Below are positions 1 through 64,000 of a stretch of DNA of 64,000 nucleotides, in pieces; positions within the stretch are counted from its first letter, which is position 1; each line of letters starts with the position of its first letter. The notes under the pieces were generated by a model. It was not told the DNA's origin and did not search any database. It was given only the letters and a program-made list of their open reading frames with translations. Made by a program: the position numbers and the translations under genes. This DNA is from Aphrocallistes beatrix (lineage: Eukaryota > Porifera > Hexactinellida > Sceptrulophora > Aphrocallistidae): NCBI GenBank assembly GCA_963281255.1, contig OY725497.1, positions 1,116,001 to 1,180,000 of the forward strand, given 5' to 3'.

Positions 1-103
1 TGGGGAGTGTCGGACAAGAAAGGTGACATGAAATTTGCAACATTCTATCATCACACAAATGTGTGTATTAGTAACAAATTTCGAAATAATACCACTATTT
101 TAG

Positions 104-1301
104 ATATGCACAGAAGTGCAAGGCAGAGACAGGGATCGACATGGTCAACAGCTCGCTAAGTCTTGCTACGAAGAACGACTACATTGAAGACCACTCTATC
201 ACTGACAGCCTCAGTCTCATGAACATCAAGCCGAAGGCACGACTCGAAGAGGTGAGTCGATTGTTTATATCGAACAAACAATGTCTTCTCTTTTGTTTGA
301 ATGAAATTTATAAATTTGAGGGGATTGAGTGCGGTTTGAGGTTGGATCTCTGTTTGTGGTTGTTTTTAAATTATACATATGAATGTATGGAATATTCTCA
401 TATAAGTATAGTTTATTGTGAATACATCTATAATTAGAACACAGGACAAGAGGTACCGGGGGAAGATGACGAAATAGCCGGACACATGGAGTTGGATGAG
501 CCTACCTCCAATCTTAAGATTATAGCGCCAGACAGCACCAGCGGACAAGGGGACGAGCTGGAAGGAATGTTTCTACCCATCGGGGGCGATGACATCCTGA
601 TCGGAATGTCTAAGTTTGTCGATCCTATCGCGATGGAGGATCACTCTCCCCCAGATAGCCAGGAGGTGGACATGGACATTGAAGACCTCGAAGCTCTGCA
701 TGAACCGAAGCAGGACTTCCCTGATCAAGGTCAGGACTGATTGGCTAGTGTCGCACCACTCTTCGCTCGTCGATACAAATGTTCTAAATCGATACGAACA
801 AGCACCGTTCTATTTTAAGCAAATGTTAGCCATGCATGTGTGTTAGCTCGATCTGAAGGTTGATCTGAATTGATCCAATTGGGGGCAGTTTAAATGTAAC
901 GCAAAATTCTCTGATTTTAGACCCTCCCCCCTATGTTACGCCTTTTGACCATCTTGTAATACAACAATGATAGGACTGTCACACTTTGCTACCCCTGTAC
1001 CCCCTTGGAGGCGTTACGTAACGTTTGAGCGGCCTCTTGAGAAAAATGAGAAAATGTTTATTTGACGCGTTTAGTCTTAAATTGACCAATCAGATAATTA
1101 ATTTTCAATTTAGTTTTCCTCTCAAAGTGTATTGGAAATTCAATACTTTTCTAGCTCATGCTTTTACACTTGCAGTATTGGAGATTAGAAAGATTTCTAT
1201 TATTTTATTTTACAGTTACCCTGGAAGTTGCCCCTCCCGAAGACAAGCCCCCTCCATCAGACACCAACATCCAGCCAGCTGACTCCGAATCCTCTTGCTG
1301 A
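104..1301 (+). CDS. Unrecognised acidic protein, last three exons (5' part outside window)
   Basis: I do not recognise this protein. Three open segments join in phase. Exon 104-251 follows an acceptor (TTTTAG) and ends at a GTGAGT donor. Exon 438-729 follows AATTAG. Exon 1216-1301 follows TTTTACAG and ends in TGA. The first junction is phase 0 and the second phase 1 (GAT CAA G | TT ACC). If the second donor (GTCAGG, weak) is skipped, exon 2 simply ends at TGA 738-740. The product is rich in Asp, Glu, Pro and Ser, with no visible domain, signal peptide or membrane segment, so it reads like a disordered acidic C-terminal tail. The in-frame sequence continues upstream of Met 141, so this is probably an internal part of a longer gene. 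Exons are clearly more GC-rich than the introns. A possible poly(A) signal ATTAAA lies at 1562-1567. The exon model is inference from splice phase and base composition. Confidence 0.5.
881..1038. mobile_element. Short MITE with imperfect terminal inverted repeats, copy 1
   Basis: It lies in the last intron of the first gene. The right end reads GCGTTACGTAACGTTTGAGC and the left end is a decayed inverse (AGTTTAAATGTAACGC). A second copy at 31784-31950 shares the interior, including TGACCATCTTGTAATACAA, and has better preserved ends. There is no coding capacity. The superfamily is not determined. Confidence 0.6.
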
Positions 1302-1588
1302 TCCAACAGGTTTAAATCAGACACATCCCATGGTATGAAGGTATATAATTGCAGTGGGATATACCGTTACTAGTTTTAATACAGTTGTTCTATACTCTGG
1401 GTTTCTGTACCTGCATTTAGCTATTAGTGTTTGTAAATTGTATTTGTATATACGCAGCTATCACACTAGCGATCTAGGAGCGTTTGTATGTTTGTACGGT
1501 GAACTGATGCACTGATTTTATTCATGAATGTAAACAGTAGTTGATTCACTTTCTCATGCTCATTAAAGATCCTTTGTTAACGGATGGT

Positions 1589-1711
1589 GGCTTTCGCGAG
1601 GGAAATATTCTTTACTTTCATCTGAATATGAAAATAAATATTCTTTACTTTCATCTGAATATGGCTTTCGCGAGGGAAATATTCTTTACTTTCATCTGAA
1701 TATGAAAATAG
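1589..1711. repeat. 74-bp direct tandem repeat (about 1.7 copies)
   Basis: The unit beginning GGCTTTCGCGAGGGAAATAT starts at 1589 and again at 1663. Inside the unit, the segment AATATTCTTTACTTTCATCT is itself repeated (around 1605, 1635 and 1677). It sits just downstream of the first gene's 3' end. There is no gene in it. Confidence 0.8.
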
Positions 1712-1739
1712 CGAGCATAAATTCTCATCTATGTTGGGA

Positions 1740-2725
1740 ATTTTTCCCATTTTATCTTCCAAATATTACACCTGTGATGCCAATTTAGGCAGTGCCGCGC
1801 TGGTGTGCATGTTGTTTAATTTGTATTGCAGCATTGGTGCATACTCGGTCTTGAATGTTCGCCTGCGTGTGGAGTGTGCAAAGGACAAAGTTAACTGATC
1901 ACTGAATATGACTACTAATTTTAGTTCTTTCGGAATATTCAACAAAAGGGATTTGGGATGTTTACTATGTCACTGAGGTAGCTTCTCTCGCATAAAATTT
2001 CGAATAAATTATGTTGCAATTTATGCCAACTTGAACCACAGATTGACTGGACTACTAAGCTTCCATTTTGCGAAAATAATCATTTTTAAGTTTTCCATTG
2101 TTATCAATCAGTATTTGTTTCGGAGGGCAAAATATTGTTAAATTTTGAATACTTTAGATCTATAGTCTCGTTCGTTTTAAAAGGAATCACAGATGCAGCA
2201 CTGAATCTAGTTGTATGATCCATTCAATGCAGAATATATTTATTTCCACATTATCTCAAATCTATTGCAACAACAATTCGTTGAATTGCTTGGCTGAATG
2301 AAATTCACGACATTAGTAGAGGTCGTAATGGACCTGAATATTTGGCCCGAGCCCGTCCAGAGTTGCAAGCGGGCTTCGAACTTGCGGACCGGCCCACCCA
2401 GCGTGAAACTCTGAGCGCGGTCCGAAGTCATTTCCCAGGCCCAAAGGGCCTCGGGTTTGGGCTGGCATTTAGTTACAGAGACTACCTGTCCTGACCAGAT
2501 AGCTTTAGGCCTGTGCTTGTGACACTAGTACTTAATACATTTATTCAATCGCGTTCACTTCTATCATTTTTAAAAAGCTCTCAAACTTAAATATCGGTTC
2601 TCGAACTATACTATATAAGCATTGTACTTAAATCAAGTCAAAGTAACTACATATCTCAATTTGTTTGAATATAAACTATTCTACTACTCGTCTACTAATG
2701 CATGTATGCAATATAAATTGGAAAT
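1740..2725. other. Intergenic, with a GC-rich block at about 2338-2466
   Basis: No gene is visible. A roughly 130-bp GC-rich block in otherwise AT-rich DNA contains short inverted GGCCC/GGGCC motifs and probably belongs to a dispersed repeat. On the minus strand it has a weak B-box-like string (GTTCGAAGCCC) but no convincing A box. Confidence 0.5.
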
Positions 2726-3907
2726 CTAAACCAATAGAATCCTACGAAACCTAACCTTATTAAGAACCTTCTGACACATGACGAAACAAATCACTACCGC
2801 TGCTAGCATAGCCCAGAAGAAACTCAGGTTACGAAGTCTATCCTGGGTTATCTCGAAGTCAGGAAGTTTTCTTTGCAGATTGATAACATCCACATTGACT
2901 TTCTCGTCGGTTTCTTTCAAGTTCTCAGGAATTCTATCCGCAGCTCTCTGGTGAAAGCGATCCCACTTTACTCCTCTCTGTATTGCATCCACGTAGTAAC
3001 ACACACGACAATAATGCTCCACTTCCCATAACACTCGATTTGGTTCTTCAAACTCGGGATCAAACGGCTTATGCTTCCACTCGAAGTAACTGTTGTATAG
3101 CTTCTCATTTTGTAGGAGCATTTTCAAATAATTGGCTACATCATGAGGTGTGTTAAACTCTGCCACATCAACATAGGAGCCATTAGGTACCACGCCCGCT
3201 ACGTCAACTGTTCCCATCCAAACAGGTAGGACTCCAGCTTGCATTGCTTGGTATATCTTATCGGTTATAAATCCTGGAGAATCCCCGTTTTCAAAAGCGA
3301 GATGTATCTTGTAGTCTCTGATCGCTTCCACTTTGGTGCACACTCTTCCTTTGCACTGAGGCCATTCCATGTTGTGGAAACAAGTGCTCGGAGCAAACAC
3401 TCCTATCACTTTATCGATTGCCTTTACATACTCGTTACGGTTATTCATTGGATTGCAATTCCTAGCCACAAAGGTAGCATGTGGTTTGGCATCATTTGGC
3501 TTCTCTACTTTCTTAACTGAATCCATGTTTGGCATCAATACCCATGGGATGTCTGATCGTCTGTCGAGTAGGGATGTAGCTTGAAAATGATGCTTCAAAA
3601 ATTCAATTTTGAGCAAATGGTAATAATGTTGTGGCTCTCGAGATCCTAGAATCTTTATCGGGTTACTTGAGTTTGATTCTGTGGCACTTTTCACATCTCC
3701 ATCACCCCTCGCTACATAATATTCAGCATCTACCTTTTCAGGATTGGCTGAAAACTCGCAAGGGATGTCACATTCTGCCACTCTGCCAAGATGTCTATCC
3801 CAAATAAATTCAGGAATTATTTTTACATTGATTGCATCGAGATGCATGTAAAAACCAAAAGATAGGAATAACAGTAATTTTAAATGATTCATTGTTAACT
3901 GTACCAA
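2726..3907 (-). CDS. GT10 family alpha-1,3-fucosyltransferase-like protein
   Basis: A 393-residue single open frame. Enzymes of glycosyltransferase family GT10 transfer fucose from GDP-fucose to GlcNAc-containing glycans in the Golgi. The family signature is at about residues 205-232: FENGDSPGFITDKIYQAMQ followed by AGVLPVWMG, which matches the nucleotide-sugar-binding block of the family (FEN...TEK...AG..PV..G). An N-terminal hydrophobic stretch (about 8-24) would act as signal peptide or anchor, and Met6 is an alternative start. A conserved-looking YCRVCYY cysteine pair lies at about 299-305. Unusual for GT10, a second hydrophobic segment (about 362-378) near the C-terminus is followed by a basic tail, which suggests a C-terminal membrane anchor. 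It is intronless with no internal stop, so probably functional. The substrate cannot be assigned from sequence alone. Confidence 0.8.
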   Translation of the reverse strand: MVQLTMNHLKLLLFLSFGFYMHLDAINVKIIPEFIWDRHLGRVAECDIPCEFSANPEKVDAEYYVARGDGDVKSATESNSSNPIKILGSREPQHYYHLLKIEFLKHHFQATSLLDRRSDIPWVLMPNMDSVKKVEKPNDAKPHATFVARNCNPMNNRNEYVKAIDKVIGVFAPSTCFHNMEWPQCKGRVCTKVEAIRDYKIHLAFENGDSPGFITDKIYQAMQAGVLPVWMGTVDVAGVVPNGSYVDVAEFNTPHDVANYLKMLLQNEKLYNSYFEWKHKPFDPEFEEPNRVLWEVEHYCRVCYYVDAIQRGVKWDRFHQRAADRIPENLKETDEKVNVDVINLQRKLPDFEITQDRLRNLSFFWAMLAAVVICFVMCQKVLNKVRFRRILLV

Positions 3908-4388
3908 TAGGGCAGCTATCTGTTTTAATAGTTTTCATGCGCATACTCGAATAGACTGATGGAACATTAATAAGTGTGTGTGGTCGCTTTGAAAAGGAAT
4001 GCATTGGTCTAGCATGATGCAAAACAATATTTACACACTCTCACAATCAATACTAAACTTATGATTGCTTTCTATCACCTAGGAAGTGAAAATGATCATA
4101 TTCGGTTAGAATTTACTTTAAAAAGGTCAGTCGGCGTCGAAGTGGTGAAAATATAACTTATAATAAACGTTTTATTTCATCTCTTATGAACTCAATTTTC
4201 AATAAAAATCGAAAAGATTATCATAAAATAAAAGTAGTATTCCCTCCCTGGATTAATTTTGAATTGAGTAATGGCTAATCACATTCGCCCCACACAAATA
4301 TGTATAATAAGATTGAATGTGCGTTGCTAATAACAGGAAATACTTTGTGAAGGCATATATACATATATAAGTATAAGGACATACCTAT
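3908..4388. other. Intergenic spacer upstream of the fucosyltransferase
   Basis: AT-rich, with no gene or clear repeat seen. It should contain the promoter of the minus-strand fucosyltransferase, but I cannot point to a convincing element. Confidence 0.4.
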
Positions 4389-5895
4389 TTAACGGAACGG
4401 AACGGAATGGACCATTACATAATCCCTGAAAACTTCCATGAGTGTGCTATTTTCTGATAGAATCTCTTGAATACCTTTGAGAGTTGATGCTTTTTCTGTA
4501 AGTTCTCTATAATCTACATATGCAAAAAAGGACCCTTTCTGATTATTCAATCGGTCTGCATCTAAATCTTCATGGTAAAAGGCTGCAATCTCGTTAATGT
4601 GAGGTGAATTTCTATCTAATACAACAGACTCTAATTTTTCTAGAATTTCCATACATTCCAAATTGTAGTGATTGGAGATTGTTGCAGCACAATCAGCAGA
4701 TACTTCTAAGTAAATGCTAGTGTAGTACGCCTCTACTCCAATGTCAGCCTGACTAATGAGAGAATGATCATTTTGTGCTTTACGGCCGCACCTCCGTGGT
4801 AATTTTGGGTCCTCAAGCTTCAAATATATAGCTTATTTTACAACTATTTCAAAGTGCTGCTTTGCACCCAACGCATTTTTACTTCCCGATATAAGAAGCC
4901 TCTCCAAAGTTCTTATCTTTGATTTTGCGTAAGTAATGGTGATATTTGGTGATTGTATTGCTGTATGAACAGGATGTACCATTCAAAGAGTTTCTGAAGC
5001 GTCCTAATCAAGTAATAAGTGGAGAATTTCTCCATATAGTTGAGTGTAGCCATCGCTTTGCTTCTATCTTCTGCCCTAAGGTCATTATCCATCTTTCGCA
5101 CCTCGTACCAATCCATGAGTGCTTCATACTGCTGTACAAATGCACTGAGAGCCGGAGCCCTGCACACCCAACGAGTTGACGAAAGGGATCTTAATGAAGC
5201 TGATTATTCTGACATAAATGCCTTGAACGAAGCTAAACGTTTTGGAGACATCTTCACATAGTTAACAACCGACGATACAAGTGTCATAGCATTCTCTGCA
5301 AGGGAACCATGTTTTACAGAATGTTGTACGACGAGGTTCAAAGCATGTCCAGCACAGTAACAGTATAATGCTTGTGGAACAACTTCACGCACTCGACTCT
5401 GGAGTCCTTTTACATGTCCTCTCATGGTTCCAGCACCGTCATAGGATTGGCCTCTGACTTTGTGAAGTGGCAACTCACATTGCACCAGTTTTTCTTTGAG
5501 AATTGCAAAAATTGCCTCACCATCAACCTTTTCAGCGCTGACAAAACCGATGAAATTCTCTCTTACAGCTAAAGTATTCGGACAGATCTAAAACAGCAGG
5601 TAACTTGTTCGAGCGTTGCAACGTCGCTAGTTTCATCCATTATAATGCTATAAATCGCTGATTCTCTAACCTCCTTCAGGACCACATCGAAGATAGCATT
5701 CCCAAGGCGTGTAATCATTTCATTCTGGATTTGATGGCTCAAATACTGCATGCGATTCTTTTCAGAGAGCCAGTTCTTCAGTTCTAAGCTAGTCATTGTA
5801 ACAAGATTCAACAACTGTATTTGGTTGCTATTTTCATCAGTGTGACCCCGAATGGCAAGGTCCTGTCTCCCGCAAAGTTTGATAGTAACCAACAT
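4389..5895 (-). pseudogene. hAT transposase relic (ZMYM1/TTF-type, DUF4371-like)
   Basis: Four minus-strand fragments lie in N-to-C order: 5895-5569, 5485-5204, 5167-4913 and 4823-4389. The first carries the DUF4371-type block (RGHTDENSN, then IQNEMI, then IIMDETSDVATLEQ) with the first catalytic Asp region. The second carries QSYDGAGTMRGHVKGLQSRV and the CAGHALNLV motif, which match the RNase H-like fold of ZMYM1-like hAT proteins. The third and fourth match the helical insertion and the region before the C-terminal dimerisation domain, which is not visible. Frameshifts and stops between the fragments make this a dead copy. I could not find flanking 8-bp target duplications, so the element boundaries are unknown. 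Confidence 0.8.
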
Positions 5896-6816
5896 AATAT
5901 CTAAAGCTCTGCGGTTTTCTTTTTTCTATTGTATATGTTCGAGATCCGACAATTCGAGATCCGACAATAAGTGGGAATACGTTTGTTTATTGAAGCCCAC
6001 TTACAAATATGACACAAAACCTTGGATTGATCGGCATTTGGCTCAATCCAGGGAAATTGTTGTAGACAGGATTCCTGAAAGTTACGCTGTTATATATTCA
6101 AATAATAAGTCGACAATATTGAGACACAACAATAATCTATATTGTACAAATCACACACAATACTAGCTATAATATATACCAGCAACTAATAGTTATTATA
6201 AGCCTATTCACTTCATTGTACTTTTAAATAACAAATTTTCAAGAATGTTGTTAACCATCACCACATTCCATCCTCCACAACAACCAATATAATTGCTGTT
6301 TGATTGGTATAGAATCATACATTCTTACGCTTCTAATGTACTGAATTCAAGTCTTGAAGTTAATTATCATTAATGAAATTTCAATGTTTGGGATTAGGTT
6401 AATAAATGATCTGAAAATTCAGGCATTACCCTCGAGAGCCCCCTAGCCCTCCCGGGTTGGAGAGTAGGGGGGTTTGAGCCCCCAACCCCCCGGGTTCGGC
6501 GCCTATGTGGCGGAGTGCCCCGATACGCGGGGTGAAATTGTTAGGGGAATAGCAAATTCCATTATACTACGTATTATGGTTATGTTGTGATTTGTAGTTT
6601 CATTATTTCAGAAATGGAAATCATTACCACTGATTTAGAAGGATTCTTAATCGTAGCAGTACAGTTATCAATAGTTATTTGTGAAAAGGTAAGGGTAATT
6701 GTTAACAGACAATAAACTTTAACTTTCTATTGGTAGAATTTAACGAAGTTGTGAATGCAAAAAGATAATCAAGGTAGGAACGGGTTAATTCGAAAAATCT
6801 GAACTTTTCTAATGAA
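5896..6816. other. Repeat-derived spacer with a GC-rich block at about 6425-6530
   Basis: No gene is visible. Around 5941-5968, GAGATCCGACAATTCGAGAT contains a short direct repeat of a motif also seen in the element at 37006-37363. The 6425-6530 block is GC-rich (CCCCCAACCCCCCGGGTTC) and resembles the cores of local MITEs. Confidence 0.4.
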
Positions 6817-7210
6817 ATGTTGCTACATTCCAGCGTTGCTATGGAAACATATTTATACCATTTGAACCTATATCTTGAAAACCGTTACAGTTAGACATTC
6901 AAATTTGACTGTATTTGATAGATAATAGGCTACTTTCTATTAGCTCCTAATACATTTTATAACACTAAATCTTAAGGTTTTCGAGGTATGGTGCAATATA
7001 TTTTATGAATCATATTTGTTAAATTGCACCATATCTCGTAAACCTTAAGATTTAATGTTACATTGTATAAAATATATTAGGAGCTAATAGAAAGTAGCCT
7101 ATTATTTATCAAATACAGTCAAATTTGAATGTCTAACTGTAACGGTTTTCAAGATATAGGCTCAAATGGTATAAATATGTATCCATAGCAATGCTGGAAT
7201 GTAGCAACAT
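6817..7210. mobile_element. Long palindromic MITE (arms about 185 bp), copy 1
   Basis: The sequence folds back on itself about a centre near 7013. The left end ATGTTGCTACATTCCAGCGT is the inverse of the right end near 7191-7210, and the match continues through GATAGATAATAGGCTACTTT to the centre (ATGGTGCAAT / ATTGCACCAT). A diverged copy is at 57946-58288. Outer flanks related to this family (AATTCGAAAAAT) recur at 49100 and 58320. There is no coding capacity. Confidence 0.85.
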
Positions 7211-7382
7211 TGCCAATATTTCCAAAATGTATCTTAAATCTGTGAAAAACAGGTGTGACAAACCACATAACTCACATTCAACACATAGTTGAGGTGAGCC
7301 AACATGACCAATGGATTCCAAAATATGACTCCCTATTTACATAATTTATTTGTCTAACTTGAGCGGATTACGAGATATCAAT

Positions 7383-7472
7383 AACAAGCACGCTTCGCTT
7401 GCTTGCGCTGCGCGGCTGGCGGACACTTTTTGTCCCCCGGAGACGCCCATTGGGCGCCTGGGGTCACATTAA
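7383..7472 (-). mobile_element. Terminal fragment of a Helentron-like repeat
   Basis: This carries the recurrent GC-rich terminus of the window's commonest repeat, inverted: AACAAGCACGCTTCGCTTGC, then GCGCTGCGCGGCTGGCGGAC, then a GGCGCC-type hairpin and GGGTCACATT. In the forward orientation it ends in a small stem-loop (CAAGCG AAGCG CGCTTG), as expected of rolling-circle elements. Confidence 0.6.
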
Positions 7473-7591
7473 CCCTTGAAAGCATTTGGGATTTTTCTAT
7501 TTATAGTAGTAACCCCAAACTTGTATGGCTTCCCCATTGAAAAGGACTTAAACCGGAAATGACGCAACACATTCCTGTGGCAAGCGTGAGG

Positions 7592-10110
7592 CATAGCCTA
7601 CTTAATATAAGGCCTGACAGTAAATGTACCATGGATGAACAACAAGATGGGAAATTTTATTTTCTATAATCCAGTGAAATTAAGTTATTAAGTTAACCAT
7701 GCATCTCTAATACTCCCAAACATTACTGCCCTGTTACCCTGTGGTTAAAATTATCATGTATAGTGAGAATGGTGATTGGATATCATAATTTAATATTAAT
7801 AGTACATACAAACTGTACATTCTATAATATAATTAGTAGAAATACAACACACAACAGAAATAATAGCTTTCTTTCTCATCCTCTCTCCTCACCCGGACTC
7901 TTGCTAGCACTAACACACATTATGTTTATAATAGATGAATCAAAGGCACCAAGAAACTACATATAGAAATAAGAATTAACAAAGTAATACAAATAAACAA
8001 GTAGGAAATACAGAAGTAAACTAATAATTAAGAAAATTTCTTTAATTTACGTTTTTCTACAACCTTCGAAAGGACCTGAGAATTATAATTCTTGACTTTA
8101 TTTGCGAGAAAGCAATTCGATGAGGTAAAGACAAGTTTCTGTAAGATGCTCCAATTGAATACTTCACAGTTAACACAATAAGACTTCCAAATATTAGTAT
8201 CACGATTATCACTATCTTCCAAGTACATCAATGTGAGTTCAACTAATATTTTTCTAGAAGGTCCACTTACTAGCTTTGCCAACAGCTCTTTATCATTTTC
8301 GATGGCATAAAATGTCTTCCATAAAACAAGAATAGAATTCAAAACAGGTTCAGATGGGTACTTAAGTCCGCCACGGTCCGTTAACTGCAGAAGTTTAAAC
8401 TCAGAATCCGAGGCTAAATCAAGAAGAAATTCTTTATCAACTGTAAACAGATTAAGACAGATATGACATGGTTTTGATTATTTTAGATATTGATGGACAG
8501 AATAGCCTGCAATAAAGGCCAATGATTGAAGCACCTGTTGACTGCATTCAATGGTTGATAGATCGGGAATTTCATCAAGAAATGGCTCTAAATCGAATTC
8601 AACATCACTAGTGGAATAAGGAGAAGAAAATGATTTGACAAATGACTGAATTGATGGCAAACAAGAGTCTTGTCGGTCAGCAAATATATTTAATATGCTA
8701 GACAGTTTGAGTCGACGCTCGGTTTCGAGAATTTGAAGATAGGAGACATGGTAATTAGAACCCGACATCATACGATATAGCCCAAAGTGGTGTTCCAATG
8801 GATCTGTTTGTAAAAAGGAGGATAACACATAGGAAAACCCACAATTTTCTAATGTATGAACATGAGGAAGAGATATACAGTTTAAACTCTGAAGATACTT
8901 ATAACAAGCAGGAGATATCAGATGCGTCTTAATAGCCATGATTTGTGTTATAATATTGTATCGTCGTCTATTCTTGGGGATAAATGTATTCTCTAATTAA
9001 CAGAGGATGAATTGCAAACGCGCTAATTCTGAGCTATCACTATGAAGTTCATTATGATGAAGTAAATCATTGATGACTTCCTTAATATGCTCTTTGGCTC
9101 GGGGTATATGAAATGATTGCTTGGTGTTTTTGGAATTAGAATCGTGTTCTAAAGCAAGTTCCTGCAAAACAGATTCAATTTGTCGGATGTCATTAATTGC
9201 AGCAATAGAAACGGGAATGTTTTGCCCATGAAAATAGGCTGAGGTAGATAGATAGGAATTGATTTCAAGGTACAAATTCACAGACATATTTCTTTCAGTC
9301 ATCTTAGCAAGAGCGAACGTGATGTTATTTTCATCACGAAACCATACAAACCCACTATTAGGTAGTGAAATCAAGGTTAACTTATCTTTCAGAGGTCTTT
9401 TAGAGAGTTGATGATGAACTTCCTTTTCTCCTCACTTTCGGATGTCAAACTAAGTTGCAGGGTTTGGTTCATCAAATCTTCTTCCTTTTCATCGTATGAC
9501 AAGCGAGTCCGTTTGGTAGATTTAGTTGAGTAGTAAGCTGGACAGCCAGGTAGTAGACTTGGAACAGTACCTTCCTTTAGCATTGGCTTCACGCGTGGTA
9601 CTTCAGTGAAAGTACCATCTCCTTTTGGTACTTTGAAAGTAGAGTCTATGTCTTCTTTCTGGAAATGCTTGATGCATACATAAACAGCCTTGAGGTCACC
9701 TATATCCTCACGATGTAGAGCACGTGTCCAGGCATATTTCAGATCAGGCGGACTTTCAGGCATCTTGAATACTGGAACCCGATCACCAACGTTGTAGTTA
9801 CTCTTGCATCCAGGGACAGAACAAGAGTTCGGCATGTCGAAATGAGTTGGAATGAGTCGGGATGAGAGAAGCTAATATTAATTAAAAGCAGAGAGAGATT
9901 AAAAGTAAGCGAATGGTATGCGTAATATAATAGTTTTGAATAATGTGATCAAAATAGTATTCATTCAAATAATATTTACAATAAATATGGTTCATTATTA
10001 TAATATTTTCGATATTAAATATTATGGTTTGATAACTATAACCATCTTGTCCTTCATCCTTGGTCCATAATTTTTAAGTTACTGTCAGGCCTTATATTAA
10101 GTAGGCTATG
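7592..10110 (-). mobile_element. P element with terminal inverted repeats and target-site duplication
   Basis: The ends are CATAGCCTACTTAATATAAG (7592) and its inverse ending CTATG at 10110. Similarity extends past GGCCTGACAGTAA and to subterminal CAACAAGATGG / CCATCTTGTCC. The directly repeated flank CGTGAGG (7585-7591 and 10111-10117) is a target-site duplication; reading it as GCGTGAGG gives the 8 bp typical of P elements with a one-base ambiguity at the end. The element is 2,519 bp and carries a minus-strand THAP-type transposase. Intact termini with a clear duplication suggest a fairly recent insertion, although the coding region is broken. Confidence 0.88.
8028..9835 (-). pseudogene. 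P-element (THAP9-like) transposase, frameshifted and missing its core
   Basis: Frame 9835-9389 begins with a THAP zinc-binding DNA-binding domain: C5, C10, C54 and H57, ending in EGTVPSLLP. Frame 9374-8997 continues as the linker or coiled-coil part. Frame 8939-8478 starts with SPACYKYLQSL and ISLPHVHTL, the entry to the transposase domain, then jumps directly to SFLQTDPLEHHFGLYRMMSG, the C-terminal signature of P transposases. Frame 8342-8028 extends upstream in the same frame through LTDRGGLKYPSEP, the terminal region. Most of the RNase H-like catalytic domain and the GTP-binding insertion that normally separate these blocks are absent. At least three frame changes are present. The total span (about 600 codons) is shorter than the roughly 750-900 residues usual for the family. 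It is not expected to be functional, although the ends could still be mobilised in trans. Confidence 0.82.
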
Positions 10111-10117
10111 CGTGAGG

Positions 10118-10870
10118 TTAATTAATTATAAGGGAGATAACATCTCTAAATACGTCTGTCCTTATTGTGTAATATAATTTTACTCCATATTAATAGTTAC
10201 AAGTCTAAACTCGTTGTTATTGGTTGTGAACTCGTATCAATAGAATGAATATTTCAATAATAAACTTTTAGCTCTCTCATAATCTCACACTAGCTTCTGG
10301 TTATTCGGGTTAAACTTGAAACAAAAGAATTTGGATTGCATTGCATAGTGTGAACTAAATGGTTGATGAATTTTAAAATAAAGATTGTTAAAAAATGGTA
10401 CGTCATAGAAAAATCTGCAAGTGCAGAAGGTGTTAAAATTTCAGACGAGTTGGTAAAGGAATTTCCATGAAAAATGAGTTGTTTTCGAGTTGGTACAGCC
10501 TTGACTGAGATATTCTGGAATGGAATGTTCCGTAAATTAAGAACTTATAATTTCTAGAATGAAATGCTCCGTAAATTAGGCAATTCAAATTTCCGGGACC
10601 GTTCCGTCAAGTTTCGTAAATTAGGTATGTCCTATATGTAAACCCAACAGGCTCTCTCAACCTTTAATTTAGTTAAATCGTGTGAAGGAATCTGTCAAAT
10701 CGTGAGCAAGGGCGTAGCCAAATTCAGGGGGAGGCACAGAAAAATATTTATAAATGGACAGAAATCTGTCCGCAAATATAGGCCAATACGACACTACAAC
10801 TCACAAAAACGATTATCCAAACCTGGCACAGTAGAAATGGCATTTGGGTGGTACGAGGAGTCCGGAAGTT
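10118..10870. other. Repeat-rich spacer
   Basis: No gene is visible. AATTATAAGGGAGATAACAT (around 10125) is shared with the repeat copies at 20175 and 21280. Imperfect CCGTAAATTA units recur at about 10527-10625. Confidence 0.4.
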
Positions 10871-10879
10871 GGGGTTTTT

Positions 10880-11410
10880 GACTAACTAGGATTTATATAC
10901 GTAGTAAGTATGCGGGACTCTATCCCATATTATAGAGCTAGCTAGAATCTAGAGTGATTGTAACGTCATCACATCATATGCTTTATTCTAGGGAAACAAA
11001 TGCTACCAATTTTGACTTGGGGGGACGACAACTTTTGACTGTGCTAAAAATGGTCCCCGGCCCAATTTTTTCGTGACAGGCGTCCACCGAAGGTAATGTG
11101 CAGCATTTATAAAATGCGAATCATCTTGGCTACCCCTCTAAGAGGTTGAGGTTGTATAATCTTATAAATTAAAAATCGGTTTATATTTATATCCATGCAT
11201 ATAAATATAAACCGATTTTTAATTTAGGAGCAGGGGGCATGCCCCCAACCCCCCATTTTAGTCCGGGGGACAATTCTTTCATGGAAATTTGCTCCTACAC
11301 TGAAAATCTTGGTCCTATCATGAACTAATTTACCATGGAATTTGGGTCCAATTTTCTATGGAATATTGGTCTGTCCGGACCAAATTTTTCATGGAAAATT
11401 GGTCCTAAGC
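10880..11410. repeat. Dispersed repeat with GGACC/AATT quasi-palindromes, copy 1
   Basis: The first half (TAGGATTTATATACGTAGTA, then TCTAGAGTGATTGTAACGTC) matches 23036-23110. The second half is a run of short quasi-palindromic units such as CATGGAAAATTGGTCC and GGACCAAATTTTTCATGG, which also occur at 13805-13890, 23180-23480 and 24120-24300. The superfamily is unknown. Confidence 0.6.
11166..11225. repeat. Perfect 26-bp hairpin with 8-nt loop
   Basis: The arm 11166-11191 (AAATTAAAAATCGGTTTATA...) is exactly complementary to 11200-11225, and the loop is TCCATGCA. It lies inside the dispersed repeat. It could be a tiny MITE, an extruded palindrome, or a small-RNA hairpin. The sequence does not decide between these. 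Confidence 0.85.
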
Positions 11411-12109
11411 TGAATGAGTTTCATTTTTGTCGTGCATTGGAGGTTACGATAAAGGCAGACGTACCGACGGAACACCTACCATGTTTGAAATTGAAGTGGT
11501 CTTAACAAGAGATCTCTACAAGTGTATAGTAGATAAACTTCCGGAAGGTACGTGTACTTGTAAACAAGTAGAGTTTTTGGAACCCACAAACAACTCGTCA
11601 GTAAAAATGGAATATAATTCACTTTGTCCCAAAACTTCTGGGTGAAGATGTTACTAGTATTCTCTCGAAAATTAGCAGAATGTCTATTCTGATTCTTAAT
11701 CCATTTTCTTACTTATGTGAGGCCGGGTTTTAGTCTGCTTGCCATGAAAACCAAGCAAAGTAACACATTAGAATGCAGAGGGTTTGAGATGAGTATTGAG
11801 GAAAACAGACCCTCGGTTAGCAGAGTTGGGGGCAAAAAAACACGAAAAGGTTTCTCATTAACAATCTAATTAGATTTACCATAGCCCTCTGTATATAAGG
11901 CCTGCCATCTAAATCTCAAAGATGGACCAGGGATGCGGTCGAAGACGGTTGATTGATGATGAATAGAATGGCTGTCTCTTAAGATGTAGTTTACATTGTT
12001 CAGAAAAAACACTGGCTTTAATTTATGAAATGGTTAGGTGCAAAGCCCTAATATCTACGCTATTCAGCTCCCCCCAATGTTGTAATTTTTTAAAAGGATT
12101 TTATAATAT

Positions 12110-12370
12110 TAACATCAACTTTGATTAATGTTTAAAAAAATTTCTAAGGTACTATTCTTAGAATTCTTCTTAGAATGACACCAATTCTAAGTATATTTCT
12201 TAAAATCCGTAAAGAATTTCAAGGTTAAGAATTCTATAAGAATTCTAAGAAAAAAATTCTAAGAAAAAAGATTTGATCAAATTCTAAGAATAATTCTTAG
12301 AATCCGTAAAGAATTTGATGTCACATAATTCTTTATGAATTCTAAGAATTCCATAGCAATTCTGAGAAAT
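12110..12370. repeat. Cluster of TTCTTAGAATTC-type palindromes
   Basis: About a dozen imperfect copies of ATTCTTAGAATTC / GAATTCTAAGAAT in both orientations fill this low-complexity block. Together with AAGAACTTTAGTGAATGAGGCCCC at about 12728 it resembles the ends of the MITE at 39358-39750, split by a Helentron-like insertion. Confidence 0.55.
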
Positions 12371-12419
12371 ATTCTTAGAATGGCATCTCATATTTTTGAA
12401 TCTATGTGATAAATTATTT

Positions 12420-12702
12420 GTTTACATTTGTTTACAGTAGATACATAGAGTAAACAAATTACAAAAATAGGCTAGAGACTAGCTTCCAACGGTTGACATG
12501 GGGTTTTCAGGGGTATAGATCTAGAATATTATATTTTCAGATCTATATGATAAATTATTTGTTAACCTGTTTACAATATTTATATAAATTAAACAAATTC
12601 CAAAAATAGGCTAGATTGAGTAACTCCAGGCGCCCGCAGGGCGACTCTGTGGACACAAAGTGTCCGCAAGCCGCGCAGCGCAAGCAAGCGAAGCGCGCTT
12701 GT
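12420..12702 (+). mobile_element. Helentron-like element, 3' part with satellite units
   Basis: It contains two diverged units of the ~150-bp satellite (TGTTTACA..TAAACAAATTACAAAAATAG, then the CTTCCAACGGTTGACATGGG block), then the GC-rich terminus (GGCGCCCGCAGGGCGACTCT, GTCCGCAAGCCGCGCAGCGC) and the terminal stem-loop ending at CGCGCTTGT. This is the same order as in the copies at 26337-27994 (inverted) and 33403-33952. No coding capacity. Confidence 0.6.
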
Positions 12703-13318
12703 TTAGAATTAATTTAAGAAAAATTCTAAGAACTTTAGTGAATGAGGCCCCTGGATATTTATGCCTTGTAGGCATGCAAACTGTTGCGCTGAGTGTAGTG
12801 CAAGAATTTTAGAGTTAGGCCAGCCGTGCCCTGTGTGCCGCTCGGGAATAGATAATATGTTACAAATATTTACTAATTAACTTTCTATGTTATTAATACT
12901 GCATTTTATTCTTTCTTCTACATTCATTCACTATTAAAATTTCGATATTATATCTGAAATTAAGGGGAATATGTTAACCAAACGACCTTCGCTTGTTAGG
13001 CTACTTCAGACAAGTGCCGAACTCCAAACACTCATTCTGCTGCTCCCCCGGTAGAACAATTACATGATCTGCCTAAAATAATTAATCACGCAGGATGCTT
13101 AGGAATGTATTACCAGCATATATGAATATGGTTCCAAAGTACCCATATCCGTTGCAAAATTTTTGATTAGTCATCATATGATAGGTTATATTTATGATGA
13201 TTTTAGTGATTGTTAGAGCCAGTTTAAGGACACTTCTGTGTGTTTTTATTATAAAGTTTTTCGCATAGAACCGAGCTGTGAATTGGTTAAGAAACGGGGT
13301 AACTGGTTGGGAATCCCT

Positions 13319-13738
13319 CAGGGTTGCCGTGGGAATGGAATTTCAATACCCATCCCCATCCCATTCCCACAGGATTTCTGTGGGAATACCCACAAAAACT
13401 CACAGAACCCACAGGAAACCTCACAAAAAAAAACACAGAAACCCACAAGAAAACGGGCTTGCCTAATTTCCGGGACGGGACGGGACCGTCCCGGAAAATC
13501 TAGATACCTAATTTCCAGGAAAGCACATTTTGAAACTTTATAATCCCGTCCCGGGAATTAGGTATCTTCACCCGTCCCGTCCCGGAAATTAGGCATGCCC
13601 CAAGAAAACCCACAGAAACCCACAGGAAAACCCACAGAAACCCACAAGTGGGAATACCCATAGGCTTAAAATAATTCCCATCCCATATGGGAATACCCAT
13701 GGGAAAACCCACAGATTCCCATTCCCACGGCAACCCTG
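13319..13738. mobile_element. hAT-like MITE with CAGGGTTGCCGTGGGAATGG ends
   Basis: Left end CAGGGTTGCCGTGGGAATGG; right end the inverse, finishing CACGGCAACCCTG at 13738. Flanks are GAATCCCT (left) and GAATCAAT (right), which may be a decayed 8-bp duplication. A smaller relative is at 23809-23943. Nested inside (about 13457-13598) is another inverted pair, GCCTAATTTCCGGGACGGGA and its inverse. The open frames across it are by-products of CCCACAGAAA repeats, not genes. Confidence 0.7.
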
Positions 13739-13804
13739 GAATCAATCCCTGGTCTAGGCGCATATAAAAATGATCGACCCTCTTTAGATGTTTAGATTTG
13801 AGCA

Positions 13805-13890
13805 TTCTAAGGACCAATATTCCATGGAAAATTGGTCCATTGCAGGACCGAATTTTTCAGCATAAGACCAATTTTCAGGGGACCAAAATT
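13805..13890. repeat. GGACC/AATT quasi-palindromic units
   Basis: A short run of CCATGGAAAATTGGTCC-like units ending in TTTTCGTGACA, as in the arrays at 11040 and 23180-23480. Confidence 0.55.
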
Positions 13891-14058
13891 TTCGTGACAA
13901 CTAGATTTTGTAATAGTCTATGGATCACTATTACAAAATTTAGTTCTGAGCATTCCTAAGGCTGACTTTTTACCTTGTTTTATAATTTTGTTTGCATGAT
14001 ATTTACTGTGAGATTGCTCATGGGTTGATAGTATCACACTTGAAAACTGTAGTTATGA

Positions 14059-14067
14059 TACTACTTA
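14059..14067. repeat. Left target-site duplication of the foldback element
   Basis: TACTACTTA is repeated exactly at 19383-19391. A 9-bp duplication is typical of Mutator-like and Foldback elements. Confidence 0.9.
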
Positions 14068-14095
14068 ATGGATGTGAAGTTAGCAGCGCGAAAAG

Positions 14096-14828
14096 TGAGC
14101 ACGACATAACTGGTTATAACTTTTCGCTTAGGCTGATTATCCGGTTCAAATTTGTAACACAGCATTATGAGCGAGGTAGTTTTGTATCATTCCAATTTTT
14201 TGTCCCTTTCTTCAAAAACCACTTCACAGTGACTTTGCAAAAATTCCCGATTCTCACTATACAAATTCATATACGATTTGACTGAGCACGACATAACTGG
14301 TTATAACTTTTCGCTTAGGCTGAATATCCAGTTCAAATTTGTAACACAGCATTATGAGCGAGGTAGTTTTGTATCAATCCAATTTTTTGTCCCTCTCTTG
14401 AAAAACCACTTCACAGTGACTTTTGCAAAAATTCCCGATTTTCACTATACAAATTCATATACGATTTGACTGAGCACGACATAACTGGTTATAACTTTTC
14501 GCTTAGGCTGAATATCCAGTTCAAATTTGTATCACAGCATTATGAGCGAGGTAGTTTTGTATTTTTCCAATTTTTTGTCCCTTTCTTCAAAAACCACTTC
14601 ACAGTGACTTTGCAAAAATTCCCGATTTTCACTATACAAATTCATATACAATTTGACTGAGCACGACATAACTGGTTATAACTTTTCGCTTAGGCTGAAT
14701 ATCCTGTTCAAATTTGTATCACAGCATTATGAGCGAGGTAGTTTTGTATTTTTCCAATTTTTTGTCCCTTTCTTCAAAAACCACTTCACAGTGACTTTGC
14801 AAAAATTCCCGATTTTCACTATACAAAT
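14096..14828 (+). repeat. Left terminal arm: four ~187-bp tandem repeats
   Basis: Units start with TGAGCACGACATAACTGGTT at 14096, 14283, 14471 and 14658, with spacing 187, 188 and 187 bp. The last unit is slightly truncated. Each contains TTATAACTTTTCGCTTAGGC, CATTATGAGCGAGGTAGTTT and CACTTCACAGTGACTTTGCA. Each unit happens to be open in one frame, giving a repeated ~63-residue peptide starting MTEHDITGYNF, but no start context supports translation. The units are near identical to those of the right arm, inverted. Confidence 0.95.
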
Positions 14829-14950
14829 TTATGAATATGCTAATATTTCTATTCTTGACGCGCTGAATCAGAATTGCAATATAATTGTGTACTAGTTCTA
14901 AATTTCTATGTGACTAACTTCATAGTATATTTACTATGGAACTAAACTTC

Positions 14951-15583
14951 TTATTTTGAAAGCCCTTGAGTTCTGGTGTTAACCTTGATGACAGGCTGAA
15001 AGTGGCTCATGTTTAACCTCAAATAAACTCTGCGTTCTGTTAAATCATGTGTAGATTTAGCATCAATGAATCCATGTCCTGAGAATTTCAACCAGGATTG
15101 GTCCTCATCATTGTAGACAAAGATATCTGTTCTCAGGATGATAGCTGCTAAAAATATTTCTAGGTCTGTACCCCAAGATCCTACTCGGTCCATTTTGCTT
15201 GCTTTCAGATAATCTTCAATCGAATTGCAACGTTCCTCTGGCAATAAATCTTTTCGAGCTTGAACGTAATTGGTGGCTAATTTCCTATATTCGCCCTTCA
15301 TTTTATCAATTATTAACTCCCGTATTTCTTTATGATTGTAATCTGTTCCAGTAATTATATATGATAAAGAGCGAAACAAGCAATTCCCATCAGGTGAAAT
15401 CCTTTTTTCTTTTGTAGGAATTAATTGTCGAATCTCAAGAGATTTATCAGCGGCTTCATTTTCATATATTATTCCTGTTGTAAATGTTAGTCTTATCACC
15501 TTGCACTTTTCCCTTTGCCAACTCGGAGTTACAGTCTTGAATTCTCCATGATAATAGGTTTTACATCTATTATAGAGAGAGTT
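14951..15583 (-). CDS. OTU-domain cysteine protease of the foldback element
   Basis: OTU proteases remove ubiquitin or ubiquitin-like proteins, and OTU domains occur as passengers in several transposon groups. Counting from the GTG codon at 15499, the catalytic Cys is C40 in SPDGNCLFRSLSY, the classical DGNC motif. A conserved GSWGTDLEIFLAA helix follows at about 108-119, and the catalytic His is H166 in LNMSHFQPV. The frame is open without an ATG from 15583. The upstream stretch SLYNRCKTYYHGEFK reads as coding, so the true start lies upstream or is supplied by splicing. A 44-codon frame starts at ATG 15664, overlapping the transposase stop (TAATG), and ends just before the OTU frame. This could be the original 5' part separated by a frameshift or a small intron. 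It lies directly downstream of the transposase on the same strand. Confidence 0.78.
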   Translation of the reverse strand, partial: NSLYNRCKTYYHGEFKTVTPSWQREKCKVIRLTFTTGIIYENEAADKSLEIRQLIPTKEKRISPDGNCLFRSLSYIITGTDYNHKEIRELIIDKMKGEYRKLATNYVQARKDLLPEERCNSIEDYLKASKMDRVGSWGTDLEIFLAAIILRTDIFVYNDEDQSWLKFSGHGFIDAKSTHDLTERRVYLRLNMSHFQPVIKVNTRTQGLSK

Positions 15584-15662
15584 TCATCTGGAATAGAATC
15601 GTCATTAGACAAATCAGTGTACAATGTTACGGCCTTTGAGTTGACTTGAGGGCTAGTGACCA

Positions 15663-18064
15663 TTATGTAAGGCAAATGATTAAGTTTCTGTGTCTTGGAT
15701 TCTTGAACTTTTTAAGTGAAGCTTGTTTGTTAGAGTTCATTGGCTTTCCTGGTTTGAAGTATGTCTGTCTTGGTTTCTTCTTCTTCCACATTTCATCAAT
15801 TTGATCATAATCTTTTGGTTGTTGTGTTTTTTGTCTCTTGAGAACTTTAAGGCTCAATGGATTGAATGCAAATTCGAATGCCTTTATTCTACCAACAATA
15901 CCTTCCCTTAATTTGCGAATGAAATCTCCCGGTCTTAGTTTGCATTGTTTGTGTAAAATTGTTATCTTTACAATTCTCATCCAGTTTTCTGCAATTGCAT
16001 TCGTGGATGTCACGTGATATTGACCTGGGTGCAAGGATGGGCCTAGTATAATACCTGACCAGAGGGGACAAACTGGCATGTAATGAGTTACAAGAAATGA
16101 TGGTAAATCTGGAAAGTAGTAGTTGTTTTTAGGAGTGCTTTCATTCTGTTCTTCCATTTCAAATATGCCAACAAGCGTCTTGCAGTTCATTAATTCATTC
16201 TGAAAATGTATACCAAATGGAGATCTTGATTTGTATGTTTTGCTATCTCCCATTTCATTGGGTAATGATTCATCTAGTTCTGTGATATTTTCGAGATCAA
16301 AATCGAACTCCTTATCAAGACAAATAGAGCTGTTAAGTTTATCAAAAGATTCTTCAATTTTTGGATAGATCTTTTTTGATAAACATACCATACTCAATGT
16401 GCCAAATAACTGATTCATTTCATCCATCGTTGTACAACTCGTCATTCGAGCCATTATGAACATGATCTTTTGTTTCCTCTGTTTATCCATCCTGAACTTA
16501 GAACTTAGTTTATAGCTAAACCGATTCATTATGTGTGCCGAGCATATGTGTATTATTACTTTTATTGAATTAGTAGAATTGCTCTTGTGAATAGTTTCCC
16601 AACATTTATTTAAATACCATTCTAAGTTTTGTTTGTTAAAGGCATTGCAGACACCATGTAGCATGGCCCAACTAAAGTCTACCTCAACTTTATTTGGTAA
16701 TATCTCGCTACTCGTCACCTTCTTTACGTCATATAACCATCGGTTAAGCAAATGTGAAATTTCTATGTTTGTCTGCTCGCTAGATACCATCTCAGCAAGT
16801 GGAATTGGGCTTACATGTGATAGAGGATGCTTTACTGAGATAGCGTAATAGAGGATTCTTTTTCCCAAATGATCTAATTTCCTGATAACTGAACCAGTGG
16901 CATCTAAATGTAATGCAAAAGATTCTTTTTCCAATTTTTTTAACAACATTATCTGTTCTTCACTATACAAGTGAATGATGAATGGGGAATGACTTATGAA
17001 TTGAATGTAGCCGTTAAGAGTATTCCCAATGATTGTGCTCATATATGACATTTGGGTGCTAATGATGTCCTGCCACATATCATTATTAAATCGGGATTTT
17101 TCAAAGTGCTGTGACTTGACCTTTCTAATGACATCGGTTGAGTGTAAATAATTGAAGTTTCCTTTTTTGGCAACGGATAAATTTTGTGAATCAACAAAGA
17201 GGGAATAATGAAGATTAGAAGGACTGGAAAGTTCAAGCTGTTTCGCAGTGGCTTCTCTTCTGTCTCCAGATAAATGTCGGCTGTGCGAAATTAAATTAGA
17301 TGAATGTTCTTCAGAGATTGATCCAGTAGCAGTATAATTAACGAGATAAAGATTGCTTGCGTTTGTTTGCGGTGTTTCCATTTCAAATTTGAAGGTGAAA
17401 CAATTACTAAACTTGCAAACTGCTGCTGCAATAAGAAATGTACTTCCACGTCTTGAATAGCTTTTGTTAATTCGATGGTATAAAAATTTGAGAACACAAA
17501 ACGGGTAGTAAACGGAAATTTTCTCATTAAATAAGGTTGTCCATTCTGACTTCAGAGCACTTTCTGAAAAATTTGGAAAAATTCTGAACCATTCTTGGCC
17601 TGTCAATCCAAATTCACCTCGATTTGTCGACTGAACTATGTGCATTTTACTAGATACCTGATCAGTGGATTCAATGCTAATAATTGAGCTTATGTCTGAT
17701 TCTAGTGAATTATCAGAATGGGAGAAAAGCACGTTATGATTACGAATATCTGGTAATTCAGAAATGTTGATACTGATAGGTAGAGTAAATTTATCTTTAG
17801 GTAGTGTCAATGCTTGTGTTACCTGAGATTTAATATTCCAGTTGTTGTTTCGCCAGATGTTCATAAGTTTCGCCCGTAGTTGCAAGCGATTTCTTCTATA
17901 AACATATTTTGCCAGCTTACCCCAGATAGAAGAGGTATCCCGCCAATTTCGTGTTTTAAGCAATTCGAGATTGTTCAGAATTAATGAACCATGACCAGTT
18001 AACTTGGATAAGGCATCGGTCATCTTTGAGACAATCTCGCTACCTTGCTTGACATCACCAGTTT
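15663..18064 (-). CDS. Mutator-like DDE transposase (main exon)
   Basis: A 786-residue frame from ATG 18023, open upstream to 18064 (TGDVKQGSEIVSK). It catalyses cut-and-paste movement of the element. Motifs numbered from ATG 18023: D374 in LHLDATGSVI, D449 in VEVDFSWAML, the Mutator-type C-x2-H pair C494/H497 in HICSAHIMNRF, and E679 in TSTNAIAENWMRIVK. This is the D-D-E triad of the superfamily with its C/H motif between the second and third acidic residues. A CKFSNC pair (203-208) may be part of an N-terminal metal-binding fold. The C-terminus (about 740-780) is strongly basic. There are no internal stops. The exon should begin at 18064 after a TTATAG acceptor and be spliced to 18419-18158. 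If not spliced, translation from 18023 still gives the catalytic domain. Confidence 0.85.
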
Positions 18065-18157
18065 CTATAATAAATTCTCTGAATCAAATATATCATTGCT
18101 TATTATTAGAAACATCAATAATAATACGTATTATGTAGTATATGTAAAATAACTAAC
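18065..18157 (-). other. Predicted 93-bp intron joining the 2A exon to the transposase
   Basis: On the minus strand the donor is AATG|GTTAGT (intron from 18157) and the acceptor TTATTATAG|AAACTGG (intron ends at 18065). Splicing is phase 1: AAT G + AA ACT GGT joins ..PGPRYN to E-TGDVKQGSE.. without a stop. This is inferred from splice signals and frame only. Confidence 0.6.
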
Positions 18158-18419
18158 CATTGTATCTTGGTCCTGGGTTCACTTCTACATCTCCGCAAAT
18201 AATAAGGAATAGAGATAGAATTGTTAAGATGGAGATCAAAATGTTGCATGTAACAAATCCAGGAATAGCTATCATTTTGCAGCATCTTGATTTTGTAGAT
18301 TTCCGTGAATTGAATATGCCAATGTGGTTGCGCCATGTACAAAGATCAACCCCCATTAGTAAATGCAAAACTGAAATGTTATAGGCGTGAAATTCGAATA
18401 AGTTATCAATATTATCCAA
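18158..18419 (-). CDS. Leader exon with 2A ribosome-skipping motif, 5' exon of the transposase
   Basis: An 87-codon open segment from ATG 18419. A hydrophobic stretch (about residues 55-75, FVTCNILISILTILSLFLII) leads straight into CGDVEVNPGP (residues 75-84). This is the consensus of 2A peptides, D(V/I)ExNPGP, where the ribosome releases the upstream product before the final Pro without a stop codon. The 2A core lies at 18168-18194. Separation between G83 and P84 would free an 83-residue hydrophobic leader from a transposase starting with Pro. In some animal retrotransposon and immune-receptor genes, N-terminal 2A sequences overlap a signal peptide, and the hydrophobic run here allows the same reading. 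The motif match is seen directly; its activity is inferred. Confidence 0.75.
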
Positions 18420-18610
18420 TAACCAAAGAATAATCGTATTAACTATATTTATTTGGATTTATCAGAATATTATGCTATAGTCACAGAAGCCAATATAATG
18501 AATACGTAAAAACACTCGCCCAAAATTAACTACAAATGACGACAATTAACAATCTATGACAATAGCATTTTGTACCTAACTCCACTGTGTACTACAAATA
18601 TGCAACTCAA

Positions 18611-19353
18611 ATCGTACATGAATTTGTATAGTGAAAATCGGGAATTTTTGCAAAGTCACTGTGAAGTGGTTTTTCAAGAGAGGGACAAAAAATTGGAATG
18701 ATACAAAACTACCTCGCTCATAATGCTGTGATACAAATTTGAACTGGATATTCAGCCTAAGCGAAAAGTTATAACCAGTTATGTCGTGCTCAGTCAAATT
18801 GTATATGAATTTGTATAGTGAAAATCGGGAATTTTTGCAAAGTCACTGTGAAGTGGTTTTTTAAGAGAGGGACAAAAAATTGGATTGATACAAAACTACC
18901 TCGCTCATAATGCTGTGTTACAAATTTGAACCGGATATTCAGCCAAAGCGAAAAGTTATAACCAGTTATGTCGTGCTCAGTCAAATTGTATATGAATTTG
19001 TATAGTGAAAATCGGGAATTTTTGCAAAGTCACTGTGAAGTGGTTTTTTAAGAGAGGGACAAAAAATTGGAATGATACAAAACTACCTCGCTCATAATGC
19101 TGTGATTCAAATTTGCAACTGGATATTCAGCCTAAGCGAAAAGTTATAACCAGTTATGTCGTGCTCAGTCAAATTGTATATGAATTTGTATTGTGAAAAT
19201 CGGGAATTCTTGCAAAGTCACTGTGAAGTGGTTTTTTAAGAGAGGGACAAAAAATTGGAATGATACAAAACTACCTCGCTCATAATGCTGTGATTCAAAT
19301 TTGAACTGGATATTCAGCCTAAGCGAAAAGTTATAACTAGTTATGTCGTGCTA
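18611..19353 (-). repeat. Right terminal arm: four ~187-bp tandem repeats, inverted
   Basis: Units end with GTCGTGCTCA at 18792, 18979 and 19167, and with GTCGTGCTAA at about 19352. Spacing is 187-188 bp. They are the inverse of the left-arm units with only scattered substitutions. The outermost unit passes into the unique terminal TTTTCGCGCTGCTAACTTCA..CATCCAT, ending at 19382. Confidence 0.95.
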
Positions 19354-19382
19354 ACTTTTCGCGCTGCTAACTTCACATCCAT

Positions 19383-19391
19383 TACTACTTA
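19383..19391. repeat. Right target-site duplication of the foldback element
   Basis: TACTACTTA, identical to 14059-14067. Confidence 0.9.
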
Positions 19392-19617
19392 TACCAGGGT
19401 TTCATTCAGCTTTCCAAAGTCATACGACTAAATGGACGCTACCATTTTTTACACGCCTAGACTCTGCATTTTTATAAACAGGGTGGCCGAACGAAATTGA
19501 GACAAACAAACTTGCTTTAAAACAACCCTTAAATTTTGTCAGCTCCTTATATTTTTTAGTTACTATAGACGTATCAACTATATCCTTACTATTAAAACTC
19601 GATTAATGTTTGTGTAT

Positions 19618-19651
<34 letters not shown>

Positions 19652-19653
19652 TA

Positions 19654-20071
19654 GGGTGCTCCAAAAAATTCGAAAGTTGAAATATTTAAATGTACACTCT
19701 TCGAATAGTTGACATTGATCACCAAGTATGCACGGTCAAATTTTCAAGCAATTAGGAGATGATTTAGTGGTCGCGCAAAGTAGGCTCCTCCTGGCGCAGA
19801 TGTGTTATTAGCTGATATATAACCACCCCAAATATCACAAAAAATACAGTTACTTGTATATTTGAATATCAGAAGTACATCTTTTACAACTTTAAGCCTC
19901 AAACCGGACATGTCCCATTATAAATCAGCACCAGGAGGAGCCTACTATGCGCAATCACTAAATCATCTCCTAATTGCTTGAAAATTTTATAGTGCATACT
20001 TGGTGATCAATGTCAACTATTCGAAGAGTGTGCATCTAAATATTTCAACTTTCGAATTTTTTGGAGCACCC
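19654..20071. mobile_element. 418-bp TA-flanked MITE inside a (TA)n tract
   Basis: Terminal inverted repeats start GGGTGCTCCAAAAAATTCGA and extend over about 100 bp (..CTCTTCGAATAGTTGACATT). Both ends abut TA (19652-19653, 20072-20073), as in Tc1/mariner-type insertions. A truncated relative is at 36464-36650. Confidence 0.85.
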
Positions 20072-20579
20072 TAATATATATATATATAAGCGCGCTTCGC
20101 TTGCTTGCGCTGTGCGGCTGGCAGACACTTTGTGTCCGCCGGAGGGTCCATTCGGTCGCCTGAGGTTATATTGGTTAATTATAAGGGAGATAGCATCTCT
20201 AAATATGTCCATCTTAGTGTTAAAATCGATATCACTCACAAAATCACCAAATTTGTCAATTTTAAAATTTTTGATGCGTAATGATGACGTCATAACAGAG
20301 TGATGAGTCATCATTTTTTGATGATAGTTGCATCATATATGAGATATGTTAGTATACATATTTTATTAAATTTCAGCCTTTTATCTCTCATAATGGCTGA
20401 GTTATGTTCGAATAACTGTATTGCTTAACTTTTAAAAATGTGACAATGACGTCATAATTCCATGATGAGTCGACATTTTGCTCTGAGCTTAGAACTTACT
20501 GGAGCCATAGCCAAAAGACTCCCACATGCCAAAAATCAGCTTTCTGTGACTGGCAGTTTCTTCAATCAATTCGTTACAG

Positions 20580-20614
<35 letters not shown>

Positions 20615-20646
20615 TATAGATTAATCGAGTTTTAATAGTAAGGATA

Positions 20647-20834
20647 CAGTCGACTCCGCTTAATAGGGCCACATCGGTCAGAGGACATTTTGCCCCGATT
20701 AAGCGGAGGACCCTATTAACCGAAAATATTTTGTATTAGCTTCTATGTGTGAGAGCTATTCCGGTCCTGCCAAAAGTGGCCCGATTAAGCGGCTGACCCG
20801 ATTAAACAGTGGCCCTATTAAGCGGAATCGACTG
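20647..20834. mobile_element. Tigger/pogo-like MITE (188 bp) with TA duplication
   Basis: Ends CAGTCGACTCCGCTTAATAG and its inverse (CTATTAAGCGGAATCGACTG), flanked by TA on both sides (20645-20646, 20835-20836). The interior repeats CCGATTAAGCGG motifs. Ends of this kind are typical of pogo/Tigger non-autonomous elements. Confidence 0.85.
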
Positions 20835-20846
20835 TATATATATGTA

Positions 20847-20899
<53 letters not shown>

Positions 20900-21429
20900 G
20901 TAACGAATTGATTGAAGAAACTGTCAGGCCCAGAAAGCTGATTTTTGGCATGTGGGAGTTTTTTGGCTATGGCTCCAGTAAGTTCTGAGCTCAGACGAAA
21001 ATGTCGACTTAACATGGAATTATGACGTCATTGTCACATTTTTCAAAGTTAAGCAATACAGTTATTCGAGCATAACTCAGGCATTATAGGAGATAGAAGG
21101 CTGAAATTTTAATAGAATGTGTATACTAACATACCTCACATATGATGCAACTATCATCAAAAAATGATGAGTCATCACTCTGTTATGACGTCATCATTAC
21201 GCATCAATTTTAAAAATTGACAAATTTGGTGATTTTTCGTGCGATATCGATTATAACAGTAGGCAGGCGTGTTTATGGATGTTATCTCCCTTATAATTAA
21301 TCAATGTGACCCCAGGCTCCCGCAGGGCGCCTCCGGCGGACACAAAGTGTCCGCCAGCCCCGCAGCGCAAGCAAGCGAAGCGCGCTTGTTAGCTATAGAA
21401 TTGAGAACATTGTCATTGTTTGAACAATA

Positions 21430-22465
21430 ATGAATGAATTGGAGAAGAGACAAGTTGTTGAGACCTATTTTCACAATGGACAAAGTGCGTCTCAAATCTG
21501 GAAGCTTGTAAAAGATCTCGGAATATCATGAGCCACAGTCTACAGGCTCGTTAAAAAGTTCTAAGATGGTGGAAGTAGCGACAGGAAATTAGGTTCTGGA
21601 GGTGAACTGTCAAATAAGAACCGTAGTGCGAAGAGAAAGATCACTGATCGTCTGCGCCGCAATCCAGCTCAGTCAGTCAGAAAAATCGCGAGATATATCG
21701 GAATTCCAAAATCCACGGCTCAAGATATCGTCCAAAGGGACTTGAAACTGAGAGCAAGGAAGAAGGAAAAGAAACAAGCGCTCACAAGTCCCCAAAAGTC
21801 AAAAAGAGAGACAAGATCCAGAACTCTTCGTCGATCGTTGGACCGCGACTCGCACAGACGAGTCCTTTTTAGCGGTGAAAAATATTTTTTGATGGATCAG
21901 CCCCTTAATCGCCAAAATGATCGTGTTTACATCAAAGAAGGGACAAAGAAGCCTCTGAATAAGAAAACGATCGTGGAAAAGAATAAATTTAGCCGAAAAC
22001 TCATGGTCTGGGCAGGGGTAGCCTATAACCTAAAAACTGATCTGGTTTTCTTCAGGCAAGGAGAGACTGTGAATGCGGATCGGTACCAAAGTGCAATTTT
22101 AGCTCCTTTTGTCGTTCCCCTTTGTCGTCAGCACAACCTCGTTTTCCAACAGGACTCCGCCCCTTGCCACACGGCAACCAGAGTCGCAGAATTTTTGAGG
22201 ACGGAAAATATATTTTTGGACGAAAGAAGATTGGCCGCCAAACTCCCCTGATCTCAATCCCCTTGACTACGGTATATTGGGTATGCTGGAGCAGGAGGTG
22301 TACCGTAAGCCACCAAAGAATTTGCAGGACCTGGAGAGCAAAATTCTACGAGCTTGGGAGAATTTAGATCTGTCCAAAGTGAACCGGTGCACTGATCGAT
22401 TTAAGGACGATTGCGACAATGTGAAGATGCAAAAGGCAGCCATTTCGAATGAAAATGTTTTGTAA
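21430..22465 (+). pseudogene. Tc1/mariner-superfamily transposase relic
   Basis: The open frame starts at ATG 21430 (MNELEKRQVVETYFHNGQSA) with an N-terminal helix-turn-helix. It is broken by TGA at 21529-21531, TAA at 21562-21564 and a frameshift near 22225-22235. The second helix-turn-helix (ITDRLRRNPAQSVRKIA) precedes the DDE domain: FSGEKYFLMDQ carries the first-acidic region, VFQQDSAPCHTA the second Asp, and, after the frameshift, WPPNSPDLNPLDYGIL the third acidic residue. The third position is Asp within about 34 residues, consistent with a DD34D-like mariner relative. Full-length family members have about 340 residues and this relic spans that length. Confidence 0.85.
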
Positions 22466-22569
22466 TAAACTATATAACTAGTTTTTGTTATGAGGAGTCT
22501 AAACTCTACTTATCAATTTATGAAAATACGTTAATTTTAAATTTTTCTCAATTTCGTTCGGCCACCCTG

Positions 22570-23029
22570 TTGTAATGGAACTCTATATGAGTAATTTTTT
22601 AAATCAACCAATTCTTCTAGAAATACATGCTTATACTACCAATTGTAGACTCATTTGAAGTTGTTATCGTTACTATTTACAACAAATATTCACTTAGTCC
22701 TAATTAGTACATGTATTCGGTATTCACATAGCTTCTACTTCTGAAATACTTGTATACGCGTATAATTATATATATTTCTGTGTTGCGATATACTTAAGTA
22801 GGAAAAAATATGATATTGTAAACATTTAGTCATATTACTGCGCGCCTAGTTAGGCGTATGCCACGCGCCTAAGTAGGCGTATGTCGCGCCCCTAGCCCCC
22901 AAAAAATCATACGCCTAATTATGATCCATGGGATCAAATACGCGCCTCTAGGCGCGCCCAGTACGCCTGGATGAAAGCCTGCTTATAACTACAAATAAAT
23001 ATAGGGCATATAAATACCACAGCTTACTA
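22570..23029. other. Spacer with GC-rich inverted motifs at about 22840-22975
   Basis: No gene is visible. The 22840-22975 block repeats TAGGCGTATG / CATACGCCTA in both orientations (CGCGCCTAGTTAGGCGTATG and its inverse), so it looks like a decayed small foldback repeat. Confidence 0.45.
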
Positions 23030-23490
23030 ACTAGGACTTATATAGGTATGGAGTGAAGCCCTATTAGCACTATAGAGACCTCTAGAGTCTAGAGTGATCG
23101 TACGTACCGTTATCACATCCTGTGAGGAGAGGTCTACCAAATTGTAGGGAATTAAATGCCGCAAAAAATTGACCCGGACCAATTTCGGCCTGGCTAAAAT
23201 TGGTTCCCCGGACCATTTTTTTTCTTGACAGGCCTGTCACGAAAATTTTGGTCCGCGAAAATTGGTCCTCCCCTGAAAATTTTGGTCCTACTAGTATGGA
23301 CCAATTTTCCATGGAATTTTGGTCCGGGGGGACCATTTTTTTCATGAAAAATTGTTCCGGGGGAGACCATTTTTTTCAGGGAAAATTGGTCCGGGGGGAC
23401 CATTTTTTTCAGGGAATATTGGTCCGGGGACCATTTCTTTCAGAAAAAAATGTCTGGGAGACTAATTCTTTCTTGGAAAATTAGATTCTA
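23030..23490. repeat. Dispersed repeat with GGACC/AATT quasi-palindrome array, copy 2
   Basis: The first 150 bp match 10880-11030 (CTAGAGTGAT, TTATCACATCCTGTG). From 23180 on, units of ~28-35 bp alternate GGTCCGGGGGGACCATTTTT, TTCAGGGAAAATTGGTCCG and CCATGGAATTTTGGTCCGG. Open frames rich in PPDQNSM / GTKIFRGG arise on both strands from these units and are not genes. Confidence 0.65.
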
Positions 23491-23808
23491 TCAATCATTT
23501 GACATCCTCGATTTTTATACTTTTAATTGTCGAAGTTGTTTGACCCCGGACTGACAATTCATATTTAGTATTCAATACATTAGATGGACAATACTCAGGC
23601 GTTCAAGATTCCTGAATATACTTATCCCCAATTGCATACTAATACTGTATTGTTATGGATTTGTTATATCACAGTATGATACTAAGAAATAACTCATTCT
23701 AGTCATACCAACACTTAAACAATGGTTGTTACTAATATCAGGGACAGGACGGGACAGATGCAGGATATCCCCGGTTTTAACTAAAATACTGGACATGTCC
23801 CAATAGAC

Positions 23809-23943
23809 CAGGGTTGCTGTGGGAATGGGAGTGATTTTTCCCCCGGCGGGGATCCCCATAGGATTCCTATGGGGATCCCCACAGGAATTTTATGGGAATG
23901 GGATGGGAATGTGAATTGAAATTTAATTCCCACGGAAACCCTG
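23809..23943. mobile_element. Small MITE with CAGGGTTGC..CTGTGGGAATGG ends
   Basis: The left end CAGGGTTGCTGTGGGAATGG and right end TTCCCACGGAAACCCTG are inverted and belong to the family at 13319-13738. The interior contains the palindromic GGGGATCCCCATAGGATTCC. No clear target duplication. Confidence 0.65.
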
Positions 23944-24109
23944 ATACATCTTTAGCTAATCTCAAATCTAAGAAGTGTATTTTATTTCTTCTGTTCTCTA
24001 AAATCTGAACTCTCATCCTATTGAGTGCCTATCTATTCCAACTATAATAACTAGACTAATAACAGCTACCGCAGCGCCACTGGGGCTTGACATCCTTTCC
24101 AAATGGTGA

Positions 24110-24300
24110 TGCATTTTTCATTGAAATATTGGTTATGGCGGACCAAAATTCCTTATGGAAAAAAATGGTCCATTGTAGGACCAAAATTTTCAGGGGAGGA
24201 CCAATTTTCCATGAAAATTTTGGTCCGGGGGACCAAAATTCCATGGAATTTTGGTCCCCCGGACCAAAATTTTCGCGGACCAATTTTCCAGTGATAGGCC
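24110..24300. repeat. GGACC/AATT quasi-palindrome array, copy 3
   Basis: Alternating units such as GGACCAAAATTTTCAGGGGA and CATGGAATTTTGGTCCCCCG. It lies 150 bp upstream of the TANGO2 start and is not coding. Confidence 0.6.
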
Positions 24301-24458
24301 CTCCCACTTTTCAGAGGATTATCTCTAATTTTGGTGAAACATATCCTGAAAAATACCAGTAAGATAAATTAATGATGGGTGAATAATTTGATTTTCTTCT
24401 TGAAAGGAAAAATGTTTTAGAACTCAGATAATACGTATATATTATCCAAGCATCAACT

Positions 24459-25301
24459 ATGTGTATCCTCTTCTTCGCACTCTCACCTCCTGCTATCGGA
24501 AACACGAAATATAGATTCATATTGGGATCGAATAGAGACGAAGCTTATGAGAGGCCCACTCAGACCTTAAGTTACTGGAATGAAAACCCTCAGGTGTTAT
24601 GTTCTCAAGACTTGAAACCAGGTCGTGGAAATGGGACTTGGCTCGGTATAAATAGCAAAACTGGGCAATTCGCTACACTCACAAACTACCGTGTTCCGCG
24701 ATCCCATAAACAGGACATCAATCTTCAGAGCAGAGGGAGACTAGTCTCAGACTATCTCCAGTCTTCTGAATCTCCAATGGAATACACCGCTAAGTTTATG
24801 GAGAATAGCAAATCGTATGGAGGCTGCAGTTTAATTACAGGTAATCTCGGCACAAGTGCTGATAAGCCCCAGCTCATATATAGCACAAACGCAGAAGATC
24901 ATGATATAGCTGTGCTGTACGATGGAGTTCATGGGTTGAGTAATAAAACACTAAATTATCCTTGGAAGAAGTTAGAAACTGGGAAAGAGAGTTTCTCAAA
25001 GGTTATCTCAGAATGGAGCGATCCTGAGCAACTGATTAAGGAGATAGTTCATGTAATGTCAGATGGGACGACATATAAAATCGACCCGAGCATTGCAGAT
25101 ATGGACTGGAAGGATGACTGGAAGATACCCTTGAGCTCTGTGTTTGTTAAGAACTCACATCATAGGTACGGGACTAGAACAATTTCGGCGATACTCGTCG
25201 AGGAAGATGGGAGGGGTTGGTACTATGAGCAGTCTCTTCAGGAGCCCATTGACTCAGATAACCTTATCTGGTCGAAAGAAATGGTCAATTTCAAAATTTA
25301 A
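24459..25301 (+). CDS. TANGO2: TANGO2 homologue (NRDE family)
   Basis: 280 residues, close to the roughly 276 of human TANGO2, in one uninterrupted frame. TANGO2 proteins act in Golgi/ER organisation and mitochondrial or lipid and heme metabolism; the exact biochemistry is unsettled. The defining NRDE motif is at residues 25-28 in LGSNRDEAYERPT, after the conserved start MCILFFAL with Cys2 (the Ntn-hydrolase-like position). LKPGRGNGTWLGINSKTGQF, LTNYRVP and the RGRLVSDYL segment (about 90-100) follow the family order, and the C-terminal GTRTISAILVEEDG block is present. It is complete with no frame damage. The start is fixed by the family N-terminus. An AATAAA poly(A) signal lies at 25496-25501. 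Unlike vertebrate TANGO2 it has no introns, so it could be an expressed retrocopy or the native gene of an intron-poor genome. Confidence 0.93.
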   Translation: MCILFFALSPPAIGNTKYRFILGSNRDEAYERPTQTLSYWNENPQVLCSQDLKPGRGNGTWLGINSKTGQFATLTNYRVPRSHKQDINLQSRGRLVSDYLQSSESPMEYTAKFMENSKSYGGCSLITGNLGTSADKPQLIYSTNAEDHDIAVLYDGVHGLSNKTLNYPWKKLETGKESFSKVISEWSDPEQLIKEIVHVMSDGTTYKIDPSIADMDWKDDWKIPLSSVFVKNSHHRYGTRTISAILVEEDGRGWYYEQSLQEPIDSDNLIWSKEMVNFKI

Positions 25302-25679
25302 TTTCCAAGACTTGTGCATGCAAACCAATTTTTCTTTTTACTTTTTCAGATTTGTTCTAGATATTAGCTACATAGATGTATACTGAGGTTATGCCTGTAT
25401 CGTAACAAATACAATATATTTGTTGAGTTTAATTTCAAAATTTGCGGGCAATTCTCCTCAAAACAAGTTGCGAGGATATACATACATACATGTATAATAA
25501 ACATGTAGTATGTAATAGCAGTTCTTGATAGCAATGATCATCCATACAGAAAACCATTAGAGCTAGATGACTAAGACTAAATGAATGGAATTCAGTGAGA
25601 TTGGAAGTAGATATTGATAATAACCGAATAGTATCATATTCTAATAAACTTTCAGTACAAATTACTTTTTATCACAGAG

Positions 25680-28600
25680 ATGAATTGGGTAGGAGGCACT
25701 ATGAGTCGGATACGTGGACGGGACGATAAGAAAATTCAGAAGGAGTTCTTCGAAAAGAAGAGATATGAAAAAACGCTTGACACCATTCCGTTGGGACTCC
25801 AATCCCCTACAAAAAAGAAAGAACAATCCATCAGTCAGGATCTGCTCTCTCTACAAACCGTCCTGCAAACACATAGAGAAGATAACAATAGGACGAATAA
25901 GCCACTAAAACAGCCGAACAAGTTGGATCTCAGACCTAAAGTTGGACAGAAGAGAACCAGCTCCCACGAAGTGATGCAAGGAGGTGAAGGGAGCGAGAGA
26001 AGTCAGATGTCAGAAGGATTCCAGAACTTAGAAACTCCGACTAGTTTTCTAGACTTGAAGCGATGGAGAGGAGAGAACAAACCGTACAAAACTCTAGGTA
26101 TGTGTAAAGTCACGAACCTCAGACATTTCCAAGAGCTGGAACAGACTGTCTACAGGAGGGAGGGAGTGGAGGTAGAATCCGAAAAAGAGAATGTGCACAT
26201 TCTGAAAAATGATTCTCTACAAATGAGCACAGGAGGAGAATTGGAAGAGAGAGGTGTTGAATTGCTCAGAGATGAGAGTAGAGGAAGCAGTGAGTTATTG
26301 AATGTTCTTAATTTTTTTAGATAATTAAATAAATACAAGCACACTTCGCTTGCTTGCGCTGCGCGGCTTGCGGACACTGCGTGTCCGCAGAGTCGCCCTG
26401 CGGGCGCCTGGAGTTACTCAATCTAACATATTTTGGGAATTTTTCCTTTATATAAATATCGTAAACAAAGGTCAACGAATAATTTCTCATATGGATCCGA
26501 AAATATAATATTCGAAATCTAGAGCACTAAAAATCCCATGTCAACCGTTGGAAGCTAGTCTCTAACCCATTTTTGTAAATTGTTTACTTTATGTATCTAT
26601 TGTAAACAAAGGTAAACAAATTGATCATCAATTTTACTCGAAAATGTGATAATCGAAATCAACACCCCTGAAAACCCCATGTCAACCGTTGAAAGCAAGT
26701 TTCTATCATATTTTTGAGATTTGTTTACTTTATGTATCTATTTTAACAAAAGTAAACAAATAATTTATCATATAGATCTGAAAATATGATATTCGATATC
26801 TACGCCCCTCTAAAACCCCATGTCAACCGTTGGAAGCTAGTCTCTAGCCTATTTTTGTAATTTGTTTACTTTATGTATCTATTGCAAACAAAAGTAAACA
26901 AATAATTTATCATATAGATCTGAAAATATGATATTCGAAATCTACACTCCTGAAAACCCCATGTCACCCGTTGGAAGCTAGTCTCTAGCATTATTTTCAA
27001 AATTCATCAAATGGTGTGAAAATATGTATATAAAGGTGTGAAAATATGCACATAATCTTTTTTATTGCCATACACTATAATACATTTAAGATATCAAACA
27101 TAAGTTGCTTTGAAGTATTAATAACAATGACGATCTATTTATTGAGTGTCGTACTTGTACAATGATTTCTATTGAGATAGTGTGTCATATATTTTGTATA
27201 GAAAAGGTGTGAAAAATTGTTTTCCATTTTTTTTGCAGAGGTGTGGAAATTTCGCTTAGATCTTCGAACTTAATCCTAGATTCATCATTTGACACCTACA
27301 GTATGTCCCATAATTATTGAGACTAACATAAACGACGATATTTTGCCCCACGATAAATATATGAATGTTTTAACAAATAAATCTAAGAAAGTTTTGTTTA
27401 CGTTTAATAATCTATCTTTGAACCATTGTTCTCCACCACTAATTTACACCTACGACGCATTGATTTGTAGTATGGAGCTAAAAACTCCGGGGTGATAGAA
27501 TCCCAAATTTCTTGGATTCTCTTTTCTAGCTGTACCAGGCTGGTAAAGTTGTCTCTATACAGCTTTTGTTTGATCCAACCAAATATATTCTCAATCGGGT
27601 TAAGATCGGGACTTTGACTTGGCCATTCTCGTTGATTTTTCTTCATATTTTTCTCCATCCAAGCTTTGGCGATCCTTGAGGTATGCTTAGGGTCATTATC
27701 CTGAATAAGAAACCACCTATCACCATGAAAAACTAGAGCTTGTTCAATCAAATGCCACTCCAATATGTTGACGAAGAAGGTAGCGTCCATATTCCGCTAA
27801 AAAACATAGCGGGAAGGTCCCCATACTCGAAAAAGCTGCCCAAATGTGTAATTTGGTGGAGTGCTTTGTTGTGTAGTCTCAATAATTATGGGACACACTG
27901 TACATGCCAATTTTCGTATTTCTACGACCTGCCAATTCTTCAATCAATTCGAACAAACAAACAAACAAAAAAATCCTAGCATTTTAATATATAAGATTAA
28001 TATGTTCGTATATCTCCAGGCATACAATGGAATAAGAAGATGTGCGGAGAATCGAACTCAGTGACAGATACGAAGTGGCTGGAGTTCCTTCATGGCTGTA
28101 ATAAGCCCAGGCAACAAACTCAAGTTCTATCTGAGAACGCACAGGTAGATATCACCACACAATTTCCATCCATTCATCTTCCTGTCTCTTCATCCCGCCC
28201 CCTCAGTCCCCATCTCAACCCAGCTAACTTGGAGTATTACGAGAGAGAAGACCTGATGGAGTTTGAACGTATGAACATGATCAAGCCGCGACCAGGGAAC
28301 TCAGAAGATCCGCTCTACCTCACTCTCACTTGCAACAAGGACAGCTTCAAAGGGTACAAGAGGCCGAGGATTGAGACTAATTTGGGGTTTACCTCTAGTT
28401 TGGGAGCAAGGCCTGTGTCTGGTGGGAGGTCGGGGGGCTACTTGGATGAGAGTGTATTCGCGACCCCCTCTGACGGAAACATCGTCAGACCGGACGGAAT
28501 GCTCACAGAGAACCCTCTCCCTCTTTCTCACAAAGTAGCTCTGAGGAGTATTAAGGACTTCGTTCTAGAGAAGTCTCCCTTGCGTGAGAGCGAGGACAGC

Positions 28601-30052
28601 TCAGGAGCAGAAGAGGTTGAAACCGTTGACGAAGCTAGTAATTCTCCATACGTAGTAGCTCAGTCAACCATTGGCAGTGGACATAATCAAGAGAAGAAGA
28701 AGTTCATTGCTCCTTTCCTTTCTGAGGACAAATCTCTAGATGTTCCGATTACAGGCTCGCAGGAAAAGCGCCCCCCTTCAAAATCCTATGAGAGCTTTTT
28801 AAACTCACTTATTTCCTCGGATGAGACTCTGAGAGAGAACAATGGAAGAGTAGATATTGGGAATGTAGAAATGCGAGATGATTCATGCATGATGTCGATA
28901 ATGGAATGGAAAGCGAAAGAAAGAACTCTTAAAAGTGAGGATTCAAATGAGATTCAAGCAGATCTGACTGATAAGGAATCAGTTGAAAGGCGACGAAGTT
29001 ACCAGATTGATTCAATGACGAGAGACGAGAATGCTGAGAGTTCACATCTGGAAGTTGAATTAGGAAAAAAAGAACTTGATTGTGGGAATGAATCACGAAA
29101 CGAAGATGAAAATAGCATAGAATTCCTGTCTACTCACGACATACAAGGATCTGATGTTGAAATGAAAGATAGCTGTCTTGAAAAGATACTGGTCCAAAAC
29201 TTAGATATTAACAGCGGAGAACAAAAAAAGGAAACAAATGTTCCTACGAATGGAATGCAGATAAGGGATTGTGATACTTTAGATTTCGTCAATGAAGTAA
29301 TCAAGAGAGCGGTTATTTTAATTACTTCGCCAGGAGCTAGTAAGGCATACGACAAGCCTCTTATTTTGGAGAAAGTAATTATTGAAAATACATCGCTCAA
29401 AACTACATTGCAAAGTGCTGAAATTAGTTATGAAACTCGCGATGAAAGTATGGAGATAAGAAGTGAAATAGATCAAAGCGAAATCGAATTCAATCAAGTT
29501 AAAAGCTTAGAAAATGATTCTGACATTGATCACATAGATCGTATCAGATATCCTAATCAATCGATTCAAGTTGATACCAGAATCACTGAAGAGAATCTTC
29601 AAACAAAGCCAACAGAATACGCGGAAATAGCTATTCAATACTCACAGCCGTCTCCTCACCTGATCTTGATAGACACAGCTGTGGGGTCACCATTACAAAC
29701 ATACTCAAAATATTGCCAGTCAATGGTAAGATATTCTGATAAGGTTTGTCAAACGGAATATTTCAGGTTCAATAATATGAAATTTCAAGACACTCAAACG
29801 GATTTTGAAATAACTATTCCTGAAAAGATGTCTCAAGTAATTCAAACTGAGGAGCCGCTAGCTGTGACAGATAAAGAACTTCAAACCGATCTCTTTCCCG
29901 TATTGTTTCCCATGCTGACAGATCCTGAGAGAGCAGCAGACTTCAGAAATAGAGACAACAGAGAGGAGTACGAGAATTATATCCTCCATCAGCAACAGAC
30001 AATTCTAGCTCTTGAAAAGGAAATAGAAATGTTCAAGCAAAACGATAATTAA
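25680..30052 (+). CDS. REDIC1: REDIC1 (C12orf40)-like meiotic crossover factor, two exons
   Basis: Exon 1 is 25680-26289 and exon 2 is 28020-30052. The donor GAAGCA|GTGAGT and acceptor ATATCTCCAG|GCATAC join in phase 1 and give 880 residues. The N-terminus MNWVGGTMSRIRGRDDKKIQ and then KEFFEKKRYEKT, followed by a short LGLQSPTKKK..SQDLLSLQ segment, matches the conserved start of vertebrate C12orf40/REDIC1, a regulator of DNA class I crossover intermediates. The C-terminal part has spaced QT-type motifs (SIQVDT, AIQYS, CQTEYF, TQTDFE, IQTEEP, LQTDLF; about 29560-29900), like the IQTE/AIQCD motifs near the human C-terminus. A short coiled coil (about 29960-30040, LHQQQTILALEKEIEMFK) ends the protein. 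The middle is acidic and probably disordered. Family membership is recognised from memory, not searched. The intron is filled by a transposable element. Confidence 0.75.
26440..26995 (-). repeat. ~150-bp satellite array within the Helentron-like element
   Basis: Four diverged units share ACCCCATGTCAACCGTTGGA, AGCTAGTCTCTAGCCTATTT and TTTACTTTATGTATCTATTG. Single or paired units occur in other copies of the element: 12420-12620, 35275-35500, 44160-44220 and 46790-47010. Confidence 0.8.
27299..27900 (-). mobile_element. Deleted Tc1-type element (602 bp) with DD35E-spaced transposase remnant
   Basis: Ends CAGTATGTCCCATAATTATT..GAGACT and the inverse (27875-27900), flanked by TA on both sides. 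The minus-strand frame 27790-27404 holds the C-terminal half of a Tc1 transposase: IQDNDPKHTSRIAKAW and EWPSQSPDLNPIENIFGW. Counting from the Asp of QD to the Glu of IEN gives 35 intervening residues, one more than classical Tc1 (34). The N-terminal DNA-binding half is gone. It is nested inside the Helentron-like element. Confidence 0.85.
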
Positions 30053-31191
30053 AATTGGAAATGTGAACCAGTGATACATGAGACAAGCCATTACACCTAT
30101 CCTGCAAATATGTATGTATTACTCTGTAAGTATAGATGATCGATTATTGTAACTCAGAAATTGTTCTATAAAAAGTACTTAATAACATGTGTATTGAAAT
30201 CTTTAATAATATCCTTATAATATTGCTCAATGAAGTTTCAAGTAAATACGATACAGTAGAACTGATAGTAGGAGATGCGCCCACTGAATTCGTTACAAAA
30301 TTGCTTAAAACTTGGCTAGAATAAACTCCCGATTATAACAGAGCGGAATATAATAAAATATCAGGTTTACAGAAACAGTTTTTGTTTGGCGGTCATTATT
30401 AATACAAATCACTCGAGTCGTACGAAACTTCGTTTATAACGAGTAAGTCGGTGTCCCGTGGGGCTTTGTTATGACGGGAATTGACTGTGAGTGGAGTATA
30501 ATGTATTATTACAAGCTACAAGAGAAATAAATCAGTTCGTTATAAGCCAGTGTCGGAGTACCAGCGCTTCCAACGGGTGTGTCTGTCGCCTCAGACTGCT
30601 GACGAGGTGTCAGGTGTCCCGGGGTGAACTCCTTGCTCTAGGGTCACAAGTACGGGGATATCTGAGATCTGACCCTAGGGCCACAGGTACTGGAGACACC
30701 GGTATTTCTTATATCCAACTTGTAGATGTACTAAGTAATCAAATTACTACAAAGTACAATTATTAGTTGAATGGATTTTATTGAGAACTATTGTTTTTTC
30801 CTGAAGTTTCCAATAATAAGTTTCCAAGTGTGATATTTAGTCAAATATTTGCCGTATTTAAGTTTCATTTCGATATTAAATAAACGATTGTTCATTTTTT
30901 AACGAGTAAGTTATTTGTCCCAATGATTTTCAATAGAAAGAAGCAAAAGCTACCTAGCTTCTTTCACCATATGGAGACTAGTAGAAAAGATTTGATAGCA
31001 AGTATTATATACGTAGTCTATAAGTATTTTACTGTCCAATAGAATAAATAAAGAGAAACGAAAACTTTCTAGAGAGATGTCACGAAAACATATTGATGTG
31101 ATAATTATGAAAATTAGTATAAAAGTAAGTAGGTATGATGTGCAATAGTAAAAAGAATTAAAACATTAAGAAACTACTGCAAATTAATATA
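30053..31191. other. Intergenic with a decayed pogo-like repeat at about 30320-30490
   Basis: AATAAACTCCCGATTATAAC (30320) and CGGGAATTGACTGTGAG (30476) look like degraded ends of a pogo/Tigger-like MITE. The AATAAA at about 30321 may also serve the REDIC1-like gene. No further gene is seen. Confidence 0.45.
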
Positions 31192-31658
31192 ATGACGGAG
31201 AGCTCAATCACATTCGTTGAACCCAAAGTACAGGTGGAAACGTTTTCGAGTGTAAATATCGGAGAAGTTATGGAATTCTTAGGTGAAATGGGATTACTCA
31301 CATCTGAAAAGGAGATAGAGAAAATATTAATGGAACAAGAATTTGAAGAGCTAATAGAAATAGACTTCAATGAGCTAATTCAGCTAATAACAGAGAAAGT
31401 AAACAAGGTGAATGAGAGCAAGGCAATAATGAGATGTTCCAACTCTTTGACAAGGATGGGAACGGATTTATATCAGCAGACGAATTGAGGGCAGTGATGC
31501 ATAATCTAGGTGAGACTCTGTCTGATGAAATGATAGAAGAGATGATTGATGAAGCAGACATGAATGGAGACAATCAAATTGACTTTTTCGAGTTTGCAAA
31601 GACTTTGTCCGTGGAAGAAGATATAATAATGTTTTCGAGTCAATTTATGTCACATTAA
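31192..31658 (+). pseudogene. Calmodulin-like EF-hand gene with a frameshift
   Basis: Intronless. The first frame (31192-31433) gives a diverged N-lobe: the linker NIGEVMEFLGEMGLLTSEKE fits calmodulin's LG-x-x-PTE segment and IDFNELIQLI fits the end of EF-hand 2, but the calcium loops there are not recognisable. Near 31430 the reading shifts by one base to [22 protein letters not shown]-hand 3 ([12 protein letters not shown]) and EF-hand 4 ([12 protein letters not shown]) are canonical 12-residue loops separated by [17 protein letters not shown]. The shift lies in the central helix. It is either a retrocopy with a frameshift, a sequencing error, or a gene whose two lobes sit in separate frames. 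A 26-bp GTGAAT..GAG stretch at the junction is too short to be a normal intron. Confidence 0.75.
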
Positions 31659-31783
31659 CTAGTAGAGCCTTTAAGTTATAACACATTCCAAATATAGATA
31701 CATGGCTGTAAAATGATATGTATTGTTACTATTTTTTGTTAAACCTGCATAAGTTAGGAATATTTCTTACTCATTTCCGGGTA

Positions 31784-31950
31784 GGGGCCGTTCAAACGTT
31801 ACTTAACGCAAAATACTCTGATTTTAGACACATCCCCTCCCTATGTCACGCTTTTTGACCATCTTGTAATACAATAGTGATAGGGCTGTCTGTCACACTG
31901 CTACTCCCGTACTCCCCTTGGAAGCGTTACATAACGTTTGAAAGGCCCCT
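31784..31950. mobile_element. Short MITE with terminal inverted repeats, copy 2
   Basis: Left end GGCCGTTCAAACGTTACTTA, right end GCGTTACATAACGTTTGAAA..GGCCCC, inverted. Same family as 881-1038, with better preserved ends. Confidence 0.8.
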
Positions 31951-33298
31951 TAAGTAATTTTAGACGGAGGAGCAATATAAATGCGAGGTACCTATTAGTA
32001 TAAATAGAAACTACCCTAAGACTAACTTCAGTTTAAAAGTATCGATTGGTTCGATACTTGTAGTTGTCCTAGAGTGTTAAATAAGTAGAAGAATATATTC
32101 TAAGCATTATCAAAATAGTCTCGCTCACCTCATGGATTTCTCCGTACATTTTCTGTTATGGCTATTATTTTAGATTTAGAACCGGGACTTCGGGGGAGCT
32201 ACATAACTAGACACAAGATAATGACTTTAATTCTTCATAGAAGTGCGATTATTTATGCAAATTTGCGCCCAACCCTACGATTTTCAATATATGGACAATA
32301 ATCATGATTGCAACATATTGTGTGATTTCATCATCTTGCTTGAAACTTAAATACAATAATCCCATCCAAAAATCGGACATCACATTGTTAACTCATTCGT
32401 ATTCCAAAATTAATTTACATCATCATTCCTATTAAATATTTAAAGAAATATTTCTTAAATGAAAAATAAGAAATAAGAATACGCTAGCCGGGTATTTCAG
32501 AATTTGGCCGCTCATATAACATACCGTAGTCAACAAACAAATTCTCCCTCACATAAAGGATGAGAGTATGTTTCTATGATGATGTAGTAATATCTTATAG
32601 TGTATCTGCATACAAGGATGTGGAAGCACACTCTCATCCTTCTTGAGGAGCTTTTTTGAACCTAATATATTCGATATAACTGTTGAGGTAAATAATTAAT
32701 AATTACTGTGACAACCTGCTGATCATGATTTCTAAATCAATCAATTGATAATTTTGTCTCAATAAATAATTTATAATTGATTGAATAAATCAAGCATTTT
32801 TTCATAATTCCTTGCCATTAATTAATTAAATAAAAATTCCCTAATTACACAAATTAACATGTGCTGATTCGTATCCACTATCAATTCAACGCTAAACCAC
32901 ATGTGCTCTTCCACTTCTTATTCAATCAACTTACGTGTTCCATTACACCATTAAAAAGAATAAGCATTTATATACTCATACAAAATCGATAGTAATGACA
33001 AATTCAACTGTTAAGATTATCTTATTAATTAATTAACATTTGAGAATGATTCAATAGTGAAAGTGATAATGTATTCCTTCATGTTTATTGGAATAATATT
33101 TCCTGGATTTGCTGGAGTTGTAAGAAATGTAGTAATCATAACAAGTTTGTCACAATAAAATAATTAAAAACACAGGGTCTACATGTGCATTATACATATT
33201 TTTGCTATGGCAAAGTTATTATCATTTATTATAGATTCAGTTCCATAATAAACGACTGGGTAAGCTATTTTGTACTAGCCTGAGACTAGAATCAAACA
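31951..33298. other. AT-rich intergenic DNA
   Basis: I see no gene or repeat with clear structure. CTCTCATCCTT / AAGGATGAGAGT strings near 32557 and 32630 form a weak inverted pair. Confidence 0.4.
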
Positions 33299-33306
33299 AG
33301 TAGGAG

Positions 33307-34292
33307 CAGAGGCGTAGCTTACACTTATGTCGCCCGGGGCGGATGTATTTCATGCCTCCCCTCAAAACATATTTATACCTCAACTTAGCAAGTGTATCTT
33401 ATATATTGAAATGCTAGGATTTTTTTGTGTTTGTCCGAATTGATTGAAGAATTGGGAAGTCATAGAGGTGTGAAAATTGGCATGTAGGTGTCAAATGATA
33501 TGACTACGATTAAGTTCCAAGATCTAAGCGAAATTTTCACATCTCTGCAAAAAAAATGGAAAACAATTTTTCACACCTTTTCTATACAAAATAAATGACT
33601 ATACTATCACAATAGAAATCATTGTACAAGTATGAAATTTTTGAAGTATTAACAACAATGATAATAGATCGTCATTGTTATTAATACTTCAAAGCCACAA
33701 TTTATGTTTGATATCTTAAATGTATTATAATGTATAGCAATAAAAAAAGATTATGTGCATATTTTCACACCTTTATATACATATTTTCACACCATTTGAT
33801 GAATTTTGTGACCTTTGTTTACAATATTTATATAAAGGAAAAGAATTCCAAAATATGTTTGATTGAGTGACTCCAGGCGCCCGCAGGGCGACTCTGCGGA
33901 CACTACGTGTCCGCAAGCCGCGCAGCGCAAGCAAGCGAAGCGTGCCTGTATTGATTATCGACGTAATAATCGAATTCCGAATTTTATTAAAAGACTTTGC
34001 GAATATCTTATGGATTAACAAGCAAGCGAAGCGTGCTTGTTAACTTAATTTATGGTGTGTTTTTCCCATTTATATTTTTAATTGTGACTAGACAAAACCA
34101 TTAGAATTTCATATTTGAAATTAATTTAAAATACTATTCATACTCGTATTAGCTGGAAAAAGCATGTTCAAATTCAAAATACCTTGCAAAATTATGAGTT
34201 TACCAATATATATTTTATGAAACACAAGGTCAAGTGACGCTCCCTATGAAGCGCCGCCCGGGGCGGCCCGCCCCCCCCTAGCTACGCCACTG
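33307..34292. mobile_element. hAT-like non-autonomous element with 8-bp target duplication
   Basis: Left end CAGAGGCGTAGCTTACACTT, right end CCTAGCTACGCCACTG, inverted. The flanking AGTAGGAG occurs exactly at 33299-33306 and 34293-34300, the 8 bp expected of hAT. Subterminal GCCCGGGGCGG is mirrored by CGCCCGGGGCGGCC. A Helentron-like element (33403-33952) is nested inside. Confidence 0.88.
33403..33952 (+). mobile_element. Helentron-like element, complete short copy
   Basis: It runs from TATCTTATATATTGAAATGC through AGGATTTTTTTGTGTTTGTC, GAATTGATTGAAGAATTGGG and TTTCACACCTTTTCTATACA to GGCGCCCGCAGGGCGACTCT and the stem-loop GCAAGCGAAGCGTGCCTGT. There are no inverted termini. It gives both ends of the family in about 550 bp. 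Confidence 0.7.
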
Positions 34293-34324
34293 AGTAGGAG
34301 TGCTCTATGATAATCTTTTGTATG

Positions 34325-34545
34325 CATACATACATGCCAACCTGAGCCATGATAAAAACGGGACGCAGCGTTGAATTTAGCGGGACATGGCGGGACGCAA
34401 TAGAAAAGTATTATACATGAGTAAAAAAAAGCGGGACATAATGGGGAAATTTCATGTAAAAGCGGGACATTCGAGAAAATTAGCTCAATAGAAGAGTGAA
34501 AAAAGCGGGACGTCCCGCCAAAAACGGGACAGTTGGCAAGTATGT
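34325..34545. mobile_element. MITE with ATACATGCCAAC..GTTGGCAAGTAT ends
   Basis: Inverted ends ACATGCCAACCTG and CAGTTGGCAAGT, with an interior rich in AAACGGGAC / GTCCCG motifs in both orientations. The flanks TATGCATA and TGTGCATA may be an 8-bp duplication with one change. Non-coding. Confidence 0.6.
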
Positions 34546-34559
34546 GCATAATAGGATAG

Positions 34560-35274
34560 GAGTGCTGTGGTAGTCTTTTGAGGTTACCATTAGGTCAAGT
34601 TTAGTCCATTATATGTAACTCGCTGTTTTAGCTGTAGATTTAGTCTAAAGCAGATTCTAACTCATGGAAGTATTGTTGAGAATATTGAAAATCAATGCTA
34701 ACGCGCTGATTATGATTTTTACAATAGAACTTTCTGATATCTACCTACATACCTATAACTTTAGTTTTCAGTGAAAATATATAAGGGAAACATCACCATG
34801 GATAAGAATACGACCAAACGAGCACTGTGTTTTGCCATGAGGTCGATATTTAATTCTTCCTTGTTTTGTCCATAGACGAACGATACCTGCTCTGCGCAAG
34901 TAAGGATATTCCTACTTAATCTTACATTCTGAAATATTTCCACTTAGCGCTGCGCAAAGAAGGAAGTATTTATTCGCATTTTATTTAGGATTTACTAGGA
35001 GTATCGGTGTTACTAACTACGAAATATTACTAACCACGAAATATTTCAGGCAAATACTGTTAAAGTGAACATATTTATATTTATAATTTTTGAATATCAT
35101 GCAGTTAAAAAATTGTAGAGAAATTCTTATTTACTAGTAATTAGTTATTTACGCATTCAAAATTACTCTGCTTTGAGACTTTCAACTCAAATAGTGAAAA
35201 TCCAATAATATGCTGAGTATGATGATGATGCAATATACTTGTATTATAACCAGAGAATGTAATATTTGTAAGAA
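34560..35274. other. AT-rich intergenic DNA
   Basis: No supportable gene or structured repeat. Confidence 0.4.
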
Positions 35275-35660
35275 AAATATGCTAGAGACGAGCTTCCAAT
35301 GGCTGACAAGGAGTTTAAGGTGTGTAGATTTCGAATCGATAAATTATTTGGTAACCTTTGTTTACAATAGATACCTAAAGTAAACAAATCTTTTAAATGT
35401 AATACAAACTAGCATTCAGCAATTGACCTGTTGTTATTAGGGGTGCTGATTCCGAATATCGTATTTTCGATCTTAAATTGATAATTTATTTGTTTATTAT
35501 AGACTCATTATGTAAGAAAATTTAAATGGATTGGTGAAAGTAATCAAGATTTGACACATGTAGGGACTTCAAAATGTTCATATTCCCCGACGCTTCAGGG
35601 CGACTCTGCGAACACAAAGTGTTCGCAGCCGTGCTATACAAGTGCGCAAAGCGCGCCTGT
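35275..35660 (+). mobile_element. Helentron-like fragment: satellite units plus 3' terminus
   Basis: Two diverged satellite units (GAGCTTCCAATGGCTGACAA; AGCATTCAGCAATTGACCTG), then GGGCGACTCTGCGAACACAA and a decayed terminus GTGCGCAAAGCGCGCCTGTG. Its 3' end abuts the left arm of inverted repeat A. Confidence 0.55.
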
Positions 35661-36463
35661 GTAGATTAAAATTCGAGTTTAATATTTTCATCAATGTTTA
35701 TAGGTATTGATAATACCTGTGCCCTAGCAAACTTCAATTCCTAGCTACGCCACTGGTGACAGGGTTCTCCCCACCCCGTTATGGCGTATCGGGTCAATAC
35801 GTCTTCTTTTTTAAGGCGTATAGACGGATATGCCTTCGGAAATATGATACATCCCTTTGAACACATAAATCAATATAATAGTATGTAGATGTACGTATCC
35901 AGGGGGGGCACAGCCCCCCGTCAAGATTTAATGTACAAAATTTTACATTTATTTTGTCATTTTCTCGAGAAGTATATACTAACTTCGATGAATTTGGGCA
36001 TTTTATAATATAGATATTTAAAATGATTAGCATTTATGTGTTTTATTTCCAAATCCCGGGAAATGTTTGAAAATCAAATGCTATTTTTCTAAAGGGGCTG
36101 GCAAGTACGTCGAGACATTATATCGATAGATCGAAGTGTATTTTAGATATGTTATCGATTGATTGGTTTACATTTTAGCCATGTGGATTGCGTAAAAAGA
36201 AATTTCTTTATCATTAAATGGGTATTTTAAATATTAAATAAATCAAAAGATTTTTAGGATAAGATCTATAAGGAATCTATCCAGTGGCGTGGCCAGGTGA
36301 AAAAATTTGGAGATCAAGACGCCACATATATGCCCATTTGAAAAAGTGTAGTAGGTTAAATTAGTAAATTGTAAAAATTTTGGGGGGGCCTAGGCCCCCC
36401 AGGCCCCCCTTAGCCACGCCACTGAATCTATCCTGTTTACAAGGCATTTTGAGGTGGTAATAA
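35653..36463 (+). repeat. Inverted repeat A, left arm (partner 60532-61225)
   Basis: The arm starts GCGCCTGTGTAGATTAAAAT and includes TTCAATTCCTAGCTACGCCA, TTCTCCCCACCCCGTTATGG, TTTATTTTGTCATTTTCTCG and CATTTATGTGTTTTATTTCC. It ends CAAGGCATTTTGAGGTGGTA. All of these occur inverted and in mirrored order at 60532-61225. The left arm is interrupted by a later hAT MITE (36282-36424). No coding sequence is seen. Confidence 0.9.
36282..36424. mobile_element. 143-bp hAT MITE with exact 8-bp target duplication
   Basis: Ends CAGTGGCGTGGCCAGG and CCTTAGCCACGCCACTG, flanked by AATCTATC at 36274-36281 and 36425-36432. It is absent from the corresponding place in the partner arm (around 60570), so it inserted after the inverted duplication. 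Confidence 0.92.
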
Positions 36464-36650
36464 ATCCTCAAATGCACACTCTTCGAATAGTTGACCTTGA
36501 TTACCAAGTATGCACTAAAAATTTTCAAGCAATTAAGAGGTATTTAGTGGTCGCGCAAGGTAGGCTTCTCCTGGTGCAGATTTATAATGGGACAAGTCCG
36601 GTTTGAGGCTTAAAGTTGTAAAAGGCGTACTTCTGATGTTCTAATACACT
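36464..36650. mobile_element. Truncated copy of the TA-flanked MITE of 19654-20071
   Basis: CACTCTTCGAATAGTTGACC, CAAGTATGCAC and TTTTCAAGCAATTAAGAGGT, then GCTTCTCCTGGTGCAGATTT, match the interior of the 19.7-kb element. Confidence 0.7.
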
Positions 36651-38089
36651 GCTTCTCAACCGGGGTTCCGCCAAAGTGATTTTAGGGTTCCCTGAAACTC
36701 GGGGGTTCCATAGGGGTTCCGTGACTTGGAAATATTTCCATTTACAAGGTTGTCGATACCTATTCTGACAGAAAAATTAGAGCACCTTGAACTAAACGTA
36801 AGCTGATTTAAAACTTGTCCATTTGCATTAGTTAAATACGTGTACTAATTTTATTCATACCCTACATTTGTATAGATTATTATTAGCACATGGCGACCAA
36901 AACATCACTTAGTGATTCAATGTATTGATTGTAATCTGTTATTATTTTATGACAGTAAAGCCATAAATATAACAAGAATTCATATGAACTGACTTGAGGG
37001 AGGGAGTCCGACAACTCGCAACACGACAATTCGCAACATGACAATTCTCATAAAATCTACTACTTTATTATTCCTTTTATTAAGCGAAGTCAAGTATTTA
37101 ACTATTTATTAACTATTGTCATTTAATCAATATAATGTGTCATCACGCATTAGTCAGTCCCAATGCTGAAATGGTGCGCCACGCCTCTCAAAAATTCCAA
37201 CCTGGGATGATCTGCTTCTCACCTCAGGTCTTTTCTGTTATCCTACACCGTCTTGCGTTTAGTCGGGTTATCACCAGCAATTTATTTTGCATGTCTTACT
37301 TCTACAAGTCCTTGCTCCCTCTTCAAAGCTGAAATATATTGCGAATTGTCGGACTTCCCTTAAGGGATTACATCTATTGATATTTAGATATTTGTTACCA
37401 GTATGTCAAGATATCACTGCGGAACATAATTTTAATCGGTTAACGGAAAATTCGTCGCAGGAAGATTCGTCACGTGAACCTAAGTTGTAAGTACAATGTG
37501 TAAGAAGTTGGTACTTTTAGGTGTGGGAATATGATGAGGGCCAAAGGCCGATTGCATTTGAAAGGAGGAATGGAGCTCGAAACCAGATGTCAAAGAGCCT
37601 TTTTTGAGGTGGAGAATTAAAGTAGTCACGTGATATCATGTGGCAATTTAGGCACATTATATTGGAATCATGGGATCTTGCACCACAGTCGTAGCTTATG
37701 TACAAGCTTGTAATCTCTGTAGATGTCTTGATTTTAGCCGCTATGATTCGAAATCATTCGAAAATGGAAATACAGGTATCCCTCGCCGTTCGCGGGGGTT
37801 ACGTTCCTGAGAATTGCCGCGAATGGCAAAATCGCGAACGGCAAGACGTAAGTTCAATGAGAATAGTGGGGTTATGTTCCTAGATTATAAAAACTACGCT
37901 AGATGCAGTTTGCTAAATACGTTATTGATTCAATAGTTGAGCTGTAATACTGATACAAACACTGGCACAAGTGAAATGGTCGTAATGAATTTCCGTCATT
38001 CTTTTAATCAGCTTAATCAGTTTACATGTCTTTAGATTTTAAGAATCTTAAATACAATTCAGCCTTTTTGATTTTCTATTCTTTAATTA
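36651..38089. other. Repeat-derived spacer: MITE pieces, no gene
   Basis: It holds a hAT-like end CACTGCTTCTCAACCGGGGT (36654) similar to sequences at 42828 and 43505. An element at 37006-37363 has inverted ends (GGGAGTCCGACAACTCGCAA / TTGCGAATTGTCGGACTTCC). A Tigger-like end TACAGGTATCCCTCGCCGTT lies at 37769. Open frames here are not convincing. Confidence 0.5.
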
Positions 38090-38925
38090 TATATGTTAGT
38101 GAGCTATTAAAATCGACGTGGTGCATGCGCCTGAGATTTTAATGCTATTCAAGAATTAATAGACTTTTCTTTGTAAATACTACAAATTTAATTCTTATTC
38201 TAACATTTACTATAATAATTTATAGAATTGTATTATTAATGGGAGAAGGAGCTTCTTCATTCTTAGAAGTGGATCCACTAAAAAACGTAAAATTGATTAT
38301 ATAACCCGAGGATAAATTATCAACACAGATGCAGCCTCTAAATTTTCCAATCAATACTGCTACATCTTCAAACGAGAACAGTGTAATACAAGTTAATAAT
38401 TCATTTGATGAAGTCAACTCGGTCAAAGGTAATTAGTACTGATCGAACAATGGCTTATCATTCACAGATGATCTAACAGAGATATTATAATTGGTTACCA
38501 ACAGGGTTGGTCGATTTAATCCACCCCTGGGTTAAATCCAGGTTTAAACTGGGTTGGGCAAAACCCCCTTTTGTGGGTTAAGCCTCATTATTATAAGCGA
38601 ATCAACTTATAATAATTGGAATTCTTAAAAATCTAAGAATAAATAGGAATTCATAGAATTTATAATTATTTCAGATGTTTCAACGAAAACTAACTATAAT
38701 ACCTGACTATTTAATGAGGGTTTTTCTATACAGCAACCTAGGTTGCTACATAGAACACCTGGAGCAACCTAAATTGCTAGAAATGTGCTAGCAACCTAGG
38801 TTACTCGGTGCTTAGTACGTAGCAGCCTATGAGAAATAGTATTACCGCTTTTATTCATAGATTATATTATTATTGATATGCATGCCGTTATTTTATTTCA
38901 TTAAATTTTCTTCTTTAAGGTTGAT
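38090..38925 (+). repeat. Inverted repeat B, left arm (partner 41942-42745)
   Basis: CTTCTTCATTCTTAGAAGTG, AATTTTCCAATCAATACTGC and the AACCTAGGTTGCTACATAGA motif all recur inverted at 41942-42745. The arm also contains a small internal set of GCAACCTAGGTTGC palindromes (38733-38813). A 75-bp block, CAGGGTTGGTCGATTTAATC.. (38503-38577), interrupts it; its inverted partner is near 40720. Confidence 0.85.
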
Positions 38926-39059
38926 AATAATAATACGTAATAATATACAATTATTCCATTTTGATATGTTCAATTGCGCTGTACATTAAAACTTTAAATC
39001 TATAAACTTTTTAAGAGAATAACATATTTATAAATGGTGACAATTTTAAATGTGATGCA

Positions 39060-40393
39060 ATGTTTTACAGGCAGCCAGTAGAGGGATTTAATAAGAAGAG
39101 GAGACGATGGAGTAGTTCTTGATGAGTTGTGAATAAGTCTGGCTGCAACACGTTGGAGTCGAGACAGGAGCAACCAGGGAGAACCATATAAAAGACTTAC
39201 TATTGTAAAGATGAGATGTTACAAGGGGTTTAACGATAGTTTCGCATGCTTTGCTGGAGAGATACTTCCTGATTCGATTGATATTCTAGATGAAATAGAA
39301 GCATGAAGAAACAACTTTACGGATCTAGGAAAGACATCAATAGGTTGTTGTCGAACCAGGGGCCTTATTCACTAAGAAAACTTAAGATTTGCTTAACTTT
39401 ATATAACTTTATATAGTGGAAATTTTGAAGAGTTGCATTACGATTTGGGTAAATAGATGTTCAATGATACCAATAGAAATATAAACTACCTAAATACTGG
39501 AAATATTCCAAGTCACTCTCGAAATATTCGTGATGTCATACTTAAGTATTATGACGTCATACTTAACTTAAAATATTACGTAACTTTCTGAAAAGTTTAA
39601 CAAATGAGTCAAAATTTGTCAAGCATTTCAATTGTACCACTTAAAATTAATAGAGTATGCAATCTATTTGAATTCTTTAAAAATCTCTTCTAATTTTGAA
39701 GATTCAAAAGTTAAGCAAATCTTAAGTTTTCTTAGTGAATAAGGCCCCAGGTACCCAATTTTACTTCTTTGGATGGCGAGATTTGAGAATTGCCAACAGA
39801 GATGCTATCAATGTAGAAATTTGAGATTTGTTGACGGGTACCGATGACGAGGAACTCAGTTTTGGCCATTGCTGAGCAGCTTGTTGTTAAGAAACCTAGA
39901 ACGGAGATTAGAGACACAGGATTGGATGACAGTGAGAGCAGATTTCTTAGAGTAAAGAATTGGGTTTAAAAGAATGATAAATTTTAATATCATCGGCATA
40001 GCAGTTCATGTCGAGGAGGTGAGACCTAATGATATCAAAGAGCGAGCTGGTTGTATAAAGAGTGAAGAGAAGGGTACCAAGGCAGGAACCTTAGGGGAGC
40101 GGGAATGCTGTATTTAACGGGAGTGTGGAGTGAATTTGAACCACGGATGGAAATGGATTGGTTTCAGCCGGAGAGATATTATTTGAACCGGAAGAAGTGT
40201 CACAAATCCGGAAATGTGTAAGAAGGCATGTTATTAGGATAGAATGGTCAGCAGTGTAAAATGCATAGCTGAGATCCAAGAGGACGAGAAGTGTGACGTG
40301 TTTTTGGTTCATGTAGAATAGGATGTCATTGGCTATCTTCAGGAGCAGTACATTTAGCTTGGTAACTGCGTGCAGGGCGATTATAGTTCCCAC
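39060..40393 (-). pseudogene. CR1/L2-like LINE reverse transcriptase relic
   Basis: Minus-strand fragments in order. 40393-40091 has KIANDILFYMNQKHVTLLVL and LDLSYAFYTADHSIL, the reverse transcriptase region around the DLSAAFDTVDH block. 39917-39732 has KTEFLVIGTRQQ and ISVGNSQISPSKEVKLGTW, a later conserved segment. Around 39060-39210, LLSRLQRVAARLIHN and KSLYWLPV mark the region after the catalytic domain. The fragments are broken by stops and by the MITE at 39358-39750. This is a dead 5'-truncated copy. Confidence 0.8.
39358..39750. mobile_element. MITE with GGCCTTATTCACTAAG ends
   Basis: Ends GGCCTTATTCACTAAGAAAA..CTTAAG and the inverse (39711-39748); the flanking CCAGG occurs on both sides. 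The interior contains TATGACGTCATACTTAA. It is inserted in the LINE relic. Related end sequence is seen at 12728. Confidence 0.75.
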
Positions 40394-41089
40394 ATGCCCC
40401 TATAGCGTGGACTGTGTACTATGTCTGTCCTTGAGTGCGTGACTACCATTAATTATATGTAGAGTTGACAGTTTTAAGAAATGTATTCTGACACTGACAG
40501 TGATAGCTATATTATTTAACATAATTGAGACCCAACCAAAGGATAATATAAAAAACCCCAGTTCAATCCGGTTTAAACCGGGTTTAGCCAAGTGGGTTGG
40601 GTTAAACCTATTTAATTTACCCTCGGTTCATTGGCTAGGAATGTTGAAAGTGAAAATGAAAGTGGGGTTTTCACTATTTATACTTTTGAGACCTAGCCAG
40701 GCGAAGGTTAATCCGGGTTAAATTCCAACCTTGAACTCATCAATGCTAGAAAATATGCTACTTGCTATTTTCACTAATGTTGAATATGATAAATTTTATT
40801 TAATTTCGCAAAAGATGATATTTGTAGTGCAGTATATGTGCCTATTGTTTTATGTGCATGTGCGTAATTGTTGTGCAACAATTACGCATGCGCATAAAGT
40901 GATGTTTTCATATATTAAAATCGACGAGGCGCTTTTAGTATATGAAAATATCGCATCACATTTAGAATCCTCATCATTTATAAAGCTGTTCATTCTCTTG
41001 CTCCTCTATACATCACCTAGCTTATAGTAAAAGGTCCAACCGTAATCTAAGATCTTCGAATGCTATCCTCCTCAAACATCCATACATTA

Positions 41090-41245
41090 ATTCCTCAACT
41101 TGATCGCTCTTTTATTTTGCAGCTCCTGTTGAATGGAATAACCTGCCTGCCTACATCCGGAATGCTCAATCCATTACTATCTTTAAAAGTCTCTTGAAAA
41201 TTCATCTTTTTCGATTAGCCCATGAAACGCATTTTAATAATACAT
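41090..41245 (+). pseudogene. CR1-like LINE, C-terminal fragment of ORF2
   Basis: The plus-strand reading APVEWNNLPAYIRNAQSI and TIFKSLLKIHLFRLAH is the characteristic end of CR1/RTE-like ORF2 proteins (W..LP..IR....FK..LK..LF). It is a short remnant, opposite in orientation to the neighbouring LINE relic. Confidence 0.7.
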
Positions 41246-41399
41246 GAATTTATACATATATACGCGCGCACAGACTTACACATATACACTGTATATATGT
41301 ATAACATACATGCTGCACACATGCACTTCTTAATTCATTGTACAGCGCACTTGAACATATCATCAAGGAATCATGTCAGAATGGAATAATTGTATATTA

Positions 41400-41918
41400 C
41401 GAGAGGCAATCGAAAAGTTCTAATCCCATGATAATTTTTTCTAGTTGAAATGAAGAATCAGTATTAAAGTAATTATAATTGTTCAAAGTACTCCCTATCT
41501 ACATTTATACACTTTTGTAACCTTGCCATCCTTGAGTAAAATGCTTCTATGTACATTTCTTGGGGTAGGTGTTTGAGATACTGAAAAATCGAGGTTCGTA
41601 GCTCACTCCGATCGCGGAATCTATTCCCTCGCAAATGATCTATTAGCTTTTGAAACAGCCAGTTGCAGGGAGCTAGGTCTGGACTGTATGGTGGGTGAGG
41701 GAGGACTTCTATCCCATATTCGGCATGTTTAGACTTGGCAACCTTTGAATTATGGGCTGGGGCATTATCATGCAATAATTTTATTCCACGTACTCCCGTC
41801 CTTGGTCTTACCTTTTTATAATGATCAACTACTTGTGGCAGCACATATTTCGCGTAAAAACTTCCTGTAATGGTCCTCCCTTTTGGTGTAAGGATTAGAA
41901 CTTTTAGATTGCCCCTCG
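41400..41918 (-). mobile_element. Deleted mariner element (519 bp) with catalytic Asp lost
   Basis: Ends CGAGAGGCAATCGAAAAGTT and the inverse (41890-41918), flanked by TA (41398-41399, 41919-41920). The minus-strand frame 41844-41473 is the C-terminal third of a mariner transposase: LLHDNAPAHNSK and HPPYSPDLAPCNWLFQKL. The last catalytic Asp of mariner (APSDY) is replaced by Asn (APCNW). The N-terminal two thirds are missing. Confidence 0.88.
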
Positions 41919-41941
41919 TATTACGTATTATTATTATTATT

Positions 41942-42745
41942 AACCTTAAAGTAAGAAGAAAATTTAATGAAATAAAATAACGGCATGCTTATCAATAATA
42001 ATATTAATCTATGAATAAAAGCGGTAATACTATTTCTCATAGGCTGCTACGTACTAAGCACCGAGTAACCTAGGTTGCTAGCACATTTCTAGCAATCTAG
42101 GTTGCTCCAGGTGTTCTATGTAGCAACCTAGGTTGCTGTATAGAAAAACCCTCATTAAATAGTCAGGCATTATAATTAGTTTTCGCTGAAACATCTGAAA
42201 TAATTATAAATTCTATGAATTCCTATTTATTCTTAGATTTTTAAGAATTCCAATTATTATGGTAGTAACTACATTGTTAATTAGATATTGACAGAATATT
42301 GATCCTCTAGGTTATGCTGAAATGGATATGACCTGATAAAGTTGATTCGCTTATAATAATGAGGCTGAAGGTATGTGACATGAACATCTCAAACAACTCA
42401 TATGGCAACACTGAAATGGAAAATTAACTTGTATTACACTGTTCTTGTTTAAAGATGTAGCAGTATTGATTGGAAAATTTAGAGGCTGCATCTGTGTTGA
42501 TAATTTAGCCTCGAGATAATCAATTTTACGTCTTTTAGTGGATCCACTTCTAAGAATGAAGAAGCTCCTTCTCCCATTAATAATACAATTCTATAAATTA
42601 TTATAGTAAATGTTAGAATAAGAATTAAATTTGTAGTATTTACAAAGAAAAGTCTATTAATTCTTGAATAGCATTAAAATCTCAGGCGTATGCGTCTCGT
42701 CGTTGAGGCGCATGCGCCTCGTCGATTTTAATATATGATGTTAGT
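41942..42745 (-). repeat. Inverted repeat B, right arm
   Basis: The inverse of 38090-38925, from CCTTAAAGTAAGAAGAAAAT to CGTCGATTTTAATATATGAT. It retains GTTGCTCCAGGTGTTCTATG and GAAGCTCCTTCTCCCATTAA. A tandem GGCGCATGCGCC-type palindrome is at about 42695-42725. Confidence 0.85.
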
Positions 42746-42854
42746 GCAATTTGTACTAATAGATATTCAAAAATATGAAGGGTTTCTCAAAACATTTACA
42801 ATTTTGAAAGGGTTCCGTGCTACTTAAAAGGTTGAGAAGCACTGGATTCTACCT

Positions 42855-42950
42855 TATGATTAATCAATGCGAGCCTAGGCGCCCAAATAACGCCTCTGGC
42901 GACACTTTGTGTTCGCCAGCCGCGCAGCGCAAGCAAGCTTAGCGCGCTTG
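42855..42950 (+). mobile_element. Helentron-like 3' terminus
   Basis: TTAATCAATGCGAGCCTAGG, GCCTCTGGCGACACTTTGTG, CGCCAGCCGCGCAGCGCAAG and a terminal CTTAGCGCGCTTGT. Confidence 0.6.
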
Positions 42951-43558
42951 TATACGATTAAGTCCGAATATCTAAGAAATTTTCTCATCTCAAAAATGTC
43001 TCCACCTTTTCTATACAAAATATATGGCTTCACTCCACAATCGAAATCATTGTACCACACCACTATAAGCTATCGTTGTTAGTAATGCTTCAAAGCAATA
43101 ACTTCTACCCATTTTTTTGTACTTTTTTTGAATTTATGACAAATTTGAGAAAATACGCTTCATTTAAACCTTTAAACGAAAATTTTTCTCTTAAATTTTA
43201 CGACAGTCATGGATTAATTAACCAAAGTCTAAATTAGACTGCCTATTTTTACAGTCATTACAAAATGATTATAAAATGACTGAAAGAGAATTGGAACCCT
43301 TCTCAATTATATTAAAATACCACCCCTGGGTGGTAGTGACGGTTAATGTTAAATTAACACCTATTTAGCAAAACAATAAACTTAAGCACCTGCAGGATCC
43401 CCAGAACAAATTCCAAATCCTAGTATTTAAGATACTAAAAAATATACTCATTTAGCATTAAAGACAGCATATTTGTATAAAACCATGTAGAGCCCTTGTG
43501 AGTCGCTCGAGGAACCCCGGTTGAAAACCACTGATCTAGGGTTTCTAGGAGTGTACAG

Positions 43559-44146
43559 GGTGTCTCAAAAGTTCTGCAACAAATTTTGTTAATGTATTAT
43601 ACATAGATAAATAGATCGAACATCCGATACCTCATTTTAATCAAAAATAGTGAGGATTATCTTAATTATTTGGCATTCCAATGGCCTGTATTTCTCAATT
43701 TATTTGCAATGATGGATCATATATTTCATTGTCTCTTAAAGAATATTTTTTAACTCAATAAAAAATCTCACATCCCAGCTACATTTTATGGCTATACTTT
43801 AAAAAGACTCGTTCTTATCGAAGATTACTGCTACATAAATCAAAAGTAATAATATTATTTTAGTATTACGAATCAATTACAGAATATAGAAGTGATTGAT
43901 GTAATCTTTCATTAGAAAAATAGTGATCTTCAAACTTAACACTTTTGACCTCCAAATTTTTGAGTAATTAGTATGTAATTATATAAAATTTTATGAGAAT
44001 CTTTTTTGCGTAATGAGTTGGGCTCATTTCTATGCTAGAAGGGTGCTAGATTTCATTTATGGGGGCTAATTTGGATTACAATCAAGTGATCTTAGTCAAA
44101 TTAACAAAGTAAAATTGGTCGTTGCAGAACTTTTGAGACACCCTAT
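43559..44146. mobile_element. Mariner-like MITE with AGGGTGTCTCAAAAGTTCTG ends
   Basis: Left end CAGGGTGTCTCAAAAGTTCT..GCAAC, right end GTTGCAGAACTTTTGAGACA..CCCTA, with TA next to both ends. No transposase frame remains. Confidence 0.75.
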
Positions 44147-44254
44147 AGATCTCGAATATCATATTTTCGAAACTCTGTGGTGAATTTATTTGCTTTGTTT
44201 ACAATGGATACATAGGGTAAAAGTTTCGAAACGGATTACTAAAAGTAATCAATA

Positions 44255-46606
44255 TTGGGCATTTATAGAGGGCTCTGAATTATCCCAGGCACCCCAAGCG
44301 TGACACGAAGCGTTCGCTAGCCGCGCCACGCAAACATCCGAAGCGCGCTTGTTAGTAATATACAGGTAGGGTGAGGAGTGAGGGGTGACCTGGGCGTAGC
44401 CAGTCAATCCAACCCGGGTCTGTCTGCAGGCCCTTGGGGGTGCTGATAGAAAATTGGATTAGGACAATTTACCCTAGACAATCAGAGTCAGAGATATGGA
44501 AAAACAGATGATAAATATGAGGTCTGTACGAGGTCAGTTTAGGTGCTGTTTTGTTTTATCTAAAATAACTTTTGGCCTAGATAGAGAAAAGTTGGAGCAA
44601 GGTGTGATGGAATCTCTATGCGATTGAGAGAGCGCAAATCAGCAATGCGCGAAACCCGGTCTCTTCATTACCGAACCGGTCGGAGTGTGTTATATTTTAA
44701 TATGTACTAACAAACTATTCTCCATAATTATAATTTCAATTAGTTATTATTGTCTCTTCATAATCGGGTTTGTAGGAAGTTGTGAAGAGTGAATGAAATC
44801 GATATGTACTTATCTGGAATGATAGTCTTCATTTATAGAAATTGTGTGGCGATGATGGTCTCGTATTTATTCAATTTTGGAGCCTCCATAGACTAAGAAT
44901 GGCAATTATATTGTATTGCTATCGATAGTTCCAATTCCACGCAAGTAATTATCTATACGTACGTTTATCACGAGTAATCTCAATACTCCCTCCCTCTACA
45001 AACGATATGCAATAGAAAAAGTGTCTTTTTGCAAAGAACAAAAATTATTATCGCCCACAAAATGCAGGAGTTTAGTTAATTGTTTTTTATTAATAGTTTT
45101 TGATGACTACTAAGTATAAGAAATAACTCATTTGAACTTGGTTTTGGCGTGTATTGTGATTTATCTTTATTATTACAATTTAAGGAATTAAACTGAGGAT
45201 TCCTGTGGAATCTTTTGGATTAAAGAATGTGTCAAAAAAAAAATACTTTTACTTAGTCTATAAAATTAATTTGAAATATTTGTCGACAAATTATACGTAA
45301 TTACTAAAGGTATACACTTCAGTAAGAACCGTAGACGTTCATTCTCGGGTTCTGGAATTTGGGTCATTGTGTATTTTTGATAACTCGTAATCCGCTGAAG
45401 TTAGACGTGAGAAATGTATAATTGTTGAATAAGAAGTCATATTTTTAGTGTCCATTGGTCATGCTGCGTTACCTTAACTACATATTTGTGAATGTGAATT
45501 ATGTGGTTTCACACATTTTAAACCTTTTTTGGTTATGGATCCCTATAGTAACCCCCTCCCATTAATCGTAATACTAAATTTCATACCCTGTGGATCCCTT
45601 ATTTATATGTTCTGTGGACCACTAAGGGCACATGGATCCAAGGTTGGAAACCACGTGTAATGGTCTTGTAATCAACTAAACCTCTTGTTAAGAATTTCAG
45701 CTAACCATCCGACTGAAGTTTTTTAAATTGGTACGTAGTTCCTTTTAAGGATGTAATTTAAGATTATTACTGGAATTATAAAAGTTTGGTCACTATCTGT
45801 CATTCATCTGAGGTCCTAAAGTTCGGAGGGGAATTCCATGTTTCCACAGGTATAACTGTCTCTCCTGGCACTATGAAGTATTTACGGGTAACTTTGGAAG
45901 AGCTAACTGACTCAATTCATTAGAATATTGCAGGCATTCAACAACATACTAAGCAAAGATTATAAACCACTAATAGTTAAAGTATTATCTATAAAAGTAT
46001 TGCACACACGTACGTAAGCTAAATTTTTGATGAAGTATATGTATGAGTGCGATATTTTGAATATTATAGCAGGAAAGCAGCTTGTTAACTCTTCGCTCAA
46101 TCTCGAATACCCACTCATTATGACTTGTATTCGCAGTGTAGTCTCAGTAAAGTAATAGAATTTGCTTAGATGTTTTAAGCTCATTTGTAGTTGTAGCTAA
46201 TTGTTTTTGGCTTGGAAGTTCTATCTTATGCCAAAAATAGCCGACTGAGTCAGTGAGAAAAATACACTTAGTAGTATTACGACTTAATTTTTATACGTAG
46301 AAAGTTAGTGAGATCTCAAAGATAATAGCGAAGAACATTCTAGAAACATCTAGCTTCAAGTAAATTGTAATTTTCACGAGATAATAAGGATTTAGAGCTA
46401 AGGGAATGTGATTAATGTAAGCATTCTTAGAAATCTGACTAATTTAATCATGAATTACACTTGTAGCAATTTTTCCTTACTAATTAGGCTCACAGGTACA
46501 TGTTTAGTCAGACATCCCAACCCCCAAGTGACCAAGTCTGACCAGGATCTACAGTCACAAAAGAATCTCAGAAGGATTCCGAAATCATTTTCTCAATACT
46601 ATAGTA
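44255..46606 (+). repeat. Inverted repeat C, left arm (partner 57410-59880)
   Basis: Three blocks match the right arm inverted: 44255-45310 with 58850-59880 (GGGTGACCTGGGCGTAGCCA, TCGGGTTTGTAGGAAGTTGT, GCTATCGATAGTTCCAATTC); 45310-45500 with 58420-58640 (GACGTTCATTCTCGG, GGTCATGCTGCGTTACCTTA); and 46070-46600 with 57420-57945 (GACTGAGTCAGTGAGAAAAA, CAAGTCTGACCAGGATCTAC). The two arms differ by insertions and scattered substitutions. The outer edge includes a Helentron-like 3' terminus (44290-44352), which is also in the other arm. No coding sequence is supported. Confidence 0.9.
44808..44849 (-). promoter_or_regulatory. Conserved 42-bp TATA-containing block, copy 1
   Basis: On the minus strand this reads CCACACAATTTCTATAAATG..AAGACTATCATTCCAGATAAGT. 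It is identical to 59299-59340 and 49733-49774 although the flanks differ. It resembles a core promoter with CTATAAATG as TATA box. Its function is inferred. Confidence 0.4.
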
Positions 46607-47103
46607 CAGGGTGTTTCATTGATTCTATCACCAAAATATATTAATATTACTCATAAGGTATTGACTAAACATCACTTCCTATTGAAATGGACTTAGATGA
46701 CAAAAAAATGAAAATAAAGATGATGGAACTCTACCATATATTTCAGTTCTATGTAAAAATCTAACGCGAATCTATCTATTGTAAACAAAAGTGAGAATTT
46801 CTTCGAAATCTACAATCCTAAAACCTCCATGTCAACAGTTGAAAGCTAATTTCTAGCATATTTTTGAGATTTGTTTACTTAATGTATCTATTGTAAACAA
46901 AAGTAAACAAATAATTTATCATATTAATCTGAAAATATAATATTCGAATTCTACGCCCCTAAAAACCGCACATCAATCGTGGAAGCTAGTCTCTAGCATA
47001 TTTTCAAAATTCGTCAAATGGTGTGAAAATGTGTATGGAAAGGTGTGAAAATATATGCATAACCTTTTTTATTGCAAAACACTATAATAAGACTGAGACA
47101 TCT
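46607..47103. mobile_element. MITE end and Helentron-like satellite units
   Basis: ACAGGGTGTTTCATTGATTC at 46607 is a MITE end of the family at 47105-47462. Satellite units of the Helentron-like family fill about 46790-47010 (CTAATTTCTAGCATATTTTT; AATCGTGGAAGCTAGTCTCT). Confidence 0.6.
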
Positions 47104-47104
47104 A

Positions 47105-47462
47105 CAGGGTGTTTCATTGATTACACACAAAAGTAAATTGCTTTCATTTCATTTGTGATTGAGATAATTTAGTATTTTGGTTGCTTTTGAAAGGAAATCC
47201 TTAATATGGGATAACTCATTTCCGATTAAGTCATTTTGGGCGGGTAAACCTTAGAAGTGTGGGGTAATCTTGAATAGGACTGATTTTTATGGTAGAATTC
47301 CACCATCTTGATCTTCTTTTGTTTGTCATCTAGCTTGTCCATTTTGTTGTCACTCAAATGTCAGAGGGTGTTAAACAACATTGTAAAAGGGGAAGATGAT
47401 TAGTAAAATATTTACCTAGTAATTTCAAATTATTTTTGTGATACAATCGCTGAAACACCCTG
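47105..47462. mobile_element. 358-bp TA-flanked MITE
   Basis: Left end CAGGGTGTTTCATTGATTAC, right end AATCGCTGAAACACCCTG, with TA on both sides (47103-47104, 47463-47464). Non-coding. Confidence 0.8.
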
Positions 47463-47487
47463 TATAAAGTTATTGCTTCGAAGTATC

Positions 47488-48432
47488 AATAACAACAAGC
47501 TCGCTTCGCTTGCTTGCGCTACGGGGTAAACAAAAGTAAACAAATAATTTATCAAATCCTTACTACTATTAAAACTCGATTAATGTTTGTGTATTATATA
47601 TATATATATATGTTACAGGGTATCTGTAAAATCAGGGTAATTGTAATTACCCTGACTTTTTTCAGGGTAATTGTAATTACTTTGTTTTTTTAGGTTAATT
47701 ATAGTGACCACTCATTATATAGTGGATCATTTGTATAGGCGCAACTTGGGCCATTTTCACATGTCCATCCAGATTTGCTCAGCCTGTAATACACAAGTAC
47801 GGGAAACACAATTTAGCTCACCTAAGAGCAATTGTCCTATTAATAGGATTCCTCAATTGACAGTTGCATTGTAACAGGTAACATTGCCCACCCTGAATTT
47901 CCCCCCCTGAATTCGCCCCCTTCCATACTATAAGTTAACAATTATACCACCTAAGTACCATATTAGGAAGTGGAGTTTTCTAAATGTAATTGTGTAACTT
48001 ATAAAACTCAACTGGTACATTAATGGGTGTGTTATATGTACTATGTACTATGTATTTTCTGAAATTCTACAAGTTTCAAATAGGCTGTTAGATGTTCTCA
48101 TCTAGAAAATTATAATTGAATTTTAACCGGGGAATGGGGGATAAACCAGTTTTATCCCGTCCCATGCTCCCCCACTTATGGAGGTTATACTGTAATTACA
48201 ATTACCCTGAAAAAATCAGGGTAATTACAATTACCCTGATTTTACAGATACCCTGTAACATATATATTGTATAGAAAAGGTGTGAATATTTGTTTTCCAT
48301 TTTTTTGTAGAGGTGTAAAAATTTCGCTTAGATCTTCGAATGTAATCGTATACTCATAATTTGACACCTACACGTCAACTTTTGCACCTCTACGACTTGC
48401 CAATTCTTCAATCAATTCGGACAAACAGACAA
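47488..48432. mobile_element. Helentron-like pieces around a nested MITE
   Basis: AACAAGCTCGCTTCGCTTGC (47494) is an inverted 3' terminus. ACTATTAAAACTCGATTAAT (47562) is a 5' terminus leading into (TA)n. From 48264 to 48432 the sequence continues as 5'-type Helentron sequence in the inverted orientation, ending CAATTCTTCAATCAATTCGG..ACAAACAGACAAAC. A 640-bp MITE sits in the (TA)n. Confidence 0.55.
47616..48255. mobile_element. 640-bp TA-flanked MITE with nested palindromic ends
   Basis: Ends CAGGGTATCTGTAAAATCAG and the inverse, each containing the palindrome CAGGGTAATTGTAATTACCC..TGA. TA lies on both sides (47614-47615, 48256-48257) within a (TA)n tract. No coding sequence. Confidence 0.88.
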
Positions 48433-49014
48433 ACATCTTCACCATAATCTACCCTTTTTTAATAAGGTAGTTCCACTGTATAAATCCTCCTATTAAAGTA
48501 GTATGTCTGGAGGGACCAGGAACTCCTTTTGATTACGTTAAACCCAACAGTTTACTTTAATGAATCAGCGATTTATTCAGGGTCAACCATAGACAGAACA
48601 TCGATATTTATAAAATATAGATGAAGTACGTCAAACTATTGCAAATACAATTAAAATACTGCACCTGTGCATGTGCAACACTATTAAAGTGCCCACACAT
48701 GCTTACTATGTCTATCTGATACTCCACTTATTCATATTTATTGATTAGTAAATGTAATTATTCATAACGTAGCTAATATTCGATGTGTAGAATATAATAC
48801 TAGCAATTCCAATAAATTAGATAAATACCTGAGCATCGATAATATGACTAATTAGAATGAGATATATGTGCTTCTTCTATACAGAAGTATCACACATTGT
48901 GTAATAACGGTTTCTGAAAAGTGCTCAATCGTATTTCGTGATCAGTTGTAAGCAATTTTTCCAAAAAAATCCATTGTTTAACAGGAGTTGATAATTTGGA
49001 ACTAAAATTAGAAG

Positions 49015-49835
49015 CATGGCGCAATTAGGTTCCGATTGCTGGTGGAATACTGCTTAGTAGCAACGCAGGAATGTAATAACATTCCATCTAAAATTTTCGA
49101 ATTTATCGAATAAAGTGCTCCCTATCTTGATTTTCTCTGAAAATCAAAAAGTTCAATCAAAGTTGTCTAGGTTGTCTTCAAAGATATTTTTATTTCGTTC
49201 TTAACATTCCGACAATTCTTTCAAATTTACTCAGCAAGAAATATTTTGAGGGTATCATGTGCCTCTTTAACAATTTGGTACCACATGGATCAAGGTACCG
49301 ACATAATCTTATGTAGGAGTAGAGCGTGGGCATATTATAGGAATTCGACAACATTCCACTGGCCACAATATATTGCTAATTCTTCAGTCTAGTTTCTTAA
49401 TTGTGACGATCTCAATAATTATCCATAATACACGCCTAGACTTATTTCAATCAAATTCCTGATAAATATATATTATACGGTATTTAATCGGTTTTAATTA
49501 ACAGACAATTAACTAGTCAGGCGTATTCCGTGGGCAAAGTGTAAATGTTATTCTTAGCAATAAGACAAATTTTCTGTTGCTTATTGTCTACGGAAGGAGC
49601 AGCATTGAGATTACTCGTGATAAACGTGTGTTAGACAATTACTCGCGTGGAAATGGAGCTATCGAAAGCAATACAATAAAATTAGCATTCATATGGAGGC
49701 TTCAACATTAAATAAATACGAGGCCGTAACCGCCACACAATTTCTATAAATGAAGACTATCATTCCAGATAAGTGAATCTTAATTCATTCACTCCTCATA
49801 ACTTCCTACAAACCCGACTATGCAAAATAAAATAT
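49015..49835 (+). repeat. Third, diverged copy of inverted-repeat C sequence
   Basis: In the orientation of the right arm it contains TAGCAACGCAGGAATGTAAT, GAGATTACTCGTGATAAACG, GCTATCGAAAGCAATACAAT and AACTTCCTACAAACCCGACT, corresponding to blocks between about 58275 and 59395. It lies within the spacer of repeat C, so the arm sequence is itself a multi-copy repeat. Confidence 0.75.
49733..49774 (+). promoter_or_regulatory. Conserved 42-bp TATA-containing block, copy 2
   Basis: Identical to 59299-59340 and, inverted, to 44808-44849, while surrounding sequence has diverged. Confidence 0.4.
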
Positions 49836-52182
49836 TAATTAGTGAAAATTTCTTAATATTTCTAAGCTAGCTAACAACTTTTTCCAAATCTCCTCGTAAA
49901 AGTGTGAAATATATATATAGTATACAAGTACTTGTAATTACATCTCGATTGTTGTGTGTTAGTTTGCCCGGAATTTATTGAAGTGATGATAAGAGCCAGA
50001 GCTATTAGAATTTGCAATGATGACGGATTTTAGACTGGGGAGAAGATCAATTGTTTTTTGTACTACATGTTAAATCCGATTTCTACTACACATTCAAAAT
50101 TCAAATCATCCAGTTTGTACAGTGGAGATTGTTTAGATTTAATCTTACAAATAAGGATTGCAACTAGGGCTAATTATTTCCTGAATTTAAAACTATCGTT
50201 TTTATATTATATCAATGCAACGTCTTGTTAAGATATTCGTACCATACACAACAATTAGTTATTTGTGCCCCAGTTGTGCCAAGAAAACTATACTGGATGT
50301 GGGTTATTTCCTACACATCCCACGAAAAAGAATGGCAAACAATAGAGTAAGAATAAAACGATGGAAGGCACTATATACGTATTTTGATTTCCTTACATCA
50401 TAATTAATAAAATAATTAGAAACATGAATCAAATAATATCTGTAGGTAAATTTTAAGAAAACATTTTTCGATTGTATATACAGTAGAATCTCTATAAGTG
50501 GGGGACCTCGGGACGGCGAGAATATCCCTCCCCATTCTCTATTTATGATTTTGCACCGTAATTACAAGACATTAAGACAAAATGGTTTGAATAAATCCAA
50601 AAATAGTAATTTCAAGTCGTATTAGTCACTTTAGTCAACAATACATCTATTTCGTTCATTTTCTGACTCTAGATGAAAATGTTGTTCATACTGATTATCT
50701 GAAAATTATTTTCGTTCAAGTCAGATCACGTCAAGAACGGAGCTTGTGAAAATATGCAAATTGTTCAGAAAACCGCTCTTATCACTTCCCCCCGTTAAAG
50801 AGGCTAATATGAATGGGAAAATAATTTTTAACTCCATTTCCCCACTTATAGTGGTCCATTTATATGGAAACGGATAACAGGTCCCCAAATTGCCTTACAT
50901 GTGGAGGTTTTATTGTATTTATATTATTAGACGAAACATCCATCAAATGATTGTGCTGATCTACAGTATTTCCCTTTTCTACTCAAAATTGTGCATTTGT
51001 CCAGTTTTAATTAATGTTAATATTCAGACTTGTTTCCTCCTTAATAATTAAACTATTACAAGAATGTACAAGCGTCTGGTGATAAGCACATGAGGATAGA
51101 TGATATTGCAGGAATGTGATTAAAAGTGATTATGTCCCCAATAGTACTAGGCACAATATATACGTATCTAATTGAGAAATAATTTTATCTCTGATACAAT
51201 TATGACAAGAAAACTGGGAAGTGACCTAATAGCCTTAGGAAGTAGTTACTGTAATTTTTAATGAATATGTATATAGTATCTAAATGGTTCTTCTAGATAG
51301 ACAGACCACCATGACAATATTTATATCGAGATTAGGATAGCATCACTCTGAAATCATAACGAATTGAATTGATCGCAAGGTTTAAATTGGAAATGAGTAA
51401 TCAATTTGTAGAATATTAGATGTATCCAAGGGATGTACAAGATACTTAGAATTTGGTTGTGATACCAAATATCAGTATCTGGTAGTATTATAGACAAGTG
51501 GTTCTTAGCGGGATCCATTTAAGTAGTTCTGGGGTCGCTACTCAGACTGTCCTCATTTTAAGATGGTAGTCCTAGGTCCAATTATTATTTGCTGATTATT
51601 GTTTGCTGACGGAACAGTACATTGCCATATTAAACCTTTTTTAGTGAAATCATTTACATAATTAAAATTAGTCGAGTTCTAATATAATGTTCTCAAGTTA
51701 CATTTATAGAAAAAATGTTCTCTTGGGACCCAGACCGGAATACTATTGGACAATTGTTCAGGTACAATTAATATGATATAAAATTACTCTTTGAAATAAT
51801 TATGTTTTGAAGATCAAAATAAATGCATACATATATTTGTAATCATATTGAAATATTGTAAGAAAATGTTGTCGTAATATGTAATACTAATTGTCACATT
51901 TAAATGTAAGAAATATTAATGAAAATTAATTGAAATATTTTCTAAATTTAGGAAGTAGTATTTATGTCACAATATATAAAGGATTATTTCTATGTAAAAA
52001 TGTTGCTGATAAAGTTATTTTGCATAAATTTAAATTGATTCAACTTGTTGCGACACCAGTAATATGGACATGTACCTGGTCACAAGACAATCTAATGAAC
52101 GTGTAGCTTACATTTAATTATGCAATGTACAACTAAGCAGTCTTAAGTTGCTTCGTATAGTAAAATCTATAAATAGAAAAAA
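49836..52182. other. AT-rich intergenic DNA upstream of the kinase
   Basis: No gene or structured repeat is seen. CTATAAGTGGGGGACCTCGG (50491) is a possible decayed MITE end. The kinase promoter should lie at the right edge. Confidence 0.4.
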
Positions 52183-53139
52183 ATGAAACACATATCAAGA
52201 AGCTTAAAATCGTCAAAAATACAAATCACTAAATTCATTAAAATGGAAAGCCTAATAATCAAAGAAAACAACTTTTTTGAAGATTACACCATTCATTGGG
52301 ACAAACCACTCGGCACAGGAATAAGCGGGAAAGTTTTTGAATGTGTAGATAATTACGATTATAAATACGCAGTAAAAATCCAACCAGATTGTGAAGAGGC
52401 AAGGCGAGAAGCCCAAATTCAATGGGATTGTCGGGGTTGCGATCACGTGGTAGAACTAGTTGACGTGTACGCTAATCTAGTTGAAGAAGAAGACAAGCCA
52501 TACCTATACATAATTATGGGATATGTGAACAATGGTGAGTTTTACGGGTACTTGAAGGAGAATCACGTCAGCGAGGAAGAAGCAAGGAAGCTGGTGAAGC
52601 AAATCATTCAAGCGATTGATCACCTGCATTCGCTGAATATTGCACACAGAGACCTGAAGCCCGAAAACATCCTCGTTCATGTCATGTATGGCAGAAAGAT
52701 CCTGAAGCTAACAGACTTTGGGTATGCGGAAATAGACAGCAGAAAATTCACTGAACCGCTTTACACTCTCTACTACGCTGCACCCGAGGTACTTCTAAAT
52801 GACTCCCGGTTCAATAAGAAGATAGAGGAGGGAGTCACATTGTATGACAAAAGGTGCGATCTTTGGTCTTTGGGAGTGATAACTTACATCTTGTTGATGC
52901 GCTATCCTCCCTTTTCACCCAAAGGCAAGGGTGGAGAGATGACTAATGAGATGTACCAATCCATTGTCACAGGCAGTCCATACTATGTCGAGTCAGACTG
53001 GGACAAATATTCGGACGAGGCGCATGATTTTGTATTCGGTTTACTCCAGTCAAATCCAGGAGACAGACAGAGTGCTAAAGAGCTCCTACAGCACCCCTGG
53101 ATAAGGCCTAAAAATTCTTTTGAAAATCTATATTGGTAA
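52183..53139 (+). CDS. MAPKAPK2/3-like Ser/Thr protein kinase, intronless, catalytic domain only
   Basis: 318 residues. The kinase domain (about 36-306) has all catalytic features: Gly loop LGTGISGKVFE (43-53), ATP-binding K65 in YAVKIQ, E76 of helix C in EARREAQIQ, HRD at 155-157 in IAHRDLKPENI, DFG Asp178 in LTDFGYAE, and APE at 200-202. The ARRE, VELVDVYANL and LTDFG..YYAAPEV blocks place it with p38-activated MAPKAP kinases 2 and 3. Two departures stand out. In the activation loop TEPLYTLYY aligns with TTPCYTPYY of MK2, so the position of regulatory Thr222 is Glu191. The protein also stops right after HPWIRPKN, without the autoinhibitory helix, export signal and p38-docking tail of MK2. 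Met21 is an alternative start. It lies in the spacer of inverted repeat C. It could be a retrogene. Confidence 0.88.
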   Translation: MKHISRSLKSSKIQITKFIKMESLIIKENNFFEDYTIHWDKPLGTGISGKVFECVDNYDYKYAVKIQPDCEEARREAQIQWDCRGCDHVVELVDVYANLVEEEDKPYLYIIMGYVNNGEFYGYLKENHVSEEEARKLVKQIIQAIDHLHSLNIAHRDLKPENILVHVMYGRKILKLTDFGYAEIDSRKFTEPLYTLYYAAPEVLLNDSRFNKKIEEGVTLYDKRCDLWSLGVITYILLMRYPPFSPKGKGGEMTNEMYQSIVTGSPYYVESDWDKYSDEAHDFVFGLLQSNPGDRQSAKELLQHPWIRPKNSFENLYW

Positions 53140-54149
53140 TGTAAAAATATTTTGATCATAAATTAATTGCTTTGTTTCTGTTTATTGCTGTTATTTATTT
53201 TTTGCTTTCATTTATTTATTAATTAAAATTACAAACTCTTAACTTGGCCTCAAAGGTTCCATGAACATCTCGATGCACGTAATCCGATTTAAGAATTTTG
53301 AAATGCATGCATTCTAGCAAATGTAAATTTATTTAAAATATTATTAAGGAAAAAATTAAATCCCATTTTAAAAAATTGACTTCGTGCTTCACTAAGTTTT
53401 GAACCACAGTTCAAGCTACAATGAATACACTTAACTACGTACTAGTTCATGTACGGATAAAATAAAGCACCAGTTTTATCTAATACTCAGTAGGAATTTT
53501 ATCAGCGCTTGCTATTAAGAAAATTTCTCATCAACAAAACGAATTCATTTCAGATTAATATTGTGCACATATTAACACCATTTTTTACAATGGTGCAATA
53601 TATTAGACATAGTAATGTCCGCATTTACGTATATTCTGGAAGCATTAAGTCAGTACTTGTAATTATAACTCAGTCTGCCCTCTAGTGCACGTAGATGCTC
53701 ATATTTCAGGTTAGTGATACATGAGAAATTTCTTCAAATAATCATGTTGGAAAGCCTATTTTTGGCTACTGCCTTAGTGACATCAATCAACTAAATTAGC
53801 AATAGAGCACATGATATCAGGAACAACGTGCTACATCCAAGTTCAGAAATATCACTATGTAAAGTTCCAAATATTTAATGATTTTTGAAGCAGATGGTGC
53901 TCCAAATTTCACCAGACACTTCATTATGACCCAATAGATCGGGGATACAGCATGTATGTGGCCATCTGATAAGTGTTGTTGCCATTCAATCAATATTAAG
54001 TTATTAACTGAATTGTTCTGATGAACTGGTGGAGCAATTGATCATAGGTTCAGTATACAGCTCTTCAATTAGTTATTTACCCAGGTCACTTAAATGTTTA
54101 AAATTAGTTTGTTTTTAAAAAATTTTTTTAAAATTTGTTTTTTTTACAG
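53140..54149. other. AT-rich intergenic DNA
   Basis: No gene or clear repeat. AATAAA at about 53460 could be a distal poly(A) signal of the kinase. Confidence 0.4.
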
Positions 54150-54478
54150 ATAAACAACATCATATCTTTAAATCATTCAGCACCACACGATGGCGATGGC
54201 AGATTCAGTGTGTCCCTAGGTATCTACAGTCGGCTTTTGTTAGTAGGAACACTAGATCTCTGAAATCTGTAAGCATTATCTGGAATTTGCGCAACTGGAG
54301 TAATTTGCGTTCATTTTCGCCTAAATATTATATTATAAACAATGTCTCCTTACCTCCTAATGAAGTTACATCATATTATCCGTGTTTGTACAACGAGAGT
54401 CTACTGTATTGTAAATTATTTCTAGAGCTGTGCGTAAACGGTACTTTACCAAGTTGCAATATGGAATATACAGTTTGA
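54150..54478 (+). other. Possible orphan exon, weak
   Basis: A strong acceptor (T-rich tract then TTTTTTACAG, ending 54149) is followed by a frame open from 54152 to the stop at 54476-54478 (about 108 codons), with a possible internal donor CT|GTAAGC at 54267. The peptide (KQHHIFKSFSTTRWRWQIQC..) matches nothing I know. Neither an upstream exon nor a start is visible, so this may be chance. Confidence 0.2.
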
Positions 54479-56090
54479 AACGATACACATCGAAAGCCTT
54501 TCCTTCTTCGTTAATATGAAACTGATATTATTTATTACTTGCACAAACTTGGAGAGTTCTCTGATTGAAGATCCGATGTCGTCAATGTACTCAGCAATTT
54601 AATTAATTAACGTGATCTGAGTGAGAATTCTTAGACCATACAGTATGCATTGTATCGAATTAATTAATGCAATTAAATAATCATTAAATCTGACTTAAAA
54701 ACCCATCTCCCCAGATTTTTAATACTGTTATTTTGGAGGGCTATTTACTTCGTAGCAATGCAGGACATAATTCAAAGTTATCTGTTCGGTACACAATTAG
54801 AGTGATTTGAAAGAGAAAAAAATTAATTTCGAGTTACGATATTCTCTTATATTGTGATATTAAATGTCAGGAGGATATATATATTGATCACGATAATGAA
54901 CACCAGATCGATAAGCCTGATACTGCATCAACTCCAGGAGAATACTCTTGAGATATTCAATCATTGGAGATGATTGACAGACCAACGTTAGAGTTGTTCC
55001 AAACCCCTCTCATTACAGTATACATCTACTATTTCATATCTGGACACGGATATCGACATACCTGTCGTACCAGTTCCGTCGGTTCTGATGTGTGAAGATC
55101 CAGAGCTGTAGGCATAGAAATAATAGTGATAGGTCGCATGAAGAGCTATTGACATGCCAGGTATTAACTGAACTGTGCAGTCGCAATGAATACCAACTAG
55201 CACTTCCTACTAGCCCTTCCATTACTATTTCTAAGCATATATGACTTTAGGTTCTATCACTCAACAGGACCGGTGGAACTGGTACGACAGCACTGCAATT
55301 GCTGAGTAAGAGGATTTTCATCGAGTCTAGATTCTCTTTTAAAATTATGCACATATTTCTAGAACTTCTACTTAGGAACTCAATTTTGCTCTGTCTGAAT
55401 GAATTGTGTAATCGTCAAGAAAGTGTTTTCTTTTTTAAAAATTATCTCATTACATCTCTATATTGTATATCTGAAGTCTTATAATAAATGGAGCAATTCA
55501 TTGAATCTATTTGTCTACTTAGAAGTAAGGGCTAACGAAAAAGAGTAAGTGTCCTATGGGAAGTATTATTACTTAAATTGTCTGAACTAAAGGGACAATT
55601 ACGTCTTATCCATGAGCAATAAGCATTGTATAATATGTAGTTTATCTGGTGTCGATTTTAATTTTTCCTTCACATAGTATATTACTCCTTTAAAACCATA
55701 TTATTCAGTTATTTAATAGATGATACGTATTGATCTGACAAATATTTTGTTGTTATAGTATCATAGGAGATAGTTTTTGTTCCAATTAATTATAATTTCA
55801 ACTTTCTATCACTTATAATGACAGATGACGTCACAGTTTCGTGATGAGTTAGCATTCTCGTGTGATACTCCAACTCGCTCAAGCTCTCACAAATACTGGG
55901 TATGCCAAAGTCAGCTATCTATATAGTCATAGGCCTGGTCGTTTCAGGATCTCGATTCGTTACAGGCTCATCAGGTGCACAACGCCTCAAATTGATAGTA
56001 GTCATATAATACGAACCTTTAAATCACAAACGCACACAAGTAGAACCAACAGAAAGCACAAAAATATAAGAATTGAAAAATAATATGTAA
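54479..56090. other. Intergenic with a small inverted pair at 55062-55290
   Basis: CTGTCGTACCAGTTCCGTCG (55062) and CGGTGGAACTGGTACGACAG (55271) form the inverted ends of a ~230-bp element. Otherwise AT-rich, with no gene seen. Confidence 0.5.
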
Positions 56091-56428
56091 TTATGAAGGG
56101 AGGTTGTCTTCCTCACTCTCTCCGCTGCTTCCAATTGGAGGCATCAGATCTTCCAGTTCATCGTAGCCTCGATGTCTCTTATCCGTCTTTTTCTTCTCTT
56201 CTCTTTTAAGAAATTCATTTTGGACCTTAATTACACTCCCTCCATCGAAACACTTTGAATATTCCATTAATAGTTCCTCATTTAATTTGAGAAATGAATG
56301 TCCCCATTTGAATTTAGACAATATAATATCAGCGTCTTGCCTCAGACCTAAGATAATGAGTGCTGCTGATAGCGCCTCCACACAAGACAGTTGACATGCT
56401 TGACCGAACTTCACCGGATTAGCAGCAA
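56091..56428 (-). CDS. TSR3: TSR3 homologue, terminal exon only (18S rRNA acp-transferase)
   Basis: TSR3 transfers the aminocarboxypropyl group from S-adenosylmethionine to a hypermodified uridine of 18S rRNA in late small-subunit maturation. On the minus strand an acceptor TGACTTTACAG is followed by VAANPVKFGQACQLSCVEAL, then LSKFKWGHSFLKLNEELL and MEYSKC, which are the C-terminal family blocks. An acidic tail with ESEEDN follows and ends at TAA 56091-56093. About 112 residues remain. The N-terminal half (SPOUT-like fold and substrate pocket) should be in upstream exons at higher coordinates. I could not find them between 56,430 and 64,000, so they lie outside the window or this is a captured or truncated fragment. 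The exon itself is undamaged. Confidence 0.82.
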
Positions 56429-56954
56429 CTGTAAAGTCATACACATATAGCCATAATATAAGAGAAAGTGGCATATTATCTATTATTGGAATACTTTGCA
56501 TAATTGCAGATAATCGTATAAGCTTTTGGCAGTACCTAATGGCATGAAATATTAATCAAAGCATAATGGGTGCCACTTAATCACTTTATTTATATGATTC
56601 GTCCATAAAACTATGAAAAATTTATTTTGAAAGATATAACTGGGGTAGAGATTCAATGAAGAATTATAGTGGTCTAGACATGATGCAAAATATTAGTGGA
56701 AAACCTAGACACGCAAATATAAGCCCAATAAAGGAATGGGAATAGCTAGACAGTAGACATGTAACACGTATGCATTTAATGGACAAAAATGTAGATAAGT
56801 AATATCATTTGATGTTATAAGATCAACTTGTGATGGGATCTTAGCCCGACTTGATCGAACCTGAAAAAGATTGCGATTCGGATACTGTTGCACATATCAT
56901 TTAGTTCATGATTGTTGTTGCTTTTACTATTTACTTTTTCTAACTCTCTTACAG
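56429..56954. other. Possible TSR3 intron and intergenic DNA
   Basis: AT-rich, with no additional exon recognised on either strand. Confidence 0.4.
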
Positions 56955-57227
56955 GGGTCGCAGGAAATTACCAAGCCCAGGGCGAGGCTGGGCCAAAGAA
57001 AAAAGTCCGGGAGCCTTACTATAATTTGGCTTAGGTCGGTCCAAAGAAATCCGGAGCCGCAGAATCATCCCCCCTGGGACTGCTCCTGCTCTCCTAAGTG
57101 TAAGTCGAAGCAGAGTTTTCCCTTACACCGGGTTTTAGACATTCAAGTGCAGGCGCAGAAGTGGAACAAGTTCTTGCTAAAGCAAGAAGTGATCCACCTC
57201 AGGGAGGAGCAATGGATTAAGCACTGA
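56955..57227 (+). CDS. Candidate terminal exon of an unrecognised gene
   Basis: A good acceptor (TTTTTCTAACTCTCTTACAG) precedes a markedly GC-richer block open for 90 codons to TGA 57225-57227. The peptide GSQEITKPRARLGQRKKSGS.. has a basic start, a cysteine-rich middle (WDCSCSPKCKSK) and a helical, charged end (AQKWNKFLLKQEVIHLREEQ). The GC step at the acceptor and the stop followed by AT-rich DNA look like a real last exon. No upstream exon is found on the plus strand, where the preceding gene-like feature is TSR3 on the opposite strand. I do not recognise the family. Confidence 0.4.
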   Translation, partial: GSQEITKPRARLGQRKKSGSLTIIWLRSVQRNPEPQNHPPWDCSCSPKCKSKQSFPLHRVLDIQVQAQKWNKFLLKQEVIHLREEQWIKH

Positions 57228-57945
57228 TTAAACCATAAGCCCAACTTCAGATTATTAAAATATTACTGGTTAAGACCTAGTCATACGTATAAGTAAATAA
57301 TCTATATTTTAATAATATAGACTAGATAAATTTAAGTATATTTAAGAGTGATTATATACTTCAGTATATAAAGTAATGAGTATTTAGTAATTCAATTAGA
57401 TCTACTATAGTACGTATTGAGAAAATGTTTCGTAATCCTTCTGAGATCCTTTTGTGACTGTAGATCCTGGTCAGACTTGGTCACTTGGGGGTTGGGATGT
57501 CTGACTAAACATGTAAACTGTGAGCTTGGTAAGGAAAAATTGTGTAATTCATGATTAAATTAGTCAGATTTCTAAGAATGCTTACATTAAGCACATTCCC
57601 TTAGCTCTAAATCCTTATTATCTCGTGAAAATTACAATTTACTTGAAGCTAGATGTTTCTAGAATGTTCTTCGCTATTATCTTTGAGATCTCACTAACTT
57701 TCTACGTATAAAAATTAAGTCGTAATACTACTAAGTGTGTTTTTCTCACTGACTCAGTCGGCTATTTTTGGCATAAGTTATACTAGATGGAACTTCCAAT
57801 CCAAAAGCAATTAGCTACAACTACAAATAAATTTTAAAAATCTAAGCAAATTCTATCACTTCACTGAGAGACAGTACACTGTGAATACAAGTAATAATAA
57901 CTAGGTACTCGAGATTGAAGAGTTAACAAGCCGCTTGCCTACCTA

Positions 57946-58288
57946 CGTTACATTCCATCGTTGCTATGGAAATGCATTTTAGCCATTTAAATTTAATGAA
58001 TTTGATAGGTAATAGGCTACTTTATATTAGCTCATAATAATTTTTCACACTAAATCCTAAAGTTTTCGAGATATGGGGCAACTTTCAAATATGATCTATA
58101 AAATAAAATATTATAAATTGTCCCATATCTCGAAAATTCTAGATTTTAGTGTTAAAAAGGTATTATGAGCTAATATAAAGTAGCAATTGCCTATCAAATA
58201 TGTATAATTTAAACGTCTAACTATAGCGGGTTTCAAGATATAATCTCAAATAGTAAAAATGGTTTCCATAGCAACGCAGGAATGTACC
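57946..58288. mobile_element. Long palindromic MITE, copy 2
   Basis: Arms mirror around a centre near 58110 (CGAGATATGGGGCAACTTTC / GTCCCATATCTCGAAAATTC). Ends TTACATTCCATCGTTGCTAT and the inverse. Same family as 6817-7210. Confidence 0.8.
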
Positions 58289-59298
58289 GACATTCCATAC
58301 TGGAAATATTGAAATTTTTCGAATCAACCCGTTTTATCTTGATTTTTCTGTGAAAATCATAGATTAATACCACTTAAAATGTGCTTAAACATCGCCTTAA
58401 TTTATCTAAAAATGTGTGAAACCACATACATATGTAACTCACATCACAAATATGTAGTTAAGGTAACGCAGCATGACCAATGGATTCCAAAAATATTACT
58501 TCTTATTCAACAATAATACATTTCCCACGTCTTATAACTTCAGCGGATTACGAGTTATCAAAAATACACAATGGCCCAAATTCCAGGATCCGAGAATGAA
58601 CGTCTACGGTCCTTACTTAAAGAAGTCTATACCTTTAGTAATTACTTGTATTCAAGGGATTATCTAGGAGCGCGAGACGCTCCTTTAGACGTATGATTTT
58701 AAGCCCGAAAGTGTTTAGGAGTGTGAAAGTCTAGGATAATACCCAATTAACCTCATTATAATGTTATTTGTTATATAGGCGTATGAAAATTTAGGTTTGA
58801 GATTAGGAGCATATCTCTGAGGACTGCATAATACCCCGCTTGTATTTTAGATAACAATTTGTTGACAAATATTTCAAATTAATTTTATAGACTAAGTAAA
58901 AATATTTCTTTTTTGACACATTCCTTAATCCAAAAGATTCCACAGGAATCCTTCAGTTTAATTCCTTAAATTTTATAATCAAGATAAATCACAATACACG
59001 CCAAAACCAAGTTCAAATGAGTTATTTCTTATACTTAGTAGTCATCAAAAACTATTAATACAAAACAATTAACTAAACTCCTGCATTTTGTGGGCGATAA
59101 TAATTTTTGTTCTTTGCAAAAAGACACTTTTTCTATTGCATATCGTTTGTAGAGGGAGGGAGTATTGAGATTACTCGTGATAAACGTACGTATAGATAAT
59201 TACTTGCGTGGAATTGGAACTATCGATAGCAATACAATATAATTGCCATTCTTAGTCTATGGAGGCTCCAAAATTGAATAAATACGAGACCATCATCG

Positions 59299-59340
59299 CC
59301 ACACAATTTCTATAAATGAAGACTATCATTCCAGATAAGT
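59299..59340 (+). promoter_or_regulatory. Conserved 42-bp TATA-containing block, copy 3
   Basis: CCACACAATTTCTATAAATG and the following 22 bases are identical to the other two copies. Confidence 0.4.
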
Positions 59341-59782
59341 ACATATCGATTTCATTCACTCTTCACAACTTCCTACAAACCCGATTATGAAGAGACAATA
59401 ATAACTAATTCAAAATTATCACTATGGAGAATAATTTGTTAGTACATATTAAAATATAACACACTCCAACCGGTTCGGTAATGAAGAGACCGGGTTTCGC
59501 GCATTGCTGATTTGCGCTCTCTCAATCGCATAGAGATTCCATCACACCTTGCTCCAACTTTTCTCTATCTAGGCCAAAAGTTATTTTAGATAAAACAAAA
59601 CAGCACCTAAACTGACCTCGTACAGACCTCATATTTATCATCTGTTTTTCCATCTCTGATTGTCTAGGGTAAATTGTCCTAATCCAATATTCTATCAGTA
59701 CCCCAAGGGCCTGTAGACAGACCCGGATTGGATTGACTGGCTACGCCCCAGGTCACCCCTCACCCCTACCTGTATTTTACTA

Positions 59783-59947
59783 ACAAGCGCGCTTCGGATG
59801 TTTGCGTAGCGCGGCTAGCGAACGCTTCGAGTCCGCAGAGTCACGCTTGGGGTGCCTGGGATACCAAATAATTCAGAGCCCTCAAGATGGCATTCAATCA
59901 ATTCGCACAAACAAACAATAAAATCCTAAAGTTTTAATATATAAGAT
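59783..59947 (-). mobile_element. 165-bp minimal Helentron-like copy with both termini
   Basis: From ACAAGCGCGCTTCGGATGTT (3' terminus inverted) through GGGGTGCCTGGGATACC to CATTCAATCAATTCGCACAA and CAAACAATAAAATCCTAAAG..TTTTAATATATAAGAT (5' terminus). The interior is almost entirely deleted, so it defines the two ends of the family. Confidence 0.65.
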
Positions 59948-60531
59948 ATTCAACTCAGTAGTACATGTAGCGCATAGTCAACCGTCGTTTTCTAGTTCAT
60001 TTTTTTCGGTCAGACGAAAAAAACAAAATTTGAGATAGAAGATGCTGTTTAATAAATCAAAATTTAAAATTAATAATATTCACCTGTAGAATTATCATCA
60101 CCATTTAAGGTAAATTTTAAATTTCAAGGCATGTACAAGTACTATACAAAAAATGTTAGAAAATCGCAATTTAAAATGATAAACAATTCATAATAATTAG
60201 TTAATTACAAGCGAAAAGCTAAAAGAGTATTTTTCGAAAATCATGTGACTAGTTTAATTGAATGCAAAAAAAATTAAATGATTTTGCGTTCAAAACCAAA
60301 TTTTTGCATTCAAAACACTGACAACACTGACTGTAAACGCGTCCTTGAATTCTCAATCGTGATTCTGAACCAGTTCAGATGGAATTGTATTTGAGCCATG
60401 TTTTCAATAGGCCAAATTAATTTTAAATCTACCGATATAAATAGAAGTATTTAGATCTCCGGGGTTTCACGCGAATTCTTTCGTCTAAAATGTAAAAGGA
60501 TCACTAAATATGCTTGATATCTGTTCACGGT
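59948..60531. other. AT-rich spacer between repeats C and A
   Basis: No gene or structured repeat seen. Confidence 0.4.
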
Positions 60532-61225
60532 CATTATTACCACCTCAAAATGCCTTATAAACAGGATAGATTCCTTATAAATATTATCCTAAAAATTTTT
60601 GGATTCTCCGATATTTACCATTTAAAATACCCTTTTAATGATCTCTAAATAGTACAGAAGTGTCCGTTTAGCCAATCCACATGTCTAAAATGCAATTCGA
60701 TCCATCTGACAACATGTCTAATAAAATGCAATTCGGTCTATCGACATCATGTCTAAACCTACTTGCCAGCCTTTTTATAAAATATCTTTGATTTCCAATT
60801 TGATTTCCAAACATTTCCCGGGATTTGGAAATAAAACCCATAAATGCTAATCATTTTAAACATACGTATGTTTTATAATATGCCCAAATTCATCGAAGTT
60901 AGTATATACGTACTTCTCGAGAAAATGACAAAATAAATGTAAAATTTTGTACATTAAATCCTGACGGGGGGCTGTGCACGTACTTCTACATACTACTATA
61001 TTGATTTATGTGTTCAAAGGGGATATGTCATCTTTCTGAAGGCGTATCAGCCGATACGCCTTAAAAACGGAAGACGTATCGACCCGATACGCCATAACGG
61101 GGTGGGAAGAACCCTGTCACCAGTGGCGTAGCTAGGAATTGAAGTTTGCTAGGGCACAGGGATTATCAATACCTATAAACATTGATGAAAATATTAAACT
61201 CGAATTTTAATTTACACAGGCGCTT
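60532..61225 (-). repeat. Inverted repeat A, right arm
   Basis: The inverse of 35653-36463, from TTATTACCACCTCAAAATGC to TAATTTACACAGGCGCTTG. It includes CATTTCCCGGGATTTGGAAA, TACTTCTCGAGAAAATGACA and CCATAACGGGGTGGGAAGAA. It contains a local duplication around 60695-60745 (AATGCAATTCGATCCATCTG / AATGCAATTCGGTCTATCGA) that the left arm has once. Confidence 0.9.
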
Positions 61226-62114
61226 GCCGAGTTAAACTGACACAAATGTTTGACGGCTGAAAATTTTGCAAAAAGTCCCCGTTATAATATATCACGCTGT
61301 TGCCCCATGTGACGATTTTGGTACACAAAAGCCCCTTTACGGCTTTTAGGTGGAGAATAGGAAAATTTAACTATTTTGTCCAAAACAGGGCTTTTTTTCA
61401 AATATTCAAAATCAACACAATTTACCCAACATTAGCCAAAAATGCATTTAAGTCTATCAACGCCATCCAAAACTGCGAAATCAAATCCGAACTGATTGCA
61501 GGAATCGTCATACTTTATCTTCTTCGACATACTAATTATAATCTACAAATAGAAGGAAAAGAAAACAATTTTTATCGAAATTGCGTAGGCTCACGATATA
61601 TTAATAGGTGGATTTCTAATCAGCAACCAAGGTTATTGAGAAAAAACAGGAACCTGGTTGTTAACTTAAATATCATATCAATAATATTCAATTGGAGAAA
61701 ATTCAGTGATTTTGAGATAATTTAATAACGTGATCATTATTTATATACGTAGCATTCTGCTGTAAACATACAATCTTTCTTTAGTATCCAAAAGTATCTA
61801 TGCATTTGATGGGGTTTTAATCGGACCACTTTTCAAAAGTAGCCCCGGTTGGTCCTATTAAACCGGACAACTTTTCAAAATTGGTCCGATTGTTTCGGTA
61901 AAACCCGACCAATTCTAAAAACTGTGGCGCCGGGGCAGTTACAGTATTATTTGTTATACGTAGATTACTATATAGTCTAGAATATCTAGATGTTGACCTG
62001 TTCTTGCTAACTGCTCCATTTTACACGAATTATCATAACATAAATTCAAACAGCTTATCTAATGAATCGAATTTGATTCAATTAAGGAAAAAATTGATGA
62101 ATTAGGTGTGATGA
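61226..62114. other. Spacer with an unsupported 141-codon frame
   Basis: The plus-strand frame 61300-61725 lacks any recognisable motif, has AT-driven composition (many Asn, Ile, Phe) and no splice or promoter support. GGACCACTTTTCAAAAGTAG and CGGACAACTTTTCAAAATTG (61833-61900) are quasi-palindromic repeats. Confidence 0.35.
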
Positions 62115-62706
62115 CAGGGTATGGCGCGGTAGGGCGACCGCCCCACCAGCCAAACATCTCGCCCCACTGGAGGTGGGGCGAGATTTATTTATTTTTAATT
62201 TAATTTTTAATTTTTAGTCAAAAATTCTGATATTATGTATGTATACACCGGTACGATGCTGTTATGTCCCTGATTAATTGCTACAGCTACTCACATGACA
62301 GAAATGTCGGGATGTAATTGCGAAACTGACTGTATGTTCATCTCCTTGAAAATACTGCGCATTATTTCATGTCTTGCATGTTCATGCAGACGAACATGCC
62401 TGATGAACATGCAATCAGATCCGCATGTCGCATATGCCACGAGGTATCTTTATCCGTACACGGCGCTTACTGTTTTCTATGCACACACCATTGTAATTTG
62501 CATTCTAAGTAACTTGTAAGGATAACTTATAAAATTTATGTGGGTATGAGCGTATGACTAAAATTTATATAAAAAATGTTGAATAATTATGGGAATTTCA
62601 AGTGTCTCAGCGATTTTGATAAACAAAGGGAAATTGATTCGCCCCATCGGAAATCGGCCCGCCCACGCTTCGCCCCACCAGGGTTTTGAGGCTGGCGCCG
62701 CCCCTG
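62115..62706. mobile_element. Possible hAT-like MITE with GC-rich ends
   Basis: Left CAGGGTATGGCGCGGTAGGG, right TTGAGGCTGGCGCCGCCCCTG, partly inverted. Subterminal CGCCCCACCAG occurs in both halves. No clear 8-bp duplication, so the limits are provisional. Confidence 0.4.
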
Positions 62707-63567
62707 CCAATAACCGATGCTTTTAGCTTCCTTATTGAAATTTGTGGCATCGTGGACTTTCTTTCTGTACTTAAGATTATTCAAGGAACGCTGAATGGCC
62801 ATTCAAATGCAGCACTTTTTGTATTCTCAACTGTACCTATTGTACCTATTGTTTGGAACGATAACAATATATTTACAAGAGTGAGAACATTTATTAGCAA
62901 AACTTTGTTAATTTATAGAGAGCAACAAGCTCTAAATGATCAGACTGTAGAAGTAAATTTGAGTATTATCGAACTATTAAGATATTTTATATGTAGTGAA
63001 ACAAACGATTGAAATACGTACAATTGAAAATCTCGATATTCGCTTCGAGTCTTAATCTACATCAGGAGATCGTCTGAACTATAGTAGAGCTTTCAAATAC
63101 GTACATCTATCTCACATCAGCATACTGAGCATAGCAGGTTATTAAATTTCGAAACTGAATTGAAATTTACAACAGAGAAAGGAAAACTTTGTGGTGGCAA
63201 ATGCCAGGGATTTCAGAAGTGGCAAAAAAAAGTTACGGATTTTTTTGCCAACCGTTTACTTGCTACTTTATTTTTTCCTCCATTTTAGTTTTAGTTTTAC
63301 TAACTCACTACTTTTTTTTTACTTGCTACCTATTTTTTGCCAGGCATTTAGTTGGGGTGGGGTGACTAATTTTGATCTTGTAGTGTAAGACCGAAACGAG
63401 TGTGTATAGAGCGATTTGTAGAAATATTTTAGTTTTCAGAATCAGAATTTTCTTATTGTTAACCAAGTCCAGTTTCTCAAGGTGCCCTAGGTAGTAAGTA
63501 CCCCAAGTAAATCCCTGGCAAATGCTAATACTAACACAAAGCATCGTGTTTACAAAGATACATTTCA
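62707..63567. other. Intergenic, no supported gene
   Basis: The frame 62686-63012 (IYREQQALNDQTVEVNLSI) has no recognised motif. Poly(T)-rich DNA lies at 63240-63345. Confidence 0.35.
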
Positions 63568-64000
63568 ATGGCAATGCGTAAAGAGAAAATCATGCAGAGA
63601 AACATACACCAACTCCATTTTAAAATATTCCATTGTAATGAAGTTAAAACTGGACCAACTTACTCGATTGTTCTCCCAAGACTGGACAGCTTGGAAAGAA
63701 CTATTTGTCGCTCACGTATAAGAGCTGAGAATGACCCTTCTGAACCTACGTCCCTCACACCCTTTTAATCCCCGAGTTATATACAAAAACTAACAAAGGT
63801 GAACCTTTCTTGCTTTGTGATTCCGGTTCTATAACTGGAAATTCAAGGATCATTATCTTCGGAACTCAATGTAATATAGAAACATTAAACATTTTAAGCA
63901 TTTGGCTAGCAGACGGAACTTCAAGTAGCTCCAAAGTTATTCTTCCAATTATGTGTTATTCATGCCTTAAAAAGGGGGCCCAAATCCTTTTGAAAACAGA
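63568..64000 (+). pseudogene. Second Mutator-like transposase, N-terminal part, runs off the window
   Basis: The frame from 63568 ends at TAA 63766-63768 (..ENDPSEPTSLTPF). One base shift later the reading continues to the window end as IPELYTKTNKGEPFLLCDSG, then RIIIFGTQCNIETLNILSIW and LADGT. The block (T..GE.FLL.DSG...RI.IF.T..N...L....W..DGT) is the segment leading into the first catalytic Asp of animal MULE transposases, with the Asp in WLADGT. It is unrelated in detail to the foldback transposase at 15-18 kb. The frameshift suggests a relic. Its C-terminal half is beyond 64,000. Confidence 0.65.

Follow-up and report, generated by a model that had tools for sequence, protein, structure and literature searches.

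A probable Rehavkus-type foldback transposon with a frame-broken transposase-OTU gene and a candidate 2A leader

Anatomy and surroundings of the element

The window (the whole 64-kb stretch of DNA that was analyzed) was found to contain an element of 5,315 bp at positions 14068–19382, bounded by a 9-bp target site duplication, TACTACTTA (Table 1). In a scan of the + strand of the window this 9-bp sequence occurs twice, both times directly flanking the element. At the two ends the outermost 29 bp match exactly as an inverted repeat, and between them and the coding region lie two arms built of a 187-bp unit repeated in tandem. The perfect duplication, the inverted ends and the four repeats of about 187 bp in each arm had been described in an earlier sequence-only reading of this DNA and were all recovered here. 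Inverted pairs of at least 100 nt from the arms are 91–97% complementary. With one unit as query, blastn identified eight copies in the window, 8/8 of them inside the element, and no further copy elsewhere in the 64 kb. These eight units are 93.6–99.4% alike in pairwise comparison (gaps ignored), with a mean identity of 96.8% within an arm versus 96.2% between arms, so that the two arms have remained similar as one set.

Table 1. Features of the element and its target site, with positions in the window and the basis of each assignment
Feature	Position	Strand	Basis
Left target site duplication	14059..14067	.	exact match to 19383–19391
Left 29-bp terminal inverted repeat	14068..14096	+	reverse complement of 19354–19382
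Left arm, ~3.9 copies of the 187-bp unit	14096..14829	+	Tandem Repeats Finder, 97% matches; unit identities
Frame for an OTU-like cysteine protease (210 aa), C-terminal portion of the transposase-OTU protein	14951..15583	-	Pfam, conserved residues, fold
Third short frame, with transposase-OTU linker	15529..15711	-	SNDDSI stretch matches linker of P0003/P0004 by eye
Transposase frame, 806 aa; D394, D469, C514, H517, E699	15663..18083	-	homologues, conserved columns, fold
Candidate intron, 93 nt (81 or 114 nt from same donor)	18065..18157	-	GT-AG enumeration
Leader ORF, 67 aa from ATG, hydrophobic stretch and 2A motif	18153..18356	-	homologues P0018 and P0019
2A / StopGo motif DVEVNPGP	18168..18191	-	six-frame motif scan
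Right arm, 4.0 copies of the 187-bp unit, inverted relative to left arm	18607..19352	-	Tandem Repeats Finder, 96% matches
Right 29-bp terminal inverted repeat	19354..19382	-	reverse complement of 14068–14096
Right target site duplication	19383..19391	.	exact match to 14059–14067

Host-type genes occur around the element, namely a fucosyltransferase (2726–3934, minus strand), TANGO2 (24432–25301, plus strand), a protein kinase (52177–53139, plus strand) and the C-terminus of a ribosome biogenesis protein (56091–56555, minus strand). At 8028–9871 on the minus strand, a THAP domain (Pfam E = 1.3e-11) is followed by three adjacent frames separated by stops, which together look like a decayed transposase, presumably of the P-element type. 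Tc1/mariner-like transposase fragments were also observed at 21565–22251 (plus strand), 27404–27796 (minus strand) and 41473–41988 (minus strand). The latter two match Pfam DDE_3; the first is Tc1/mariner-like by eye only, its sole Pfam match being Sulfotransfer_1, below cut-off.

A minus-strand gene with leader, transposase and OTU parts

All coding detected in the element is on the minus strand, in the order leader, transposase of probable DDE type and OTU from the right arm. The transposase profile gave no match to PDB sequences, its fold model gave no Foldseek match at E <= 0.001, and an NCBIfam scan of five proteins returned nothing close to the curated cut-off. The OTU frame is recognized by Pfam (OTU, E = 5.8e-11) and carries the DGNC box and the histidine of such proteases, with D65, C68 and H194 identical in all three aligned sequences (window, P0004 and P0010). 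Its fold model, built on 7 sequences and with a mean pLDDT of 71.8 as the best of five models (the poorest scored 53.2), resembles OTU structures, with OTUD3 as the one Foldseek match at E <= 0.001.

In the relatives P0004, P0010 and P0020 the transposase and OTU parts form one unbroken protein, which indicates that the OTU module of the window is the C-terminus of the transposase; P0004 aligns in order with both window frames, transposase and then OTU. In the window this frame is broken twice between the two parts, once on each side of the linker frame, and the OTU frame has no ATG ahead of its catalytic cysteine. Because the transposase-OTU frame is broken twice, this copy of the element is probably not autonomous, and the breaks could have arisen from assembly error. 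The earlier description of the element as complete, in the sense of intact, is therefore not sustained. It had also counted three open modules on one strand; the strand was correct, but the modules resolve into a leader exon and one twice-broken transposase-OTU frame. Its proposal that they make up one unit is in agreement with the fusion seen in the three relatives and with the equal size of the contigs of P0019 and P0002, described below.

The leader ends in GDVEVNPG/P and has a hydrophobic stretch upstream (Kyte-Doolittle maximum 2.6 over 19 residues), so that by sequence it has the form of a 2A / StopGo signal, D(V/I)ExNPGP, as given in PMC4981915. A six-frame scan of the window finds the pattern D[VI]ExNPGP a single time, and 100 mononucleotide-shuffled versions of the window do not contain it at all. 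Stops separate the leader from the transposase, which lies in the same reading frame. Four of the 28 GT-AG pairs that were tried give an open join, three of these using the donor ATG/GTTAGT with introns of 81, 93 or 114 nt, and the leader may thus be spliced in frame onto the transposase.

A search with the leader identified two homologous proteins, P0018 (97% identical) and P0019 (78%), and none beyond this close group was found in the protein search. Both stop directly after PRY(N/K)G, consistent with a retained donor site. The contig that carries P0018 measures 683,317 bases and that of P0019 857,787 bases. The same figure, 857,787 bases, applies to the contig of P0002, a relative of the transposase (76% over 51%) that is itself a decayed fragment, its first catalytic D replaced by G. 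Such an agreement in size argues strongly, though indirectly, for one and the same contig, and on the strength of it the leader is very likely a part of the element and not a chance neighbor, as far as can be judged from sequence.

Relatives and their C-terminal proteases

Two protein searches with the transposase yielded 17 and 47 relatives, 52 of them distinct, while no relative was detected by tblastn in viral contigs (11 pattern matches) or genome contigs (5). The nearest, P0001 (93% over 62%), represents 38 member sequences, a number that would fit a multicopy element, though copies and repeated assemblies look alike in such a count.

Tails that reach 150 residues or more beyond the end of the transposase core are present in 12 of the 52 relatives. 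Five of these relatives (P0004, P0010, P0020, P0027 and P0029) have an OTU Cys box, and three of the five also pass the Pfam OTU model. A USP Cys box near the C-terminal end is present in three others (P0014, P0016 and P0022) and is identified by motif only, with Pfam UCH scoring 0.039 on P0014, under the cut-off, and giving no match on P0016 and P0022. P0031, from Mizuhopecten yessoensis, has a USP domain followed by Ulp1 (5.3e-22) at residues ~1024–1490, the USP domain being matched by UCH (3.8e-15) when a piece of the protein was scanned and unmatched when the whole protein was scanned. P0044, from Megalobrama, has Ulp1 (5.4e-5) as well as a PHD match under the cut-off. A recognizable ubiquitin/SUMO protease is thus found in 10 of the 12 long-tailed relatives, five through Pfam matches and the other five through motifs. 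Of the relatives with shorter tails, P0024 has a USP box and P0003, P0008 and P0041 extend to the linker that precedes the OTU domain.

The tails of P0038 and P0039 (171 and 215 residues, respectively) have in common a cysteine motif (QTCTVD / NTCPVD) and WGG; they match no Pfam model above its curated cut-off and are left unassigned here, possibly representing a divergent protease. In the USP Cys box of P0014, P0016, P0022 and P0024 a tryptophan follows the cysteine (N-N-C-W-L-N), a feature which we take to resemble the SUMO-specific USPL1. The USP domain of P0031 was seen by eye to have serine at the position of the catalytic cysteine, as if the Ulp1 protease had supplanted the USP protease.

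A tree was constructed from 29 of the 53 rows, picked by length and tails, and its midpoint root serves for drawing only and implies no order of exchange. The OTU rows, along with P0049 of Oopsacas minuta, are separated from the USP and Ulp1 rows by a branch with support of 100/99, in a sample of rows that includes four long branches, one of odd composition and P0049 itself, a fragment without tail that is 42% filled. Exchange of proteases (OTU, USP and Ulp1) within this transposase family looks to be new, judging by these relatives. As unrelated proteases sit on one transposase family, this suggests that protease activity rather than fold is under selection.

Classification, proposed working and alternatives

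Placement of the element among foldback-type, Rehavkus/Mutator-like transposons is supported as an assignment by structure, and in this structural sense its earlier description as a foldback Mutator-like element stands. Both the 9-bp target site duplication and the tandem array (minisatellite) in the inverted termini are features of Rehavkus. The inverted end measures 29 bp when identity is required, or ~760 bp when the arrays are counted, versus 26–400 bp for Rehavkus in PMC6446971. In the same source, 9-bp duplications and a PHD finger are given for Rehavkus, and for Phantom duplications of 8–10 bp, a minisatellite in aphids, a MULE domain and often, though not obligatorily, a FLYWCH finger. 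No PHD finger was found in the window frames, and of the 53 rows only P0044 has one, weak and below the curated cut-off. The window frames and the 53 rows gave no Pfam match for the MULE domain, of which Pfam may miss distant members, nor any for the FLYWCH finger.

Among described systems, Rehavkus-1_TC of Tribolium is similar in its 9-bp duplication and in inverted termini made of tandem arrays, with a unit of 164 bp compared with ~187 bp here (PMC10218199), and the PHD finger reported for Rehavkus has a faint counterpart in P0044; however, neither a 2A leader nor OTU is mentioned in the passages of PMC6446971 and PMC10218199 consulted. Tm1 and, by the account of PMC3169594, Phantom also combine foldback termini with a Mutator-type transposase, the termini of Tm1 being foldback-like composites with a 9-bp duplication. 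Tm1-A, in contrast, has FLYWCH and MULE Pfam matches, of which no equivalent was detected in the window frames or the 53 rows, and a motif of ~14 bp in place of 187-bp units (PMC3169594). MuDR-6_HM (MULE group 14, Cnidaria) is a Mutator-like element listed with an "Ovarian Tumour Gene" (PMC6446971, Table 1); it is given without TIRs, its duplication is unstated in that text, and the likeness is one of description, not sequence. Ginger1 has a DDE transposase whose C-terminal protease is either OTU or Ulp1, the two being swapped within one family, but its transposase is Gypsy-integrase-like and no 2A leader is mentioned in the text consulted (PMC2836005), which also records Ulp1 in Mutator elements. 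A transposase_11 protein of Trichomonas vaginalis has a Peptidase C19 (USP-type) domain on a DNA transposase, as do some of the present relatives, although the transposase is of another type and is likened here by description (PMC2836005). Helitrons with OTU or VTD are likewise transposons with a deubiquitinase-type domain, but they are rolling-circle elements without a DDE transposase (PMC9741609). The leader itself recalls those of sea urchin NLRs, N-terminal signal-like sequences ending in D(V/I)ExNPGP which work in skipping and targeting tests (PMC4981915); those belong to immune receptors, whereas the present one precedes a transposase and is known from sequence.

The sequence-only reading had regarded the joining of repeat-array foldback termini, a 2A leader and an OTU protease as undescribed. 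For the termini this is contradicted by Rehavkus-1_TC (PMC10218199) and for OTU by MuDR-6_HM (PMC6446971) and Ginger1 (PMC2836005). For the leader the view is retained, as a literature search, mostly short of full texts, found no report of a 2A-like sequence joined to a DNA transposase. On a DNA transposase, a signal leader of this 2A type looks to be new. In a term search of the text of a 2026 survey of arthropod MULEs (PMC13359780), OTU, foldback, tandem and ubiquitin were absent.

Beyond its anatomy, the homology of its parts, the transposase-OTU fusion of its relatives and the conserved catalytic residues, all of which were observed directly, we consider it probable that the element is a frame-broken cut-and-paste transposon of Rehavkus type, related to Mutator, with one minus-strand leader-transposase-OTU gene and release of the leader by 2A. 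The gene would run from the right arm, its leader exon, a hydrophobic signal-like segment ending in 2A StopGo, being spliced in frame to transposase-OTU. Skipping at NPG/P would free a leader-less transposase-OTU protein, which could enter the nucleus and bind the repeated 187-bp units of both arms, these being the natural candidate sites. The transposase would then excise the element and insert it elsewhere through a 9-bp staggered cut. Where skipping fails, the product would retain the hydrophobic leader and may go to membranes, lowering the nuclear dose. The OTU part may strip ubiquitin from the transposase itself, or from host proteins or repair factors at the transposition complex; the sequence-only reading had proposed that an OTU enzyme could shield the transposase from ubiquitin-dependent removal. 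It is a tentative suggestion, and one we would hold to be rather doubtful, that the leader splits the transposase into nuclear and membrane pools and that a C-terminal ubiquitin/SUMO protease is so strongly selected that lineages have swapped folds (OTU, USP and Ulp1).

The most serious alternative, unlikely but deserving some weight, is that the element is of a Rehavkus or Mutator/Phantom type already catalogued in Repbase, with the species alone being new. The duplication lengths, PHD finger and aphid minisatellite reported for Rehavkus and Phantom, the OTU of MuDR-6_HM (all PMC6446971) and the weak PHD match in P0044 point in this direction, and the failure of the literature search, within its mostly partial texts, to find a 2A-like sequence on a DNA transposase points away from it. 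We regard it as improbable that the leader is a remnant of another element, such as a non-LTR retrotransposon, lying upstream of the transposase by chance. Non-LTR retrotransposons are reported to have 2A-like sequences (PMC4981915; a reference title in PMC12846837), and the link between leader and transposase is here one of sequence, not of transcript; yet the two share strand and frame with an open in-frame splice, and their homologues P0019 and P0002, on equal-sized contigs, show similar divergence (78% over the whole leader versus 76% over 51% of the transposase).

Slightly less credible still is that the two breaks in transposase-OTU are programmed frameshifts or introns and leave this copy functional. 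The frames flanking the breaks are indeed long and open, but they overlap or almost touch, leaving no space for a normal intron, and assembly errors offer another possible cause. We set programmed frameshifting aside because the junction of transposase and OTU is a single continuous frame in P0004, P0010 and P0020.

If the leader works as a 2A signal, this would be the first DNA transposase behind a StopGo signal leader within the literature searched, and it would provide a simple means of setting transposase dose. Were the nuclear and membrane split and the exchange of proteases both true, removal of a ubiquitin-like modifier would be a required step of transposition. The papers on Ginger and VTD (PMC2836005, PMC9741609) ask why transposons carry ubiquitin/SUMO proteases, and the family offers a comparative test of this, as at least three protease types sit on one transposase family and their active-site mutants could be set side by side in a single type of transposition assay.
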